Origin: Acidobacteriota bacterium
GTDB lineage: Bacteria > Acidobacteriota > Terriglobia > Acidiferrales > UBA7541
Direction of reading: 5' to 3'
Assembly: GCA_003224235.1 (NCBI GenBank)
Contig: QHYU01000153.1
Location: 1 to 60,051, forward strand
DNA length: 60,051 nt
The position numbers and the translations under genes are program-made. The notes beneath the pieces were generated by a model. The model was not told the origin of the DNA and searched no databases. It worked only from the letters and a program-made list of their open reading frames with translations. Each line of letters begins with the position of its first letter. Position 1 is the first letter of the stretch. This document shows, piece by piece, positions 1-60,051 of this stretch.

Positions 1-2225
1 AGCAAGACCGCACGCTGTTTACGGTGCGCGCCTCCCGCGCCACCGAGTTCAAAGAAGGCAGCCGGAACCTGCTGGAAGATGTCTGGATCACTATCTACGG
101 CCGCACCGGAGAGCGGTTCGACAACATCCACACGAGCGCCTGCGAATACACTTCCAACCCCGAGCGGATCCTCTGTGCCGGCGAAGTGCATATGGATCTT
201 GAGAGCGCCGAAGACGCGCGGCAGCATCCATCGCAGGCGCCGGGCGAGAATCCGCTGGCGCGCGTGATCCACCTCCGTACCAGCAATGTCTCTTTCGACC
301 GCGAAAGCGGTGAGGCGCGCACGGACCAGCCGGTCATCTTCCGGTTTCCTTATGGCGAGGGCCGCTCCACCGGCCTCAGCTACAGCTCTCTGCAAGGCGT
401 CGTGAAGCTGCTGCGCGATGTGGAACTCACGCTGGCGCCGCCGGCAGGGCCAGAGTCTGCCTCCGCCGTGAGAGCGGCCAATCCTAGTCGCTCGGCGGCG
501 AAAAGTTTCCCCGGCACGCCGGTGAACGTCACTGCCGGCAGTCTGGAGTATCGCCGCGATACGCGAATCGTGCGCCTGCTAGCGCCCGTACACGCTCGGC
601 AAGGACACCGCGAGCTCCTCGCCGGCGAACTGGCGCTCGAACTCGATGCCGACCTGCGCGCGCGGCGCATGGTGGCGCGCAGGGGCGCAAAAGGCGCCGG
701 CCAGCGGCCGGAATTGCGTTCGGCTGAGCGGCGCGGCCAGGCGGTGCTCAGCGCCGACGAGTGCGTGGCCTACTTTCATCGCGAGGGCTGGGCCGAGCGA
801 ATTTTGGCGACGGGCAGCGTGCGCGGCAGCGTGCATGGGCCGGGCGGAGAGGATCGTCTGGAAGCGCAGCAATTGGAAGTGGAAATGCTCCCGGAGTTCA
901 TGGCGCCCAAGGTGCTGATTGCGAGGGGCGATGTGAAAGCGCAATCCAGCCATCGCGGGGAGTCGCGAAGTCTCGCCACTTCAGCGTTGCGGTTCTATTT
1001 CGTTGATCCAACGAAGCCGCGCGAACAACGGCTCGGCCACGCGGAGACCCTCGCTCCGGCCACGATTGAATGGCAACGCCCGAACGCTCCCGGTGGCAAC
1101 GGGGAGCCGCAAACGATCCGACTGCGCGGCCGGCAAATCGCCGCGGAATTCGGCGAGCGCAATGAGTTTCGGAACCTTACCGGGCGAGGTGATGTGGAGA
1201 TCGAGCGGCGTTTGCCGGGTCGCCCGCCGCAGGTGTCCATGTCGCAAGAGCTCACCTTGAAGTTCGCCCCGGGCAGCAAATGGGCTGAACTGCAACAGAG
1301 CGGCAACGTGCGCTTGCGCGAAGCCGATCGCAGCGCGCAGGCCGACCACGCGCGCCTGGACCGCGCCACTGATAACCTCACGCTAACCGGCTCAGTGGTG
1401 CTGAGTGACCAAGGCACGCGGACCACCGCGGAGTCGCTCACGTTCAACCAGCACAGCGGGGAGCTCCGCGCCGATGGCGAGGTGCGCTCAACTGAGACTT
1501 CTGCCGCGCGAAACGGAGTCGTGAACTTGGCCCCGCAGCCAGCAATCATTGCTTCGGACCACCTCGTGGCAAACACCTCCAACGGCCGCGCCGTCTACTC
1601 CGGCCACGCACGGCTCTGGCAGGGGGATGCCGTGATCGAGGCCGATTCGATCGAGCTGCTGCGCGGCGCCCGGCAGCTCATCGCTCGCGGCAACGTGGCT
1701 GCCGTGTTCCCCCAGGCCGAGGCTTCCGCCGGCAGCCCAACCAGCGCGTCAGCAGTCACAAAGCGACCGGAGGGAGCGGGGCCCGCCGTTTGGCGCGTGC
1801 GAGCGGGCACGCTGACCTACTGGAGTGCCGAGGCGCGCGCGCATCTGGAACAGAACGTGCTGATGCAGGCCCGCCAAGGGCAAATCGGCTCGCGCGTGCT
1901 CGACCTATTTTTTACTTCCACCGGGTCTCCTGGGGGGTCGCCGACCAGCTCCCGGGCCTCTGGAGGCGCGCAGCGGTTGAGCCGAGCAGTGGCTTCGGGC
2001 GGCGTGACGGTGCGTCAGGGCGATCGCCGCGGGGTGGCGGAGCAGGCCGAATACATTGCCGCGGAGGGGAAGTTTGTTCTATCCGGCGGACATCCCACGC
2101 TTTACGATACCTTTCGCGGCACAACCACGGGGCGTCAATTGACCTTCTTTTTTGCGGATGATACGATTGTTGTGGATTCGGAGGAAGGATCACGCACGCT
2201 GACCAGACACCGGGTCGAGAAATGA
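1..2225 (+). CDS. LptC/LptA-like (OstA) lipopolysaccharide transport protein, 5' partial
   Basis: The frame is open to the first base of the window, so the N-terminus lies outside; the GTG at 24 is not needed as a start. The first 70 or so visible residues read like LptC (residues FTVRASRATEFKEG, then LEDVWITIYG and a GEVHMDLES strand). Several OstA/LptA-type beta-strand repeats follow, for example around 1300-1500 (LTLTGSVVLSDQG, GELRADGEV) and 1560-1700 (AVYSGHARLWQGDAVIEAD). Such proteins form the periplasmic bridge that carries lipopolysaccharide from the inner membrane to LptD. The visible part already exceeds 730 residues, while LptC and LptA are each under 200 in Enterobacteria, so this looks like an LptC-LptA fusion with extra repeats. 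lptB starts 6 bases after its stop, which supports the assignment. Confidence 0.8.
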   Translation, partial: QDRTLFTVRASRATEFKEGSRNLLEDVWITIYGRTGERFDNIHTSACEYTSNPERILCAGEVHMDLESAEDARQHPSQAPGENPLARVIHLRTSNVSFDRESGEARTDQPVIFRFPYGEGRSTGLSYSSLQGVVKLLRDVELTLAPPAGPESASAVRAANPSRSAAKSFPGTPVNVTAGSLEYRRDTRIVRLLAPVHARQGHRELLAGELALELDADLRARRMVARRGAKGAGQRPELRSAERRGQAVLSADECVAYFHREGWAERILATGSVRGSVHGPGGEDRLEAQQLEVEMLPEFMAPKVLIARGDVKAQSSHRGESRSLATSALRFYFVDPTKPREQRLGHAETLAPATIEWQRPNAPGGNGEPQTIRLRGRQIAAEFGERNEFRNLTGRGDVEIERRLPGRPPQVSMSQELTLKFAPGSKWAELQQSGNVRLREADRSAQADHARLDRATDNLTLTGSVVLSDQGTRTTAESLTFNQHSGELRADGEVRSTETSAARNGVVNLAPQPAIIASDHLVANTSNGRAVYSGHARLWQGDAVIEADSIELLRGARQLIARGNVAAVFPQAEASAGSPTSASAVTKRPEGAGPAVWRVRAGTLTYWSAEARAHLEQNVLMQARQGQIGSRVLDLFFTSTGSPGGSPTSSRASGGAQRLSRAVASGGVTVRQGDRRGVAEQAEYIAAEGKFVLSGGHPTLYDTFRGTTTGRQLTFFFADDTIVVDSEEGSRTLTRHRVEK

Positions 2226-2231
2226 AGCAGT

Positions 2232-2957
2232 ATGCTCAAACTCCAAGCCGTCGAGCTGAGCAAGGCGTATCGAGGGCGGAAGGTGGTCGATGATATCGAA
2301 CTGGAGATCCTGCAGGGTGAGGTGGTTGGTCTTCTGGGGCCCAACGGCGCGGGTAAGACGACGACCTTCTACATCTTGGTCGGCTTGGCCCGCCCGGACT
2401 CGGGGCGTGTGCTCCTGGACGGAGACGACATCACCGACCTCCCCATGTACCTCCGGGCCCGCAGCGGCCTTAGCTACCTTCCCCAAGAGCCCTCGGTTTT
2501 TCGCCAACTGACGGTCGAAGAGAATTTGCAGGCGGTCCTGGAGACGCTTCCGCTCACCCCGGAGCAGCAGCGCGACCGGCTGGAAGAGCTGCTCGCGAAG
2601 ATGGGACTGGAAATGGTGCGCTACAACCGGGCGTACACGCTCTCCGGCGGCGAGCGACGCCGCCTGGAAATTGCGCGCTCACTCGTGTTGGAGCCGGCAT
2701 TTATCCTGCTCGATGAGCCCTTTTCCGGGATCGACCCTCTGACCGTGGTGGACATCCAGAGGATTATCGCGGAGCTGAGCGGCTCCGGCATCGGTGTGTT
2801 GGTCACGGATCACAACGTTCGTGAAACTTTGAAGGTGACCGATCGGGCCTATATCATCAATAACGGCAAGATTTTCCGCACCGGAACGCCCGACGCCCTT
2901 AGCAGCGACCCCGAAGTGCGCCGCGTATATCTGGGCGACCACTTCCGGCTGAACTGA
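2232..2957 (+). CDS. lptB: LPS export ABC transporter ATPase LptB
   Basis: This 241-residue protein is a stand-alone ABC ATPase of normal LptB length. Walker A is GPNGAGKTT near residue 36, the signature [15 protein letters not shown] lies near 138, Walker B with catalytic Glu is [12 protein letters not shown], and the switch His is in TDHNVRETL. LptB powers extraction of lipopolysaccharide from the inner membrane together with LptF/LptG, which are not in this window. The ATG at 2232 lies 6 bases after the stop of the LptC/LptA-like gene, and rpoN starts 5 bases after its own stop, so it sits inside a tight operon. The lptA-lptB-rpoN order is common in diderm bacteria. Confidence 0.95.
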
Positions 2958-2962
2958 CCGCC

Positions 2963-4402
2963 ATGAGCTGGCTGCAGCCCAAACTGAATCTGAGAGTCGC
3001 GCAGAAGCAGATCCTTACCCCTGGCTTGGTGCAGATGGTAAGCGTTCTCGCGCTCAACCGGCTCGAGCTGCGCGAGATGATCAACCAGGAGATGATCGCC
3101 AACCCGGTGCTGGAAGAGTTGAGCGAAGATGGGGTGGTCAGCGAGAACTATAGTGACGAGGCTTTCGTCAAAGCCGAAACCGAGAAGGTCCCCGAAACCG
3201 AGGCCGCCAATCCCTTCGACGAGTTCGACATCGCCTCCTTTTTTAACCAATACCTGGACAGCGGCAACGGCATCGAGCACCGTGAGTACGAACAGATCGA
3301 GCGGCCGTCCTTCGACAAATTTCTCTCCTCGCCGCAGGGTTTGTCCGAACACCTGACCTGGCAGTTGAGCGTCACCATCTGCAGCGACACGGTACGCGAG
3401 ATCGCCGAATCAATCATCGGCAATCTCGACGAAGACGGCTATCTGACCGCTTCGCTCGAGGAACTCGCGCAGAACGGCCGGTACACCAGCGATGACCTCG
3501 AAGACGCCGTGGCCGTGGTGCAGGAGTTTGACCCGCTGGGCGTGGCCGCGCGAGACCTGCGCGAGTGCTTGCTGATCCAGCTCCGCACGCTGGATCCGCA
3601 GAACAGCGTTGCACAGCAGATCGTTTCCGACCACCTGAAGCAGTTGCAGACCAACCAGCTCAAGGAGATCGCGCGGGCCCTGAACCGGCCCGTGGAGCTA
3701 GTCAAACGCGCCGTGGACGTCATCAAAAAACTCGACCCGCGTCCGGGCCTTCGCTTCAACAAGACTGAAACGCGGCTGGTTGAGCCCGATGTCTACTTCC
3801 GCAAGGTGGACAACGAGTGGCAGGTGTTCATGAACGAAGACGACCTGCCACAACTCCGGCTGAGCCCGGTGTACCGCCGCCTGCTGGCGCGCGACGCCGC
3901 CGACCGCGAAGTGCGCAACTACGTCAAGGAGCGCTTTACCGCCGCCATCCAGTTGCTCAAGAACATCGAGCAGCGCAAGCACACCATCCTGCGCGTCTGC
4001 CAAGTGATCATCCGCCGCCAGGGAGACTTTCTCGATTTTGGCCCCGATCAGCTGAAGCCGATGATGATCAAAGAAGTCGCGGAAGAGGTCGGCGTACATC
4101 CCTCCACGGTCAGCCGCGCGGTGGCCAGCAAGTACGCGCACACCCCGCAAGGCGTGCTCGAGCTGCGCGCGTTTTTCTCCGAATCCGTGAACGGCCCCGA
4201 GGGCGGCAGCATGTCGCTGCAGACCCTGAAGCGGCTGGTCAAGAAGATGATCGAGGAAGAAGACTCCGCCCGCCCGCTAACCGACGACCACATCGCCAAG
4301 AAGCTGGACGAAGCCGGCATCCACGTGACGCGCCGCACGGTGGCCAAGTACCGCGAGGACCTGCGCATCCCCAGCACCCACCAGCGCCGGGTGAAGGCCT
4401 AG
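2963..4402 (+). CDS. rpoN: RNA polymerase sigma-54 factor RpoN
   Basis: The 479-residue protein has the three parts of sigma-54. A Gln/Leu-rich region I comes first (KLNLRVAQKQILTPGLVQMV), then an acidic linker near residues 50-100, then the core-binding and DNA-binding regions. The RpoN box that contacts the -24 element reads TRRTVAKYRE near residue 458; the usual form is ARRTVAKYRE. It directs RNA polymerase to -24/-12 promoters that need an AAA+ activator. One candidate activator is encoded at 24922-26313 in this window. The start ATG is 5 bases after the lptB stop. The neighbours hpf and ptsN, which often separate rpoN from rapZ, are absent here. Confidence 0.96.
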   Translation: MSWLQPKLNLRVAQKQILTPGLVQMVSVLALNRLELREMINQEMIANPVLEELSEDGVVSENYSDEAFVKAETEKVPETEAANPFDEFDIASFFNQYLDSGNGIEHREYEQIERPSFDKFLSSPQGLSEHLTWQLSVTICSDTVREIAESIIGNLDEDGYLTASLEELAQNGRYTSDDLEDAVAVVQEFDPLGVAARDLRECLLIQLRTLDPQNSVAQQIVSDHLKQLQTNQLKEIARALNRPVELVKRAVDVIKKLDPRPGLRFNKTETRLVEPDVYFRKVDNEWQVFMNEDDLPQLRLSPVYRRLLARDAADREVRNYVKERFTAAIQLLKNIEQRKHTILRVCQVIIRRQGDFLDFGPDQLKPMMIKEVAEEVGVHPSTVSRAVASKYAHTPQGVLELRAFFSESVNGPEGGSMSLQTLKRLVKKMIEEEDSARPLTDDHIAKKLDEAGIHVTRRTVAKYREDLRIPSTHQRRVKA

Positions 4403-4412
4403 GCGCGGAGCC

Positions 4413-5288
4413 GTGAAGCTGCAAGCAACGCGTGGTACCGGACAACTGGTGATCCTAACGGGCCTGAGCGGTTCCGGCAAGAGCACGGTGCTGAAGACCT
4501 TCGAGGACCTGGGCTTCTATTGCGTCGATAACCTGCCGGTGGACCTGATCCCCACCTTCAGTGAGCTCCACGTGTATGGCAGCGGGGAAGTCGAGCGGGC
4601 GGCGCTGCTGGTGGACGCACGCGAGGGCGAGCAACTGAAGCGCCTGCCGGCCATCTACCGCAAGTTGCGGCGCGAGCACCCGGCCAACCTGGTGTTCATC
4701 GAGGCTTGTGATGAAGCGCTGTTGCGCCGCTTCAGTGAAACGCGGCGGCCGCATCCGCTGGGACACGATCGTCCCGTGCGCGAAGGCCTGCGGCGCGAGC
4801 GCCAGATGATGGCCCCAATTCGCAAGCTCGCCAACGTGGTGATCGACACCAGCAACTTCAATGTGCACGAGCTGCGACAATTCATCACCGAACGGTTCAA
4901 GAACCCGGACCGGAGGCCGCTGCTGGTCTCGCTGGTGAGCTTCGGATATCGGTTCGGCATCCCGGGCGACGCCGACTTGGTGTTCGATGTGCGCTTTCTG
5001 CCCAACCCGCACTTCGTGCCCCAGTTGCGGCGGTACTCGGGGAAAGATGCCCGGGTGGCGCGCTACATGCGCTCGTTTCCGCAGACCGGCGAGTTCCTGC
5101 GGCGGATCGAAGGATTGCTGACCTATCTGATCCCGCACTACATCCGCGAAGGAAAGAGCTATCTGACCATCGCCTTTGGCTGCACCGGGGGCCGTCATCG
5201 CTCGGTCATGATGGCCGAAGTGATTCGCCGGGCGCTCGGTCGCCACGGCTACACCACGAAGGTGGTGCACCGCGATCTGAATCGGTAG
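4413..5288 (+). CDS. rapZ: RNase adapter / nucleotide-binding protein RapZ
   Basis: The 291-residue protein begins with GTG at 4413, ten bases after the rpoN stop. The N-terminal P-loop domain shows GLSGSGKSTVLKTFEDLGF followed by the family hallmark CVDNLP, and the C-terminal domain shows SFGYRFGIP and FGCTGGRHRSV. In E. coli RapZ guides RNase E to the GlmZ small RNA and so controls glucosamine-6-phosphate synthesis, linking it to envelope precursors. Whether that role holds here is unknown. Its place between rpoN and an MsbA-like exporter agrees with an envelope context. Length and motifs are normal for the family. Confidence 0.93.
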   Translation: MKLQATRGTGQLVILTGLSGSGKSTVLKTFEDLGFYCVDNLPVDLIPTFSELHVYGSGEVERAALLVDAREGEQLKRLPAIYRKLRREHPANLVFIEACDEALLRRFSETRRPHPLGHDRPVREGLRRERQMMAPIRKLANVVIDTSNFNVHELRQFITERFKNPDRRPLLVSLVSFGYRFGIPGDADLVFDVRFLPNPHFVPQLRRYSGKDARVARYMRSFPQTGEFLRRIEGLLTYLIPHYIREGKSYLTIAFGCTGGRHRSVMMAEVIRRALGRHGYTTKVVHRDLNR

Positions 5289-5293
5289 GCGGC

Positions 5294-7219
5294 TTGACAA
5301 TCTCACCGGTCGTTCGTAGCGTAAGAAGTTTGCGCGCGGCATGGGGGCCGCGCCGGGGCATCCAACTCGTGAAGCAACCCGCTGAACTAACTCGCTTGCT
5401 CAGCTATGTGCGGCCGTACGTGGGCCGGCTGGCAGGGGCGGTGGTGTTGCTGGCTGTGGTGGGCCTGGGCGACGGCCTCACTGCGCTGATGATCACGCCG
5501 GCTTTCGACCGTGTGCTCAACCCCGCCACCACTGACCCTACCCTGCCGCTGGTGAGGCTGCCTTTCAGCGGCCGCACAATCTACCTAAATGCCTTTTTCC
5601 CCCACCATATCCACCATGTCTGGACGGTCTTTGCGATTTCGCTGGTGGTTCTGATTGTGGGCAAGGCAGTGGCGGAGTTTTTCGGTATCATGCTGGTGCA
5701 ATACGTGGGCCACGCGAGCATCACCGACCTGCGCAATCACCTCTATAGCAAGCTGATCCGCCAGCCCATCGGATTCTTCCAGCATCAACCAATCGGGCGG
5801 TTGATGTCGTCGGCAATCAATGATGTCGAGCGCGTGCGCAGCGCGCTGTCCGATTGGCTGGCCGATTCTTTCCACCAGCTCTTCAGATTGGTGGCTTTCG
5901 CGGCCGTTCTGCTACTCGTCAACTGGAGAATGGCGCTGGCATCGATTGTGCTGCTGCCACTGGTGATTTGGCCCATCGGAAAGCTGGGGCGGAGGATCCG
6001 CCGTTCAGTGGAGAAGAGCCAGACACGACTGGCCGAGCTGAATCAGATCTTGCAGGAGACGGTGAGCGGCAACCGGGTGGTAAAGGCTTTCGGGATGGAG
6101 GACTTTGAAATCCAGAAATTCCGCGCGACAGCGCGGAGGCTGCTGCGTGAGAACATGCGCTGGATCAGCGCCTACGTGCTCACCTCCCCGCTGATGGAGT
6201 TGCTGGGCGCCGTGGTTATCGTCATGGTCCTGCTGTACGCCCGCGACCAGATTCGCTACCAACAGATGACCACCGGGCAGTTCATGACCTTCATCTTTGC
6301 GCTGTTCAATGCCTACGCCCCGGTCAAGCGCGTGGGCGCCGTCTATCAGCAGTTCCAGCAAGCGCGCGGCGCCAGCGCGCAGGTGTTCGCCTTCCTCGTG
6401 CTCGAGGAGGAAGAGGCGGAGAAACCCGGCGCCGCAATCCTGCCATGCTTCTCCGGCCGCGTGGACTTTGACAACGTCAGCTTCGCGTACGACTCCGACG
6501 CGCCGGTCCTCCGTGGCGTCCAGCTCACGGCGCACGCCGGCGAAGTGGTGGCCATTGTGGGGTCCAGCGGCGCTGGGAAAACCACACTGGTGAACTTGCT
6601 GCTGCGCTTTCACTCAGCGACCTCGGGCGCGGTGCGCATTGACGGCTACGATGTCCGAGAAGTCACGCTCCGGTCGCTGCGCGACCAAATTGCCATCGTC
6701 ACGCAGGAGACGATCCTTTTCAACGACACGGTCTGGAACAATATTTGTTACGGCCGGCCCGGCTTGCCCGAGGAGCGCGTCCACGCCGCCGCTAAGGCAG
6801 CGCTCGCCCACGACTTCATTCTTGAGCTGCCCCAGGGCTACAACACGCTGTTGGGTGACCGCGGGCAGCGGCTGAGCGGCGGGCAGCGCCAGCGCCTGGC
6901 CATCGCCCGGGCCCTGCTAAAGGATTGCCCGATCCTGATTCTGGACGAAGCGACCTCGGAGCTGGATTCGGAGTCCGAGATGCTCGTGCAGCGCGCGCTC
7001 GCCAATCTGATCGTGGGGCGCACCGTGTTCGTAATCGCGCATCGGCTCTCTACGGTTCGCCGCGCCGACAAGATTGTGGTCCTCGAGGACGGCACCATCC
7101 GGGAGACCGGCACGCACCAGGAACTGCTGGCCAGCGGCGGAGCCTATGCGCGTCTGTATGAGTTGCAATTCGCCGATGCGGATGATGCTTCTTATCAGGC
7201 CGGGAGGGGACAGCTATGA
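5294..7219 (+). CDS. MsbA-like ABC exporter (fused permease and ATPase)
   Basis: This is a half-size ABC exporter with an N-terminal six-helix membrane domain (roughly residues 40-350) and a C-terminal ATPase. Walker A is GSSGAGKTT, the signature LSGGQRQRLAIARALL, Walker B LILDEATSELD and the switch His is in AHRLST. MsbA flips lipid A-core across the inner membrane as a homodimer; the lpt genes upstream make that the most likely role, but a lipid or drug exporter of the same fold cannot be excluded. A TTG at 5294 gives 641 residues. An in-frame GTG at 5369 would give 616 residues beginning at the family's usual N-terminus, so the start is uncertain. The stop overlaps the start of yicC by 4 bases (ATGA). 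Confidence 0.88.
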   Translation: MTISPVVRSVRSLRAAWGPRRGIQLVKQPAELTRLLSYVRPYVGRLAGAVVLLAVVGLGDGLTALMITPAFDRVLNPATTDPTLPLVRLPFSGRTIYLNAFFPHHIHHVWTVFAISLVVLIVGKAVAEFFGIMLVQYVGHASITDLRNHLYSKLIRQPIGFFQHQPIGRLMSSAINDVERVRSALSDWLADSFHQLFRLVAFAAVLLLVNWRMALASIVLLPLVIWPIGKLGRRIRRSVEKSQTRLAELNQILQETVSGNRVVKAFGMEDFEIQKFRATARRLLRENMRWISAYVLTSPLMELLGAVVIVMVLLYARDQIRYQQMTTGQFMTFIFALFNAYAPVKRVGAVYQQFQQARGASAQVFAFLVLEEEEAEKPGAAILPCFSGRVDFDNVSFAYDSDAPVLRGVQLTAHAGEVVAIVGSSGAGKTTLVNLLLRFHSATSGAVRIDGYDVREVTLRSLRDQIAIVTQETILFNDTVWNNICYGRPGLPEERVHAAAKAALAHDFILELPQGYNTLLGDRGQRLSGGQRQRLAIARALLKDCPILILDEATSELDSESEMLVQRALANLIVGRTVFVIAHRLSTVRRADKIVVLEDGTIRETGTHQELLASGGAYARLYELQFADADDASYQAGRGQL

Positions 7220-8163
7220 GCCCTGCATCCTCGCCCTCGGCCTCGCCTAAATCTGCTGCGCCGAAGTCGATGACTGGCTACGCGCAGGCCCACATCGAGC
7301 AGAACGGCTGGTCGCTGCGCGTCAGCGTGCGCAGCGTCAATCACCGCTTCTTGGATTTGCACCTGCACCTGCCCGAGGGCTTCGAGCCGTTCGAGCCGCG
7401 CATGCGCCAGCTCCTGCGCGAACGGGTGCGCCGCGGCCACATCGACGTCACCTTGCACTTCGAGCCCGCCGGCCCGGCAGCCGTGCAGGTGAACCGCGAG
7501 GTCGCCGAGGCCTACCTGAGGATCGCAGAGGATCTGCGCCGGCAGTTCGGGATGAAAACTGAACCGGATCTGATGGCCTTGCTTCGCCTGCCCGGTGTGA
7601 TAGCGGCCTCCGGAACGCTTGGCGAAACGGGGAGCGAAGACGAGCAGGAACGACTCGCCACGCAAGTCGCGGCCTGCCTGGAAGAGGCCTTGACCCGCCT
7701 CGATGAAATGCGAAGGGCCGAAGGGCGTCTATTGGCTGAGGAAATGTCTGGGCGACTGGTGCAGATCGCCGAAAAGGGCGCGCAGATCCGGGCGCTTGCC
7801 GAGCAGTCCCGGCCGGCCTATGCCCGCCGCCTCGAGATGCGATTGAAAGAATTGCTGGGCGACACTCAACTCGAGCCGGCACGCTTGCTCCAAGAAGCGG
7901 CGCTTCTGGCCGAGCGCAGCGACATCAGCGAAGAGATTGCGCGCCTCGCGAGCCACATCGACCAATTCCAAAAGCTGCTTTTCGTTGCCGGAGAAGCGGG
8001 CAAGAAACTCGATTTCCTGTTGCAGGAAATGCAGCGCGAGGCCAACACCATGCTGTCGAAGACGCCGGGGATCGAAGCCGAAGGCCTGGCCATCACGGAC
8101 CTGGCGCTGGAGGTCAAATCCGAGATCGAGAAACTCCGCGAACAGGCGCAGAACGTCGAATAG
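7216..8163 (+). CDS. yicC: YicC family protein
   Basis: The protein has the two family signatures: MTGYAQ near the N-terminus with SVRSVNHRFLDLHLHLP after it, and a C-terminal DUF1732-type end with GKKLDFLLQEMQREANTM and KSEIEKLREQAQNVE. YicC proteins are reported as endoribonucleases or RNase adapters in E. coli; the role in this organism is not known. The ATG at 7216 overlaps the exporter stop and yields 315 residues, but the family normally starts at the MTGYA motif. The ATG at 7270 (297 residues) is therefore an alternative, the 18 extra residues being Ser/Pro/Ala-rich. It precedes gmk by two bases, the classic yicC-gmk pairing. Confidence 0.92.
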   Translation: MSPASSPSASPKSAAPKSMTGYAQAHIEQNGWSLRVSVRSVNHRFLDLHLHLPEGFEPFEPRMRQLLRERVRRGHIDVTLHFEPAGPAAVQVNREVAEAYLRIAEDLRRQFGMKTEPDLMALLRLPGVIAASGTLGETGSEDEQERLATQVAACLEEALTRLDEMRRAEGRLLAEEMSGRLVQIAEKGAQIRALAEQSRPAYARRLEMRLKELLGDTQLEPARLLQEAALLAERSDISEEIARLASHIDQFQKLLFVAGEAGKKLDFLLQEMQREANTMLSKTPGIEAEGLAITDLALEVKSEIEKLREQAQNVE

Positions 8164-8165
8164 CG

Positions 8166-8792
8166 ATGCCGGCTCCGAAGCAACCGCTGGTGTTCATCGT
8201 CTCCGGGCCTTCGGGGTCTGGCAAATCCACTTTAGTGCAGAAACTTCTGGAATTGCCCGGCACGATGCTATCCGTTTCGTGCACTACGCGTAAGCCTCGG
8301 CCGACGGAGAACGCCGGCAAATGGTACAATTTCGTTACTGAGGCGGAATTCCAGCAGATGGTCGAGCGCGGTGAGTTTCTTGAGTCCGCGCAGGTATTCG
8401 GCAAGAGTTGGTATGGGACACCGCGAAAGTGGCTCGACGAGGCACGCCACAAAGGCTTGGATTTGGTGCTCGAGATCGACGTGCAGGGCGCGGCGCAGGT
8501 GAAACAGAAGCTGCCGGGAGCGGTGGCCATCTTCATCCTGCCGCCCTCGCGCCAGGAACTCGAACGCCGTTTGCGCGAGCGCGGGCAGGACTCAGAAGAG
8601 GAGATTGCGCGGCGGCTCGAGCAAGCGCGCAAGGAGATCCTGGCTTTCCGCGAGTTTTACGACTTCTGCGTGATCAACGAGGATCTAGAGCGCGCCGGCC
8701 GCGAGGTGCAGGCCATCGCCATCGCCACGCGGCGGCGCTGCGATCAGAATGTAGAGCAAGTCAGCAAGATTTTGGATTCCTTTGGAGGCTAG
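8166..8792 (+). CDS. gmk: Guanylate kinase
   Basis: The 208-residue protein converts GMP and ATP to GDP and ADP. The P-loop is SGPSGSGKSTLVQKL near residue 13, followed by SCTTRKPRPTENAGKWYNFV, where the Arg and Tyr residues bind GMP, and then EFLESAQVFGKSWYGTP and the LEIDVQGA strand. All are typical of Gmk and the length is normal. It lies two bases after yicC and ends just ahead of rpoZ, whose ribosome-binding site (GGAGG at 8784-8788) overlaps the last codons of this gene. Co-transcription of yicC, gmk, rpoZ and coaBC is very likely. Confidence 0.97.
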   Translation: MPAPKQPLVFIVSGPSGSGKSTLVQKLLELPGTMLSVSCTTRKPRPTENAGKWYNFVTEAEFQQMVERGEFLESAQVFGKSWYGTPRKWLDEARHKGLDLVLEIDVQGAAQVKQKLPGAVAIFILPPSRQELERRLRERGQDSEEEIARRLEQARKEILAFREFYDFCVINEDLERAGREVQAIAIATRRRCDQNVEQVSKILDSFGG

Positions 8793-8799
8793 TATCGGC

Positions 8800-9027
8800 A
8801 TGACGGTCTTGAACCAGGCGCCCGAGAACAAGTTCGCATATGTGGTGGTGGCCGCGCGTCGCGCCCGCCAGTTGATGGCCGGGGCGCCGCCGATGGTGGA
8901 TCATCCCCGGTCGCACAAGCCCACTCGCGTCGCGATCGAAGAATTGAACGCGGGCATTCTTGAATACAAGCTCCCCGATAGTCCCGAGGGAGCGGATGAC
9001 AAAGAAGGGAAGCGGCGCAAGCCCTAG
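8800..9027 (+). CDS. rpoZ: RNA polymerase omega subunit
   Basis: A 75-residue protein with the omega core ENKFAYVVVAARRARQLM, a Pro-rich bend and then KPTRVAIEELNAGILEYKL. Omega assists assembly of the beta-prime subunit of RNA polymerase. I chose the ATG at 8800 because a GGAGG at 8784-8788 sits 11 bases ahead of it; an in-frame TTG at 8782 would place the start inside gmk and lacks such a site. The charged C-terminal tail (DDKEGKRRKP) is short. The gmk-rpoZ-coaBC order is common in several phyla. Confidence 0.92.
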   Translation: MTVLNQAPENKFAYVVVAARRARQLMAGAPPMVDHPRSHKPTRVAIEELNAGILEYKLPDSPEGADDKEGKRRKP

Positions 9028-9042
9028 CGCGCCGAGGCAGGC

Positions 9043-10290
9043 ATGAAAATCGCGCTTGGTGTCTCCGGAGGCGTGGCGGCTTACAAGGCGGCCGAGTTGG
9101 TGCGCCGGCTGCAGCAGGAAAAGCTGGACGTGCAGGTGGTCATGACGCGCAGCGCCCAGGAGTTCGTTGCCCCGCTAACCTTTGCTGCGCTCACCGGGCA
9201 GAAGGTGATCACCGAAATGTTTAGCGCCGACGCTGGCGCGCCGGCCAACGTCGAGAGCGCCATCGAGCACATCGCCGTGGCGCAGCGCATCGACCTGTTG
9301 GTGATTGCGCCGGCCACAGCCAATGTGCTGGCCAAGCTCGCGCGCGGCATCGCCGACGACTTCCTGACCACGCTACATCTGGCCACCACAGCTCCGGTGG
9401 TGGTCGCGCCGGCGATGAACGTAAACATGTGGGAGCACCCCGCCACGCAGGAAAATGTGGAAGCGCTTCGCGCGCGGGGTGTGCGCATCGTCGAGCCCGA
9501 CGAGGGTTATCTGGCCTGCGGGATGACCGGAGCGGGGCGGTTGGCGGGCGTCGAAGCCATCGCGCGGGCGGTTTGCGAGGTGCTGGGCATCCGGCATGAC
9601 TTCGACGGCGAGACCGCTCTAGTCACCGCCGGACCGACCTGCGAGGACCTGGACCCGGTGCGGTTCCTCACGAATCGCTCATCGGGCAAAATGGGCTATG
9701 CCCTGGCGGATGCCGCTGGGCGCCGCGGCGCTCGAGTAATCCTGATCAGCGGCCCGACGGCGCTGGAGCCGCCCGCGGGCGTCGAGCTGGTTTCGGTGCG
9801 AACCACTGAGGAGATGTATCGCGCCGTGCTGGAACGCGCAACCGAATGCACGGTGGTCATCAAGGCCGCCGCCGTCGCTGATTATCGGCCGGTGTCACCG
9901 CATTCCAAAAAACTGAAACGCGGCGCGGGCCGCCTGACGCTTGAGCTCGAGCCGACGCCGGATATCCTGTCCGACCTTGCGCGCGAGAAGGGCGATCGCA
10001 TCCTGGTGGGCTTTGCCGCGGAGACAGATCATGTCTCCGAGCACGCGCGCGAGAAGCTGCGGGCCAAGCGCGCCGACTTGATTGTGGCCAACGACGTCAC
10101 ACAAGAGGGCGCGGGGTTCGACCACGAAACCAATATCGTCTCCCTCTTCACTCGGGATGGACGAGAGCTTTCACTGCCGCGGATGAGCAAGTTCGACGTC
10201 GCCAACCGCATTCTCGACGAAGTCCTCCGGCTGCGGCACGCCTCGCGGCAGGTGCCCACGGTCGAAGGCGCCCCCGGACCCGACACTTAA
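9043..10290 (+). CDS. coaBC: Bifunctional phosphopantothenoylcysteine decarboxylase/synthetase CoaBC
   Basis: The 415-residue protein carries two consecutive steps of coenzyme A synthesis. The N-terminal CoaC half is a flavoprotein decarboxylase (GVSGGVAAYKAAELVRRL, the HIAVAQRIDLLVIAPATAN segment, PAMNVNMWEHP with its conserved Asn, and the flap Cys in LACGMTGAGRL). The C-terminal CoaB half ligates cysteine to phosphopantothenate (TAGPTCEDLDPVRFLTNRSS, KAAAVADYRP, LVGFAAETD). Both halves are complete and of normal length. It starts 15 bases after rpoZ and is followed closely by the uracil-DNA glycosylase gene. Confidence 0.96.
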   Translation: MKIALGVSGGVAAYKAAELVRRLQQEKLDVQVVMTRSAQEFVAPLTFAALTGQKVITEMFSADAGAPANVESAIEHIAVAQRIDLLVIAPATANVLAKLARGIADDFLTTLHLATTAPVVVAPAMNVNMWEHPATQENVEALRARGVRIVEPDEGYLACGMTGAGRLAGVEAIARAVCEVLGIRHDFDGETALVTAGPTCEDLDPVRFLTNRSSGKMGYALADAAGRRGARVILISGPTALEPPAGVELVSVRTTEEMYRAVLERATECTVVIKAAAVADYRPVSPHSKKLKRGAGRLTLELEPTPDILSDLAREKGDRILVGFAAETDHVSEHAREKLRAKRADLIVANDVTQEGAGFDHETNIVSLFTRDGRELSLPRMSKFDVANRILDEVLRLRHASRQVPTVEGAPGPDT

Positions 10291-10298
10291 GACAATCG

Positions 10299-11150
10299 AT
10301 GAGCCCGCCGCTCGCAAAAGAGACGCGCGAAAAAGTGGAATCCTGGTTGCGTTACTACGAGGACCTGGGAATTCGCTCCTTCTATCGCGAACGACTCGCC
10401 AACTCTGCCGCCGGCGAAACTGCCCCAGCAAGCAGCTTAGACGCCGCGCGGGGCGAAGGAGAGAAAGAACCGGTTGTACGAGCGGGGGCTGCTGCTTTAC
10501 GCGCGCCGGTGACGCCCGCCACGAAAATTCCGACGCTGCCCATCGTGCAGGGTCCTTCATTGTTTGAAGCGGCCGAGCGAGTTGAGGGCGATACGCTTGA
10601 ACGCATTCGCGAGGACATCGGCGATTGCACTCGCTGCCGGCTCCACAAGCATCGCACTAATATTGTCTTTGGAGTCGGCAATCCGAAAGCCGAACTGGTC
10701 TTCATCGGCGAGGGTCCAGGGCACGACGAAGATATCCAGGGCATCCCGTTCGTAGGCCGCGCGGGACAGTTGCTCACGCAGATGATCGAGGCCATGGGCC
10801 TGCGCCGCGACGACGTCTATATCTGCAATGTGATTAAGTGCCGGCCTCCCGAGAATCGAACTCCGGAAAAAGACGAAATTGCCACCTGCTCACCCTTTCT
10901 GCTCCGCCAGCTCGCTGTCATCGCGCCCCGGGTGATCGTCTGCTTGGGCAACGTGGCCGCGCAGACGCTGCTCGGCACCCATAAGTCCATTTCAACCTTC
11001 CGCGGCCAGTGGTTCGATTTTCGTGGCTCGCGCCTGCTCGCCACCTATCACCCGGCCTACTTGCTGCGGAACCCCGCCGCCAAGGGCGAGGTTTGGAAGG
11101 ACCTGCAGAAGGTCATGACTGTTCTCGGCCTCCGACCGAAGAAGCGCTAG
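10299..11150 (+). CDS. Family 4 (Fe-S) uracil-DNA glycosylase
   Basis: The C-terminal 190 residues match a type-4 uracil-DNA glycosylase: [16 protein letters not shown] with the first two cluster cysteines, [20 protein letters not shown] as the catalytic and uracil-binding loop, [13 protein letters not shown], and [10 protein letters not shown] with the DNA-binding His. Further cysteines (ATCSPFL, CLGNVA) complete a probable 4Fe-4S set. The enzyme removes uracil from DNA at the start of base-excision repair. The first 100 residues are a variable, Ala/Glu-rich extension of unknown use. Start ATG at 10299 is eight bases after coaBC. Confidence 0.9.
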
Positions 11151-11270
11151 TGCCGTTCCAACCTCTGAACTAGTTCTTTTCACAAACCAGCGTCTGATGC
11201 AGGATTTTCTTCTCAATTCGTTATTCGGCTCAAATAGGTGGGAAGGCACTAGCAGAAAGGTTTCAATCTG

Positions 11271-11356
11271 TCATTCCGAGCGAAGCGAGGAATCTCTCTG
11301 CTCACGAAATCAAGCACTCAGAGAGATTCCTCGTCGCCTTCGGCTCCTCGGAATGA
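11271..11356. repeat. Inverted repeat of the TCATTCCGAGCGAAG type
   Basis: Between the glycosylase gene and priA the sequence TCATTCCGAGCGAAGCGAGG plus AATCTCTCTG (11271-11300) is answered by its near reverse complement at 11318-11356. The two arms pair over most of their length, with a few extra bases in the right arm (TCGCCTTCGG). The loop is about 17 bases. Short repeats of this look are scattered in acidobacterial and other soil genomes, from memory. The rest of 11151-11539 shows no gene on either strand. Confidence 0.7.
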
Positions 11357-11539
11357 CGACATGATGAGTTTTTCAGCAGCCTGCTAGAAGCCGTCGTCGC
11401 AGACCGCGTGGAGAAAAGAGCCGCCTCTGAACAGGCCACAGGTCGCAACTCCCGCCTTCGCTCGGGACAAGTGCCGTGCCCCCTACGGCCGCGGCGTTTG
11501 CCTGTCATTCCGGCGCAACTGATACACTACTCCTCGCCA

Positions 11540-14023
11540 ATGGTTCCTCGCTTCTGCGAAGTCGCGCTCGCGGTCCCCCTGCGCACAACTTTTACCTACG
11601 CAGTACCCGATTCGCTCGCTGAAGTTGTCGTGGCTGGCAGCCGTGTCGTGGTTCCGTTTCGCAATCGCGCGCTGGTCGGCGTAGCGCTCGGGCTCACTGA
11701 CCGACAGCCGGAGGTCGAGCAGATCAAGGAAATCGTCGAGGTGCTCGACCCCATTCCTGCGCTGCCGCCGCGCTTGATCGAACTGGGTTGCTGGGTCGCC
11801 AGCTACTACCTGGCGCCTCCCGGCGAAGTCTTCCGCGCGATGCTGCCCCCGGTGGTTGAGCTGCGACACGAGCGCGAATTGCGCCTCACCGTGTCCGGCC
11901 GGGAGTATCTAGAAGAACTCGCCGCGCTCGCCAACCGCAGCGAGGCGGAAGTTGCCGAACATGCCCTGCTCCAACTAAGCGAGGTTGAGGGGAAGCCGAT
12001 TCGCAGCGACCGCCTCAGGAAACTTCCCGGTGGTCCAGCGGCTGCAGCGCGGCTTTTGCGCCGCGGTCAACTCGAGGCGCGTGGGGTGACGCGGCATCGC
12101 CGGACGCGCACGCAGAAGATCGTAGCGTGGAACATTGAGGCCCCAATGGAAGTGCAGTCGATGGCGAAGTCCGAGGCCAAGCCCCAGACGGCCCGCGAAG
12201 CCGAAGAGCGCATCCGCCATGTGCTCACGGACGAGCGAGGGCCGCTGCCCATGCGGCTCCTGCTCGGCGAGGCCGGAGTGACGCCCGCGACGGTCGAGCG
12301 CCTGGCCAAGCTTGGCAAGCTCCGAGTTTGGGAGGAGCCCCTCGCCGTGGAAGAGGATCTCTTCGAGGCGGGCTTCACCCTTCCGACGAACGTCTTGAAT
12401 GAGGAGCAGAAGCGCGCGCTGGCTGAGATCCAGGCCTGGGTGGACGCCGGCGCGTTCACCGTCGGGTTGCTGTACGGGGTCACCGGGAGCGGCAAGACGG
12501 AAGTGTACCTGCGCGCGGTGGAGATGGCGCTGGCCCGCGGCCGCACGGCGCTCATCCTGGTGCCGGAGATCGCGCTGACGCTCTGGGTGGGCCGGCTGTG
12601 CCGGGCCTGGTTCGGAGCCCGGCTGAACGACGGTGTTGCAGTGCTGCACAGCGCCCTGCCGGACGTGGAGCGGGCGCGCGAGTGGTGGCGCGTGCGCCGC
12701 GGTGAGGCGCGCGTAGTGGTCGGCACGCGCTCGGCGGTATTCGCGCCGCTGGAAAACCTGGGTCTGGTGATCGTGGACGAGGAGCAGGAGTCCAGCTACA
12801 AGCAGGAAGAGACGCCGCGCTATCACGGTCGCGATACCGCGATCGTGCGCGCCAAGCTGGAGAGCGCTGTAGCGGTGCTCGGCTCGGCCACGCCATCGCT
12901 TGAAAGCTTTCATCACGCGCGCGAGGGCAAGTATCGCCTGTTGCAGTTGGAGACAAGAGTGGAGAACCGCCCGCTGGCGCGGGTCGAGGTGGTGGACCTG
13001 CGCGAAGAGTTTCGGCGGACGCACCGCTTCGGGTCGGCGTCGGAGGCGCTGCGCGCGGCCATGTCCGAGCGGCTGGAAAGCGGCACGCAGTCGCTTGTAT
13101 TGATCAACCGCCGCGGTTATTCCTGGTTTGTGCTGTGCCGGGGCTGCGGTGCTGCCGTGCAGTGCGAGAACTGCAGCATCTCGCTAACCTATCACAAGCG
13201 GCGCGAGCGGTTGGTCTGCCACTACTGTGGCTACTCCCGCCGCGTGCCCAAGACTTGCCCAAAGTGCGAGTCAGAGCACGTCTACTTCTTCGGGGAGGGC
13301 GCTGAACAACTCGAAGAGCGCTTGCGCGAGGAATTTCCCGGAGCGCGGATTGCGCGGCTGGACCGCGACACGGCCCGCACCAAGCGCGAATACCAGCGAG
13401 TGCTGGGTGCGTTCGCTGCTGGCAAGCTCGATATCCTGGTGGGCACGCAGATGGTGGCGAAGGGACACGACTTCCAGCGCGTCACTCTGGTGGGCGTGGT
13501 CGCGGCCGATACCTCTCTGGCCCTGCCGGATTTCCGTGCCGCCGAACGCACCTTCCAGTTGCTCACGCAGGTGGCCGGACGGGCCGGACGCGGCGAGCTC
13601 CCCGGCGTCGTTTTAGTGGAGACTTACTATCCTGAGCACTACGCCATCCAGCTCGCGGCGAGACAGGACTACCGCGCGTTTTTCGAGAAGGAGCTGCACT
13701 TTCGCCGCCTGATGCACTACCCGCCGTTCACAGCGCTGGCAAACGTGATCGTGCGGGACCGCAAGGTGGAGAACGCCGTCCGCTGGTCGCGCCAGTTGGC
13801 CGGATTCTTCGCGCCGCAGGAGTCGCACGGCATCAAGGTGCTTGGTCCGGCGGCGGCCCCGCTGGCGCGTTTGAGGCGCGAATACCGCTTCCAGTTTCTC
13901 CTCAAGGCGCCCCGGCGCGCGCAGCTCACCCGCGCGCTTGCGGCGGGTCTGGATTTCTGCGCGCGAAAGCAGATTCCCGAAAGCGCCGTGATTGTAGATG
14001 TGGACCCGGTTAGCCTGTTCTGA
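11540..14023 (+). CDS. priA: Primosomal protein N' (replication restart helicase PriA)
   Basis: A superfamily 2 helicase that reloads the replisome at stalled forks. The N-terminal 3'-DNA-binding domain begins FCEVALAVPLRTTFTYAVP. The helicase core has Walker A GVTGSGKTEVYL, Walker B IVDEEQ, GSATPSLES and later VGTQMVAKGHDF and QVAGRAGRGE. A zinc-binding insert with paired cysteines (CRGCGAAVQCENC, CHYCGYS, CPKCESE) lies between 13137 and 13270. The frame is open back to 11408, but the ATG at 11540 puts the N-terminus at the usual family position and gives 827 residues. The stop is only two bases from the convergent permease stop. Confidence 0.95.
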   Translation: MVPRFCEVALAVPLRTTFTYAVPDSLAEVVVAGSRVVVPFRNRALVGVALGLTDRQPEVEQIKEIVEVLDPIPALPPRLIELGCWVASYYLAPPGEVFRAMLPPVVELRHERELRLTVSGREYLEELAALANRSEAEVAEHALLQLSEVEGKPIRSDRLRKLPGGPAAAARLLRRGQLEARGVTRHRRTRTQKIVAWNIEAPMEVQSMAKSEAKPQTAREAEERIRHVLTDERGPLPMRLLLGEAGVTPATVERLAKLGKLRVWEEPLAVEEDLFEAGFTLPTNVLNEEQKRALAEIQAWVDAGAFTVGLLYGVTGSGKTEVYLRAVEMALARGRTALILVPEIALTLWVGRLCRAWFGARLNDGVAVLHSALPDVERAREWWRVRRGEARVVVGTRSAVFAPLENLGLVIVDEEQESSYKQEETPRYHGRDTAIVRAKLESAVAVLGSATPSLESFHHAREGKYRLLQLETRVENRPLARVEVVDLREEFRRTHRFGSASEALRAAMSERLESGTQSLVLINRRGYSWFVLCRGCGAAVQCENCSISLTYHKRRERLVCHYCGYSRRVPKTCPKCESEHVYFFGEGAEQLEERLREEFPGARIARLDRDTARTKREYQRVLGAFAAGKLDILVGTQMVAKGHDFQRVTLVGVVAADTSLALPDFRAAERTFQLLTQVAGRAGRGELPGVVLVETYYPEHYAIQLAARQDYRAFFEKELHFRRLMHYPPFTALANVIVRDRKVENAVRWSRQLAGFFAPQESHGIKVLGPAAAPLARLRREYRFQFLLKAPRRAQLTRALAAGLDFCARKQIPESAVIVDVDPVSLF

Positions 14024-14025
14024 GT

Positions 14026-15345
14026 TCAAGCGCTGCGAGCGCGGGGGCGCCAGATCAGATACGCGGGCAGGCCAAGCAGCACGATGCCGATACCTACGGC
14101 CGCACCGCGAGGCGCCGCGGCAATCGTGTTGATAACCAGTGCAGCGGACGCCGCAACGAACAGTAATGGTGTCCACGGGTAACCTGGGACGCGATAGGGT
14201 CGGATCGCATCCGGACTCCGACGCCGATAGACGAAAATGCTTGCCGCGGCCAGTCCGTAGAAAATCCAGCCGGCGAAGATGACGTATGTGAACAGTTGCT
14301 GGAAGGTGCCCGTCCAGGCCAGCAGCGCTGACCAGACTCCTCCGGCCAGAACCGCAATCGCAGGCGTCCGAAAGCGCGGATGCACCTCGGCGAGGCGGCG
14401 AAAGAAGAGACCATCGGCGGCCATGGCATAGAAGACGCGCGGAGCGGTCAGTTGGATGCTGTTCGCGCCGCTGAAGACCGAGATGAGGATGGTCAGTGCG
14501 ACCCCTTTGGCCGCGGCCGGGTTCAAGACCCTTGCCACCGAGCTGGCCGCGATTGCGTTCGATTGAGCGGTATCTGTGGGGCCCAAGGCGACCAAATAGG
14601 CGGCGTTCGCGAGCAGGTAGATCGCAATCAGAAACACAGTACCGGCCAGAAAGGCGCGCGGGAAGTCGCGCTGTGGATCGAGCGCTTCGCCAGCGCTGTA
14701 AGAGGCAAATTGCCAGCCCTCATAGGCCCAGAGCACCGCAATCATCGCCACACCACAGTTGGAGAGAAGAGAGCGGTCTGCATGTGCCGGCCAGAGCGCG
14801 GGGGCTATGTCCGAGTAGCTCTGCCCGAGCAAGAACAGAACCGCGCTCATCGCCAAAACGGCGCCGACTTTGATGAGCGTCGTCCAGTTTTGCAGGTCCG
14901 CGCTCTGCCGCGTACTCAGCGCGTTCACCGCCGTGACCACAGCAATCATCGCAACGGAAACGATCTTTGCGACTAGCGGCGGCATCCGCACCACTTCGCC
15001 CAGATAGGTGCTGAACGCGACTGCGAGCGTCGCCACCGAGCCGCTCGCGATCACCAGAAACAGCGTCCAACCGTAGAGAAATGCCGGTAGCCGCCCGAAA
15101 CAATCACGGATGTAAACGTAAAGACCGCCCGCCGCCGGGTTCATAGCGGCGAGTTCGCCATAGGTGAGCGCGCCCAGCAGCGACAGGACTCCGCCACCCA
15201 ACCACACCAGCAGCGCCAGGCCCACTGAGCCCTCCACCTGGCGGAGGATCGCGCCGGGCACGAGAAAGATTCCCGAGCCGATTACCGACCCAATGATGAG
15301 CAGGATCAGGTCGCGGAGACCGAGCGTGCGCGCCAAGGTGGTCAT
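14026..15345 (-). CDS. APC-superfamily amino acid permease
   Basis: The 439-residue membrane protein has about 12 hydrophobic helices. The substrate-binding unwound helix near the N-terminus is IIGSVIGSGIFLVPG, the standard APC motif, followed by TYGELAAMNPAAGGLYVYIR. It probably imports or exchanges amino acids, but substrate cannot be read from sequence. The frame is open upstream to 15600, yet the ATG at 15345 starts directly before the conserved TLGLRDLILLIIG segment, so the longer reading is unlikely. It is convergent with priA, with 2 bases between the stops. No partner gene is obvious; the same-strand protease gene ends 241 bases upstream of its start. Confidence 0.88.
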   Translation of the reverse strand: MTTLARTLGLRDLILLIIGSVIGSGIFLVPGAILRQVEGSVGLALLVWLGGGVLSLLGALTYGELAAMNPAAGGLYVYIRDCFGRLPAFLYGWTLFLVIASGSVATLAVAFSTYLGEVVRMPPLVAKIVSVAMIAVVTAVNALSTRQSADLQNWTTLIKVGAVLAMSAVLFLLGQSYSDIAPALWPAHADRSLLSNCGVAMIAVLWAYEGWQFASYSAGEALDPQRDFPRAFLAGTVFLIAIYLLANAAYLVALGPTDTAQSNAIAASSVARVLNPAAAKGVALTILISVFSGANSIQLTAPRVFYAMAADGLFFRRLAEVHPRFRTPAIAVLAGGVWSALLAWTGTFQQLFTYVIFAGWIFYGLAAASIFVYRRRSPDAIRPYRVPGYPWTPLLFVAASAALVINTIAAAPRGAAVGIGIVLLGLPAYLIWRPRARSA

Positions 15346-15586
15346 TGGGTGCCGCGGAGCGCGGAAAGTCCGCTCATTGCCGCGCGGATCATACTTTGTT
15401 TGTAGTGTTGTGCAAAGCGTGGCCGCACCCGAGCGTCTAGCAATGCCGCTTGATAGCACCGCTACCCGACGGGGCAGGAGCTTCACCTGCGATACAAGAA
15501 GGGAGGCAATAGGAAGGCCTTTCAGCACCTGAGCCCTGTTCGGTTCAGTCCGGCCTCTGGGCTTCTTCACGAGATAACCGATGGAC

Positions 15587-16585
15587 CTACTTCTCGACAA
15601 GTGTGATGGGCACGGGCATAAAGCATAGGACGAAAATGACTATAGCGATGGCGGCCCACACCAGCCGCTTGTTGTCGAGCGGTTCCCAGCGGTTGAGCAG
15701 CGGTGGGTGGCGAAAGCCCAGCAGCAGAATCAACGCCGCCCAGACCAACCAACCGCTCCACCACTTTGCCAGCGGCAGCAACAGGAGCGCTACGCCCAAC
15801 GAGATAAGGCGGTGCCGCTCGCTTGCCACCGAGTACAGGATGTGCCCCCCGTCGAACTGGCCGGCGGGGAGCAAATTCAGCGCCGTGGCGAACAGACCCA
15901 CCCAAGCAGCGCGGCCCACCGGATGCAGCAGGAGGTCCCTAGGCAAAACGCCAGGGCGCAACCATGTGATCAGCAGCCGCGCCAGCAGCGGATCGCCGAA
16001 GATCACCGGCGAGCCAGCCTGCGCCGCCGGCACAACCTTGGAATAAGCGATGGCGATTGCCAGCGCCGGCATGGCGAGCAGAAAGCCCACCACGGGTCCG
16101 GCTAAGCCGACATCGAACAGCGCCTTACGGTTTATGATTGGTGAGCGGATGCGGATGAACGCGCCTAGGGTTCCGAACAGCGTCGGCGCAGGAAGGAAAT
16201 AGGGATAGCTGGCCGAGATCGAATAGTAGCGGCAGGCGAAGTAGTGGCCCAACTCGTGCGCCAGCAGGATACTGATCAAGGTGAACGAGAACGGGATGCC
16301 GGCCAGCAAGACTCGCGGCTCGGTGAAGATCGCGAGGTAAGGGCTGAGGAAGTCGTCAAACGACGGCGCTTGGCCGTTTGCGTAATCGGCGGCAAACTGC
16401 ACCCCGGCCGCAAGGGTGGAGAGCAGTGTGAGCATGAACAGCGCTACAGCGATCGCCAGCGAGCGCCGCCCTCGCGCCACGGGCGGTTGAGAGCTGCCGC
16501 CCAGTGAAACGCGAGGCGGCAGCGGCAGCATCTCGCTCCGGGAGATCTGGCTGGGAATGCGACCGTATCCGTTGTCGCTGCTCAT
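15587..16585 (-). CDS. Site-2 protease family (M50) membrane metalloprotease
   Basis: The 332-residue polytopic protein has the zinc-binding HELGH (residues LLAHELGHYFACRYY) within a membrane segment and the second zinc-ligand motif LNLLPAGQFDGGHIL, in which the Asp completes the site. These define site-2 proteases, which cut membrane-embedded substrates such as anti-sigma factors or remnant signal peptides. No PDZ domain is visible, so it is a compact form rather than RseP-like. The first 40 residues are probably cytoplasmic, with Pro/Ser-rich stretches. The gene runs in the same direction as the HU-like gene 92 bases upstream and may be co-transcribed with it. Confidence 0.9.
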   Translation of the reverse strand: MSSDNGYGRIPSQISRSEMLPLPPRVSLGGSSQPPVARGRRSLAIAVALFMLTLLSTLAAGVQFAADYANGQAPSFDDFLSPYLAIFTEPRVLLAGIPFSFTLISILLAHELGHYFACRYYSISASYPYFLPAPTLFGTLGAFIRIRSPIINRKALFDVGLAGPVVGFLLAMPALAIAIAYSKVVPAAQAGSPVIFGDPLLARLLITWLRPGVLPRDLLLHPVGRAAWVGLFATALNLLPAGQFDGGHILYSVASERHRLISLGVALLLLPLAKWWSGWLVWAALILLLGFRHPPLLNRWEPLDNKRLVWAAIAIVIFVLCFMPVPITLVEK

Positions 16586-16677
16586 TTGTGGTTCGATGCG
16601 CCTGTGGCTCCGCGGGGCTTTCTGCAGTCACTGGGGAAGGGCAGCCCGTCGCAAGTGGAGTTGGTGCAACCGTGTGC

Positions 16678-16944
16678 CTAGAGCGATTGCAGTTCCTTGC
16701 CGGGCTTAAAGCGCACCGCCTTGCCCGGGGGAATACTGACCTCCTCGCCGGTGCGGGGGTTCCGGCCGATGCCGGTTTTTCGGGGCTTGACGTTGAAGAC
16801 GCCGAACTTGCGCAGCTCGATGCGTTCGCCACGCCCGAGCGCATTCTTCATAGCTTCAAAGACGGTTTCCACCGCCTGTTCGGCCTTGGTTCGGGTCACG
16901 CCGGTTCGGCCGACCACTGCGTTAACTATATCCAGCTTAATCAC
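16678..16944 (-). CDS. HU/IHF-type DNA-binding protein
   Basis: An 88-residue histone-like protein with the HU/IHF fold: a helical N-terminus (MIKLDIVNAVVGRTG), then the beta-arm with GERIELRKFGVFNVKPRK and the DNA-intercalating RNPRTGEEVSIP motif, ending in a short helix. Such proteins bend DNA as dimers and aid replication, recombination and sigma-54 activation. The start is GTG at 16944 with a GGAGG five bases ahead. A good promoter lies at 16972-17000 and overlaps that of dcd. Whether it acts as a homodimer (HU) or heterodimer (IHF) cannot be told from sequence. Confidence 0.95.
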   Translation of the reverse strand: MIKLDIVNAVVGRTGVTRTKAEQAVETVFEAMKNALGRGERIELRKFGVFNVKPRKTGIGRNPRTGEEVSIPPGKAVRFKPGKELQSL

Positions 16945-16971
16945 AAGCGCCTCCAGGGCAAAGGGCAGCCT

Positions 16972-17000
16972 ATGCTAGACAGGCAGGTGTGGGTTGTCAA
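16972..17000 (-). promoter_or_regulatory. Promoter of the HU-like gene
   Basis: Reading the minus strand, TTGACA (16995-17000) and TAGCAT (16972-16977) are separated by exactly 17 bases, a strong vegetative promoter by consensus. The -35 hexamer shares six bases with the -35 hexamer of the dcd promoter on the other strand. Confidence 0.65.
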
Positions 17001-17022
17001 GCTGCGCCCACTGTACTAAGAT
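16994..17022 (+). promoter_or_regulatory. Promoter of dcd
   Basis: TTGTCA (16994-16999) and TAAGAT (17017-17022) are separated by 17 bases and lie about 50 bases ahead of the dcd start. The site overlaps the divergent HU-like promoter, so polymerase binding at one is likely to exclude the other. Confidence 0.6.
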
Positions 17023-17073
17023 GCGCTGCTTTTCTCTCCTGCAACTATCCCGCTGTTCCTCCTGGAGGCACGG

Positions 17074-17628
17074 ATGACGGTAAAGTCGGACCGCTGGATC
17101 CGCAAGATGGCGCTCGAGCACCGGATGATCGAGCCGTTTGCGGACCGCCAGGTGCGCGATGGCGTTATCAGCTTCGGCTTGTCGTCGTACGGTTACGATA
17201 TTCGCGTGGCCGATGAGTTCCGCATCTTCACCAACGTCAACTCGACCATTGTGGATCCCAAGCATTTCGATGCGCGCTCCTTTGTCGAGTTCAAGGGCGA
17301 AGTGTGCATCATCCCGCCGAACTCGTTCGCGCTCGGGCGGTCGGTCGAGTACTTCCGCATCCCGCGGGACGTCCTGACGATCTGCGTTGGCAAATCCACC
17401 TACGCGCGCTGCGGCATCATCGTCAATGTCACACCGTTCGAGCCCGAATGGGAGGGCCATGTAACTCTTGAAATCAGCAACACCACCCCCCTGCCCGCCA
17501 AAATCTACGCGAACGAAGGCCTCTGCCAGGTGGTCTTCTTCGTCTCCGACGAAGCCTGCGAAGTCTCCTACAAAGACAAAAAGGGAAAATATCAGGCGCA
17601 GCAGGGAATTGTGCTGCCCCGGCTTTAG
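17074..17628 (+). CDS. dcd: dCTP deaminase
   Basis: The 184-residue protein deaminates dCTP to dUTP, feeding dTMP synthesis. It shows the conserved N-terminal [18 protein letters not shown], the [17 protein letters not shown] segment, and the core [20 protein letters not shown] with catalytic residues in [18 protein letters not shown]. The length is normal for the trimeric Dcd family. Start ATG at 17074 follows a GGAGG at 17063-17067. A bifunctional dCTP deaminase/dUTPase is possible in some lineages, but nothing here decides it. It is convergent with the receiver-PilZ gene that follows. Confidence 0.95.
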
Positions 17629-17724
17629 ATTGCCGCGCATCCTTGCTGGTCTTCCGCAATCGGAGGCCAAGGCAGGCTTGCTGGCTCCAAACCGGTTCGA
17701 CTGCGGCGTCTCCAAACAAGCTCA

Positions 17725-18414
17725 TTAACGCTCTTTGCCCAAAATCAACGGCAGCAGGAATTCCTGCAACCTTTCCTTTCCGGACACGTCGGCGTCTGCA
17801 AGTTGAAGGCCCATGCAATCATCCCCAACCAGGCGAACGACGCGAGCAGCCACGCAAACCTGTGGCGCCTTCGGCGCAAGTTCGAGGCAGGCTTGAACCG
17901 AAGACCCTACGGGAAACGCGCGATGAGCCTGCACCAGCATGCCGTTCAGACTCAGGTCGAGGGTGCTGCCGATCACTTTCGCTTTGTTCGACTCGATCGA
18001 CACCTTGCAGCTGACCTTCACGCGCTGAAACCGGCGCTTTTCTTGCTGCATAAAACCCTCGGTCGCCCGGATGAGGCGCATCAAGCGGGGCCGGTCAACC
18101 GGCTTGGACAGGAAAAATGTGGCACCGGCCTGGAACGCGCGCATCATCGCGTTCCGGTCTTCATCGCCGGTGATCATCACGATGGGCGTGGTCTGGTTTA
18201 ACTTGGAGGAGCGGATGTGACGCGCTAGTTCGATGCCATCCGGGTGCGGCATGCGAACATCGAGGAAAACAGCGTCAAATTTCTCTTCTCTGATGCGCGC
18301 CGAAGCTTGGGCACTATCGGTCATGGCGTGCGCTTCCAGCTCAGTCGATAATACCTCCCGAAGCAGCTCGCAGAGGACGGGGTCATCATCTACAACAAGA
18401 ACCTTGCTCGGCAT
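17725..18414 (-). CDS. Response regulator with receiver and PilZ domains (A)
   Basis: The protein of about 229 residues joins an N-terminal receiver domain (KVLVVDDDPVL, phosphoacceptor Asp in AVFLDVRMPHPDG, Lys in FFLSKPVDR) to a C-terminal PilZ domain. The c-di-GMP contacts are present: RRFQR as RxxxR and DLSLNG as DxSxxG. Phosphorylation and c-di-GMP could therefore be read by one protein. An upstream GGGAG six bases before the ATG at 18414 favours that start over the ATG at 18420. It is the last gene of a minus-strand run that begins with the hybrid histidine kinase at 22446. Confidence 0.88.
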   Translation of the reverse strand: MPSKVLVVDDDPVLCELLREVLSTELEAHAMTDSAQASARIREEKFDAVFLDVRMPHPDGIELARHIRSSKLNQTTPIVMITGDEDRNAMMRAFQAGATFFLSKPVDRPRLMRLIRATEGFMQQEKRRFQRVKVSCKVSIESNKAKVIGSTLDLSLNGMLVQAHRAFPVGSSVQACLELAPKAPQVCVAARVVRLVGDDCMGLQLADADVSGKERLQEFLLPLILGKER

Positions 18415-18434
18415 GCCCATCTCCCATTGGTCTA

Positions 18435-19106
18435 TTACAAGGCCCACTGGTTCGATTTCTCGATGAAGTGGAAACCGTAGCGCTGCCAGGAAGTGTCCCG
18501 CCACTCGATGCGCACCACGCGCGCACGCCCCGAGTAACGTTCGCCAGCGCCCCTCCTGAATACCTCCACCAGGGCGTCCTTCGCCAGCGGGACCATACAA
18601 CTGGTCGAGAATCCGCTCGCGCTCACGTCATCGGTGGCGGTCAGCACCTCAAACTTCTTGCCGGTGACGTCCAGCCCGCTTAGCTTCAGGACCACGCTTA
18701 GCCGAACCCGCGTTTCACTCCGGCGTTCCGCCGGTTTGCGGTCTACGGCGGAGTCCACGCGTCTCCGAAGCCCGGTGAGATCTACCGGCTTTTGAAAGTA
18801 GTCAGCCGCGCCGAGATTCAGGCAGAAGTCTTTGTAGTCTTCCGCTGGTTGGCCTGTGATCACGAGAATCGGAATCAACTGGGTCACAGTGAGGGAAGAG
18901 AAAATCTGGCAGAGTTCGAATCCAGAAGACTCCGGCAGCATCAAGTCCAGCAGGATGCAGTCGGGCTTGTGTTGTAGCGCCAAGGCAATGGCCTCGCTCG
19001 CATCGCTGGTCTCGATGATTTCATACGCATCCTGGAGATGCTCACGCAGAAGCTCGCGCATCATTTGGTCGTCTTCCACACACAAGATTCGCGGCATGTT
19101 TTCCAC
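18435..19106 (-). CDS. Response regulator with receiver and PilZ domains (B)
   Basis: This 223-residue protein has a receiver domain (ILCVEDDQMMRELLREHL, phosphoacceptor in CILLDLMLPESSGFELC, Lys in YFQKPVDL) followed by a PilZ-like domain with an Arg-rich entry (ERRSETRVRL) and the DVSASG motif. It is clearly paralogous to the regulator at 23218-23886, sharing among others the segments DCILLDLM, DDVSASGF and the C-terminal FRFVEK/FHFIEK ending. It sits 20 bases upstream of regulator A and 8 bases downstream of the CheY-like gene, so the four genes form one unit. The ATG at 19097 is an alternative start. Confidence 0.88.
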   Translation of the reverse strand: MENMPRILCVEDDQMMRELLREHLQDAYEIIETSDASEAIALALQHKPDCILLDLMLPESSGFELCQIFSSLTVTQLIPILVITGQPAEDYKDFCLNLGAADYFQKPVDLTGLRRRVDSAVDRKPAERRSETRVRLSVVLKLSGLDVTGKKFEVLTATDDVSASGFSTSCMVPLAKDALVEVFRRGAGERYSGRARVVRIEWRDTSWQRYGFHFIEKSNQWAL

Positions 19107-19114
19107 CAGTCTAG

Positions 19115-19507
19115 CTAGCTATTGGAATGCGGCATCCTGGCGCAGGTCAGCCAGCGCTGTAATTGTTCACGGAGCAACTTGAAATCGACCGGCTTCGAAA
19201 CGCAGGCGTTGCAGCCGGCCTGCAGAATGCGCTCCCGTTCGGTCATCATGGCGTGGGCCGTCACGGCGATTACCGGGATATCGCGCAGCGCCGGCTGCTG
19301 GCGCAGCCACGCGGCCAGGCTCAGACCATCATCGGCGCCGAGCTGAACATCCAGCAACACCACATGGGGATGCTCTTTCTCCACCGCCTCGAATCCTGTC
19401 TTCAGGTCCGCAGCAGTCACGACTTCGTAGCCTTCGGCATCCAGCCACTCGCAGAGCAATTCGCGGTTCAACGGGTTATCTTCCACGACCAGGATGCGGG
19501 GCTTCAT
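19115..19507 (-). CDS. CheY/DivK-like single-domain response regulator
   Basis: A 130-residue receiver domain without output domain: acidic pocket LVVEDNPLNRELL, phosphoacceptor Asp in HVVLLDVQLGADDG, Thr in VIAVTAHAMMTERE and Lys in CVSKPVDFKLL. The VEDNPLNRELL opening is typical of receivers that serve as phosphate relays for hybrid kinases. Its start codon overlaps the stop of the hybrid kinase by 4 bases, so it is translationally coupled and is the first candidate target of that kinase. Confidence 0.92.
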   Translation of the reverse strand: MKPRILVVEDNPLNRELLCEWLDAEGYEVVTAADLKTGFEAVEKEHPHVVLLDVQLGADDGLSLAAWLRQQPALRDIPVIAVTAHAMMTERERILQAGCNACVSKPVDFKLLREQLQRWLTCARMPHSNS

Positions 19508-22446
19508 ACGGTCTCCGGGGCGTTCTGGACCATGACTCGCCGGATTTGGTCAAGCAGGGTTTGCTGCCAGGGCTGCTCCTTGCGCAGAAGAAGCTCCGCA
19601 TGCGCGCGGAGACGTATCTCTTCCTCTCGGGTCAGGTCTTTACTGGTCAGGATGAAAACGGGAAGATCGGCGGTTCGCGGGCTGGCCCGCCATTCTGCCA
19701 GCAACTCGGAGCCGCTTACCCTCGGCAGTAGCAAATCCAGAATGACCAGTTGCGGCAGGGAAGTGGCCACCTGAGCGCGGGCCTCGGCACCATCGGAAGC
19801 GGTGGCCACGGCGTAGCCTTGCTCGGTGAGCAATTCGGTGATGACTTCGCGGGTGGGCGTATCGTCTTCGATCACCAGGATGGGCCGCTTGGGTGGCGCG
19901 CCGCCTCTCCGAACCAGGCAGCGTTGGACCGCGGCCAGCAGCGCGGACCGCTCCACCGGCTTGACCAGGTACTCGTCGGCACCGAGCGCCGCGCCCATGC
20001 CGGGTTGATCCACGATCGTCACCACGATGATGGGAACGCTCGCGGTGCGTGCGTCATTCTTCAACTGCAACAGAACCTCCCACCCGGTCGGCTCCATCAG
20101 TATGTCCAGGGTGATTGCGTCAGGCTGGAGCTCCGCCACGATCTCCACGGCACGGCCAGGCTGATTACACAACACCACCTCGTAACCGGAAGCGGTAAGA
20201 TGCGTCTGGATAAGCTGCCCTGCCACGGGGTCATCCTCAATCACAAGAATCCGCGGTGTCTCCTCAGACTTTCCCCTGAGCGCACTTTTTTGTGGGGCCA
20301 CTGGTGGAACAGCGGCAGCCACTGGCAAACGAAAATGGAAGCAGCTTCCCTGGCCGGGTTGACTATCCAGGGCCAAGCGACTTCCTTGCAGCTCCAGGAG
20401 GCGCCGCGTAATCGCCAGACCCAAGCCCATGCCTTCGGCAGCCTCTCCCGATTTCCGCAGCTGGTAGAAGACCTCGAAGATGCGCTGTTGTTCCTCGGGC
20501 GGAATCCCCGGCCCGGTATCCTGGACAGCGATCCGGACTTCGTCGTTCGTACGGCCGGCCGATAGTTCGACATGGCCGCCTGCCGGGGTAAACTTGATGG
20601 CATTGCCGAGCAGGTTTAACAAAATCTGCTTGAAGCGCGTACGATCGGCGCGAACTGCAAGATCGGGCTCGGCGTGATGCGATATCGTCTGCGACTTCAG
20701 CTCGGCCAGAGGTCGCAGAACGCTGAGAACTTCGGCAAACGCATCCCCAATGGAAACGTTTTCGACGGCCAACGCGATGTGGCCGGCTTCAATCTTGGAC
20801 AGCTCCAGAATGTCGTTGATGAGCCGGAGCAAGTGCTGCCCGCTGGTATGGATGTGCGTGATATAGCGACTCTGGCGCTCATTGAGCGTGCCGTAGCGTT
20901 CGGCACTGAGAAGTTCGGAAAATCCCAGGATGGCATTGAGCGGGGTTCGTAGTTCGTGGCTCATCGTGGAGAGGAATTGATCCTTGAAGCGGCTGGTGCG
21001 CTCAGCTTCTTCCTTGGCACGCACCAAGGCTTGCTCTGCTTGCTTGGCCAAGGTGACATCGCGGAAGACAACCACGCCACCGCGCACCGTGCCGTCTTCG
21101 TGTTTGAGCGGACGCCCGGTAACGTTCACCCAAACGCCTCCTGGGGTGTTAGGGTTGCGGACGAACAGCTCGGCCCCGTCTACCGCTTCGCCCCGCATCG
21201 CCCGCGCCAGAGGGAGGTCCTCAGGCGAATAGGGAGTGATCGTATCCGGCAGATAGACGCCATAGCGTTTTGTCCACTCGGCGGGCGGCACATCCGTCGC
21301 GCCAAGCCCCATGATTTGCTCTGCAGCGGGATTAAAGAACAAGAACTTGCCGTTCTCGTCGGCTACGGCCACGCCATCGCCCATGCTGCCAAGGATCGAT
21401 TGCAAGATTTCCTTCTGCTGCCGGAGTTCCTCCTGCGCCCGCTTGCGCTCGGTGATGTCAGTGGAAATGCCGCAGACTGCGTAGGCAAACCCGAGGAAAT
21501 GGCGGAGCGTAAACTTAATCGCAATGTAGGTGTGTAACCCGTCGTCGGAAGGGGCGACTTCCTCGAACTCCAAGGGAGTTCCGGCCCGCAGCACTTTTTC
21601 GTCGTTACTGCGAAAATTGTCGGCCATCTCCTTCGGAAAGAGGTCATAGTCTGTCTTGCCTTCGACTTGAGCCCTGGTGACGTGAAAAAGGTCCTCGAAC
21701 CGGCGGTTCACCAAAATGTATCGGCCCTGCGTGTCTTTGACATAGATGACCGCTGGTGAGTTATCCAGGACGGCCTGCAGTCGCTGCTCACTCTCCCGCA
21801 CGGCCTCTTCCGCTCGCTGGCGCTTCTTGATTTCGTGATTGATGGCCATGCCCGCCAGAGGAAGGATCGCAAGAGCCAGGACACTTCCAAAAACGATGAT
21901 GTAAATTGTGGCTCGGGCACTTGCCTTCACCTCCTCATTGCGCTTCTTCAGCGATTCCCGCTCTTCGTTCTCCATCTCCTCGATTAAGGCCTGGATCTCA
22001 TCCATCACCTGCTTTCCTTTGTTCGTCTGGACGCTCTGCCAAGCGGTCTCAGGTCCCCTGCTTTCTCGCAGGTCGATCATTTCTTGCAGCAGTGCCAGCC
22101 TTCTTTTGACCAAAGGCTCCAGGGTGTCGAGGCGCCCGAGTTGGCGGGGATTATCCGCGGTTAGTTTCCGGAGACTGTTGAGTTCCTGATCGAGCCGCTC
22201 ACGCGCTGTCCAGTAAGGTTGCAGATAGATCCTATCGGCGGTCATGACATATCCGCGCGCCCCGCTCTCGGCTGCCGAGGAGTTGGAGATCACCCCTCCT
22301 AGATTCTCGAGAACCTCTCGGGTATGCGTGACCCAGTCCGCGTTAGCCTCGAAGCGGGTCGTCGTGCGATACGAAACGATGCCAATGGACAACAGGACGA
22401 CCAGCGCCAGACTGAATCCCACACCGATCATTCTTCGCGGGTTCAT
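19504..22446 (-). CDS. Hybrid sensor histidine kinase: CHASE3-PAS-PAS-HisKA-HATPase-REC-REC
   Basis: A 980-residue membrane kinase. One helix (about residues 8-28) and another (about 180-205) bracket a CHASE3-type extracellular domain containing ESGARGYVMT. Two PAS domains follow (LQAVLDNSPAVIYVKD near 225 and LQSILGSMGDGVAVADENG near 350), linked by a TERKRAQEELRQ segment. The phosphoacceptor His is in STMSHELRTPLNAILGFSE, and the ATPase shows NAIKFTPAGG, DTGPGIPPEE and GMGLGLAI. Two receiver domains end the protein, each with its Asp (ITLDILMEPTGW and VILDLLLPRVSG). The signal sensed is unknown; CHASE3 and PAS suggest combined extracytoplasmic and cytoplasmic input. It heads the operon with the single receiver and two receiver-PilZ genes. 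Confidence 0.93.
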   Translation of the reverse strand: MNPRRMIGVGFSLALVVLLSIGIVSYRTTTRFEANADWVTHTREVLENLGGVISNSSAAESGARGYVMTADRIYLQPYWTARERLDQELNSLRKLTADNPRQLGRLDTLEPLVKRRLALLQEMIDLRESRGPETAWQSVQTNKGKQVMDEIQALIEEMENEERESLKKRNEEVKASARATIYIIVFGSVLALAILPLAGMAINHEIKKRQRAEEAVRESEQRLQAVLDNSPAVIYVKDTQGRYILVNRRFEDLFHVTRAQVEGKTDYDLFPKEMADNFRSNDEKVLRAGTPLEFEEVAPSDDGLHTYIAIKFTLRHFLGFAYAVCGISTDITERKRAQEELRQQKEILQSILGSMGDGVAVADENGKFLFFNPAAEQIMGLGATDVPPAEWTKRYGVYLPDTITPYSPEDLPLARAMRGEAVDGAELFVRNPNTPGGVWVNVTGRPLKHEDGTVRGGVVVFRDVTLAKQAEQALVRAKEEAERTSRFKDQFLSTMSHELRTPLNAILGFSELLSAERYGTLNERQSRYITHIHTSGQHLLRLINDILELSKIEAGHIALAVENVSIGDAFAEVLSVLRPLAELKSQTISHHAEPDLAVRADRTRFKQILLNLLGNAIKFTPAGGHVELSAGRTNDEVRIAVQDTGPGIPPEEQQRIFEVFYQLRKSGEAAEGMGLGLAITRRLLELQGSRLALDSQPGQGSCFHFRLPVAAAVPPVAPQKSALRGKSEETPRILVIEDDPVAGQLIQTHLTASGYEVVLCNQPGRAVEIVAELQPDAITLDILMEPTGWEVLLQLKNDARTASVPIIVVTIVDQPGMGAALGADEYLVKPVERSALLAAVQRCLVRRGGAPPKRPILVIEDDTPTREVITELLTEQGYAVATASDGAEARAQVATSLPQLVILDLLLPRVSGSELLAEWRASPRTADLPVFILTSKDLTREEEIRLRAHAELLLRKEQPWQQTLLDQIRRVMVQNAPETV

Positions 22447-22856
22447 CTTTGCTCTTTCTGGACGGCGACCGGCAGTCCTGTGTTATGGATCAGAGCTTCC
22501 AACCCGTGCACCGCGAAGCGTCCCACCAGCCGAGAGTGAACGGCCGATTTTCTATCCTCGAACGAAGTTTCGAAAGACTTCTGCCCAAGTAATTTTATTC
22601 GGTGAGCGGATTCGCTCCCAAAATTTCGGCGCTCATGGCCCAATTAGTTATCATCCCACCATGGCGCAAGACATGGGAGACAGGATCCACACCGAAGTCA
22701 AAGACATCATCCTAGCCCTTGTCTTTCTAACGAGGCCTCTTCAGCCTCCGCAAATCTCCTGGTTCCCCTTGAGGAGTCGTTTCTCCAGTTTGGGTATTTA
22801 CTGATAGGCGTTTTACTCTCCAAGGCGCTAATACTTTTCGGGGGTTTCTCTATATC
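22447..22856. other. Intergenic region between the hybrid kinase and the receiver remnant
   Basis: About 410 bases with no convincing gene on either strand. It must hold the promoter of the minus-strand kinase operon, but I could not pick a clear -35/-10 pair. Confidence 0.5.
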
Positions 22857-23190
22857 TTGCAAGGGTCGGAGACGATCCTGCTGGTGGAAGACGAAGAATC
22901 ACTTCGGACACTCACTCGTATTTTGCTTACCCAAACTGGCTACACCGTACTGGAGGCAAATAGTGGGGCCCAAGCCCTTGACATTGCTCAGCGGCACGAA
23001 GGTCCCAGGCTATACGGAACACGCCATCCCCAGTCGTGGAGTTCTGGATCCAGGCATTCTCCTCCTGCAAAAGCCCTTCACTCGGGAAATCCTGACGCGC
23101 AAGGTGCGCGAGGCTCTCGGCGCAGATAAGCTTCAGAAGGCGGGGCTACCAGTAGAGTTGATCCTAGGAGCGGATAAGGACAAAACCTAG
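22857..23190 (+). pseudogene. Remnant of a receiver domain, probably the C-terminus of a lost hybrid kinase
   Basis: From 22857 the frame reads a normal receiver start (GSETILLVEDEESLRTLTRI, then LEANSGAQALDIAQRHEGP). The expected middle with the phosphoacceptor Asp is missing. The sequence then jumps, in the +1 frame, to PGYTEHAI and VLDPGILLLQKPFTREILT, the usual end of receivers attached to hybrid kinases. About 40 codons and the frame were lost at a single junction near 22998-23012. No intact product is possible. Together with the receiver-PilZ gene just downstream it looks like what is left of a second kinase/regulator cluster. Confidence 0.75.
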
Positions 23191-23217
23191 CGCTCCAAGA
23201 GGACAGAAAGCAAAAAA

Positions 23218-23886
23218 GTGCCGCTGATCTTAATCGTTGACGACGATGAGGCCATGCGTGGCCTGATGCGTGAACGGCTTGAGGACGCTTATAAAATCAT
23301 CGACACAGGAAATCCAGAGGAGGCCCTCTCACTCGCCTTACAAAGCAAGCCCGACTGCATACTACTAGATTTGATGATGCCGGAGTTTTCCGGCTTCGAA
23401 CTTTGCCAGACTCTCGCCTCCCTCAGCTTTACCCGGCTGATTCCGATCTTCGTCATCACCGGGGAGCCCGCAGCGAGATATAAAGACTCTTGTATGAATC
23501 TCGGCGCGAAGGAGTACTTCGAAAAGCCGCTGAATTTCGGCCAGCTAAGATCTCGCTTGACCGCAGTGCTGGAGAGCAAGCAGCACGAGCGCCGAGCCGA
23601 AGTGCGCGTCCGGCTGAGAGCGCTCTTGAAGTTGCGGGGAACGGATACCAGTGGGAGAAACTTTGAGCTCCTGACGACTACAGACGACGTGAGCGCAAGC
23701 GGATTCCTGTGCGGCTGTCACGCCTTGCTGGAGAGAGATGCCATTGTGGAGGTTTGGCTTAGGAGCGGCGGGGTAGAACTCCAGGTGGGCAGGGCTCGAA
23801 TGGTGCGCGTCGAATGGCCTAACACAGCTTGGCAGCGCCATGGATTTCGGTTTGTCGAGAAGCCGCACGATTGGATTTTGCGATAG
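23218..23886 (+). CDS. Response regulator with receiver and PilZ domains (C)
   Basis: The 222-residue protein starts at GTG 23218. The receiver has LILIVDDDEAMRGLMRERL, Asp in CILLDLMMPEFSGFELC and Lys in YFEKPLNF; the C-terminal PilZ-like domain has ERRAEVRVRL and DDVSASGF. It is a close paralogue of regulator B (18435-19106), but lies on the opposite strand beyond the kinase, directly after a decayed receiver. No intact kinase is adjacent on its own strand, so it may be phosphorylated by the hybrid kinase across the gap. This is inference. Confidence 0.86.
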   Translation: MPLILIVDDDEAMRGLMRERLEDAYKIIDTGNPEEALSLALQSKPDCILLDLMMPEFSGFELCQTLASLSFTRLIPIFVITGEPAARYKDSCMNLGAKEYFEKPLNFGQLRSRLTAVLESKQHERRAEVRVRLRALLKLRGTDTSGRNFELLTTTDDVSASGFLCGCHALLERDAIVEVWLRSGGVELQVGRARMVRVEWPNTAWQRHGFRFVEKPHDWILR

Positions 23887-24310
23887 AGCCTCATTTCTTT
23901 CTCTCTGGCCCACTCGCATCATCGCCAAAGGCGATCTCCGGGCCCCGAAGAAGAAACACTGCGCGAATGACCTCAGTCGGCGACAGGACTTGCCCGGCGA
24001 TGTGTCGAGTTTGTAGATCTTGCATGCACCCCCGAACCCCTATCCAACTTCCGCCACGCCCTTCAACTGGGACAGTTTAATCGCCTTTTCTTCTTGGCCT
24101 TCTAGCTGTAGGCTGGACCAGTTCTGAAAGGTGAGGAACAACACAACTCCTTCTATACTTGCACGTAGGACTGTCCAGGGTCCGAACAACTGTCCAGTTC
24201 TGGGACACTGATGTGGCCGCCGCCCCAAGCTAAGGCACGTCTTATCAACGACTTGGCAAGTGCGACTTGTGGACTGGCCCGTGCAATACCCTAAGTCGGA
24301 GAGTGAGACT
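23887..24310. other. Intergenic region with candidate activator-binding palindromes
   Basis: No gene is seen in these 424 bases. The region contains a TGGGACA half-site at 24068-24074 and the palindromes listed separately at 24168-24207. A weak -24/-12-like spacing (GG, ten bases, GC) occurs near 24270-24283, just ahead of the exported-protein gene. Confidence 0.4.
24168..24207. promoter_or_regulatory. Possible upstream activator site: two adjacent palindromes
   Basis: GGACTGTCCAGGGTCC (24168-24183) is followed by TGTCC (24191-24195), seven bases, and GGACA (24203-24207). Both are dyads built on the same TGTCC/GGACA half-site. They lie about 105-140 bases before the gene at 24311, a usual distance for sigma-54 activator sites, and an NtrC-type activator is encoded nearby. 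Function is inferred only. Confidence 0.35.
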
Positions 24311-24811
24311 ATGAAGACCAAGCCAATCCGTACCGCCATCACGATGCTCGCTGTCATTTGGGGCTACACTTCGGGCATCCTGCCTGAGGGAGCCCTCAAA
24401 CTGCAAGCCGCCACGGTAGCCTTGGTCGCACGAATGCAGGAAACCACTGGCGTCCAATGGACTGTTCGTCCGGCGACGGAATTCGCGCAACGACCGAACA
24501 TGCACGCCGACGAGGTCACGGTGCGGAGCACCTGGCAATTTGCCCCGGGCCAACAAGTGAGTGCCGAAAGCCGGCTCGTGGGCTCAGAGACCGGCGAAGC
24601 GCGTATCCTCGCGCTTCAGACCACCGGAGGAACCCCTGTTCCGGCCAATGAGAGTTTCCTCTCTCATCCCACTACAACCAAGATGTCGCTGGTGAAAGAG
24701 TTTGACCCGGCGGAAGGTCGTCAAGTCAAGAACAACCGCCTTCTAGTTGTGAGCCACGATGCACACGCCCCCGAACATCGCATCCTGTTCATTAGGGTCT
24801 TGGCTCTATAG
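24311..24811 (+). CDS. Hypothetical exported protein
   Basis: The 166-residue protein is not one I recognise. The ATG at 24311 follows a GGAG nine bases upstream and opens a signal-like N-terminus (MKTKPIRTAITMLAVIWGY). The rest is soluble-looking, with stretches such as VTVRSTWQFAPGQQVSAES and GRQVKNNRLLVVSHDAHAPE but no known motif, cysteine pair or metal site. The frame extends upstream to 24260 without a better start. The gene points toward the convergent NtrC-type activator gene, whose stop is 110 bases away, and has palindromes upstream that may be an activator site. It may be a target of the neighbouring signalling genes; this is speculation. Confidence 0.6.
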   Translation: MKTKPIRTAITMLAVIWGYTSGILPEGALKLQAATVALVARMQETTGVQWTVRPATEFAQRPNMHADEVTVRSTWQFAPGQQVSAESRLVGSETGEARILALQTTGGTPVPANESFLSHPTTTKMSLVKEFDPAEGRQVKNNRLLVVSHDAHAPEHRILFIRVLAL

Positions 24812-24921
24812 ACTCACTCGACTGCTTGGCCGCAAGGTAGGTCCGAGGATCATCCCTGTGTTTCTTTCGCGGTACACCTCAGTCTTTAGCCGGTGGCAGC
24901 CAGCCCGCCAATAAGTTCAAC

Positions 24922-26313
24922 TCAAGGCTTGATTTGCTCAGTTTCCTTCTGTTCTGCCCCGCTCTCGGCCAGAAGCTGATAAAGGGTTGTGCGAGCGATC
25001 CCAAGGATTTCGGCAGCCCGCTTCTTATTGCCTCCCACCCGCGCCAACACCCGCAGAGCATGGCGGCGCTGAAGCTCATCGAGCGGGATTAAATCTTCAT
25101 CTTCCACCGGTTCGCGTTCTGCTGGCTTGCGAAGGGTATCGGGAAAATCCCGCACGTCGATAAGATCTCCCTCTACCATCATACATGCGTGGCCGAGTGC
25201 GTTTTCCAACTCGCGCACGTTGCCAGGCCACATGTACCGGGCGAGCAGGGCCTGAGCGCGGCGTGTGAGACCCCGAATAGGCTTGTTGTATTGCGTGGCG
25301 AAACGCTCCACAAGATAGCGCACCAGGAGTGGCAGGTCTTCCTTGCGCTCGGCGAGCAGCGGGAGCTTGACTTCCACCATGGAGAGCCGGTAGTAGAGGT
25401 CGTCTCGGAATTCCTTATCCGCCACGCGTGCGCGCAAATCACGGTTGGTGGCGGCCACAACCCGCACATCCACTTTGCGGACCGCGGGAGAACCAACGCG
25501 CTGGATCTCCTGGCTCTGGAGCACCCGAAGGAGTTTTGCCTGCGTCGCGAGCGGCATTTCGCCGATTTCGTCGAGGAATAGAGTGCCCCCATTCGCATAT
25601 TCGAATAGACCACTCTTGTCCTGCGTAGCTCCCGTAAAGGCACCCTTGACATAACCGAACAGCTCGCTTTCGAAGAGTGTCTCCACGATCGCTGAGCAAT
25701 TGCATACGGCAAACCTACCCGAAGCGGCAGGGCTAAGCCTATGAAGAGCGCGAGCTACCAGTTCCTTCCCGGTACCGGTTGCCCCGGTAACCAGGACCGT
25801 CCGGAAATGTGGCGCCACGCGGCGGACCCTGGTGAAGACATCCAGCATCAGTGGACTGCGGCCGAGGAGCCCTTCGAATTCATAAACCTTCAGAAGCTCG
25901 CGATCCAGTTGCAAAGTTCGACGTCGCTGCCGGGCCTCTGCCATCAATTGATCGACTCTCTGACGCAACTTCTCCACGGAGAGGGGCTTGTTCAAGTAGT
26001 CGTAGGCGCCCTTCTGGATGGCCTCCACCGCCGCTTCAGTAGAGTAGTGACCCGTCATCAGCATCACGTTTGTACCGGGGTCTGCCTCAAGGATGCGTTC
26101 CAACAATTCCATTCCCCCGATCTTCGGCATCACTAGGTCCAGTAAGACGATCTGAGGGTGCCTGCGCAACACGAGCTCCAGGCCTAGCTCGGGATCCGTG
26201 GTGGTCAGGATCTCAAGATTCTCTTGGGCCAACGCGTCCTTGACGAATTCGAGACTCTGCGGATCGTCATCAATCGCCAAAAGCAAGATGGGAAGTTCAT
26301 CTGCGGTTTTCAT
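24922..26313 (-). CDS. NtrC/AtoC-family sigma-54-dependent response regulator
   Basis: The 463-residue protein has a receiver domain (LLAIDDDPQ; Asp59 in IVLLDLVMPKIGG; Lys in YDYLNKPLSVEKL), an AAA+ domain (GATGTGKELVARAL as Walker A; the sigma-54-contacting GAFTGA in YVKGAFTGATQDKSGLFE; FLDEIGEMP as Walker B) and a C-terminal Fis-type helix-turn-helix (NKKRAAEILGIARTTLYQLL). It would activate -24/-12 promoters with the RpoN encoded at 2963. The ATG at 26313 places the start right before the receiver domain; a TTG at 26334 is less likely. No histidine kinase is adjacent on the same strand. Confidence 0.94.
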   Translation of the reverse strand: MKTADELPILLLAIDDDPQSLEFVKDALAQENLEILTTTDPELGLELVLRRHPQIVLLDLVMPKIGGMELLERILEADPGTNVMLMTGHYSTEAAVEAIQKGAYDYLNKPLSVEKLRQRVDQLMAEARQRRRTLQLDRELLKVYEFEGLLGRSPLMLDVFTRVRRVAPHFRTVLVTGATGTGKELVARALHRLSPAASGRFAVCNCSAIVETLFESELFGYVKGAFTGATQDKSGLFEYANGGTLFLDEIGEMPLATQAKLLRVLQSQEIQRVGSPAVRKVDVRVVAATNRDLRARVADKEFRDDLYYRLSMVEVKLPLLAERKEDLPLLVRYLVERFATQYNKPIRGLTRRAQALLARYMWPGNVRELENALGHACMMVEGDLIDVRDFPDTLRKPAEREPVEDEDLIPLDELQRRHALRVLARVGGNKKRAAEILGIARTTLYQLLAESGAEQKETEQIKP

Positions 26314-26334
26314 ACAAAGTGGGCGCCCGAGCAA

Positions 26335-26686
26335 CAGATGGATTCACAGCGATGCTAGCACTCAATTGTCGTCTACCGTGAGGATGCTTGCCGAGTGAAT
26401 TCTGGCCTGGAAATAGCTTTCCCGCGGATCCATGTGCGCGCAAACTATGCGCTGATTCGCTCTTCTCAGACTGAAGATGCAAAGGATTATCCCCTATTCA
26501 TGCTAAACAGAAGGGGCCTTGCTCCACAGACCTTTGGGCGGACGCCTCCCCAATGAGTTAACACAGGCAGGCCCGATGCCATCCGGCATTATACGAACCC
26601 GCCGGACGAGGCCGCCGCCACACTCCCAATAATCTTGGACTGGACAATGGCAAGCATCGGCTCGCTAACCGCGCTTCAAGCTGGCG
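26335..26686. other. Intergenic region between the activator and the DedA-rhodanese gene
   Basis: About 350 bases with no gene seen. The activator's promoter should lie here, but no clear hexamer pair was found. A short dyad (ATGCC-GGAT-GGCAT, near 26577-26592) lacks a T-run and is not a convincing terminator. Confidence 0.4.
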
Positions 26687-27640
26687 CTATGCTCGCGGCG
26701 CGCTCGGTGTTTGCGAGATCAGCGGAAAGCCGCGGCGCCGCCAGCCGTCGAGCCCGCCGGCCAGCGGGCGAATGCGGGTAATTCCCTTGCGGCGGAGGAG
26801 CAGCGCCACACGGGCGCTGGTGGCTTCATTGGGTCAAGTACAGTAAAGCACAACCTCCCGGTCGCGCGGGATAACATCGCTTCCCTCTTCCAGTTCGGCC
26901 GCGTCCAAGCGATGCGCGCCGGGGATGGTGATTGGTTCGGCCTCGAAGTCGAGCGAGTGGCGCAGGTCCACGATCACCACATCCTCGCCCGCATCGAGCT
27001 TCTGCTTGAGCTCTTCCGGTGTGATCCGCGCGATCCGCAACGCGTGCAGGAACTGCTGCCGGTGGACAAACTTCCAGCCGATGTAGGCGGCCAAGGCGCC
27101 GACCAGGATCGCGAGCAGCCAGCTTCCAAAGGTAAGCGCGCGGTCCGCGACGCGCTCGAGCTGGTTGCTGAACGCGAAGCCCAGCCCCACAAACACGCTA
27201 ACCCACAGCAGCGTACCCAGAGTGTCGAAGAGCAAAAAGCGGTCAAGCCGCATGCCGAATATCCCGGCCAGTGGTGGGGCGGCGGTACTGAGCCCCGGAA
27301 TGAACTTGGCCAGGACCAGCGACCCGGCTCCTTGCCGCTCAAAAGTGCTCTCGGTGCGGCGGACGCAGGAATCGGGCTCCAGCGAAATGCGGCAAAGAAA
27401 CTGGAGCACCCGGACACCGCGGCGGCGGCCGAGCTCGTACCAGAGCACGTCGCTGATCACTGCGGCGACCACGGGCAGCCCGACGACCGCTGTAACCTTC
27501 AATCGGCCTGCGCCCGCCAGTGCTCCGGCCGCGAGCAGCAACGGCACAGAAGGCAGCGGCAGACCGATCTGCTCGGCAAACACCCAGGCGAACAGCACCA
27601 AGTAGCCATGTTTCACCAGGAACTGCAGCGTTTCACTCAT
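26687..27640 (-). CDS. DedA-family membrane protein fused to a rhodanese domain, with in-frame TGA (candidate selenocysteine)
   Basis: The ATG at 27640 opens a DedA/SNARE-associated membrane domain (VFAEQIGLPLPSVPLLLAAG, later LVLAKFIPGLSTAAPPLAG) with about five hydrophobic segments. A cytoplasmic rhodanese domain follows (ITPEELKQKLDAGEDVVIVD, IPGAHRLDAAEL, REVVLYCT). At 26834-26836 the frame meets TGA as codon 269. It then continues without interruption for 48 codons: PNEATSARVALLLRRKG, PLAGGLDGWRRRGFPL, and TAG at 26687-26689. In rhodaneses of this type the motif is YC-x-CPNEATSA, and the Cys before PNEATS begins the six-residue active-site loop, so TGA replaces the catalytic residue. A hairpin at 26801-26819 suits a SECIS. 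If translation stops at TGA the rhodanese is inactive. Either a selenocysteine sulfurtransferase or a recent nonsense change or base error. Confidence 0.6.
26801..26819 (-). promoter_or_regulatory. Candidate bacterial SECIS hairpin
   Basis: On the minus strand CAGCGCC, loop CGTGT, GGCGCTG form a perfect 7-bp stem with a 5-base loop. The loop begins 22 bases after the TGA at 26834-26836. Bacterial SECIS elements sit within the coding region just after UGA, with the apical loop roughly 16-37 bases away and a G among its first two bases; both conditions are met here. GC-rich DNA makes chance hairpins common, so this alone proves nothing. Confidence 0.45.
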
Positions 27641-27881
27641 CTCGGCCCGGCCTGCGCTGTAAGAATTGCACGTTGATCCCCGTAGAAGACCCGCGGAGCC
27701 AGCTTGAAGTATTCGGTGAAGCGGGAAACCGCACTGACCAGGACACGGCCGGCAGGTGGCCATGCCGATTCGCTCTGCCACTCATTACTGCCTCCGGGTC
27801 CCAGAAAGCGCGGCGAATGCCTCCTCGTTCAGAACACCTATGCGCCGCGCTAGGTTTGCCTGGCGCGGCCCCCTTCCAGAT

Positions 27882-28589
27882 TCAGCCCGTCGTTTGATGA
27901 TTCGCCGCCTGTGCGTGGGCGACCAACGGGGCCACCTGGCCCCATCGCCCGGTGAAGACAAATTGCTCGAGCGGTTTGCGGGTGCGCGGTGCCAGCTCGC
28001 GTGCGCGCAGCGGCTCGGGCAGAGACTCTGCCTCACCCCGGTAGCCCAGCGCTATAGCCGCCGTCGGCTCCCAACCCTCGGGAATATTGAACACCTCGCG
28101 CGCCTTGTCCACGTGGAAGCCTGCCATCTGGTGCGCGGCGAGTCCCATTGCGGTGGCCTGGATGATCAGGTTTTCGCTCGCCAGGCCGACATCGTGAAAC
28201 GCGTGCCGGTTGGGCTTACCGTTGCGCTCAAAGTTGAGCCGGGCCAGCGATAGCATGAGCACCGGGGCGTGCTGCGCCCAGACGACGTTGCCCTCCACTA
28301 GGACACTGAGGAGGCGAGCAAATTCGACCGGTTGCTCCCGCGTGGCCAGCAGATACGCCCACGGCTGCTCATTGTAAGACGAGGGCGCCCAGCGGGCTGC
28401 TTCGAGCAGGCTGCATAGTTTCTCCGGCTCAACCGGCCGGTTGGCAAATGCACGAGGGCTCCAGCGGCGTCTCAACAGGTCGTGAATCGGACAGCTCGTG
28501 TTCGCCAGCTTTTCCACAATCCCCTCCCCGCACATCAAATCGTCCAATGGAACGGCCGCCATGCCAAGGTAAGCATCCTCGTGCCCCAT
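27882..28589 (-). CDS. Nitroreductase family protein
   Basis: The protein of about 235 residues shows the FMN-binding pattern of the nitroreductase fold: RRRWSPRAFANRPV near the N-terminus, ARWAPSSYNEQPWAYLLAT, then ASENLIIQATAMGLAAHQMAGF and a C-terminal AIALGYRGE. These NAD(P)H-dependent enzymes reduce nitro, quinone or related groups; the physiological substrate is not evident. Possible starts are ATG at 28589 or 28562; neither has a strong ribosome-binding site. It lies upstream of the DedA-rhodanese gene on the same strand with 241 bases between, so joint transcription is uncertain. Confidence 0.88.
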   Translation of the reverse strand: MGHEDAYLGMAAVPLDDLMCGEGIVEKLANTSCPIHDLLRRRWSPRAFANRPVEPEKLCSLLEAARWAPSSYNEQPWAYLLATREQPVEFARLLSVLVEGNVVWAQHAPVLMLSLARLNFERNGKPNRHAFHDVGLASENLIIQATAMGLAAHQMAGFHVDKAREVFNIPEGWEPTAAIALGYRGEAESLPEPLRARELAPRTRKPLEQFVFTGRWGQVAPLVAHAQAANHQTTG

Positions 28590-28685
28590 CAATCCGCTCT
28601 GAGCTCCTGCCGCCGGATGGCAGACAGCCTGTAGTGAGATTCAGAACCTCCGGGACAACCCTTGTCAGGGCAAGGAGTTACGCCC

Positions 28686-29318
28686 TCAATTTCCGCTTTT
28701 CCCTGGCGCGGGAGCAGCCTTCTTCACCAGCTCGACGTCAACCGTAATTGTCACATCGTCGCCGACTACAACTCCGCCAGATTCCAGCGGAGCATTCCAA
28801 GTCAGGCCAAAGTCCTTGCGGCTGATCTTCGCGGTGGCCGAGGCGCCGACCCTCACATTGCCGTGAGGATCCTTGATCGCTGGGGTTGGGCCTTCGACAT
28901 CGAAGGTGACCTCGCGAGTAACGCCGTGGATGGTCAGATCCCCGGTAAGCTTGTACCTGCCGGGATCGACCGCGACGATGCGCTTAGAGCGGAAAGTCAT
29001 CGTTGGGTACTTCTCGACATCGAGGAAGTTAGCACCGCGCAGGTCTGCATCGCGCTTCGGCACGCGGGTATTGATCGTCGTGGTATCGATGCTGACCTCG
29101 ACCGTAGAGCGGGTAGGATCCTTTTCATCGAGGTTGACGACGCCAGCCAACTTGCTGAACTCGCCCTTGATGTTGGAGATCATCATATGGCGCACGGAAA
29201 ATTGTGCGACGGAATGCGCTGGGTCAATCTGCCAAGGTGTGCTCTGGGCCCACGACGGCACCGCGAGCGCGGCGAGCAGAGACGCCGCAACAACGAAACG
29301 AGTGGTTGCTTTGGACAT
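28686..29318 (-). CDS. YceI family periplasmic protein
   Basis: The 210-residue precursor has a signal peptide ending near SLLAALAVPSWA, then the YceI lipocalin-like barrel: WQIDPAHSVAQFSVRHMM, the conserved VEVSIDTTTINTR, FLDVEKYPTMTFRSKRI, LTGDLTIHGVTREVTFDV and SRKDFGLTWN. YceI proteins bind isoprenoid-type lipids and are often stress-induced. The ATG at 29318 has a strong AGGAGGGG six bases upstream, which rules out the longer in-frame reading that runs back to 29900 through marR on another frame. A motif at 29355-29376 upstream matches that before the adjacent marR gene, suggesting MarR control. Confidence 0.93.
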   Translation of the reverse strand: MSKATTRFVVAASLLAALAVPSWAQSTPWQIDPAHSVAQFSVRHMMISNIKGEFSKLAGVVNLDEKDPTRSTVEVSIDTTTINTRVPKRDADLRGANFLDVEKYPTMTFRSKRIVAVDPGRYKLTGDLTIHGVTREVTFDVEGPTPAIKDPHGNVRVGASATAKISRKDFGLTWNAPLESGGVVVGDDVTITVDVELVKKAAPAPGKSGN

Positions 29319-29354
29319 GGCTTTTCCCCTCCTGTCCTTCGATGATAAGAGGTC

Positions 29355-29376
29355 GACATTCGTCACAACAACTATT
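29355..29376. promoter_or_regulatory. Operator-like site upstream of yceI
   Basis: This 22-base site matches the palindrome in the marR promoter (29887-29908) at about 15 positions, with the shared core CAA-C/G-ACTATTG on the plus strand (29367-29377 compared with 29899-29909). It overlaps a plausible yceI promoter (minus strand TTGTTG, 18 bases, TATCAT). Binding by the adjacent MarR protein is inferred. Confidence 0.45.
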
Positions 29377-29392
29377 GGCCGAAAAAACTGCT

Positions 29393-29878
29393 TCACCGCT
29401 GGCCCCCGGGTGGTGTTCCCTCCCGCACCTGCTCGAGCAATTCGGCCAGCACCCGCAGGCGCCGGGGCTCGATGTGCCGCAACTGACGCCGGTGCAGCGC
29501 GCTGATGGGTTCGTCCAACTCTCTTAGGATGCGTAAGCCGGCCGGGGTGATACGCGTTTCCACGACGCGCCGGTCGGCGCGCCCCCGCGCCCGGCTCACT
29601 AAGGCCCGTGCCTCCAGGCGGTCGAGCAGCCGGGTAATATCCGGGTCGCGCGTGAGCATCCGTTCGCCGATCTCCTGGCAGGCTAGCCCCTGCCGGCCGG
29701 CCCCGCGGAGAATGCGCAGAACGTTGTACTGCGTGTGAGAGAGTTCGACTGCCTTGAGGATCTGCTCGACATCGCGCAGCAGGGCATCGGCAGTCCGCAG
29801 CAGGTTCAGGAAAACTTCGTTTTCCAGGCCGCGGGCGGGCCGCCTGGGTCTCGTTACGCCGTTGGGCCGCGCTGGCAT
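29393..29878 (-). CDS. MarR family transcriptional regulator
   Basis: The 161-residue protein has the winged helix-turn-helix of MarR: LSHTQYNVLRILRGAG, CQEIGERMLTRDPDITRLLD as recognition region, and the wing GRADRRVVETRITPAGLRIL with the conserved DRR. A basic N-terminal tail precedes the dimerisation helices. MarR proteins usually repress their own gene and a neighbour and are released by small phenolic or oxidant ligands. The neighbour yceI is 74 bases downstream on the same strand with its own operator-like site. The predicted transcript starts at the A of the ATG. Confidence 0.92.
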   Translation of the reverse strand: MPARPNGVTRPRRPARGLENEVFLNLLRTADALLRDVEQILKAVELSHTQYNVLRILRGAGRQGLACQEIGERMLTRDPDITRLLDRLEARALVSRARGRADRRVVETRITPAGLRILRELDEPISALHRRQLRHIEPRRLRVLAELLEQVREGTPPGGQR

Positions 29879-29884
29879 TGGCCG

Positions 29885-29913
29885 AGAATACTCGTTTCAA
29901 CGACTATTGTCAA
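29885..29913 (-). promoter_or_regulatory. marR promoter with embedded palindromic operator
   Basis: On the minus strand TTGACA (29908-29913), 17 bases, and TATTCT (29885-29890) form a near-consensus promoter. An imperfect 22-base palindrome (29887-29908, arms AATA-TCGTT and AACGA-TATT) fills the spacer, an ideal place for autorepression. Only six bases separate the -10 box from the ATG, so the mRNA would be leaderless. Confidence 0.6.
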
Positions 29914-30111
29914 CATCGACCTTAGGCAGAGCCGGGGCGTTTCCAACCTCCCTCGCCGCGACTCCGCTTCTCGCGGAGGGGCCCCTTTGAGGATGGTCCC
30001 GCTGACCACAGTGGAGCGTCTCCCTTTTAGATTTTTCGCTCCGTTTACCATATGGCAGAGGAGACGCCTGGGAATGCCGCGGCAAGGACGTGGAGGCAGG
30101 AAAGAGCCGGC

Positions 30112-30831
30112 CTAAGGTTTCTGCGTGGGGCGAATCAGCACCTCGCTGATGAAGCTCTGCGCCGATTGAGTGACCAGCGCCGCCACTACATGCGCTATGT
30201 CCTCGGCTTCCAGCATTTTGGCCACATCCTTGCCGGTGTGTGGCGAAAACTCCGTCGCCACCGTGCCGGGACAAATCACGCTGACGCGGATGCCGTAGGC
30301 ACGCAAGTCTTCGGCCATGCAGTAAGTTAGCCCCTGCAGACCCCACTTTGAAGCGCAATAGACGCCGCCCCCGGCGAAGGCGTTTTTGCCTGCCAGCGAA
30401 CTGATGTTGATGATGTGGCCGGTTCGTCGTTGGATCATCTCCGGCGCCACTGCCCGACTTGTAAGAAACGCCCCCTTCAAATTGGTGTCTAATACAGCGT
30501 CCCAGTTCGCTTCACTGGTCTCGTGAACGGGACCGAAGACGCCGATGCCGGCATTGTTCACCAGAATGTCGATCGGGCCGAAGGCCTTGCGAGTGCGCTC
30601 AACCAGCGCCGCGACGTCGCCCGGGCGCGTAACGTCAGCAGGGACGCCCAGGGTCTCCACCCCGGCCCGGCGTAACTGCTCGGCAGCTCCCTCCAGCGCT
30701 CTGACGTTCCGTGCGCAGATGGCCACCCGGGCCTGCAGGCGGCCCAGGCGCCCGGCGATCGCTAGGCCAATGCCGCGGCTCGCGCCGGTTACCAACGCCA
30801 CTTGTCCGCTGAGGGGCTGTGCCGGATCCAC
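30112..30831 (-). CDS. Short-chain dehydrogenase/reductase (classical SDR)
   Basis: The 239-residue protein has all classical SDR motifs: nucleotide-binding TGASRGIGLAIAGRL, NNAGIG, the catalytic Ser in INISSLAG, and YCASK with catalytic Tyr and Lys, followed by the ICPGTVATEF segment. The Arg in TGASRGIG and CARN suggest NADPH preference. It resembles FabG-like 3-oxoacyl reductases, but the family is too broad for a substrate. The start is GTG at 30831. The gene is divergent from the TPR-type gene, with about 270 bases between. Confidence 0.9.
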   Translation of the reverse strand: MDPAQPLSGQVALVTGASRGIGLAIAGRLGRLQARVAICARNVRALEGAAEQLRRAGVETLGVPADVTRPGDVAALVERTRKAFGPIDILVNNAGIGVFGPVHETSEANWDAVLDTNLKGAFLTSRAVAPEMIQRRTGHIINISSLAGKNAFAGGGVYCASKWGLQGLTYCMAEDLRAYGIRVSVICPGTVATEFSPHTGKDVAKMLEAEDIAHVVAALVTQSAQSFISEVLIRPTQKP

Positions 30832-30978
30832 GGGGACTTCCCCTGGCCTGATTTGGTCTAGTGTTGGCTGGGGCGACCTTTTGCCTCAGCCAGACATCTT
30901 ATCTGAGGTCGCCCTAGGAGTAGGCATGCACCGAGAACGAACGCGTAGCCGCTAGCGAACTGGAACAGCGATACCCGC

Positions 30979-31007
30979 TTGCACCACCCCGAGGGATTCC
31001 CTATAAT
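30979..31007 (+). promoter_or_regulatory. Promoter of the TPR-type exported protein gene
   Basis: TTGCAC (30979-30984), 17 bases, TATAAT (31002-31007). The consensus -10 and ideal spacing predict a start near 31014 and a leader of about 90 bases. A ribosome-binding AGGAGG lies in the leader. Confidence 0.65.
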
Positions 31008-31104
31008 CCGTAGGTTTTGTTCCCCGTTAGCGGCCATACCGAACGAAGTTCGTAAACGTACCGTTCCGAAGAACTGTAATCTTGCCCAGGAGGCAGGGAG
31101 AAAA

Positions 31105-32418
31105 ATGATTCGAAAGTGGATGATAACAGGCACGGGGCTGATTTCGATGGCGCTGATGCTTTGCGCGTGCGCGCCCTCCGGCTGGGCTGCGCCGCAGGAG
31201 AAGCCCGCTTACACGATGGCGGAATACAACGCCTACAACGCTGCGGCCGGCGAGAAGAATCCGGAGCAGCGCGTGAAGCTGCTCGATGACTTTGTGGCCA
31301 AATTCCCAAGCTCGACTTTGCTGCCCTTTGCCTATCGGGTCTACTACAAAACGTACGACGAGCTGAAGAGTTATCCGAAAACGATTCAGTACGCCGACAA
31401 GCTGCTTGCCCTCGGCGACAAGCTGGATGCAGGCGCCAAGCTGGAGGCGCTCTATATCCGCACGCTGGCTTTTAACAATTCTTTCAACGAAAAGGCTCCT
31501 GACGCCAAAGAGCAGGCCACCCGCGCCCGCCAAACTGCCCTCGAGGGACTTCAAGTGCTCGGGCAGGTGCCTAAACCCGAGGGCGTAACCGACGCGCAAT
31601 TTGAGGAGAACAAGAAAGTACCAACGGTTCTGTTTAACTACACGGCAGGTTACGCGGCGCTGCAACTGAAGGACTACAAGGGAGCGATTGATTCCTTCAA
31701 GGCGGCCTTGGCCGGCGACCCCACCGGCGCGGTCACCTACTTCCGGCTGGGAGTCGCCTACCTGCAAATGGACCCGCCCCAGTACATGGACGGCTTCTGG
31801 GCGCTGGCGCGCTCGGTAGCGCTGAAAGGTCCGGGCGAGGCACAGGTGCGCGCGTACTTGCGCAACCAACTGCTGCGTTACCAACAGGCGGCCTGCGAGA
31901 AACTCTTGGACGCCCAGATGAACGAGCTCATCACCCTCGCCGCGGGTTCCGCGGAACGCCCTGACACTTACAAAATCCCCAGCGCCGCCGATCTGCAGAA
32001 GGCCCGGGAAGAGACCACCAACTTCATTTCCGATCTCAGGGCGGGCGGCGAAAAGGCCAAGCTGGTCTGGCTCGCCACGTGCGGCCTGGAATTTCCCGAG
32101 GTCGCAGGGAAGGTAATCGAAGTCAATGCGACCGATCCGGTCGTCCTGAAAGTCTACAATGGCGCCACCCCGGAGGAGATTGAGGCTGCCACCACCCCCA
32201 ATATGGAAGTGAAAATTGAAGGACAGCCCGAGGCCAAGCGCATCCAGAAGGATGATCCGGTGCAATTTTCGGCCACGCTAGTGGGTTACGACCCAGATCC
32301 TTTCATGCTTCACTGGGAAAAGGCCAAGGTAAATCGGGAGTTTATTCCAGAGGAAAAGGCGCAGCCAGGCTCCAAAAGGCCGGGCCGGCGGCCACCTACG
32401 AAGAAGCCAGGGCGTTAG
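31105..32418 (+). CDS. TPR-repeat exported protein or lipoprotein
   Basis: The 437-residue precursor begins with a signal sequence, MIRKWMITGTGLISMALMLC, followed by ACAPSGWAA; the Cys in LCAC could be a lipobox cysteine, or signal peptidase I could cut after GWA. Tetratricopeptide-like helices follow (QRVKLLDDFVAKFPSS, YVVY-type repeats, and a clear NYTAGYAALQLKDYKGAIDS). The C-terminus is basic and Pro-rich (KRPGRRPPTKKPGR). Such proteins are scaffolds; the partner is unknown. The ATG at 31105 is chosen for its AGGAGG/GGGAG and for the signal sequence; the frame extends back to 30979 only through the promoter. Confidence 0.82.
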   Translation: MIRKWMITGTGLISMALMLCACAPSGWAAPQEKPAYTMAEYNAYNAAAGEKNPEQRVKLLDDFVAKFPSSTLLPFAYRVYYKTYDELKSYPKTIQYADKLLALGDKLDAGAKLEALYIRTLAFNNSFNEKAPDAKEQATRARQTALEGLQVLGQVPKPEGVTDAQFEENKKVPTVLFNYTAGYAALQLKDYKGAIDSFKAALAGDPTGAVTYFRLGVAYLQMDPPQYMDGFWALARSVALKGPGEAQVRAYLRNQLLRYQQAACEKLLDAQMNELITLAAGSAERPDTYKIPSAADLQKAREETTNFISDLRAGGEKAKLVWLATCGLEFPEVAGKVIEVNATDPVVLKVYNGATPEEIEAATTPNMEVKIEGQPEAKRIQKDDPVQFSATLVGYDPDPFMLHWEKAKVNREFIPEEKAQPGSKRPGRRPPTKKPGR

Positions 32419-32459
32419 CGGTTACAGGAACGGAATCCGCTAAAACGAAATTCAGGAAG

Positions 32460-32487
32460 AACGGCTCCGGTGCCAAGCGGAGCCGTT
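32460..32487. terminator. Stem-loop between convergent genes, probable terminator
   Basis: AACGGCTCCG (32460-32469), an 8-base loop and CGGAGCCGTT (32478-32487) make a perfect 10-bp stem between the TPR gene and the convergent fis-like gene. The following CCTATTT is only a weak T-run, so efficiency is uncertain. Confidence 0.6.
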
Positions 32488-32551
32488 CCTATTTAGGGGA
32501 GCCAATCCTTGGTCCAGGGCCGGTGGCCCAGAGCGTCGTTTGGCGCAATCC

Positions 32552-32773
32552 TCAGGGGTGCCGGCGCGGGCGGTTCTCGAGCTTGTACAGTCCGATCTTG
32601 CGGCTGAGCGTGTTACGGTGGATGCCCAGCACGCGTGCGGCGCGCGACTGGTTGCCCTTCGAGCGGTCGAGCACCCGCTTGATGAACTTCTTTTCGAATT
32701 CGGTCACCGCCTCGTCGAAGAGGATGCCTCTATCCACCATCTGTCCAATCAGCGCTTCCAGTTGATCCTTCAC
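32552..32773 (-). CDS. Small Fis-type helix-turn-helix protein
   Basis: The 73-residue protein is a helical N-terminus (DQLEALIGQMVDRGILFDEA) followed by FEKKFIKRVLDRSKGNQSRA and the Fis helix-turn-helix AARVLGIHRNTLSRKIGLYKL. The fold is that of the DNA-binding end of NtrC-type activators and of Fis, here with no other domain. It may be a nucleoid protein or local regulator. It follows purC by 47 bases on the same strand and is probably co-transcribed with it. Proteins of this type are found widely in Acidobacteriota, from memory. Confidence 0.85.
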   Translation of the reverse strand: MKDQLEALIGQMVDRGILFDEAVTEFEKKFIKRVLDRSKGNQSRAARVLGIHRNTLSRKIGLYKLENRPRRHP

Positions 32774-32820
32774 GACTGCACGCTCCTCCCCGACAAGCGG
32801 GGTCTCCCCGACGGTTCCCG

Positions 32821-33720
32821 TCAGGTCAGTTCGTGGCCTGTCAACTGCCGGTAGGCTTCCCGGTACCTCGACCGCGTGGCCGCGACGACCTCCGCCGGCA
32901 GTTCCGGCGCGGGTGGCTGCTTGGACCAGCCAATGCGCTCCAGATAGTCGCGGACATACTGCTTATCGAACGAAGGCTGTGCCCGCCCAGGCTGGTATCC
33001 ATCAGCGGGCCAAAAGCGGGAGGAGTCCGGGGTCAGCGCTTCGTCAATCCATACCAGCTCGCCGTCGAGCAAGCCGAACTCAAACTTGGTGTCGGCCAAG
33101 ATGATCCCGCGCGGCTCGGCATACGCGGCCGCGCGGCGGTAAAGCTTCAGGCTGATTGCGCGCAGTTGCTCGGCAAGCGGGCCGCCCACACGTGCCGCAG
33201 CCTGGTCGAACGAAATATTTTCGTCGTGGCCGGTAGTGGCCTTCGTCGCCGGTGTGAAAATCGGTTCCGGTAGCCGGTCGGACTCGCGCAGGCCCGCCGG
33301 CAACTGTATCCCGCATACTTTGCCGGTAGCCCGGTAGTCCCTCCAGCCTGACCCGGACAAGAACCCACGCACCACGCACTCGATCGGCACTGGCTGGGTG
33401 CGGCGGCAAAGCATGGCCCGCCCGGCCAGTTCCTCGCGATACGATGCCAGCTCAGGGGGAAAATCGGTCGAACGGATGACGTGATTTGGCACTACGTCGC
33501 GTAGCTTTTCAAACCAGAATAGAGAGAGTTGGGTCAGCACGCGCCCCTTGTCCGGAATTGGCGTGGGCAGAACGACGTCGAACGCCGACAGCCGGTCAGT
33601 GGCCACAATCAACAGGCAGTCGCCCAACTCGTAGAGGTCGCGCACCTTGCCGCGGAAGTACAGCGGCACGCCCATGAAATGGGTTTCCCAAACCACCGCG
33701 CTAACTTGGGGAAAGGACAC
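32821..33720 (-). CDS. purC: Phosphoribosylaminoimidazole-succinocarboxamide synthase (SAICAR synthase)
   Basis: The 299-residue enzyme joins aspartate to CAIR in purine synthesis. Motifs: YFRGKVRDLYELGD at the ATP site, ATDRLSAFDVVLP, ECVVRGFLSGSGWRDYRATG, and GIILADTKFEFGL followed by DEALTPDSSRFWP. The length matches the longer PurC form. The start is GTG at 33720; an ATG at 33675 would begin just before the first conserved strand and cannot be excluded. It lies between smc (150 bases upstream) and the fis-like gene on the same strand. Confidence 0.95.
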   Translation of the reverse strand: MSFPQVSAVVWETHFMGVPLYFRGKVRDLYELGDCLLIVATDRLSAFDVVLPTPIPDKGRVLTQLSLFWFEKLRDVVPNHVIRSTDFPPELASYREELAGRAMLCRRTQPVPIECVVRGFLSGSGWRDYRATGKVCGIQLPAGLRESDRLPEPIFTPATKATTGHDENISFDQAAARVGGPLAEQLRAISLKLYRRAAAYAEPRGIILADTKFEFGLLDGELVWIDEALTPDSSRFWPADGYQPGRAQPSFDKQYVRDYLERIGWSKQPPAPELPAEVVAATRSRYREAYRQLTGHELT

Positions 33721-33870
33721 AGGCGATTCCGTCCCTTGAGGGCGGCGGGTATTCTAGCGCAGCGCGTCGCGTTGTCAACGGGGAAGAAAAATGACCTGAG
33801 GAAAACTGTTCGGAGTACTGCCAAACGTTTGCAAGACTGGGGCGAGCTGGCGCAGAGGAAAAGTCTGAAG

Positions 33871-36800
33871 CTACGCCGCAGTGGACGCGGCGGCGGCCTT
33901 GGCCTTGGTTCCCGCGCCGTTCTGCGCTTCATCCCAGCGCACGGAGACGAGTTTGCTGACGCCGGGCTCTTGCATGGTCACTCCGTAGAGCACCGGAGAC
34001 ATCTCCATCGTGCGGCGGTTGTGCGTGACGATAATAAACTGCGTCTGCGCGCTCATCGCACTTACCATCGCGGCGAACCGGCCGACGTTGGCCTCGTCGA
34101 GCGGCGCGTCCACCTCGTCCAGGATGCAGAACGGGCTGGGCTGATAGCGGAAGATGGCGATCAGCAGCGCCAGGGCCGTCAGGGCTTTCTCGCCGCCGCT
34201 CAGCAGCAGGATATTTTGCAAACGCTTCCCGGGCGGCTGCGCCACAATGTCGATACCGGCTTCGCCGGAGCTATCGGGTTCGGTCAGGCGCATTTCGCCG
34301 GTGCCGCCGCCGAAGAGCGCGCGAAAGGCCTCGGCAAAATTGCTGTTGATGAGGGCGAAAGCCTCTTCGAATTTCTGGCGAGAGACCTGGTCAAGTTCGC
34401 CGATGGCCTGCTGGGTGTCCTCGATGGACTTCAGCAGGTCGTCGCGCTCGCGGGTCAGGAATCCGTAGCGCTGGTCGCACTCGTTGTATTCCTCGAGCGC
34501 CATCATGTTGACCGGCCCCATCGCCTCGACGCGCGCCTTCATCTCGCGGTAGTTGGTCTCCGCGGCGACCAATTCATCGACCGCCAGCCGCCGGGGTTCC
34601 TGCGCAATCAGGTCTTCGGGATGCAGGTTCAGTTCCGCGAGGCAGGTTTCGCGGAGGTGATCGCGCTCGGCGTCGTTGCGCGCGCGCTCGACTTCAGCCC
34701 GGCTGCGCTCCTCGCGCAGGTCGCCCAGCTTTTGGCGCGCCACCCGCAGCGCGTCGTCCACTTCGACGGTGCACACCCTGGCCTGTTCCCACTCGCGCTC
34801 GAGCTCTTCCTTCCGCGCTTCCAGTCTCGATTTCTCGGTGCGCAGCGCTTCCCGCTGGCGCTGGTGCTCAGTGGTTTGCTCCTCGACCTCCTTCCGCTCG
34901 CGGGCGAGTGCCGCCTGCTGCTCCCGCAGCGCCGCTTCGCGCGCTCCCATCTCGCGCCGGTCTTCGGCCAGACGAAGGGCGACCGATTCGGCGCTCGCCA
35001 GCCGCTCGGCGAGTGCGGCCATCTCCGCGCGTTGTGCGCCAACTTCTTCCTGATGCGCCGCGGTGGCCGAGCGCAGTGTAGCAAGATGCTCGCTGGCCCG
35101 GGCCGCCTCGTCTTCGGCGGCGGTGCGCGACTCCGCAGCCCGGGTGAGCTGCTGCCGGGCCTGCTCGGCGCGGCGACGAGCCGACTGCGCTTCACTGCGC
35201 AGGCGTGCGAGGTCGTTCTGGCAGGCAGTCAGCTCCGTTGCGAGGCGAGCGAGTTCGGCGCGTGCCTGGTCGCGCTGGTGCTGGGTGCTGATGACGGCCT
35301 TTTCGGCCTCAACGTGCTGCGAGTTGGCCTGCTCGAGCGCCAATTCGCTTGCGCGGAGCTCTGCTTCGATGCGCTCGAGTTCGGCCTGGGCTTCGGCGGC
35401 GGCGCGTTCCAGTTGCTGCGTCTCGGCATCCAGCCGGCGCAGTTCGCGCTTCATCACCAGCGGCCCCGCTTCGGCAGGCCGCCCGCCGCTCACCATCCGG
35501 CCGTGGTAGCAGGTGCCATCAAAGGTGACAAAGTGGTATTGCGAATTCTCTTTCGCCAGGCGCTCGGCCACCGCGGCTGTCTCCACCAGAAATGCCGATC
35601 GCAGCCGCGGCAGAAACTGCTTTGCGGCAGCGCCCAGCGGGTCGCGAAACTCCACCAGCTTATCCATCCGCGTGATCACGCCCTCGCTTGCCCGGAACAG
35701 AATGATCGGCTCGTGCTCGTTCAGCCTCAGGTGGTGCAGGGAATCGACGAAAAACGTTGCGCGCCCACCGACTTCTTCGCGCAGCAGGGCGATTCCGGCG
35801 CGCGCGTGGTCAAAGGTTTCCACCACGACGTATTCAAGTTCCTCGCGCAGGAACTGCTCCACGGCACTTTCGTACTGCTCTTCCACTTCGGCGTAGTCGG
35901 CCACGACCCCGACAGCGCGAAAGCCGCGAGAGGAATTATCGCCGTTCGAGGCGAACAGTTTCTGCACCGCGTCCGCAGTGTAGGAGCGGTCGTTCAGGAT
36001 CTGCTCGAGCGAGGCGCGCCGGGCGCGAGCTCCCGCCAGAGCGTCGCGGGCAGCGTCAAAGCGCGCCTGGGTCTCCTGCTGTTCGCGGCGCAGCTCAGCG
36101 ATGCGCGCCTGCCCGCCGCGTACGGATTGTTCGAGCGCTCGCGCGCGGTCCACCGACGCCTGCCAGCCGAAAGCCGTGGCGTCCGCGCGTTCACGATACT
36201 CGAGCGACTCCTCGAGCAACTGCTTCTCGGAGGCCTCCAGGCGTGCCTGCGCCTCGGCGTAATGCGCCAGTGCCTGTTCGGCCTGGGCCTGTTCGCCGTG
36301 GAGGCGTGCCAGCTCTTCGCTGAGTTGTCCGGCCGAAAGACGCAGCTCTTCGATACGCGCCTCGGTGGCTGCCACGGTGCCGGCGAGCTGCTGCGCGTGC
36401 TCGCCCAATTGCGCGAGCAGACTTTCGAGGCGCTGCATTTCTCCGCGCAGCCGCGTCACAGCTTGTTCATGGGCCAGGGCGCGCGCTTCGAGTTCCGCCG
36501 CCTGGCTCGCCGCCTGCTCGATCTCGGTAGCCAATTGCCGGCCGCGGAGTTCCAGCTCTTGCCCCCGTTGGCGGTTGAAGCCGATGCGGTTCTCGCTTCG
36601 GTCCAGCTCAAGCGCCGTCTGCCCCAGTAGGTTCTGGTTCTGACGTAATTCAGAATCCAGTTCGTAGGTGCGCGCGCTCAGGCGTTCCTGGTCGGTTTCC
36701 ATCTGCTCGAGCGCAGCGACTTGCCGGGTTTCGCTTGTGGCGATTTCGCGCAGCAGGTGATCGAGGCGTTCCGCCTCAGCGTCGAGTTCTTGAGCTTTGC

Positions 36801-37776
36801 TGGCTAGGACCTGGCGCAGGAGACCGCGCATCTGCTCGCGGATTTCAGCGTAGCGACGAGCCTTACTGGCTTGGCGCTTGAGCGAGGCAAGCTGCTTTTC
36901 CACTTCCACCAGGATGTCGTTGACGCGGGCAAGATTGAGTTTGGCGGATTCGAGTTTCGCCGCCGCTAGGCGCTTCTTGGTTTTAAACCTGGTGACCCCG
37001 GCAGCCTCTTCAATGATGGCGCGGCGGTCCAGTGGCTTGGAGCTGAGGATTTGCCCGATGCGGCCCTGCTCGATAATGGCGTAGGAATCCGGCCCCAGGC
37101 CCATGCCCATGAACATTTCCTGGATGTCGCGCAGCCGCGCGACCCGGCCGTTGATCAGATACTCGCTCTGCCCGGAACGATAGAGTCGCCGCCCGATAAC
37201 CACCTCGCCGGGAAGAATGTGCGTCGCCGGTTTCTCCGCTGCCCGCTTTTTCTTCGCGCCCGCCGGCTTCCCCTCCCCCTGCTCCTCGACGCTCTCCTTG
37301 CCGTCTGTACTCGGCGTGCTCTCCGTGCTTTCTTTTCCCGCCGCATCCCCGGCGGAGGCGACCGGCGCGCTTTCCGAGCCCTCCGAGGGTTCTCCCCCCT
37401 CTCGGTTGCATGTTTCTGTTGCTGCTCTAGCTCGGTCCCCTGCCTCTATGACCTGCTCTGGCTCCCCCCCGCCGCCTTCCAGTACAAATCTTGCCGCCTC
37501 GGCGAGCTCCGGGTCTTCCAAGTGAAGCACCACTTCCGCCAACCCGAGTGGCGGCCGCTTAGCCGTGCCGTTGAAGATGCAGTCGGCCATGCGCTCGGCC
37601 CGCAGGGACTTGTGGCTCTGCTCGCCCAGCACCCAGGAAATAGCGTCGACGATGTTCGATTTGCCGCAACCGTTGGGTCCAACGATGCAGGTAATCCCGC
37701 TTCCGCTGAAGGTGATCTGCGTCTTCTCGCAGAACGACTTAAAGCCCACCAATTCGACTTTGCGCAGCCTGAGCAA
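33871..37776 (-). CDS. smc: Chromosome segregation protein SMC
   Basis: The protein of about 1301 residues has an N-terminal ATPase half (KVELVGFKSFCEKTQITFSG, Walker A IVGPNGCGKSNIVDAI), long coiled coils rich in Glu/Ala/Arg, a hinge near 35700-36000 (SRGFRAVGVVADYAEVEEQY) and a C-terminal half with signature LLSGGEKALTALALL and Walker B CILDEVDAPLDEANVGRF. It organises and segregates chromosomes with ScpA/ScpB. The TTG at 37776 gives the usual N-terminus and has GAGGGG just upstream; the frame is open back to 37848. An Ala/Glu/Ser-rich insertion of about 90 residues (around 37215-37480) inside the N-terminal head makes it longer than the usual 1150-1200. Confidence 0.95.
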   Translation of the reverse strand: MLRLRKVELVGFKSFCEKTQITFSGSGITCIVGPNGCGKSNIVDAISWVLGEQSHKSLRAERMADCIFNGTAKRPPLGLAEVVLHLEDPELAEAARFVLEGGGGEPEQVIEAGDRARAATETCNREGGEPSEGSESAPVASAGDAAGKESTESTPSTDGKESVEEQGEGKPAGAKKKRAAEKPATHILPGEVVIGRRLYRSGQSEYLINGRVARLRDIQEMFMGMGLGPDSYAIIEQGRIGQILSSKPLDRRAIIEEAAGVTRFKTKKRLAAAKLESAKLNLARVNDILVEVEKQLASLKRQASKARRYAEIREQMRGLLRQVLASKAQELDAEAERLDHLLREIATSETRQVAALEQMETDQERLSARTYELDSELRQNQNLLGQTALELDRSENRIGFNRQRGQELELRGRQLATEIEQAASQAAELEARALAHEQAVTRLRGEMQRLESLLAQLGEHAQQLAGTVAATEARIEELRLSAGQLSEELARLHGEQAQAEQALAHYAEAQARLEASEKQLLEESLEYRERADATAFGWQASVDRARALEQSVRGGQARIAELRREQQETQARFDAARDALAGARARRASLEQILNDRSYTADAVQKLFASNGDNSSRGFRAVGVVADYAEVEEQYESAVEQFLREELEYVVVETFDHARAGIALLREEVGGRATFFVDSLHHLRLNEHEPIILFRASEGVITRMDKLVEFRDPLGAAAKQFLPRLRSAFLVETAAVAERLAKENSQYHFVTFDGTCYHGRMVSGGRPAEAGPLVMKRELRRLDAETQQLERAAAEAQAELERIEAELRASELALEQANSQHVEAEKAVISTQHQRDQARAELARLATELTACQNDLARLRSEAQSARRRAEQARQQLTRAAESRTAAEDEAARASEHLATLRSATAAHQEEVGAQRAEMAALAERLASAESVALRLAEDRREMGAREAALREQQAALARERKEVEEQTTEHQRQREALRTEKSRLEARKEELEREWEQARVCTVEVDDALRVARQKLGDLREERSRAEVERARNDAERDHLRETCLAELNLHPEDLIAQEPRRLAVDELVAAETNYREMKARVEAMGPVNMMALEEYNECDQRYGFLTRERDDLLKSIEDTQQAIGELDQVSRQKFEEAFALINSNFAEAFRALFGGGTGEMRLTEPDSSGEAGIDIVAQPPGKRLQNILLLSGGEKALTALALLIAIFRYQPSPFCILDEVDAPLDEANVGRFAAMVSAMSAQTQFIIVTHNRRTMEMSPVLYGVTMQEPGVSKLVSVRWDEAQNGAGTKAKAAAASTAA

Positions 37777-38279
37777 GTTTGCCCCTCTTACTTTTTTGCC
37801 CAGCCCCTGCGCCCGCGAGCCGCTGCCACGGGGCAGGGCAGAGACCAATTCCGATTCCTCGGTTGGAGCGGATCTTCGACAAAAACCCTGGTGGGTCGCT
37901 CAGTGGTGGCCCAGCCGCCCGGCGCTTGGATGGCGGTTACGATGTGCGACGATAGCACACGAGCCCGGCACTGTAAAGCGCCGTGGCGCACAGAATGTGC
38001 GTGTGGAGTACCCCAGCCGAGCTACGCCGCGAGCGCAAGATTACGGGAGCAAGCAGTGCGGTAGAGACGGTCCAAGTTGCCCCAAGACGCTTGCCATTTG
38101 TATAAAGAATCATATAGTCCAGGCTTGGCCTGGGGCACATCCTGCTCGGCCTGCTGCGCCGACCAGCCAGTGGCCATGCTCACCCTGCCGGATCGGCCTG
38201 CTTTCCCTGGCCAGCAAGTTGAAATGGTGTGACGAGTTGATCCGCAGGCTGCGGGCTCGACTCGAAGAGGAGGAGCGTC
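37777..38279. other. Intergenic region between divergent smc and a membrane protein gene
   Basis: About 500 bases without a convincing gene. It should contain promoters for both divergent genes; none is strong enough to name. Confidence 0.4.
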
Positions 38280-39062
38280 ATGGCCGAGCTATTTCAAGGC
38301 CTGCGGTGGTTGCACATCATCGCGGGAGCAGTGGCTCTGGTGCTGTTCTGGATTCCGTTGATCGTGCGCAAGGGCGGTACGCTGCACATTCGCATTGGCT
38401 GGGCCTACGTCGCGTGCATGTCGTGCGTGGTGGTGACCGCGTTTGCCATGAGCGGCATGGTCTTTGCCAACCCTCTCGGTGTGCGCCAAATCCAAGCGCC
38501 ACTCTCGGCGGAGGAATTGGCCAAGTTCCTTCGCAACCAGCGCCTGTTCTCAGCTTTCCTCGCCTATCTGGCTGGAGTGACGCTGGCTTCGGGCTGGCAG
38601 GGCATCTGGGTGCAGCGCACGAAGCGCACACCGGAAGCCCTGCGCACGCCCTTCAATGTAGCGCTGAATGCGCTGGTAGCGTTCTCAGGGCTGGGGGTTC
38701 TGCTGCTGGGTCTCCGCTTCAGCAGCGCTGCCTTTGTGGGGCTCAGTCCGGTGGGCGTACTGATTGGCGGCGGCAACCTCCGCTATCTGCTGCGCGGGCC
38801 GGCCACCAAGATGGCTTGGTGGTATGAGCACCTCGGCTCGATGATCGGCACGGGCATCGCCGGCTACACCGCGTTTTTCGTATTCGGTGGCAGTCGCCTG
38901 TTTCCGTCCGTCGCAAGGACGCAGCTTTATGCCATCTTTTGGGTGTTGCCGACCTTGATTGGCGTCCCGGCGATCTACCTTGCTGTATTCTATTACCGAA
39001 GGAAATTTCACGAGGACGGCCGCCCCCACCTTCCACGAGCCGCCTGTGAAAAGGCGGTTTAG
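38280..39062 (+). CDS. Integral membrane protein, DUF2306-like
   Basis: The 260-residue protein has about seven hydrophobic helices. The N-terminus (LRWLHIIAGAVALVLFWIPL then KGGTLHIRIGWAYVACM) carries two His residues in the pattern of DUF2306-type membrane proteins, which resemble haem- or lipid-associated four-helix folds. A third His lies in WWYEHLGSMIGTGIAGY. No enzymatic motif is evident and the function is unknown. Its ATG at 38280 follows a GAGGAGGAG stretch. No neighbour on the same strand is close enough for an operon; cysS begins 210 bases later. Confidence 0.75.
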   Translation: MAELFQGLRWLHIIAGAVALVLFWIPLIVRKGGTLHIRIGWAYVACMSCVVVTAFAMSGMVFANPLGVRQIQAPLSAEELAKFLRNQRLFSAFLAYLAGVTLASGWQGIWVQRTKRTPEALRTPFNVALNALVAFSGLGVLLLGLRFSSAAFVGLSPVGVLIGGGNLRYLLRGPATKMAWWYEHLGSMIGTGIAGYTAFFVFGGSRLFPSVARTQLYAIFWVLPTLIGVPAIYLAVFYYRRKFHEDGRPHLPRAACEKAV

Positions 39063-39272
39063 CGAGCGGATAGACTCCTCTCGAAATCCATGTGATTTTG
39101 CGCAAGCGCCTTGCCCTGCGCACGAGCGTTTGTTCCTGCCTTCTCGCTCAGGCACAACAACTTCGCCAGGAAGATCCGATGTGCGTAGCCTTTTTCATTC
39201 GGTGGCAGCGGTTTGCCCGGTGAGAGCGGGTCGGCTACAATGCTGCGTTTACACTGCGGCGCTTAGAAGCGC

Positions 39273-40709
39273 ATGGGCGACATTCTTTTCCAAAACACCC
39301 TGACGGGACGCAAAGAACCCTTCGTGCCTCTTCATCCGGGCGAAGTGCGCATGTACACCTGCGGTCCTACGGTCTATGACTTCGCCCACATCGGTAATTT
39401 CCGGACATTTGTCTTCCAGGATATCCTGCGGCGCTTCCTGCGCATGAAGGGGTATCGCATCCTCCAGGTTATGAACCTGACCGATGTGGACGACCGCATC
39501 ATCCAGAACGCGGCGGCGGCAGGCGTCGGCATCCGCGAGTACACCGAGAAGTATATTCGAGCGTTCCTCGAAGATACGCGCACGCTCAATATCCAGCCGC
39601 CCGAGCATCTGGCGCGCGCCACCGACCACATCGACGACATGGTGCGGCTGATCCAGCGCTTGTCGGAGAAGAGCTTCACCTACTCAAGCGACGGCTCGAT
39701 CTATTTCCGCATTGCGAAGTTTCCCGGTTACGGCAAACTCTCCAAGATCGACCTGAGTGGCATTCAGGCCGGCGCGCGTGTCGACGTGGATCGCTATGAG
39801 AAAGCAGACGCGCGCGATTTCGCGCTGTGGAAGGCGCCCAAACCTGGCGAGTACTTCTGGGAGACTTCCATTGGTCCCGGGCGCCCCGGCTGGCACATCG
39901 AGTGCTCAGCGATGGCCATGAAATACCTGGGCGAGACCCTCGACATCCACACGGGTGGGGTGGACCTGATCTTCCCGCACCACGAAAACGAAATCGCGCA
40001 ATCGGAAGCGGCCACCGGCAAACCATTCGCGCGCTTCTGGCTGCACGCTGAGTTTCTGCTCGTGGAGAGCGAGAAGATGTCGAAGTCGCTCGGCAACTTC
40101 TACACGCTCCGCGACCTATTCGCCCGGGGGCATAGGCCCTCAGCGCTGCGGTTCCTACTGGCCTCGGTGCCCTACCGCCGGCAGCTTAACTTCACCATGG
40201 ATGGCCTGCAGCAAGCCGCGAGTTCAGTCGAGCGGCTGCGCAATTTCGTTGCGCGGCTGAAGACGGAGAAGTTCCCCGCAGGTCAGAGCGACTCGATGGC
40301 GGGGCGCGTACGCCAGGCCGCAGCGGATTTCGAGAAGGGCCTGGAAGACGACGTGAACACGGCTCAGGCGCTCGCGGCGGTTTTTGACCTGGTGCGCGAC
40401 GTCAATACCGCCATCGACCGCGGCGAATTCCGTCAGGGGGACGCGCCGCAGGTGCTCGCGGCGATGCAGGAGTCTGATTCCATCTTCTCCTTGCTGGTGG
40501 ATGAGGATGCGGCAAAACTCCGCGCGCTGGGTTTCGACGCCGCCGCAGGGCCGGATGACGTTGAGATCGAAGCACTGGTCGCCGAGCGCCAGGCGGCGCG
40601 CAAGCGAGGCGATTACCGATACGCCGACCGCATGCGAGAGCAGTTGGCCGAGCGTGGTATCATCTTAGAGGACACGCGCGACGGCGGTGTCCGCTGGAAA
40701 CGCAAATGA
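39273..40709 (+). CDS. cysS: Cysteinyl-tRNA synthetase
   Basis: The 478-residue class I synthetase has the zinc cysteine in MYTCGPTVYDFAHIGN (HIGN as the HIGH-type motif), LQVMNLTDVDDRII, GRPGWHIECSAMA with a second zinc Cys, HTGGVDLIFPHHENE with further ligands, and EKMSKSLGNF as the KMSKS loop. It charges tRNA-Cys; the tRNA-Cys gene lies at 48567 in this window. Length and motif order are normal. The ATG at 39273 gives the usual N-terminus with the TG-rich beta strand. Confidence 0.97.
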   Translation: MGDILFQNTLTGRKEPFVPLHPGEVRMYTCGPTVYDFAHIGNFRTFVFQDILRRFLRMKGYRILQVMNLTDVDDRIIQNAAAAGVGIREYTEKYIRAFLEDTRTLNIQPPEHLARATDHIDDMVRLIQRLSEKSFTYSSDGSIYFRIAKFPGYGKLSKIDLSGIQAGARVDVDRYEKADARDFALWKAPKPGEYFWETSIGPGRPGWHIECSAMAMKYLGETLDIHTGGVDLIFPHHENEIAQSEAATGKPFARFWLHAEFLLVESEKMSKSLGNFYTLRDLFARGHRPSALRFLLASVPYRRQLNFTMDGLQQAASSVERLRNFVARLKTEKFPAGQSDSMAGRVRQAAADFEKGLEDDVNTAQALAAVFDLVRDVNTAIDRGEFRQGDAPQVLAAMQESDSIFSLLVDEDAAKLRALGFDAAAGPDDVEIEALVAERQAARKRGDYRYADRMREQLAERGIILEDTRDGGVRWKRK

Positions 40710-40729
40710 CGCGTCTCCTCTCCAATCCA

Positions 40730-40835
40730 ATTCCTCTGCACACACTCCCGGCAAAAGACCGCCCGAGTCTTTTCGGCGTAGATTAATCTCCGTTCCTCCG
40801 CTCGCGAGCTTTCCTCGCGATTCCTCTGCACACAC
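40730..40835. repeat. Pair of short direct repeats between cysS and the aminotransferase gene
   Basis: ATTCCTCTGCACACAC occurs at 40730-40745 and again at 40820-40835, 90 bases apart. The stretch between is not coding in any convincing way. Role unknown. Confidence 0.6.
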
Positions 40836-40873
40836 CGACGACGAAACTTCAATTCTTTCCTCTGGAGGAAGCC

Positions 40874-42226
40874 ATGCTTGAGACGAAGATTGAAACGAAA
40901 CTGCCGCGGCTGGTGACCCCGCTGCCGGGCCCCGCTGCCAAGAGAATTTTGCAGCTCGACAGCCGCTACATCTCCCCATCCTACACGCGCAGCTACCCGC
41001 TCGTGGCCAAGACAGGCCGGGGCGCGATGATCGAAGACGTGGATGGCAATGTGTTCCTGGATTTTACCGCGGGCATCGCGGTGGTCTCGACCGGGCATTG
41101 CCACCCGGAAGTGGTTGCAGCCGTCCAGAAGCAGGCCGCTGAGCTGATCCACATGTCCGGCACCGATTTTTACTATCCGCAGATGGTAGAGCTGGCCGAG
41201 CGGCTCTCCTCCATCGTGCCCGGCAAGGAACCCAAGCGCGTTTACTTCTGCAACTCCGGCACCGAGGCGATCGAAGCAGCCATCAAGCTCGCGCGCTACC
41301 ACACCAAGCGCGATAAGCTGATTGCCTTCTATGGCGGCTTCCATGGCCGCACCATGGGCTCACTCTCCCTGACCGCCTCGAAAGCAGTGCAGCGCAAGGG
41401 GTTCGGCGCACTGCTGGCTGGCGTCACTCATATCCCTTATGCCTGCAGCTACCGCTGTCCGTATGGGCTCAAGCCCGAGTCCTGTTGCACCGAATGCGCC
41501 ACCGTGCTTGAGCGCGAAATCTTCAAGACGATTGTGGACCCGGAAGAGGTGGCGGCGATCGTTGTCGAGCCTATTCAGGGCGAAGGCGGCTATGTGCCCG
41601 GCCCGCCGGAGTTTCTCCTCGAATTGCAGCGCGTTTGCCGCAAGTACGGTATCTTGCTCATCTCCGATGAAGTGCAGTGCGGCATGGGCCGGACCGGAAA
41701 GTGGTGGGCCGGGGACCACGTGGGACTGGAACCCGACATCCTTTGCGTGGCCAAAGGCATTGCTTCGGGCATGCCCCTGGGCGTGACCGTCGCGCGCGCC
41801 AGCGTGATGAATTGGATTCCGGGCGCGCACGCCTCCACGTTTGGCGGCAACCCCGTCTCCATCGCTGCGGCGCTGGTGACTCTCGACCTGCTCGAGCGGG
41901 AGTACATTGAGAACGCGCGCCGCATGGGCCAGTTCCTCTTTGGACGCATGGCCGATTGGCGGGAGCGCCACAGGATCGTTGGCGACATCCGCGGCAAGGG
42001 CCTAATGATCGGCATCGAAATCGTCCGCGACCAGAAGACCCGCGAGAGAGCCCACGACCTCCGCGATCGCATCGTGGAATTGGCCTTCCGCAAGGGGGTG
42101 TTGCTGTTGGGTGCCGGCGAGAATACCCTGCGGCTATCGCCCCCGCTGGTGATTGATGAAGAGCAGGCCGACTTTGCTGTGCACACGCTGGACGAATGCA
42201 TCAGCGAGGTGGAGAAGTCTGCATAG
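40874..42226 (+). CDS. Class III aminotransferase (4-aminobutyrate/acetylornithine type)
   Basis: The 450-residue PLP enzyme has the class III pattern: AMIEDVDGNVFLDFTAGIAV, NSGTEAIEAAIKLAR for cofactor phosphate, GFHGRTMGSLSLTAS, the Asp in LLISDEVQCGMGRTG that binds the pyridine nitrogen, and the Schiff-base Lys294 in CVAKGIASGMPLG, then STFGGNPVS. An insert with several Cys (CSYRCPYGLKPESCCTEC) marks a subgroup often labelled 4-aminobutyrate aminotransferase. Substrate could be 4-aminobutyrate, a diamine or acetylornithine. The ATG at 40874 follows TGGAGGAA. Confidence 0.9.
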   Translation: MLETKIETKLPRLVTPLPGPAAKRILQLDSRYISPSYTRSYPLVAKTGRGAMIEDVDGNVFLDFTAGIAVVSTGHCHPEVVAAVQKQAAELIHMSGTDFYYPQMVELAERLSSIVPGKEPKRVYFCNSGTEAIEAAIKLARYHTKRDKLIAFYGGFHGRTMGSLSLTASKAVQRKGFGALLAGVTHIPYACSYRCPYGLKPESCCTECATVLEREIFKTIVDPEEVAAIVVEPIQGEGGYVPGPPEFLLELQRVCRKYGILLISDEVQCGMGRTGKWWAGDHVGLEPDILCVAKGIASGMPLGVTVARASVMNWIPGAHASTFGGNPVSIAAALVTLDLLEREYIENARRMGQFLFGRMADWRERHRIVGDIRGKGLMIGIEIVRDQKTRERAHDLRDRIVELAFRKGVLLLGAGENTLRLSPPLVIDEEQADFAVHTLDECISEVEKSA

Positions 42227-42429
42227 GCTGGCTCCGGGGGGCTGCGAAGTGGAGGAAGTAAAAGGAGTTGAGGCAAGCCTCTTCGGGTGCTGCTCGCCTA
42301 GATTCCGCGCTGGGCTCGGATGAGCAACGACGGTGCCATTCTGAGGGTTGCAGGCACCCGTGCTGCCCCCTCATCCCGAGCCTGCCGCGGCGGGCGATGG
42401 GATCTCGAAAGGGCCAAGAGTTACGAGCG

Positions 42430-42909
42430 ATGCCTCTATTTGCCTGCATCATGTTTGGGCTGGTGGACTTTGCCGCACGCAAGGGCTTGGCCACTGAACC
42501 GCCCGGGTCGCAATCCGACGCCAAGCAACAGGCGCGCCTGACTGGAATCCGCGGGGAGACCTACGCCTACTGGTATCTGCGCCGCCATGGTTACATCATG
42601 GTGGCGCGCAACTTCACCGCCACGGGGCTCAAGGGCGAGATTGACCTGGTGGGTTACGACGGGCCAGTGCTGGCCTTTGTCGAGGTCAAGACCCGCGCTG
42701 GGTCACACACGGAGTTCGCCAAGCCGGAGGACGCAGTAACGCCTGAAAAGCGCCGCCACCTCTTCCGCATGGCCCGGCGCTTCCTGGTCGAACGCCGCCT
42801 CGACCAGGTGTCCTGCCGATTCGACGTGCTAGCCATCGAAAGCCCCCCCGGCCAGCGGCCGGTGGTGCGGCTCCACAAAGGAGCATTTACAGGTTATAAT
42901 TACAGTTAG
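42430..42909 (+). CDS. YraN/UPF0102 family nuclease-like protein
   Basis: The 159-residue protein has the RecB-like nuclease core of UPF0102: GETYAYWYLRRHGY, NFTATGLKGEIDLVGYD with the catalytic Asp, and AFVEVKTRAG with the Glu-x-Lys pair, then KRRHLFRMARRFL. The family is predicted to be a Holliday-junction-resolvase-like nuclease and is of uncertain role. The ATG at 42430 is my choice; ATG 42451 is also possible, and the frame is open back to 42268 through a region without conserved sequence. Confidence 0.87.
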   Translation: MPLFACIMFGLVDFAARKGLATEPPGSQSDAKQQARLTGIRGETYAYWYLRRHGYIMVARNFTATGLKGEIDLVGYDGPVLAFVEVKTRAGSHTEFAKPEDAVTPEKRRHLFRMARRFLVERRLDQVSCRFDVLAIESPPGQRPVVRLHKGAFTGYNYS

Positions 42910-42932
42910 GGCGCAAGGGTCTGCAGGTACAG

Positions 42933-42960
42933 TTGCGCCGAACCGGTGCAGTAGTAAAAT
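42933..42960 (+). promoter_or_regulatory. Probable galT promoter
   Basis: TTGCGC (42933-42938), 16 bases, TAAAAT (42955-42960), about 60 bases ahead of the galT start. Spacing is one base short of ideal. Confidence 0.45.
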
Positions 42961-43020
42961 GCTTGCCGGGATTATCCTACCAGAATGTGCAAGCGACTGA
43001 GATAGCCCTCGGAGGAAGTT

Positions 43021-44037
43021 TTGCCTGAACTTCGCAAAGATCCCATCACCGGTCGATGGGTGATCATCTCGACCGACCGGGCCAAACGGCCCACCGACTT
43101 CGTTCGCGAAAGCGTGCAGATCAAGGGGAAGGGCTTTTGCCCGTTTTGCTACGGTAATGAGGCTAAGACGCCGCCCGAGATTTTGGCCTACGGCCGGAAC
43201 GGCGGCCCGCGGGATAGCTCCGGTTGGACTGTCCGCGTCGTCCCTAACAAGTTCCCGGCGCTGGGCATCGAAGGCGACCTCGACCGCGAGGGCGAGGGGT
43301 TGTTTGACCGCATGAACGGTGTCGGGGCGCACGAAGTGATCGTCGAAACGCCGGATCACCAGAGCACGCTGGCCACCATGTCCGAGAAAGCCCTCGAAGA
43401 AGTGCTGTGGGCCTATCGCGACCGCATCCTCGACCTGAAAAACGACAAGCGCTTCCGTTACATCCTGATTTTCAAGAACCACGGCGAGGCTGCCGGGGCA
43501 TCGCTCGAGCACACCCATTCGCAATTAATTGCCCTGCCGATTGTCCCCAAGCGCGTGCGCGAGGAAGTGGACAGCGGCAAGCACTATTACCAGGAGAAAG
43601 AGCGCTGCATCTTCTGCGACATAATCCGCCAGGAGGTGGAATCGGAGGTCCGCGTCATCACCGAGAACACCCAGTTCATTGCCCTGGCTCCCTACGCCCC
43701 TCGGTTCCCGTTTGAGATCTGGCTTTTGCCCAAGCAGCATGGCTCAGCGTTTGAAAACAACCCGAGCCCCGTATTTACCAGCCTTGCCCGCGTGCTGAAG
43801 GATTGTCTGATGCGCCTGGATGCCGTGCTCGATCACCCCGCCTACAATTACATGTTGCACACCTCACCGATCGGCGAGGAGAGCAACGAGCACTTCCACT
43901 GGCACATCGAGATTATGCCAAAGCTTACCAAGGTTGCCGGCTTCGAGTGGGGCACCGGATTCTATATTTGTCCCACGCCACCCGAAGAGTCGGCGCGCTT
44001 CCTCCGCGAGGCCCAGGTCGGCGTTGAGAAGACCTGA
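43021..44037 (+). CDS. galT: Galactose-1-phosphate uridylyltransferase (GalT family)
   Basis: The 338-residue protein starts at TTG 43021 with GGAGGAA upstream. It opens with LRKDPITGRWVIISTDRAKR and carries cysteines in FCPFCYGNE (zinc site). Two HIT-like halves follow, with HEVIVETPDH, SLEHTHSQLIALPIVP, CIFCDIIRQE and finally EHFHWHIEIMPK near the C-terminus. GalT moves UMP between UDP-glucose and galactose-1-phosphate in the Leloir pathway; ADP-glucose or other sugar phosphorylases share this fold, so substrate is not certain. No galK or galE lies beside it. Confidence 0.87.
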   Translation: MPELRKDPITGRWVIISTDRAKRPTDFVRESVQIKGKGFCPFCYGNEAKTPPEILAYGRNGGPRDSSGWTVRVVPNKFPALGIEGDLDREGEGLFDRMNGVGAHEVIVETPDHQSTLATMSEKALEEVLWAYRDRILDLKNDKRFRYILIFKNHGEAAGASLEHTHSQLIALPIVPKRVREEVDSGKHYYQEKERCIFCDIIRQEVESEVRVITENTQFIALAPYAPRFPFEIWLLPKQHGSAFENNPSPVFTSLARVLKDCLMRLDAVLDHPAYNYMLHTSPIGEESNEHFHWHIEIMPKLTKVAGFEWGTGFYICPTPPEESARFLREAQVGVEKT

Positions 44038-44546
44038 CGGAGCTGCCAGCGCCGCTCACAAACTTTCCTGCGCCAAGCCTCGTTCTGACCGCGGAAATCC
44101 GTCTTTCTGGGCGGAGCCCTGTGCTGCAAGGTACCGGGCTCCGAGATCGTCGGTTTAAGCTCCGCGAAAAATCTCAGCTTCTACATTAGTGCGGTCCCCG
44201 CCAGAAAACGCGTGCAATTCTTCGCGAAGTTTCGCCTCTTGCGGCCCCACGCCTCAGGTCACGAACCCCGGTTTCTGCCGGGGCTAAGGTTGCAGGGCGC
44301 CGGCTTGGGTGTCCCAAACCAAGCGAACGATTAAGAGGCATCCATCGGCCTTGGATACTCTCGGTCAGGGGTGGTAACTTGCACGCATCGGCGAAAGTAG
44401 GATAGGCATTCCTGCCTGTCCACAAGAGTCCTTGTAGAATGCCGATGGACCGGCAAGAATGCTGGTCCCACCGAAGGAGGACGGGCATTCTTGCCTGTCC
44501 CTGTCTATCTGTTCGTAAGACGCCGCGGCGGCGGGGGAGGTCGAAA
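44038..44546. other. Intergenic region between galT and sppA
   Basis: About 500 bases with no gene seen. It contains the repeat unit at 44404-44500 described separately. The last 25 bases carry the GGGGGAGG ribosome-binding site of sppA. Confidence 0.5.
44404..44500. repeat. Short direct and inverted repeats built on GGCATTCTTGCCTGTCC
   Basis: AGGCATTCCTGCCTGTCC (44404-44421) recurs as GGGCATTCTTGCCTGTCC (44483-44500). Between them GGCAAGAATGC (44452-44462) is the inverse of GCATTCTTGCC (44485-44495). The unit could fold into a hairpin and looks like a small dispersed palindromic repeat. Confidence 0.65.
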
Positions 44547-46223
44547 ATGACGCGGGGCAAAAAGCGGTTCTTGGTTGGTTTGGTGGTCTTGATAATCGGG
44601 GCGGTTGCGGCAATTAAGATATATCGGCGCCTGCCCTCGAGAGCGGTGCTGGTGCTCGACGCGGGGGGCCCGATTGATGAGCAGCGGCCCGTGGGCGGCC
44701 AGCCGGTGGCTGCCCGCAGCGCCACCCTGCTGCACGATCTGACCGATGCGATTGACACTGCTCGGGACGACTCGCGCATCACCGGCCTGGTCGTAAAGAT
44801 TGCGCCGCTTGGAGCCGGTTGGGGCAAAGTGCAAGAGCTCCGCGCGCACCTGCTCGAGTTCCGCAAAAGCAAGAAGCCTAACATCTGCTACCTCGGCGAA
44901 GACTACAGCGGCAACCGGGAGTATTACCTGGCCACCGCCTGCGATCAGGTGTGGCTGGTGCCGACGGCCGCGCTCGGAGTTACCGGCCTGCTGTCACAAT
45001 CCCTGTTTGTTCGCGGCACGCTCGACAGGTTGAAAATCTATCCCGATTTGTATCACATCGCCGAATACAAGACCGCAGCGAATCTGTTCACCGAGAAGCG
45101 GTATACCGCTGCGCATCGGGAGATGGCCGAGTCGCTGCTGCGCAGCGCGCTTGAGCAGTACGTCAGCGGTGTCGCGCAGGCGCGCCATTTGGACCGCGCC
45201 CAACTGGATTCCCTGCTCCAGCGGGGACCCTACCTCGCCGCTGAAGCGCTTTCCCACCACTTCGTGGACCGCCTGGCCTACTGGGACGAGATACACAAGG
45301 TCTTCGAGGAAAAAAACGGGGAATGGAGGCCGGTCTCGCTGAGCCGCTATCTGAAAGAGGTAAAAAACGATGGCGCGGCGAAGCTGGCGGTCGTGCACGC
45401 CACCGGCACCATAGAGACAGGCAACTCGGGCTGGAGCTTGTTCGACGGCTTCGTGATGGGATCGGACACCGTTGCCGCCGATCTGCGCCGGGCACGCGAA
45501 GACGACGATGTCAAAGCCATCATCCTCCGTGTGGATTCGCCGGGCGGCTCAGCGGTGGCGAGCGAGATTATTCGCCGCGAGGTGGATCTGGCAAGAGCGA
45601 AAAAGCCTGTAGTGATCTCCATGTCCGACGTCGCCGGCTCAGGCGGCTACTGGATTTCGATGTCAGGCAGCAAAATTCTCGCCGAGCCTACGACGCTGAC
45701 CGGCTCGATCGGAGTCGTCTTCGGCAAATTCAACCTTGCGGGCCTCTACGATTTGCTGGGGCTTTCGACTGACCACCTGACCACCAGCGAGAACGCTACC
45801 CTGTTCTGGAACCAGCAGAATTTTTCCGCGGCGCAGCGCGAGCAGGTGCTACGGTTCATGCAGGATATCTACGCAAACTTTACCAAGGGCGTCGCCGAGG
45901 GCCGGAAAATGAGCGTTGAAGCCGTGGACAAAATCGGCAAAGGGCGAGTCTGGACCGGCGCGCAGGCCAGGGAATTGGGGCTGGTGGACGAGGTGGGGGA
46001 CTTCAGCCGCGCCCTAGCCGCCGCCAAAGAGCTGGCCAAAATCGACGCCAAGACCAAGGTCCGGCTCGAGCGCTTCCCCAAGGAAGCTCCGTGGTGGAAG
46101 CGATGGCTCAGCCAGGAGGAGTCACAGGCGAACGCCCTCCAGGGCATCACGAGCGAGCTGCGACGCTTGGCCCGCGCGCCCCAATCCTTCCAGGTGCGCA
46201 TGCCGGACTTGGCCATTCGTTAG
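44547..46223 (+). CDS. sppA: Signal peptide peptidase SppA (67K-type)
   Basis: The 558-residue protein has one N-terminal membrane helix (FLVGLVVLIIGAVAAI) and two S49 protease halves. The catalytic Lys is in IAEYKTAANLFTEKRY in the first half and the catalytic Ser in SDVAGSGGYWISMSG in the second, as in E. coli SppA. It degrades signal peptides left in the inner membrane. The ATG at 44547 puts the helix at the N-terminus and follows a GGGGGAGG; the frame is open back to 44439 through repeat sequence. Degenerate copies of its segment 45667-45765 occur at 46257 and 48419. Confidence 0.93.
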   Translation: MTRGKKRFLVGLVVLIIGAVAAIKIYRRLPSRAVLVLDAGGPIDEQRPVGGQPVAARSATLLHDLTDAIDTARDDSRITGLVVKIAPLGAGWGKVQELRAHLLEFRKSKKPNICYLGEDYSGNREYYLATACDQVWLVPTAALGVTGLLSQSLFVRGTLDRLKIYPDLYHIAEYKTAANLFTEKRYTAAHREMAESLLRSALEQYVSGVAQARHLDRAQLDSLLQRGPYLAAEALSHHFVDRLAYWDEIHKVFEEKNGEWRPVSLSRYLKEVKNDGAAKLAVVHATGTIETGNSGWSLFDGFVMGSDTVAADLRRAREDDDVKAIILRVDSPGGSAVASEIIRREVDLARAKKPVVISMSDVAGSGGYWISMSGSKILAEPTTLTGSIGVVFGKFNLAGLYDLLGLSTDHLTTSENATLFWNQQNFSAAQREQVLRFMQDIYANFTKGVAEGRKMSVEAVDKIGKGRVWTGAQARELGLVDEVGDFSRALAAAKELAKIDAKTKVRLERFPKEAPWWKRWLSQEESQANALQGITSELRRLARAPQSFQVRMPDLAIR

Positions 46224-46256
46224 AACCCAACGACTCGGCGGCGATTTCGCCGTCCG

Positions 46257-46373
46257 GGAGGCAAATCTTCGCCGAGCCGACGACGCTGGCAGTCGGAATC
46301 GTCTTCGGCAACTTCAACCTTGCGGGCTTCTACAATTTGCTGCAGCTCCTGCCCGGCGCACTGGCAAATGAGT
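46257..46373 (+). pseudogene. Degenerate copy of an internal sppA segment (copy A)
   Basis: The sequence still reads RQIFAEPTTLAVGIVFGNFN and LAGFYNLLQL, matching SKILAEPTTLTGSIGVVFGKFN and LAGLYDLLGL of the intact sppA upstream (parent segment near 45667-45765). It has no start, and nothing of the protein before or after it remains. It lies 33 bases after the sppA stop and about 100 bases before tRNA-His. Confidence 0.7.
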
Positions 46374-46472
46374 TGGGTTACATCTCGGATGGCGCGATAA
46401 CACCCCCTTCGGTTGCATTCTAGATGGCTCGATACGCAAACTTGCGGTAAAATGTTTCGAGACAAGGACTAA

Positions 46473-46548
46473 GGTGAGCGTAGCTCAGTGGTAGAGCATC
46501 GGGCTGTGGACCCGAGGGTCGTGGGTTCAAATCCCATCGCTCACCCCA
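46473..46548 (+). tRNA. tRNA-His (GTG anticodon)
   Basis: A full cloverleaf is visible: acceptor GTGAGCG with CGCTCAC, D-arm GCTC/GAGC, anticodon arm TCGGG-CTGTGGA-CCCGA with anticodon GTG, T-arm GTGGG-TTCAAAT-CCCAT, and an encoded CCA. The extra 5' G at 46473 opposite C at 46545 is the His identity element. A TAAAAT at 46448-46453 may be its -10 box. Confidence 0.96.
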
Positions 46549-46665
46549 GCCATCCTCTTGGATCTGCTCCCCCCCCAACGCTGAATTTTGCACCGTTCGC
46601 AACATACATCTATCGCGCATATTGCCGCAGGGTTGCAAGATGCGAACGAGAACTGGCTCATCGCA

Positions 46666-46694
46666 TTGACTCGCGTTCCGGCGCGGCCTATGAT
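46666..46694 (+). promoter_or_regulatory. Promoter of the radical SAM gene
   Basis: TTGACT (46666-46671), 17 bases, TATGAT (46689-46694). It predicts a transcript start near 46701 and a leader of about 75 bases before the ATG at 46775. Confidence 0.6.
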
Positions 46695-46774
46695 CTTGTC
46701 AAGCAGGTGCCTGGGTCTCTCCATCATTTATCTGGTGCTCGACCGCTGGCTCGGCCTCGAAGGGAAAGCGTCTG

Positions 46775-48307
46775 ATGCGCGTACATCTCGTCAATCCCAA
46801 TCACTTATCTTTTGGTGTTGGAGTCATAACGCCCCGATGGCTTTACGTGCTTGCGGCGGCTACTCCGCGGTCCTTGGGAGATCCCGTGCTCGTCGACGAG
46901 ACTCTTGCAGCAATGGACAGCACGCAGGTCCAACCGGGCGACGTGGTCGGCATCGGCATACATAGCGGCAATGCCCTGCGTGGCTACGAAATAGGGCGCA
47001 TGGCCCGAGAGCGCGGAGCGCATGTAATCTTCGGCGGCATTCACACCAGCCTCTACCCGCAAGAAGCGTTTCAGCTCGGAGGCGCTCACGCCGTGGTAAA
47101 GGGGGATGGAGACGTCGTTTGGGCAAGGGTTCTAGGCGATTGCGCGAATGGACTCCTGCAACAAGTCTACGAAGGAGGGCGCATCGAGGCCGACCAGTTC
47201 CTCGCGGCACGTTGGGAGTTGATGCCGCGCGACAGCTACATGTGGGCTTCGGTTCAGACCGTGCGTGGATGTCCCAAGCACTGCTCCTTTTGTTCCGTGT
47301 GGCGCACAGACGGCCAGCGGCCTCGCCAGCGGCCTTCCGATGGCGTCATCCACGAAATTATCGAATTGCGTCGAATGGGATTTCGATTCATCGCGCTGGC
47401 CGATGACAACTTCTATCCGGTCACGCTTCAAGATCTGGAGCTGGCCCGGCGTCAAAATGCCCACGACAGACTTGCTCAACTGCAGGCCATAAGGGACGAG
47501 CGATTTGAACTGTTGGCTCGCCTGGCCGAGCTGCCAAAGGACATGGTGTTCTTCACGCAAATCACGATGGAAGCGGCTGAAGACCCCGAATTCCTGGACG
47601 CCATGCGCAAGGCCAGGATTAAAGGAGCCCTGGTCGGAGTCGAATCGGTCACGCCGGAAGGACTGAAGGCCGTCTTTAAGGAGTTCAATTCCGCAGGCCG
47701 CGATCTCGTGCAGCGCCTCCGCACTTTCCGGCAGCATGGGGTGTATGTACTGGGCTCATTCATCTTCGGACTTCCGACCGACCGACCGGATACCTTCCAG
47801 GCTACCGCCGAGCTGGCAGCGGAGGCTGATTTAGCTTTTGCGCAGTTCGTCTTGTTGACGCCTTTTCCCGGCACGGTGGACTTCCAGCGATGGGAAAAAT
47901 CGATGGAAGGCGATCCCACACGAATCGGAGGATTTCCCCTGACCCGGTACTGGCTCATCCCCCAGGCTCTCAGACCTAAAGTTTACATGTCCCATCCGGT
48001 CATGTCCGCCGAGGAGATTCGCGCGGGAAGCCAGGGTGTTTGGGACCGTTTCTATTCGTTGCGATCGATCTGGAAGCGGTCAAGAGTTGTGAAGTCTCTC
48101 CGCAGCCGCCTGGCGTTCGTATTTATCTCGAAGCTCTACCGTCAGATGTACGCCAACACAGGAATTGCCACCGACAGCGCGCGTGCCAATCGAGCCAACC
48201 GCTGGGCGCGGTGGCTGGCGAAACCTTGCCTACGACTCTTCCAGGCGCCGCCCATGCCTGAGTTGATCGCACACCTTAGGGGGACGCCATTCTGTACTCA
48301 GAAATGA
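46775..48307 (+). CDS. B12-binding-domain radical SAM protein
   Basis: The 510-residue protein has an N-terminal cobalamin-binding-like domain (VHLVNPNHLSFGVGV, GDVVGIGIHSGNALRGYEI, HVIFGGIHTSLYPQEA) and a radical SAM core with Cys166, Cys170 and Cys173 in TVRGCPKHCSFCSVW. Later segments (FRFIALADDNFYP, GVESVTPEGLKAVFKEFN, VLGSFIFGLPTDRPDTF) are typical of the B12-radical SAM group that includes hopanoid and methylating enzymes. No DxHxxG-type B12 motif was clear, so the N-terminal domain may not bind cobalamin. The substrate is unknown. It stands alone between two tRNA genes. Confidence 0.87.
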   Translation: MRVHLVNPNHLSFGVGVITPRWLYVLAAATPRSLGDPVLVDETLAAMDSTQVQPGDVVGIGIHSGNALRGYEIGRMARERGAHVIFGGIHTSLYPQEAFQLGGAHAVVKGDGDVVWARVLGDCANGLLQQVYEGGRIEADQFLAARWELMPRDSYMWASVQTVRGCPKHCSFCSVWRTDGQRPRQRPSDGVIHEIIELRRMGFRFIALADDNFYPVTLQDLELARRQNAHDRLAQLQAIRDERFELLARLAELPKDMVFFTQITMEAAEDPEFLDAMRKARIKGALVGVESVTPEGLKAVFKEFNSAGRDLVQRLRTFRQHGVYVLGSFIFGLPTDRPDTFQATAELAAEADLAFAQFVLLTPFPGTVDFQRWEKSMEGDPTRIGGFPLTRYWLIPQALRPKVYMSHPVMSAEEIRAGSQGVWDRFYSLRSIWKRSRVVKSLRSRLAFVFISKLYRQMYANTGIATDSARANRANRWARWLAKPCLRLFQAPPMPELIAHLRGTPFCTQK

Positions 48308-48418
48308 AAATGAAATCTAGAATCCACTTCCAACGTCTGCGCTGAAACCTGCGGAATCTGCCCTAATCTCAGCTCGCGGGATCATCGGCCTGTGGTTCTT
48401 GCTCCTAAGCCAGTCACG

Positions 48419-48504
48419 GGACCGGCGCAGTCGGAGTCGTCTTCGGCAACTCCAACCTTGCGGGCTTCTGCAATTGGCTGCTGCTTCTGCCCGGCGCACT
48501 GCCA
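48419..48504 (+). pseudogene. Degenerate copy of an internal sppA segment (copy B)
   Basis: This is a second sppA-derived fragment. Over 78 bases (48427-48504) it differs from copy A (46289-46366) at seven positions. Copies A and B share an end (CTGCCCGGCGCACTG) that intact sppA lacks, so one derives from the other. It ends 23 bases before the tRNA-Cys promoter. Confidence 0.7.
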
Positions 48505-48526
48505 CGCGGCGATTCGGGCCGGCACC

Positions 48527-48555
48527 CTGACAAGGCCCGCCGATTTCGCTATACT
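48527..48555 (+). promoter_or_regulatory. tRNA-Cys promoter
   Basis: CTGACA (48527-48532), 17 bases, TATACT (48550-48555), placed so that transcription would start about 5 bases before the mature tRNA. Confidence 0.65.
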
Positions 48556-48566
48556 GGCTGCATCGG

Positions 48567-48643
48567 GGCGCGGTACCCAAGAGGCCTAAGGGAGAGGTCT
48601 GCAAAACCTCCATTCGTGGGTTCAAATCCCACCCGCGCCTCCA
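48567..48643 (+). tRNA. tRNA-Cys (GCA anticodon)
   Basis: Acceptor GGCGCGG pairs with CCGCGCC, D-stem CCC/GGG, anticodon arm GAGGT-CTGCAAA-ACCTC with anticodon GCA, T-arm GTGGG-TTCAAAT-CCCAC, discriminator T and encoded CCA. Lengths are those of an ordinary tRNA, not of tRNA-Sec. A fragment of its 3' half recurs at 52923-52964. Confidence 0.95.
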
Positions 48644-48877
48644 GAGTTTTCTTCTTGGCTCATCGGATTACCGGTATTTGGCTGGAGATGAGGGGGACCC
48701 GGGAGTTCCCCGAGGTTGCGCCGATTCTAGGCAAGGGGGCCTCGTGCCTGCAAACTTGCCTGCAAAAATCGTCTACAACGGCCTATGAGAAGTCCCGGGA
48801 CTGAGAATCGCGCGGGAAATTCAACAATTTAGCGCTTGAGCAGAAAGCTCCGAAACCAAAGACGCGCCACCCCAAGT

Positions 48878-49207
48878 TCAGAAGTCTTGTTGTGGCTTGT
48901 GGGTATAGGGGCTTCGCGGGGGCTTGTGCGTGTGGGCGCTGCGGTAGTCGTCCAGTTCTGCCTCGGTGATGCAGAAGTGGGTTTCCGGGGGATGATTGGC
49001 GTAAGTGGCGAGCTCGCGATGGAGCTTGAGGGAACAGATCTGCGGCGCATCCTGATACCGCACACGATGGGACACAAAGGCTTCGTTTGCAATGGTCAGC
49101 GTGAATTCGCGCGGCTCACTCGCTGATTCCCGTACGGTGAAGGTGTACTCGCGGGCCAAGGCTTTGGACTGAAAGCCGACAAACTCCACGATGATGTGCT
49201 CGCTCAT
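48878..49207 (-). CDS. Small conserved-looking hypothetical protein
   Basis: The 109-residue protein starts at ATG 49207. The body (IIVEFVGFQSKALAREYTFTVRE split over two strands, and FTLTIANEAFVSHRVRYQDA) reads like a small beta-rich domain; the tail is His/Pro/Lys-rich (THKPPRSPYTHKPQQDF) with a near-repeat of THKP. No function is recognised and no partner gene is adjacent. Codon use looks protein-like, which is the main support. It lies between tRNA-Cys and the tRNA-Cys fragment, so it may belong to an old inserted segment. Confidence 0.65.
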   Translation of the reverse strand: MSEHIIVEFVGFQSKALAREYTFTVRESASEPREFTLTIANEAFVSHRVRYQDAPQICSLKLHRELATYANHPPETHFCITEAELDDYRSAHTHKPPRSPYTHKPQQDF

Positions 49208-49756
49208 CTGGCACCTGCCGCGGTCGCGTCAAATGCAGGCGTAGCGGTTGCTTTCTTGGACCGCAAACGCTTCGGAGGTGTTCCTTCTGCTGGTTCGACT
49301 ATCATCAGGCTGGCCTCCAGCCGTAAACCAAGCAGGGGCTGCAAGTGTGGACTCGCAGCCCCTCTAAACGAATCTAAAGGTTTTACAAGAGCAACAAACG
49401 CACCCCACTATACCACAGTTCAGCCTCCGCTCCGAACAAATCTTCGACAAATTTTGAGCGGCGAATGAGTCGTGCAAGCCCTAGATTCTACTCCGTATCG
49501 CAGCAGGAGAGTCTCATTCGGTCCGATTGCGGGAGTTGCAAAATCGCCCCCGAGCGCGAGGCATATTCTTCAAGGTGTTCTTGCTTTTCCAGGATTGAAC
49601 AGAGGCGCGAGTACGGGGCTGGTGCCTCTTTTAAGTTTTACAGTTTCCGATGGCTTGAGCTCACGCCTCATTCTGTAGCGATCTGCTTGACAGAGTGGCA
49701 AGTACCAAGAAAAATCTCGTCGCCTGATCCGGCAAGGCGCGCGAAGGAGGCTGCCA
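49208..49756. other. Intergenic region upstream of the glycoside hydrolase gene
   Basis: About 550 bases with no convincing gene. A perfect 8-bp hairpin (GGGGCTGC at 49335-49342, GCAGCCCC at 49355-49362) stands near the middle without a T-run. TTGACA at 49689-49694 followed after 17 bases by AAAAAT is a possible promoter for the hydrolase gene. Confidence 0.45.
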
Positions 49757-52700
49757 ATGTCGAAGGTTAAGCTTTGCGTTGGTTTTTTATTTTTCTCGTC
49801 GTTCATGTCTTCTATGCACGCGCAGACCCCTCCTCCGGTCGTGGTTTTCTGGGAGGAGGGCTTTCCTGCTGCCGATACGGTTGCGCCCAGTCGTGCAGAA
49901 CTAGTCTCCGTCCTGCCGAATGCGCGCTACGCTTCAGCCCGAGAACTCGGCGAAGCCCTGGGCCGCGAGGAAAGCCGTCTGCTGGTGCTCCCCTTCGGAT
50001 CGGCGTTTCCCGAAGAAAGCTGGGAAGCGATCGAAGCCTTCCTGGAACGCGGCGGGAACCTCTTAGTACTCAGCGGCCAGCCATTCACGCGCCCCGCCTA
50101 TCGCGAAGATAATATCTGGAGACTCCGACCGCCAAGCTTGGCGTTCGCCAAGAGACTTTTCATCAACGAGTATCATCTCACCCCTGGCTCGCAAGGTTTG
50201 CAGTTCCAAGCGAACGAGAACTTTGCCTTCCTAAATCTGCCGGTATTCGAATGGAAACGCGCGTTTAGCCTGATCATTCGTCTCAGTGACGAGGATCTGT
50301 ATCCGCGGGGCGGTTCCGCCGGCAGCATCGATGCCCGGCTCGACGCCCTAGCTTGGGGAACGACACACGACCGCCGCGTAAGCTCCCCCATAGTTCAGAT
50401 CGATCATCTCAAGAACCATTTCGTGGGGGGGCGGTGGATTTTTCTGGCTTGCGAGCTTCCGCGAGGTTTCTTTGCCAGTCAAAATGGCCAACAGTTGATC
50501 CCCGCTCTCGCGCATCAAGCGCTCGAAGGAGCGGAGGCATTCGTCGTACGTCCCTCCTGGCCGCTGTTCCTTCCCGGTGAGCCACTGACTTTCGAGGTGC
50601 GTTGGCGGCGCTTTGGAGTCAGCCCGACGCCGGCCAGCCTGGCGCTCGACGTCGCGCCGGAGGTTGGACCTGCCAGACAGTGGCGGTTCGAGCTGGCGCC
50701 CGGCGCCTTTCCCTACCGAACAGAGTTCACCCTCTCTCTCCCTAGTGGCAAAGGTCTGCATGTCATGACTGCGCGGCTATCTGCTGGGGGCGCCTTGCGG
50801 GGTGTTTATCGCACCGGCTTCTGGCTGCGTGAGGAAGCCTCGCTTCGTTCCGGGCCGCGCGTGACCGTGAACAAAGACTTGTTCGAATTTGACGGACAGC
50901 CCCAATTGGTGCTGGGGACCACTTACATGGCGAGTGACGTCCAGCGGGAATTCTTCATGAGCCCGAACCCGTACGTCTGGGATCAAGACATGGCCGAGCT
51001 GCGGCGCGCTGGGTTCAACATGCTGCGCACGGGCTGGTGGACGGCCTGGGATCAGGTGATGAAGGAGAGCGGCGTAGTCCACGAGGAAATGCTGCGCGCC
51101 TTGGAAGCTTTTCTCATGACCGCGCAAAAGCACCGGTTTCCCGTGCAGTTTACATTCTTTTCGTTCATCCCCGAGATTCTGGGCGGCTCGAACCCATATC
51201 TCGATCCGGAAGCGGTGCGTCGCCAGAAAGATCTGATCATCCCGGTCGTCGAGCGCTTCAAGGACGTGCCGTTTCTCATGTGGGATCTGATCAACGAGCC
51301 GAGTTTCTCTAACCCGAACAAATTGTGGTCCACGCGGCCCAACCGGGATAAGTACGAGCTGCGCGCATGGAACACCTGGCTGAAGGAGCGGTTCCGGGAT
51401 CGGACGAGCTTGGCCGAAGCTTGGAGGAGCGTTCCCCTGCCGGATGCGGAACCCGTGCCCCTGCCCGATGAGGAAGAGTTTTCGACCCGGGCAATGTATC
51501 GAACCTCTCGCGGGGGCAACGCGCTCAAGGTCCATGAGTATTATCGGTTCTCCCAGGAGAAGTTCCTCCGGTGGGTTGACGAGCTGCGCGGCGCCATTCG
51601 CGGGACCGGAAGCCGTCAGCTCATCACTGTCGGGCAGGACGAGGGCGGCGGACGAGACCGGCTTTCACCAGCCTTTTTCGGTGACGCAGTAGACTTCACC
51701 ACTACGCACAGCTGGTGGCAGCTAGATGCACTGCTATGGGACTCGTTGGTGGCCAAGCAATCCGGCAAGCCCATGCTGGTGCAGGAAACCGGGATCCAGC
51801 ACGAACTACAGATCGACGAAAGCGGGCGACGCACCCCCGAGGAGGAAGCCATCCTATTGGAACGCAAGGTGGCCATGGCGCTGGCCACCAGCGCCGGCGC
51901 GATTCAGTGGCTCTGGCACACCAACGCTTATATGCGCGACGACGGAGAGGCCAGTATCGGCGCCATTCGCGCCGACCGGTCGGAAAAGCCCGAAGTCGAC
52001 GTGTTGCTGCGGTTCGCCCCATTCATAGCGGCTTCCAAGAGCCTCCTTCGCACACCGCAGACGCCCGAAGTCGCCATTGTGACCTCGCAGGCATTCCAGT
52101 ATTCGGCGCTGAACTGGTTGGCCCTGGAGGCCCAAATGAAAGCTGTGCGAGCCCTGCATTACTATTGTCGCGTGCCTGGCTACGTGGTTGCGGAGAACCA
52201 GTTGGCGCGATTGGGAAACCCGCGCTTGGTCATCCTTCCATCCGCTCATGCTCTCAGCGAGGAAGCTTGGCAGGCGCTTCTGAAGTATGTGGCGGACGGC
52301 GGGAATCTCTTCATCACCGGTTCCTTCGAGCGGGACCCACACTGGCAGGCCACCCGCCGGCTGTCGGCGTTTGGACTCGACGCAACTCGCGAACCGGTGA
52401 TCTACCGCCACGCGGAAATTCCTCTCGAGTCGAAAACCATCTCCCTATCCTTTGACGGCCAGAAGCAGTCGTTCCTCGAGGCCCTGCGCGTTTCCGACGG
52501 CCAGGCCCTGCACACGCTGCCCTGGGGAAAGGGTCGGGTCTTTCTTGTCAGCTATCCGGTCGAGCTGGCCGAAGGGCTCGAGCCTGTGGCCGAGCTCTAT
52601 GCATGGGCCTTGCGCCAAGTGCGGGTGGAACCGCCCTTTGAAGGAAAGCTTCCCTCGCCGGGGATGCTGATCTGGCCCGTGCTCTTTGCGGATAGCGTGC

Positions 52701-52888
52701 TCTATCTCTTCGCGTCGGAGAGCGCACAGGAGGAAGAGATTGCCATCAAGGACAAGACCACGGGAGCGGAGATTCGCTTACGACTGCCGGCTCAGCGCGC
52801 CTCGCTGGTCTTACTCGGCAAAAAGGACGGTCGAGTACTGGCGCAGTACACTCCCTCCCCGTTGCTTCCAGCAAGACCTGCGAACTAG
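49757..52888 (+). CDS. Large exported glycoside hydrolase-like protein (TIM-barrel, GH5/GH42-type)
   Basis: The 1043-residue precursor has a signal sequence (VKLCVGFLFFSSFMSSMHA). Residues about 30-120 look like a ThuA/glutamine-amidotransferase-like domain (LLVLPFGSAFPEESWEAIEA, GGNLLVLSGQPF). A TIM-barrel hydrolase follows: RAGFNMLRTGWWTAW, catalytic acid Glu514 in MWDLINEPSF, and probable nucleophile Glu677 in MLVQETGIQ. A second amidotransferase-like domain (RLVILPSAHALSEEAWQALL) resembles the beta-galactosidase trimerisation domain, and a short beta domain ends it. The sugar substrate is unknown. The gene is preceded by GAAGGAGG and stands alone between a tRNA-Cys gene and a tRNA-Cys fragment. 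Confidence 0.82.
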   Translation: MSKVKLCVGFLFFSSFMSSMHAQTPPPVVVFWEEGFPAADTVAPSRAELVSVLPNARYASARELGEALGREESRLLVLPFGSAFPEESWEAIEAFLERGGNLLVLSGQPFTRPAYREDNIWRLRPPSLAFAKRLFINEYHLTPGSQGLQFQANENFAFLNLPVFEWKRAFSLIIRLSDEDLYPRGGSAGSIDARLDALAWGTTHDRRVSSPIVQIDHLKNHFVGGRWIFLACELPRGFFASQNGQQLIPALAHQALEGAEAFVVRPSWPLFLPGEPLTFEVRWRRFGVSPTPASLALDVAPEVGPARQWRFELAPGAFPYRTEFTLSLPSGKGLHVMTARLSAGGALRGVYRTGFWLREEASLRSGPRVTVNKDLFEFDGQPQLVLGTTYMASDVQREFFMSPNPYVWDQDMAELRRAGFNMLRTGWWTAWDQVMKESGVVHEEMLRALEAFLMTAQKHRFPVQFTFFSFIPEILGGSNPYLDPEAVRRQKDLIIPVVERFKDVPFLMWDLINEPSFSNPNKLWSTRPNRDKYELRAWNTWLKERFRDRTSLAEAWRSVPLPDAEPVPLPDEEEFSTRAMYRTSRGGNALKVHEYYRFSQEKFLRWVDELRGAIRGTGSRQLITVGQDEGGGRDRLSPAFFGDAVDFTTTHSWWQLDALLWDSLVAKQSGKPMLVQETGIQHELQIDESGRRTPEEEAILLERKVAMALATSAGAIQWLWHTNAYMRDDGEASIGAIRADRSEKPEVDVLLRFAPFIAASKSLLRTPQTPEVAIVTSQAFQYSALNWLALEAQMKAVRALHYYCRVPGYVVAENQLARLGNPRLVILPSAHALSEEAWQALLKYVADGGNLFITGSFERDPHWQATRRLSAFGLDATREPVIYRHAEIPLESKTISLSFDGQKQSFLEALRVSDGQALHTLPWGKGRVFLVSYPVELAEGLEPVAELYAWALRQVRVEPPFEGKLPSPGMLIWPVLFADSVLYLFASESAQEEEIAIKDKTTGAEIRLRLPAQRASLVLLGKKDGRVLAQYTPSPLLPARPAN

Positions 52889-52922
52889 GCAGGCCAATGA
52901 AATGCTAAAGCCCAAAAATGAA

Positions 52923-52964
52923 CTGCAAAACCTCCATTTGTGTTTCAAGTCCGCTGCGCCTACA
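52923..52964 (+). repeat. Fragment of tRNA-Cys (3' half), possible old attachment site
   Basis: CTGCAAAACCTCCATT is identical to 48599-48614 of the tRNA-Cys gene, and a diverged T-arm (TTTCAAGTCC) and acceptor end (GCGCCTACA) follow in order. The 5' half is absent. Only 34 bases separate it from the glycoside hydrolase stop. Such 3'-half copies are typical of integration at a tRNA gene, but no integrase is seen. Confidence 0.65.
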
Positions 52965-53119
52965 CTGTCGCGACCATTTCCTTTGGTGCTGCAGGAGAGC
53001 AGGGGCTGATAGTTGTCCCCAGCGTTTCCCATGCCGCGTCGGTCGAGAATTAGATGTAACGGGATGACTGTGTCCGGTCTCTAAAATAAAAGCGCTTATT
53101 CGGTATCCAGAGAGCGCGC

Positions 53120-54373
53120 ATGGTTGCCTCCTTGAACCAAGACGTCTCCGAAATCCCGCCAAAGCCTAATCGGGCTGAACCAGCTTCGCATTCACGTAAA
53201 CGCCTGTGGTTGTGGTTTCTGGTTCTCGCGGTCCTTTTGGGCGGAGCATTCGGTGGCTACAAACTGCGCGGTCGCTCCCAGGCACAGGCCGCAGCGAGAC
53301 AGGGGCAATCTGTGGCCCCTGGCGTTCCCGTTGCCATGGCACCTGTCGAGAAGAGGGATGTGCCTGTTTACCTGAGGGGTCTGGGATCGGTGACTGCCTT
53401 CAACACGGTGACGGTGAGAAGCCGAATTGATGGCCAGCTCCTCCAGGTTGGCTTCCGCGAGGGACAGTTCGTGCATGCGGGGGACCTTCTGGCCCAGATT
53501 GATCCGCGTCCTTACCAGGTTGCACTCGATCAGGCCCAGGGCCAACTGCCTCGTGACCAGGCACAATTAACTTTCGCTCGTCTGGATCTGGCGCGTTATG
53601 AGAAGTTGTGGCAAGAGGGCGTGTTCTCGCAGCAGCAGTACGACACCCAAAAAGCAGCCGTGGCGCAGCTTGAGGGAGTGATTCGCGTTGATCAAGCCCA
53701 AATCGACAACCAAAAGCTGCAGTTGACGTACTGCCGGATCACGGCCCCGTTGAGTGGCCGGATCGGCTTGCGGCTCGTCGACCAGGGGAATATGGTGCAC
53801 GCCGCGGATCCCAACGGCATGCTAGTTATCACTCAGGTGCAGCCTATCGCCGTCGTCTTCAGCATCCCCGAGGACAACCTGCCCGAAGTCGTCAAGCAAA
53901 TGCGTGGAGGCGAGCTTCACGCCGAAGCCTACGATCGGGACGACAAGACGAAGCTGGCTGCCGGCAAGCTGACCACAGTGGACAATCAAATTGATCAGAC
54001 CACGGGCACCATTCGGCTGAAGGCCATTTTCGACAACGAGAACCTGGCCCTCTGGCCGAACCAATTCGTAAATGTACACTTGCTCCTAAGGCTGCAGAAG
54101 GGGGCTATCTGCGTACCGTCCGTGGCTCTTCAAAGGGGAGTGCAAGGCCAGTTTGTCTATGTCGTCAGAGCGGACAATCACGCAGAAGTTCGACCCGTCC
54201 AAGTGGATTTTATCGAAGGCAACATAGCCGTCATCTCGGGTGGCCTGACCGTTGGCGAGCAGGTCGTGGTTGACGGCCAGGACAAGCTGCAGGCGGGCAC
54301 GAAAGTGGAACCGCGCCAGGCCAACGATGGCAGCTCCAAGCCGATATCCTCGAAGCCAACGCAGCGGCCATGA
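53120..54373 (+). CDS. RND efflux periplasmic adaptor subunit (MdtA/AcrA-like)
   Basis: The 417-residue protein has an N-terminal membrane helix ([19 protein letters not shown]) and the membrane fusion protein layout: [20 protein letters not shown] as first half-lipoyl motif, a helical hairpin (about residues 140-195), [20 protein letters not shown] as second half-lipoyl, then beta-barrel and proximal domains. It links the inner-membrane pump to an outer-membrane channel. The stop overlaps the start of the first pump gene by 4 bases. The adaptor plus two different pumps matches the MdtABC layout. The ATG at 53120 lacks a strong ribosome-binding site. Confidence 0.93.
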
Positions 54374-57300
54374 GTCCGTCCCGGCTCTTTATTCTTCGTC
54401 CCGTCGCCACCTCTTTGCTCATGGCAGGTGTTCTCCTGGTTGGTTTCGTGGCTTACCGGCAACTCCCGGTCTCCGCGCTTCCCCAGGTCGACTATCCAAC
54501 CATCCAGATCCTGACGTTTTATCCCGGCGCGAGCCCGGATGTGATGGCCTCCTCGGTCACCACTCCGCTCGAGCGCCAGTTCGGACAGGTTCCTGGCCTT
54601 AACCAGATGACTTCGGTCAGTTCGTTCGGCGTTTCGCTCATCACTCTGCAGTTCAATCTCGACCTGAACATTGATGTCGCGGAGCAAGAGGTCCAAGCGG
54701 CGATCAATGCGGCCTCCACCTTCTTGCCGCGAGAACTCCCCAATCCCCCCATCTACAGCAAGACGAATCCCGCTGACGCTCCCGTTTTGACCTTGGGCCT
54801 GACCTCGGACACCTTGCCGCTCTCCAAGGTCGAAGACCTCGCGGACACCATCCTGGCGCAGAAAATCTCCCAACTCCCGGGAGTTGGACTGGTAACCATC
54901 AGCGGTGGACAGAAGCCCGCTGTGCGCATCCAGGCGAATCCGACCGCGCTCGCCTTCTACCACCTGAGCCTGGAGGATGTGCGCTCCCTGCTTTCGCAGT
55001 CGAATGTCGATCAGGCCAAGGGCAATCTGGAAGGTCCCCGGCAGTCGTATGTCATCGGCGCGAACGATCAGCTTCTTTCGAGCGAAGCGTACCGCCCGCT
55101 CATCGTCGCTTATCGCGACGGTGCGCCGGTCCGCCTGTCCGACGTGGCCGAGATTGTGGATAGCGCAGAAAATGTCAAGCAATCGGCCTGGGAGAACGAT
55201 AAGCCCGCCGTCATTGTGAACATTCAGCGGCAGCCCGGGGCCAACATCATCAACGTCGTTGACCGCATCCAGAAATTGTTGCCGCAGCTCAAAGCTTCCC
55301 TCCCTTCCTCGATCAAGGTCGCGATCCTTACCGACCGTACCACCACGATCCGTGCCTCCGTGAAGGACGTGCAATTTGAGCTGATGCTTACCGTGGCCCT
55401 GGTCGTGATGGTCATGTTTCTGTTTCTGCGCAGCCTCTCCGCAACGGTCATACCCAGCGTCGCCATGCCCCTGTCCTTGGTCGGCACCTTCGGAATCATG
55501 TATTTGCTTGGCTATAGCCTGGACAACCTCTCTTTGATGGCGCTGACGATCTCGACGGGCTTTGTGGTGGACGACGCCATTGTGATGATCGAAAACATCG
55601 CCCGCTTCATCGAACAGGGCGAGTCGCCCCTGCAAGCGGCCCTCAAAGGTTCCGAGCAGATCGGATTCACCATCGTTTCGCTCACCGTCTCGCTGATTGC
55701 CGTTTTGATTCCCTTGCTGTTCATGGGCGACATCGTCGGCCGCCTGTTTCGGGAGTTTGCCGTCACTCTCAGCGTCACCATCCTGGTTTCCGCCGTTGTT
55801 TCCCTGACGCTCACGCCCATGATGTGCGCCAGGTTGCTGCGCCGTCACGAGGAGTCCGAGCAGGGCCCTGTGTATCGCGCCTCCGAGCGCCTCTTTCAGC
55901 GCGTCATCGAACTCTATGGCGCGATGCTCCGCTGGGTTCTGCGCCACCAGACCGCCACCCTTCTGGTGACCCTCGCAACCCTCGTGCTGACGCTCCTGCT
56001 TTATGTCGTCGTGCCCAAGGGCTTCTTCCCAGTGCAGGACACTGGCCTTATTCTCGGAATCTCCCAGGCTCCGGCTACGATCTCCTTCTCCGCAATGTCC
56101 GAGCGCCAGCAGGCCCTGGCACGGATCATTTTGAAGGACCCTGATGTGGTTAGCCTGTCCTCGTTCATCGGTGTCGATGGGACCAACCTGACCACCAACA
56201 GCGGCCGTATTCAGATCAACCTGAAGTCGCTCGATGAGCGCAGTGCGGATGCCTCAGAAATCATTCGGCGTTTGCAGCCCGAGTTGGCCAAAGTCGAGGG
56301 GATCACCCTCTACATGCAGCCCGTCCAGGACCTCACCGTTGAAAACCGCGTTAGCCGCACCCAATACCAATACTCGGTCGAAGATGCGGATCCCCAGGAG
56401 CTGTTCGCTTGGGCGCCGCGGTTGGTGGAAAAGCTGAAGGGGTTGCCGGAATTGCGGGATGTGGCCAGCGACCAGCAGGATCAGGGGCTGGAAGCCTCGT
56501 TGGTGATTGACCGCGATACCGCCGCGCGGATGGGGATACTCCCGCAGGCCATTGACGACACCCTCTACGACGCCTTTGGACAGCGCCAAGTGTCCACCAT
56601 CTTCACCCAACTGAACCAGTATCACGTGGTGCTGGAAGTGCAGCCGCATTTTCAGCAGAACCCGGATGCGCTGAAGAGCATCTACGTGCGCTCCTCGAAC
56701 GGGACGCAAGTGCCGCTGAGTGCGTTCACGCGCTATGAGCCGAAGACCACGGCGCTGGCGGTTAGCCACCAGGGGCAGTTTCCGGCCGTGACCTTGTCGT
56801 TCAACTTGGCCCCGGGGGTCGCGTTGGGAGAGGCGGTGAACGCCATCCAGGGCGCGGAGCAGGAGATTGGCTTGCCGGCCAGCATCCATGCCAGCTTTCA
56901 GGGCACGGCGCAGGCGTTTCAGGCCTCGCTGGCGAACGAGCCGTGGCTGATTCTGGCGGCGCTGGTGACGGTGTACATCGTGCTGGGGGTGCTGTACGAG
57001 AGCTACATTCACCCCATCACCATACTATCCACGCTGCCGTCGGCGGGGGTGGGGGCGATACTGGCTCTGCAGTTGTGCCGCACCGACCTGAGCGTGATTG
57101 CCCTGATTGGGATCATATTGCTGATCGGGATCGTGAAGAAGAACGCGATCATGATGATCGACTTTGCGCTGGAGGCGGAGCGCAAGGAGGGGAAGAGCCC
57201 GGAGGAGTCCATCTATCAGGCGAGTTTGCTGCGCTTCCGGCCGATCATGATGACGACGATGGCGGCGCTGCTAGGCGGGCTGCCGCTGGCGCTGGGAGGA

Positions 57301-57480
57301 GGGACAGGGGCGGAGTTGCGGCGCCCGCTGGGCATCAGCATCGTCGGCGGTCTCCTGCTCAGCCAGGTGCTCACCCTCTTCACCACTCCCGTCGTCTATC
57401 TGTATTTTGATCGCCTGGCGAGGCGGCTCGGACGCTTCCGCATCGGTAACCCCGTCGAAATGGAAGCGCCCGGGGACTGA
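54370..57480 (+). CDS. RND multidrug efflux transporter, MdtB-like
   Basis: The 1036-residue pump opens with [20 protein letters not shown] and [20 protein letters not shown], the standard HAE1 start. The proton-relay Asp pair is in [13 protein letters not shown], and the 12-helix plan is complete to the C-terminus ([17 protein letters not shown]). It would expel drugs, bile-like compounds or metabolites with its partner at 57484. The stretch from about 56405 to 57320 differs in codon style (G-ending codons such as GCG, CTG and GTG) from the rest of the gene, and 56431-56943 is nearly identical to the partner, so it is a mosaic gene. Confidence 0.94.
56431..56943 (+). repeat. Near-identical tract shared with the downstream RND gene (copy 1)
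   Basis: Aligned without gaps to 59539-60051, I count 16 differences in 513 bases, while the bases just before the tract differ at about half of positions. The shared tract encodes part of the second periplasmic loop. It may extend past the window end. Confidence 0.9.
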
Positions 57481-57483
57481 CCC

Positions 57484-60051
57484 ATGAATATCTCCGCGCC
57501 CTTCATCAAACGATCTGTTGCCACCTCGTTGTTAAGCGCGGCCTTGCTCCTTACCGGCGCGGTTGCTTACCGGTTCCTTCCCGTGGCCCCGCTGCCCCAG
57601 GTGGAGTTCCCGACCATTCAGGTCTCGGCGGCCCTGCCCGGTGCCAGCCCTGAGACAATGGCTTCTTCAGTTGCCACCCCGCTGGAACGTCAGTTTGGGC
57701 GCATTGCTGGCGTCACCGAGATGTCCTCGACCAGCCAGCTCGGCTCCACCCAAATCGTGCTCCAGTTCGATCTGAGCCGCAACATTGATGCGGCGGCCAG
57801 GGACGTCCAGGCGGCCATCAACGCCGCGCGTGGACAGCTCCCGTCCAATCTGCCCAACTCGCCTATCTACCGCAAGATTAATCCGGCGGACGCACCCATT
57901 ATGATTATGGCGGCGACCTCGGAAACGATGCCCTTGGGCCGCATCTACGACGCCGCTGATTCCATCCTCGCTCAGAAGCTCTCGCAGGTCAAAGGCGTCG
58001 GCCAGGTGACTGTAGGCGGAGGGGCTCGTCCGGCCGTCCGGGTGGATGTCAACCCCACGGCCCTGGCGCGGTATGGCATCGGTTTGGATGATGTTCGTTT
58101 CGCCCTTCGCTCCGCCAATGCCAACGTGCCCAAGGGAGAACTCGCTGACCAGACCGGCAGGTGGGTCATCACGGCCACGGATCAACTCTCTAAGGCGAAT
58201 CAATACAGGCCCTTGATTGTCGCCTACCGCAAGGGCGCTCCCGTGCGGCTGAGCGACGTTGCCGAGGTCTCCGACTCCGTCGAGGATGTGCGCACCGCCG
58301 GACTGGCCAACGGCAAGCCCGCCGTTCTCCTCATCATCTTCCGGCAGCCGGGGGCCAACATCATCGGGACGGTGGACCGCATTCGGGCCTTGCTCCCGCA
58401 ATTGCAAGCCTCGGTCCCGCCCTCCGTCACCGTTTCGGCTATTTCCGACCGTACCGGCACGATCCGGGCTTCGGTGGCTGACGTTGAACTCACCCTCGGC
58501 CTCGCGATGGCCCTGGTCGTGATGGTCATCTTTCTCTTTCTCCGCAATGTCTGGGCCACCGCGATTCCCAGCGTGGCCATGCCCCTTTCCCTCGTGGGCA
58601 CGTTCGCCGTCATGTATCTTCTCGGTTACAGCATCGACAATTTGTCCCTCATGGCTCTCACCATCTCCACTGGCTTCGTGGTGGACGATGCCATCGTTGT
58701 CATCGAAAACATCGCCCGCTATCTCGAAGCCGGGGATTCTCCCTTGCAAGCGGCGTTCAAAGGATCCCGGGAGATCGGCTTCACCGTTCTCTCCATGAGC
58801 TCGTCGTTGGTTGCCGTTTTCATCCCCATCTTGCTGATGGGAGGCATCATTGGCAGGCTGTTCCGGGAGTTCGCTGTCACACTTACTGTAACCATCGCCA
58901 TCTCGCTTGTCGTCTCCCTGACCACCACGCCCATGATGTGCGCTAAGTTCCTCCGGTCGGAGAAGGGCCGCCGCCACGGAAGACTCTATCGCGGGAGCGA
59001 GCGCGCATTCAATTGGGGGCTCGGAGCTTATCGCTCCGGTCTCAAATGGGTGTTGCGTCATCAGCCGCTCACCTTGGCCATCACCGTGGCCACCGTCTGC
59101 TTGAACATTTACCTGTTCATTGTCGTTCCCAAAGGATTCTTTCCCCAACAGGACACGGGACGTCTGGTGGGGAGCATTCAAGCCCAACAGGACATCTCCT
59201 TTCCCGCAATGCGAGAGAAGCTGAAGCAATTCACTGATATTGTCCTGGCGGATCCAGCCGTGGATAACGTGGTCAGTTTCACCGGCGGTGGCGGCGGGGC
59301 GATCAATACGGGCCGCATGTTTGCGCAACTGAAGCCACTGGGAGTCCGCAAGGTGAGCGCCGATCAGGTCATCGGCCGCCTGCGACGCAAGCTTGCTCAG
59401 GTGCCCGGTGCCACTTTGTTCCTCCAGTCCGTCCAGGACATCCGCGTAGGTGGGCGGGTGACTGGCTCCCTCTATCAGTACACCTTGCAAGGCGAGAACC
59501 TGACGGATTTGTTGGACTGGGCGCCGCGGATGCTTGACAAGCTGAAGGGGTTGCCGGAATTGCGTGATGTGGCCAGCGACCAGCAGAACCGGGGACTGGA
59601 AGCCTCGTTGGTGATTGACCGCGATACCGCCGCGCGGATGGGGATACTCCCGCAGGCCATTGACGACACCCTCTACGACGCCTTTGGACAGCGCCAAGTG
59701 TCCACCATCTTCACCCAACTGAACCAGTATCACGTAGTGCTGGAAGTGCAGCCGAGCTTTCGGCAGAACCCGGATGCGCTGAAGAGCATCTACGTGCGCT
59801 CCTCGAACGGGGCGCAGGTGCCGCTGAGTGCGTTCACGCGCTATGAGCCGAAGACCACGGCGCTGGCGGTCAGCCACCAGGGGCAGTTTCCGGCCGTGAC
59901 CTTGTCGTTCAACTTGGCGCCGGGGGTCGCGTTGGGAGAGGCGGTGAACGCCATCCAGGGCGCGGAGCGGGAAATTGGCTTGCCGGCCAGCATCCATGCC
60001 AGCTTTCAGGGCACGGCGCAGGCGTTTCAGGCCTCGCTGGCGAACGAGCCG
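57484..60051 (+). CDS. RND multidrug efflux transporter, MdtC-like, 3' partial
   Basis: The ATG at 57484, three bases after the preceding pump's stop, opens a frame that stays open to the window end (856 codons seen). It begins ISAPFIKRSVATSLLSAALL and PQVEFPTIQVSAALPGASPE, with the Asp pair in [13 protein letters not shown]. It is paralogous to, but clearly different from, the upstream pump until 59515, where the two become almost identical. Two different pumps in tandem fit MdtB/MdtC-type heteromeric complexes. The last part of the gene and any outer-membrane channel gene lie outside the window. Confidence 0.92.
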   Translation, partial: MNISAPFIKRSVATSLLSAALLLTGAVAYRFLPVAPLPQVEFPTIQVSAALPGASPETMASSVATPLERQFGRIAGVTEMSSTSQLGSTQIVLQFDLSRNIDAAARDVQAAINAARGQLPSNLPNSPIYRKINPADAPIMIMAATSETMPLGRIYDAADSILAQKLSQVKGVGQVTVGGGARPAVRVDVNPTALARYGIGLDDVRFALRSANANVPKGELADQTGRWVITATDQLSKANQYRPLIVAYRKGAPVRLSDVAEVSDSVEDVRTAGLANGKPAVLLIIFRQPGANIIGTVDRIRALLPQLQASVPPSVTVSAISDRTGTIRASVADVELTLGLAMALVVMVIFLFLRNVWATAIPSVAMPLSLVGTFAVMYLLGYSIDNLSLMALTISTGFVVDDAIVVIENIARYLEAGDSPLQAAFKGSREIGFTVLSMSSSLVAVFIPILLMGGIIGRLFREFAVTLTVTIAISLVVSLTTTPMMCAKFLRSEKGRRHGRLYRGSERAFNWGLGAYRSGLKWVLRHQPLTLAITVATVCLNIYLFIVVPKGFFPQQDTGRLVGSIQAQQDISFPAMREKLKQFTDIVLADPAVDNVVSFTGGGGGAINTGRMFAQLKPLGVRKVSADQVIGRLRRKLAQVPGATLFLQSVQDIRVGGRVTGSLYQYTLQGENLTDLLDWAPRMLDKLKGLPELRDVASDQQNRGLEASLVIDRDTAARMGILPQAIDDTLYDAFGQRQVSTIFTQLNQYHVVLEVQPSFRQNPDALKSIYVRSSNGAQVPLSAFTRYEPKTTALAVSHQGQFPAVTLSFNLAPGVALGEAVNAIQGAEREIGLPASIHASFQGTAQAFQASLANEP
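59539..60051 (+). repeat. Near-identical tract shared with the upstream RND gene (copy 2)
   Basis: Partner of the tract at 56431-56943, about 97% identical by hand count, gap-free with a constant offset of 3108 bases. It is cut by the window edge. Confidence 0.9.

Follow-up and report, generated by a model that had tools for sequence, protein, structure and literature searches.

The DedA-rhodanese gene described here raises the question of whether a TGA triplet inside its reading frame ends the protein or is decoded as selenocysteine (Sec). The gene lies in a window of 60,051 nt (the whole stretch of DNA that was analyzed) and its host is a soil/groundwater acidobacterium with a genome of 4.57 Mb in 237 contigs, which is 99.4% complete.

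Gene organization and the in-frame TGA

The minus-strand frame from 27640 to 26687 reads M...REVVLYCT-TGA-PNEATSARVALLLRRKG...AGGLDGWRRRG... and then a terminal stop, with the TGA as the only internal stop. Its start codon is the same as in relatives according to the alignment. The following features were assigned, with invariance given over 53 aligned family members:

26687..27640, minus strand: DedA(VTT)-rhodanese gene ending in TAG; its product has 317 residues if Sec is inserted at the TGA
27365..27394, minus strand: codons of Cys83 to Cys92 in the DedA part (CRISLEPDSC), both Cys invariant (53/53)
27179..27556, minus strand: VTT/DedA membrane domain, residues 29-154 (Pfam PF09335, 59.2 bits)
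26735..27022, minus strand: rhodanese domain, residues 207-302 (Pfam PF00581, 47.3 bits; NF041203, 91 bits; 3tp9, Z 17.3)
26840..26842, minus strand: TGT codon of Cys267, the putative partner of Sec269 in a CxU motif (C in 53/53)
26834..26836, minus strand: in-frame TGA, codon 269, in the rhodanese active-site loop, predicted Sec codon

When the TGA is taken as a residue, both Pfam cut-offs are passed (59.2 bits against a gathering score of 33.9 for PF09335 and 47 against 22 bits for PF00581), and the rhodanese domain thus spans the TGA. The first-pass annotation had described a DedA-rhodanese frame that crosses the TGA to the TAG and carries a complete rhodanese C-terminus behind it. Both points hold, since there is a single internal stop and the PF00581 match continues in the same frame, intact, to residue 302.

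Codon 269 among homologs

The contigs were scanned for homologous loci with one genome per species. Among the best 80 of 572 loci, codon 269 is TGA in 52, TGC in 19, TGT in nine and no other codon in any. A second collection, which overlaps in part with the first, consists of 30 stored orthologous loci from the host genome and 60 related genomes; 21 of them have TGA and nine have TGC or TGT at the homologous codon. The recurrence of TGA in 21/30 orthologous loci and in 52 of the best 80 of 572 excludes chance. The record labels of these best 80 loci include Acidobacteria, Rokubacteria, Methylomirabilota/NC10, Deltaproteobacteria/Myxococcota, SAR324, Nitrospira, Verrucomicrobia and others, all taken from MAG records and therefore open to mislabeling. 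When the Sec column is masked in the protein tree, codon 269 switches between Sec and Cys at least nine times.

The TGA could in principle have arisen by an error in sequencing or by a recent nonsense change, so that the protein ends at 268 residues; TGC turns into TGA by one substitution, and the base rests on a MAG. The first-pass annotation had kept such a nonsense change or base error as its alternative. The same TGA is present in a same-genus genome and in 52 of the best 80 of 572 independently assembled loci, more than 40 further codons are intact after it, and the synonymous-level conservation right behind it (see below) is confined to TGA-bearing genes. More than 50 other bacterial genomes share both the TGA codon and the downstream hairpin, and the occurrence of the same TGA in this many independently assembled genomes rules out a base error in practice, leaving this alternative a negligible probability. 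Aligning relatives across the TGA, a check that had been proposed along with it, revealed only TGC/TGT or TGA at this codon and no decay downstream. Locus L079 has, in addition to the Sec codon, another in-frame stop at codon 162, which represents either an assembly error or a decayed gene.

The UGA might also act as a selenium-dependent switch that yields a 268-residue DedA protein without the rhodanese active site when selenium is scarce, given that all UGA-Sec sites compete with termination. Truncation would, however, remove the nucleophile and, from the C-terminal side, about a third to a half of the rhodanese fold, and the Cys lineages produce only the full-length protein. We therefore consider such a switch very unlikely.

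A hairpin downstream of the TGA

26801..26819, minus strand: predicted bacterial SECIS stem-loop CAGCGCC-CGUGU-GGCGCUG, loop at 26808-26812, assigned by comparative conservation

The stem of this SECIS-like hairpin begins 14 nt after the UGA, and 21 nt separate the UGA from the loop. Bacterial SECIS elements are recognized as a stem-loop just downstream of the UGA with a small apical loop containing a G (PMC1088965), and the hairpin at 26801-26819 has this form. The folding energy of the single hairpin of the host is unexceptional (z -0.97), and the support for it is comparative. Of 66 distinct TGA sequences, 65 keep all five inner pairs together with the loop G (the loop G alone is kept in 66/66), whereas a null of 2000 draws, in which synonymous codons were sampled from the genes' own usage, gives 4.9 ± 2.1 and a maximum of 15 of 66. 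The five inner pairs are found in only nine of 34 Cys sequences.

The conservation extends to the synonymous level. In the TGA genes, synonymous identity reaches 0.96-0.97 at the seventh, ninth and tenth codons behind the TGA; the background of these genes is 0.44 (sd 10%), and the Cys genes show 0.47-0.50. The Arg codon in the loop of TGA genes is CGT or CGG (AGG once) and never CGC or CGA, even though these genes use CGC most often for Arg. Two-sided compensatory changes have affected three different pairs in distant lineages (GC to AU in L048, CG to UA in L063 and CG to UA in L107).

A stem with an altered loop is kept in nine Cys loci (L059, L061, L083 and six others). They probably derive from an earlier Sec form of the gene, since a retained stem with a changed loop is what would be expected of Cys genes descended from Sec genes.

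Selenocysteine machinery

The search of the host genome for sel genes, also proposed beforehand, recovered the complete set: selA (534 bits), selB (366 bits), selD (364 bits) and a tRNA-Sec with a UCA anticodon, which scores 67.8 bits on the Rfam tRNA-Sec model and has the 3' end ...CTTCCG-CCA, i.e., G73. The selD gene (L131, G000:C159:44109-45047) has an in-frame TGA of its own (...KAAG-TGA-AAKLSPG), located in the N-terminal region where SelD selenoproteins carry Sec; by its sequence it is itself a selenoprotein gene.

Across genomes, selB is present in 46 of 47 genomes with the TGA form versus 11 of 33 with the Cys form, with E thresholds of 1e-55 or 1e-60 for a match; a few of the genomes counted (e.g., G092, G070 and G085) have partial or below-cut-off matches. 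Fisher's test gives p of about 1e-10 for this association on pooled genomes, ignoring descent; an independent-pairs test found three well-supported pairs, too few for a sign test. The only TGA genome without a selB match (G010) is 84% complete and has a tRNA-Sec of 63 bits. The tRNA-Sec model search found no tRNA-Sec in several TGA genomes. All three of the matches to this model near 50 bits that were checked are tRNA-Ser, for which reason selB was taken as the marker. Two side observations concern tRNAs of other genomes. One genome encodes two tRNA-Sec(UCA) genes 3.6 kb apart (L149, G006:C2:1111500-1116500). In another, a tRNA with a UUA (ochre) anticodon, scoring 56.6 bits on the tRNA-Sec model, lies beside a tRNA with UAU (L150, G002:C71:1200-1650), a pair that resembles the acidobacterial allo-tRNAs of the literature.

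Global reassignment of TGA was rejected, as neighboring genes end in TGA: it is the normal stop in six of ten of them (histidine kinase, NtrC, nitroreductase, YceI, MarR and purC), indicating that the recoding is local. This also bears on whether a suppressor tRNA, for instance of the selC*-type tRNA-Cys(UCA) described for some delta-proteobacteria and other anaerobes (PMC7609411), reads the UGA as Cys or as some other standard amino acid. Orthologs do use Cys at codon 269. Nevertheless, the UCA tRNA found in the host fits the tRNA-Sec model and has G73, as opposed to U73 in selC* tRNA-Cys, selA and a selD of the Sec type are present, the UGA is followed by a conserved hairpin of SelB type, and ordinary genes are still ended by TGA, which together make suppressor decoding highly improbable. 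UGA codon 269 is almost certainly decoded as Sec. The Sec-for-Cys replacement suggested in the first-pass annotation is supported by a codon that is only ever TGA, TGC or TGT, by the sel genes and by the conserved SECIS-like hairpin.

The rhodanese domain and a putative CxU pair

An AlphaFold2 model built with 53 homologs (pLDDT 84.8) has nine helices followed by a rhodanese fold. In a structure search, the rhodanese part aligned to 3tp9 with an rmsd of 1.4 over 106 residues (Z 17.3); other solved matches were the persulfide dioxygenase-rhodanese, CoA-disulfide/persulfide reductase, GlpE and YgaP. The search covered the rhodanese part, and no solved DedA structure stood among the matches listed. 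In all 53 rows of the alignment C267, D225 and R227 are invariant and residue 269 is C or U, so that a C-x-(U/C) motif is present throughout. The invariance of both Cys267 and residue 269 (as Cys or Sec) suggests that they form a CxU redox pair. Which of the two occupies the classical nucleophile position is not fully settled. The six residues from Sec269 to Ser275 (S or A in the 53 rows) correspond to the CX5S spacing between the usual rhodanese nucleophile and the loop-end Ser-Ala and point to Sec269, while HMM alignments tend to set Cys267 on the usual rhodanese Cys, with a two-residue insertion.

The protein is probably a membrane-anchored Sec sulfurtransferase or thiol-redox enzyme, a reading we favor to a fair degree. 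SelB and tRNA-Sec would decode the UGA, directed by the stem-loop 14 nt downstream. The Sec269 selenolate would then attack a sulfane-sulfur or oxidized substrate, giving an Se-S (perselenosulfide) or selenenic intermediate, which Cys267 could resolve via a Cys267-Sec269 selenenylsulfide that cellular thiols would reduce. This specific Cys267-Sec269 cycle is proposed tentatively, with its chances somewhat below even.

Rhodaneses with in-frame stops were also encountered elsewhere in the relatives. Stand-alone rhodaneses with TGA in a TYCT-TGA motif (L134, G055:C41; L135, G013:C79) probably belong to the known LYCAU family (see below). Genome G013 has a DedA-rhodanese with Cys, although its stand-alone rhodanese has TGA. 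In a further rhodanese (L142, G055:C70), which is probably exported, the TGA directly follows Tyr (VVFY-TGA-QSGRRAERAA), placing Sec at the classical Cys position. Candidates with TAG or TAA at the rhodanese active site (in G012, G002 and G032) were dropped, as these stops are ordinary terminators.

The DedA domain

The stretch KFVHRQQFLHALRIAR after the last predicted helix is strongly positively charged, which indicates that the rhodanese domain most likely faces the cytoplasm. An alternative reading accepts the selenoprotein but assigns its job to the DedA domain, as flipping of UndP or phospholipid, with the rhodanese as a regulatory thiol switch. COG0586 DedA proteins are UndP flippases, some of them with rhodanese domains (PMC10127716), there are weak matches to the UptA models, and E39 of YghB is retained as E23 in 48/53 rows. 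Against this, the position of YghB R136, which is essential (PMC10127716), is S, N, G, D or A (residue 118) and that of R130 is K112 in 53/53 rows, such that the two-Arg feature of the second re-entrant helix is absent from the DedA part, and the position of D51 holds V, I, L, A and other non-acidic residues. The equivalog models for UptA (61 vs a cut-off of 250 bits) and DedA (64 vs 236 bits) are missed by far. With R136 and D51 lost and R130 changed to Lys, the DedA part is best not classed among the UndP flippases, and we consider the flippase reading unlikely.

The Cys83/Cys92 pair is absent from E. coli YghB. It was considered as a mark of the fusion and rejected, because the three closest unfused DedA relatives share it. 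More speculatively, a lipid-handling DedA domain could be run or sensed by a Sec redox relay (Cys83/Cys92 and Cys267/Sec269) in a widespread unlisted selenoprotein family, coupling membrane lipid/polyprenyl traffic or trans-membrane sulfur handling to the selenium/redox state; we regard this as a long shot. The best explanation as a whole is, with high confidence, a selenoprotein; it would combine a DedA domain with a probably cytoplasmic Sec rhodanese that may use CxU chemistry.

Gene neighborhood

Four genes precede the DedA-rhodanese gene (locus counts refer to the best 80 of 572 loci):

27882..28592, minus strand: nitroreductase-family gene, directly upstream (Pfam PF00881; upstream on the same strand in 12/80)
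28686..29345, minus strand: YceI-family gene, the real start being slightly inside the scanned frame (PF04264, 178 bits; 14/80)
29393..29878, minus strand: MarR-family regulator gene (Pfam PF01047; 14/80)
30112..30831, minus strand: short-chain dehydrogenase (SDR) gene, head of the cluster (PF00106; upstream on the same strand in 17/80)

About a dozen of the closer loci, with TGA and Cys forms alike, have SDR, MarR, YceI and nitroreductase genes upstream in the same orientation. Such a cluster suggests a set of regulated genes for stress or redox functions, and these neighbors suggest that the protein may help the cell to withstand reactive sulfur, oxidants or electrophiles at the membrane.

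Comparison with known proteins

As in E. coli YgaP, the rhodanese is attached to a membrane segment, and the two folds align (2mrm, Z 12.9). In YgaP, Cys63 is the nucleophile and two TM helices follow the rhodanese domain; here, in contrast, a large DedA domain precedes the rhodanese and the predicted nucleophile is Sec.

Rhodanese-like selenoproteins, which the first-pass annotation had mentioned from metagenome surveys, are indeed tabulated (PMC13188914). Rhodanese form 3 (CxU) corresponds to NCBIfam NF041203 rhodanese_LYCAU, 'rhodanese-related (seleno)protein' (PMC13188914). This model matches 53/53 family members at 1e-10 or better, with the DedA-rhodanese protein itself at 91 bits, under the curated cut-off of 115. 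The rhodanese domains are homologous and share a CxU after the beta strand (LYCAU vs LYCTU here), but NF041203 models a stand-alone domain of 126 positions, whereas our protein has an N-terminal DedA/VTT membrane domain. Other selenoprotein rhodaneses comprise forms 1, 2 and 4 and TsoB (rhodanese/DsbD fusion-like) (PMC13188914). They likewise have Sec in the rhodanese loop, and TsoB too is a fusion, with a partner that is DsbD-like by name. Their motifs are UxxS, UxxG or UxxxxU with no DedA listed, unlike the CxU found here, and the TsoB model scores 14 bits on the DedA-rhodanese protein versus a cut-off of 805.

DedA-rhodanese fusions have been described as P. aeruginosa PA1209 (PMC12893004) and among COG0586 proteins (PMC10127716). 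They have the same order of an N-terminal DedA and a C-terminal PF00581 rhodanese, but no Sec is reported for them as described there. The purpose of the fusion has been left open ('connection to UndP is unclear'; PMC10127716).

A May 2026 review of 119 prokaryotic selenoprotein families mentions neither DedA, VTT, PF09335 nor COG0586, and no NCBIfam model (June 2026) fits the whole protein. A full-text literature search combining DedA with selenoprotein or selenocysteine, with most subscription papers outside its scope, returned nothing relevant. Judged on comparative sequence evidence, this is a real selenoprotein gene, and the predicted DedA-rhodanese Sec fusion is a new domain architecture on a known rhodanese selenoprotein theme.

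The fusion would add an integral-membrane architecture to the selenoproteome, in a gene that standard annotation truncates by taking the TGA as a stop and that is found in many genomes labeled Acidobacteriota, Rokubacteria, Methylomirabilota and Myxococcota. Its natural Cys forms allow a direct comparison of Sec and Cys. For DedA-rhodanese fusions, the prediction is that the rhodanese loop would be a working redox center under strong selection.
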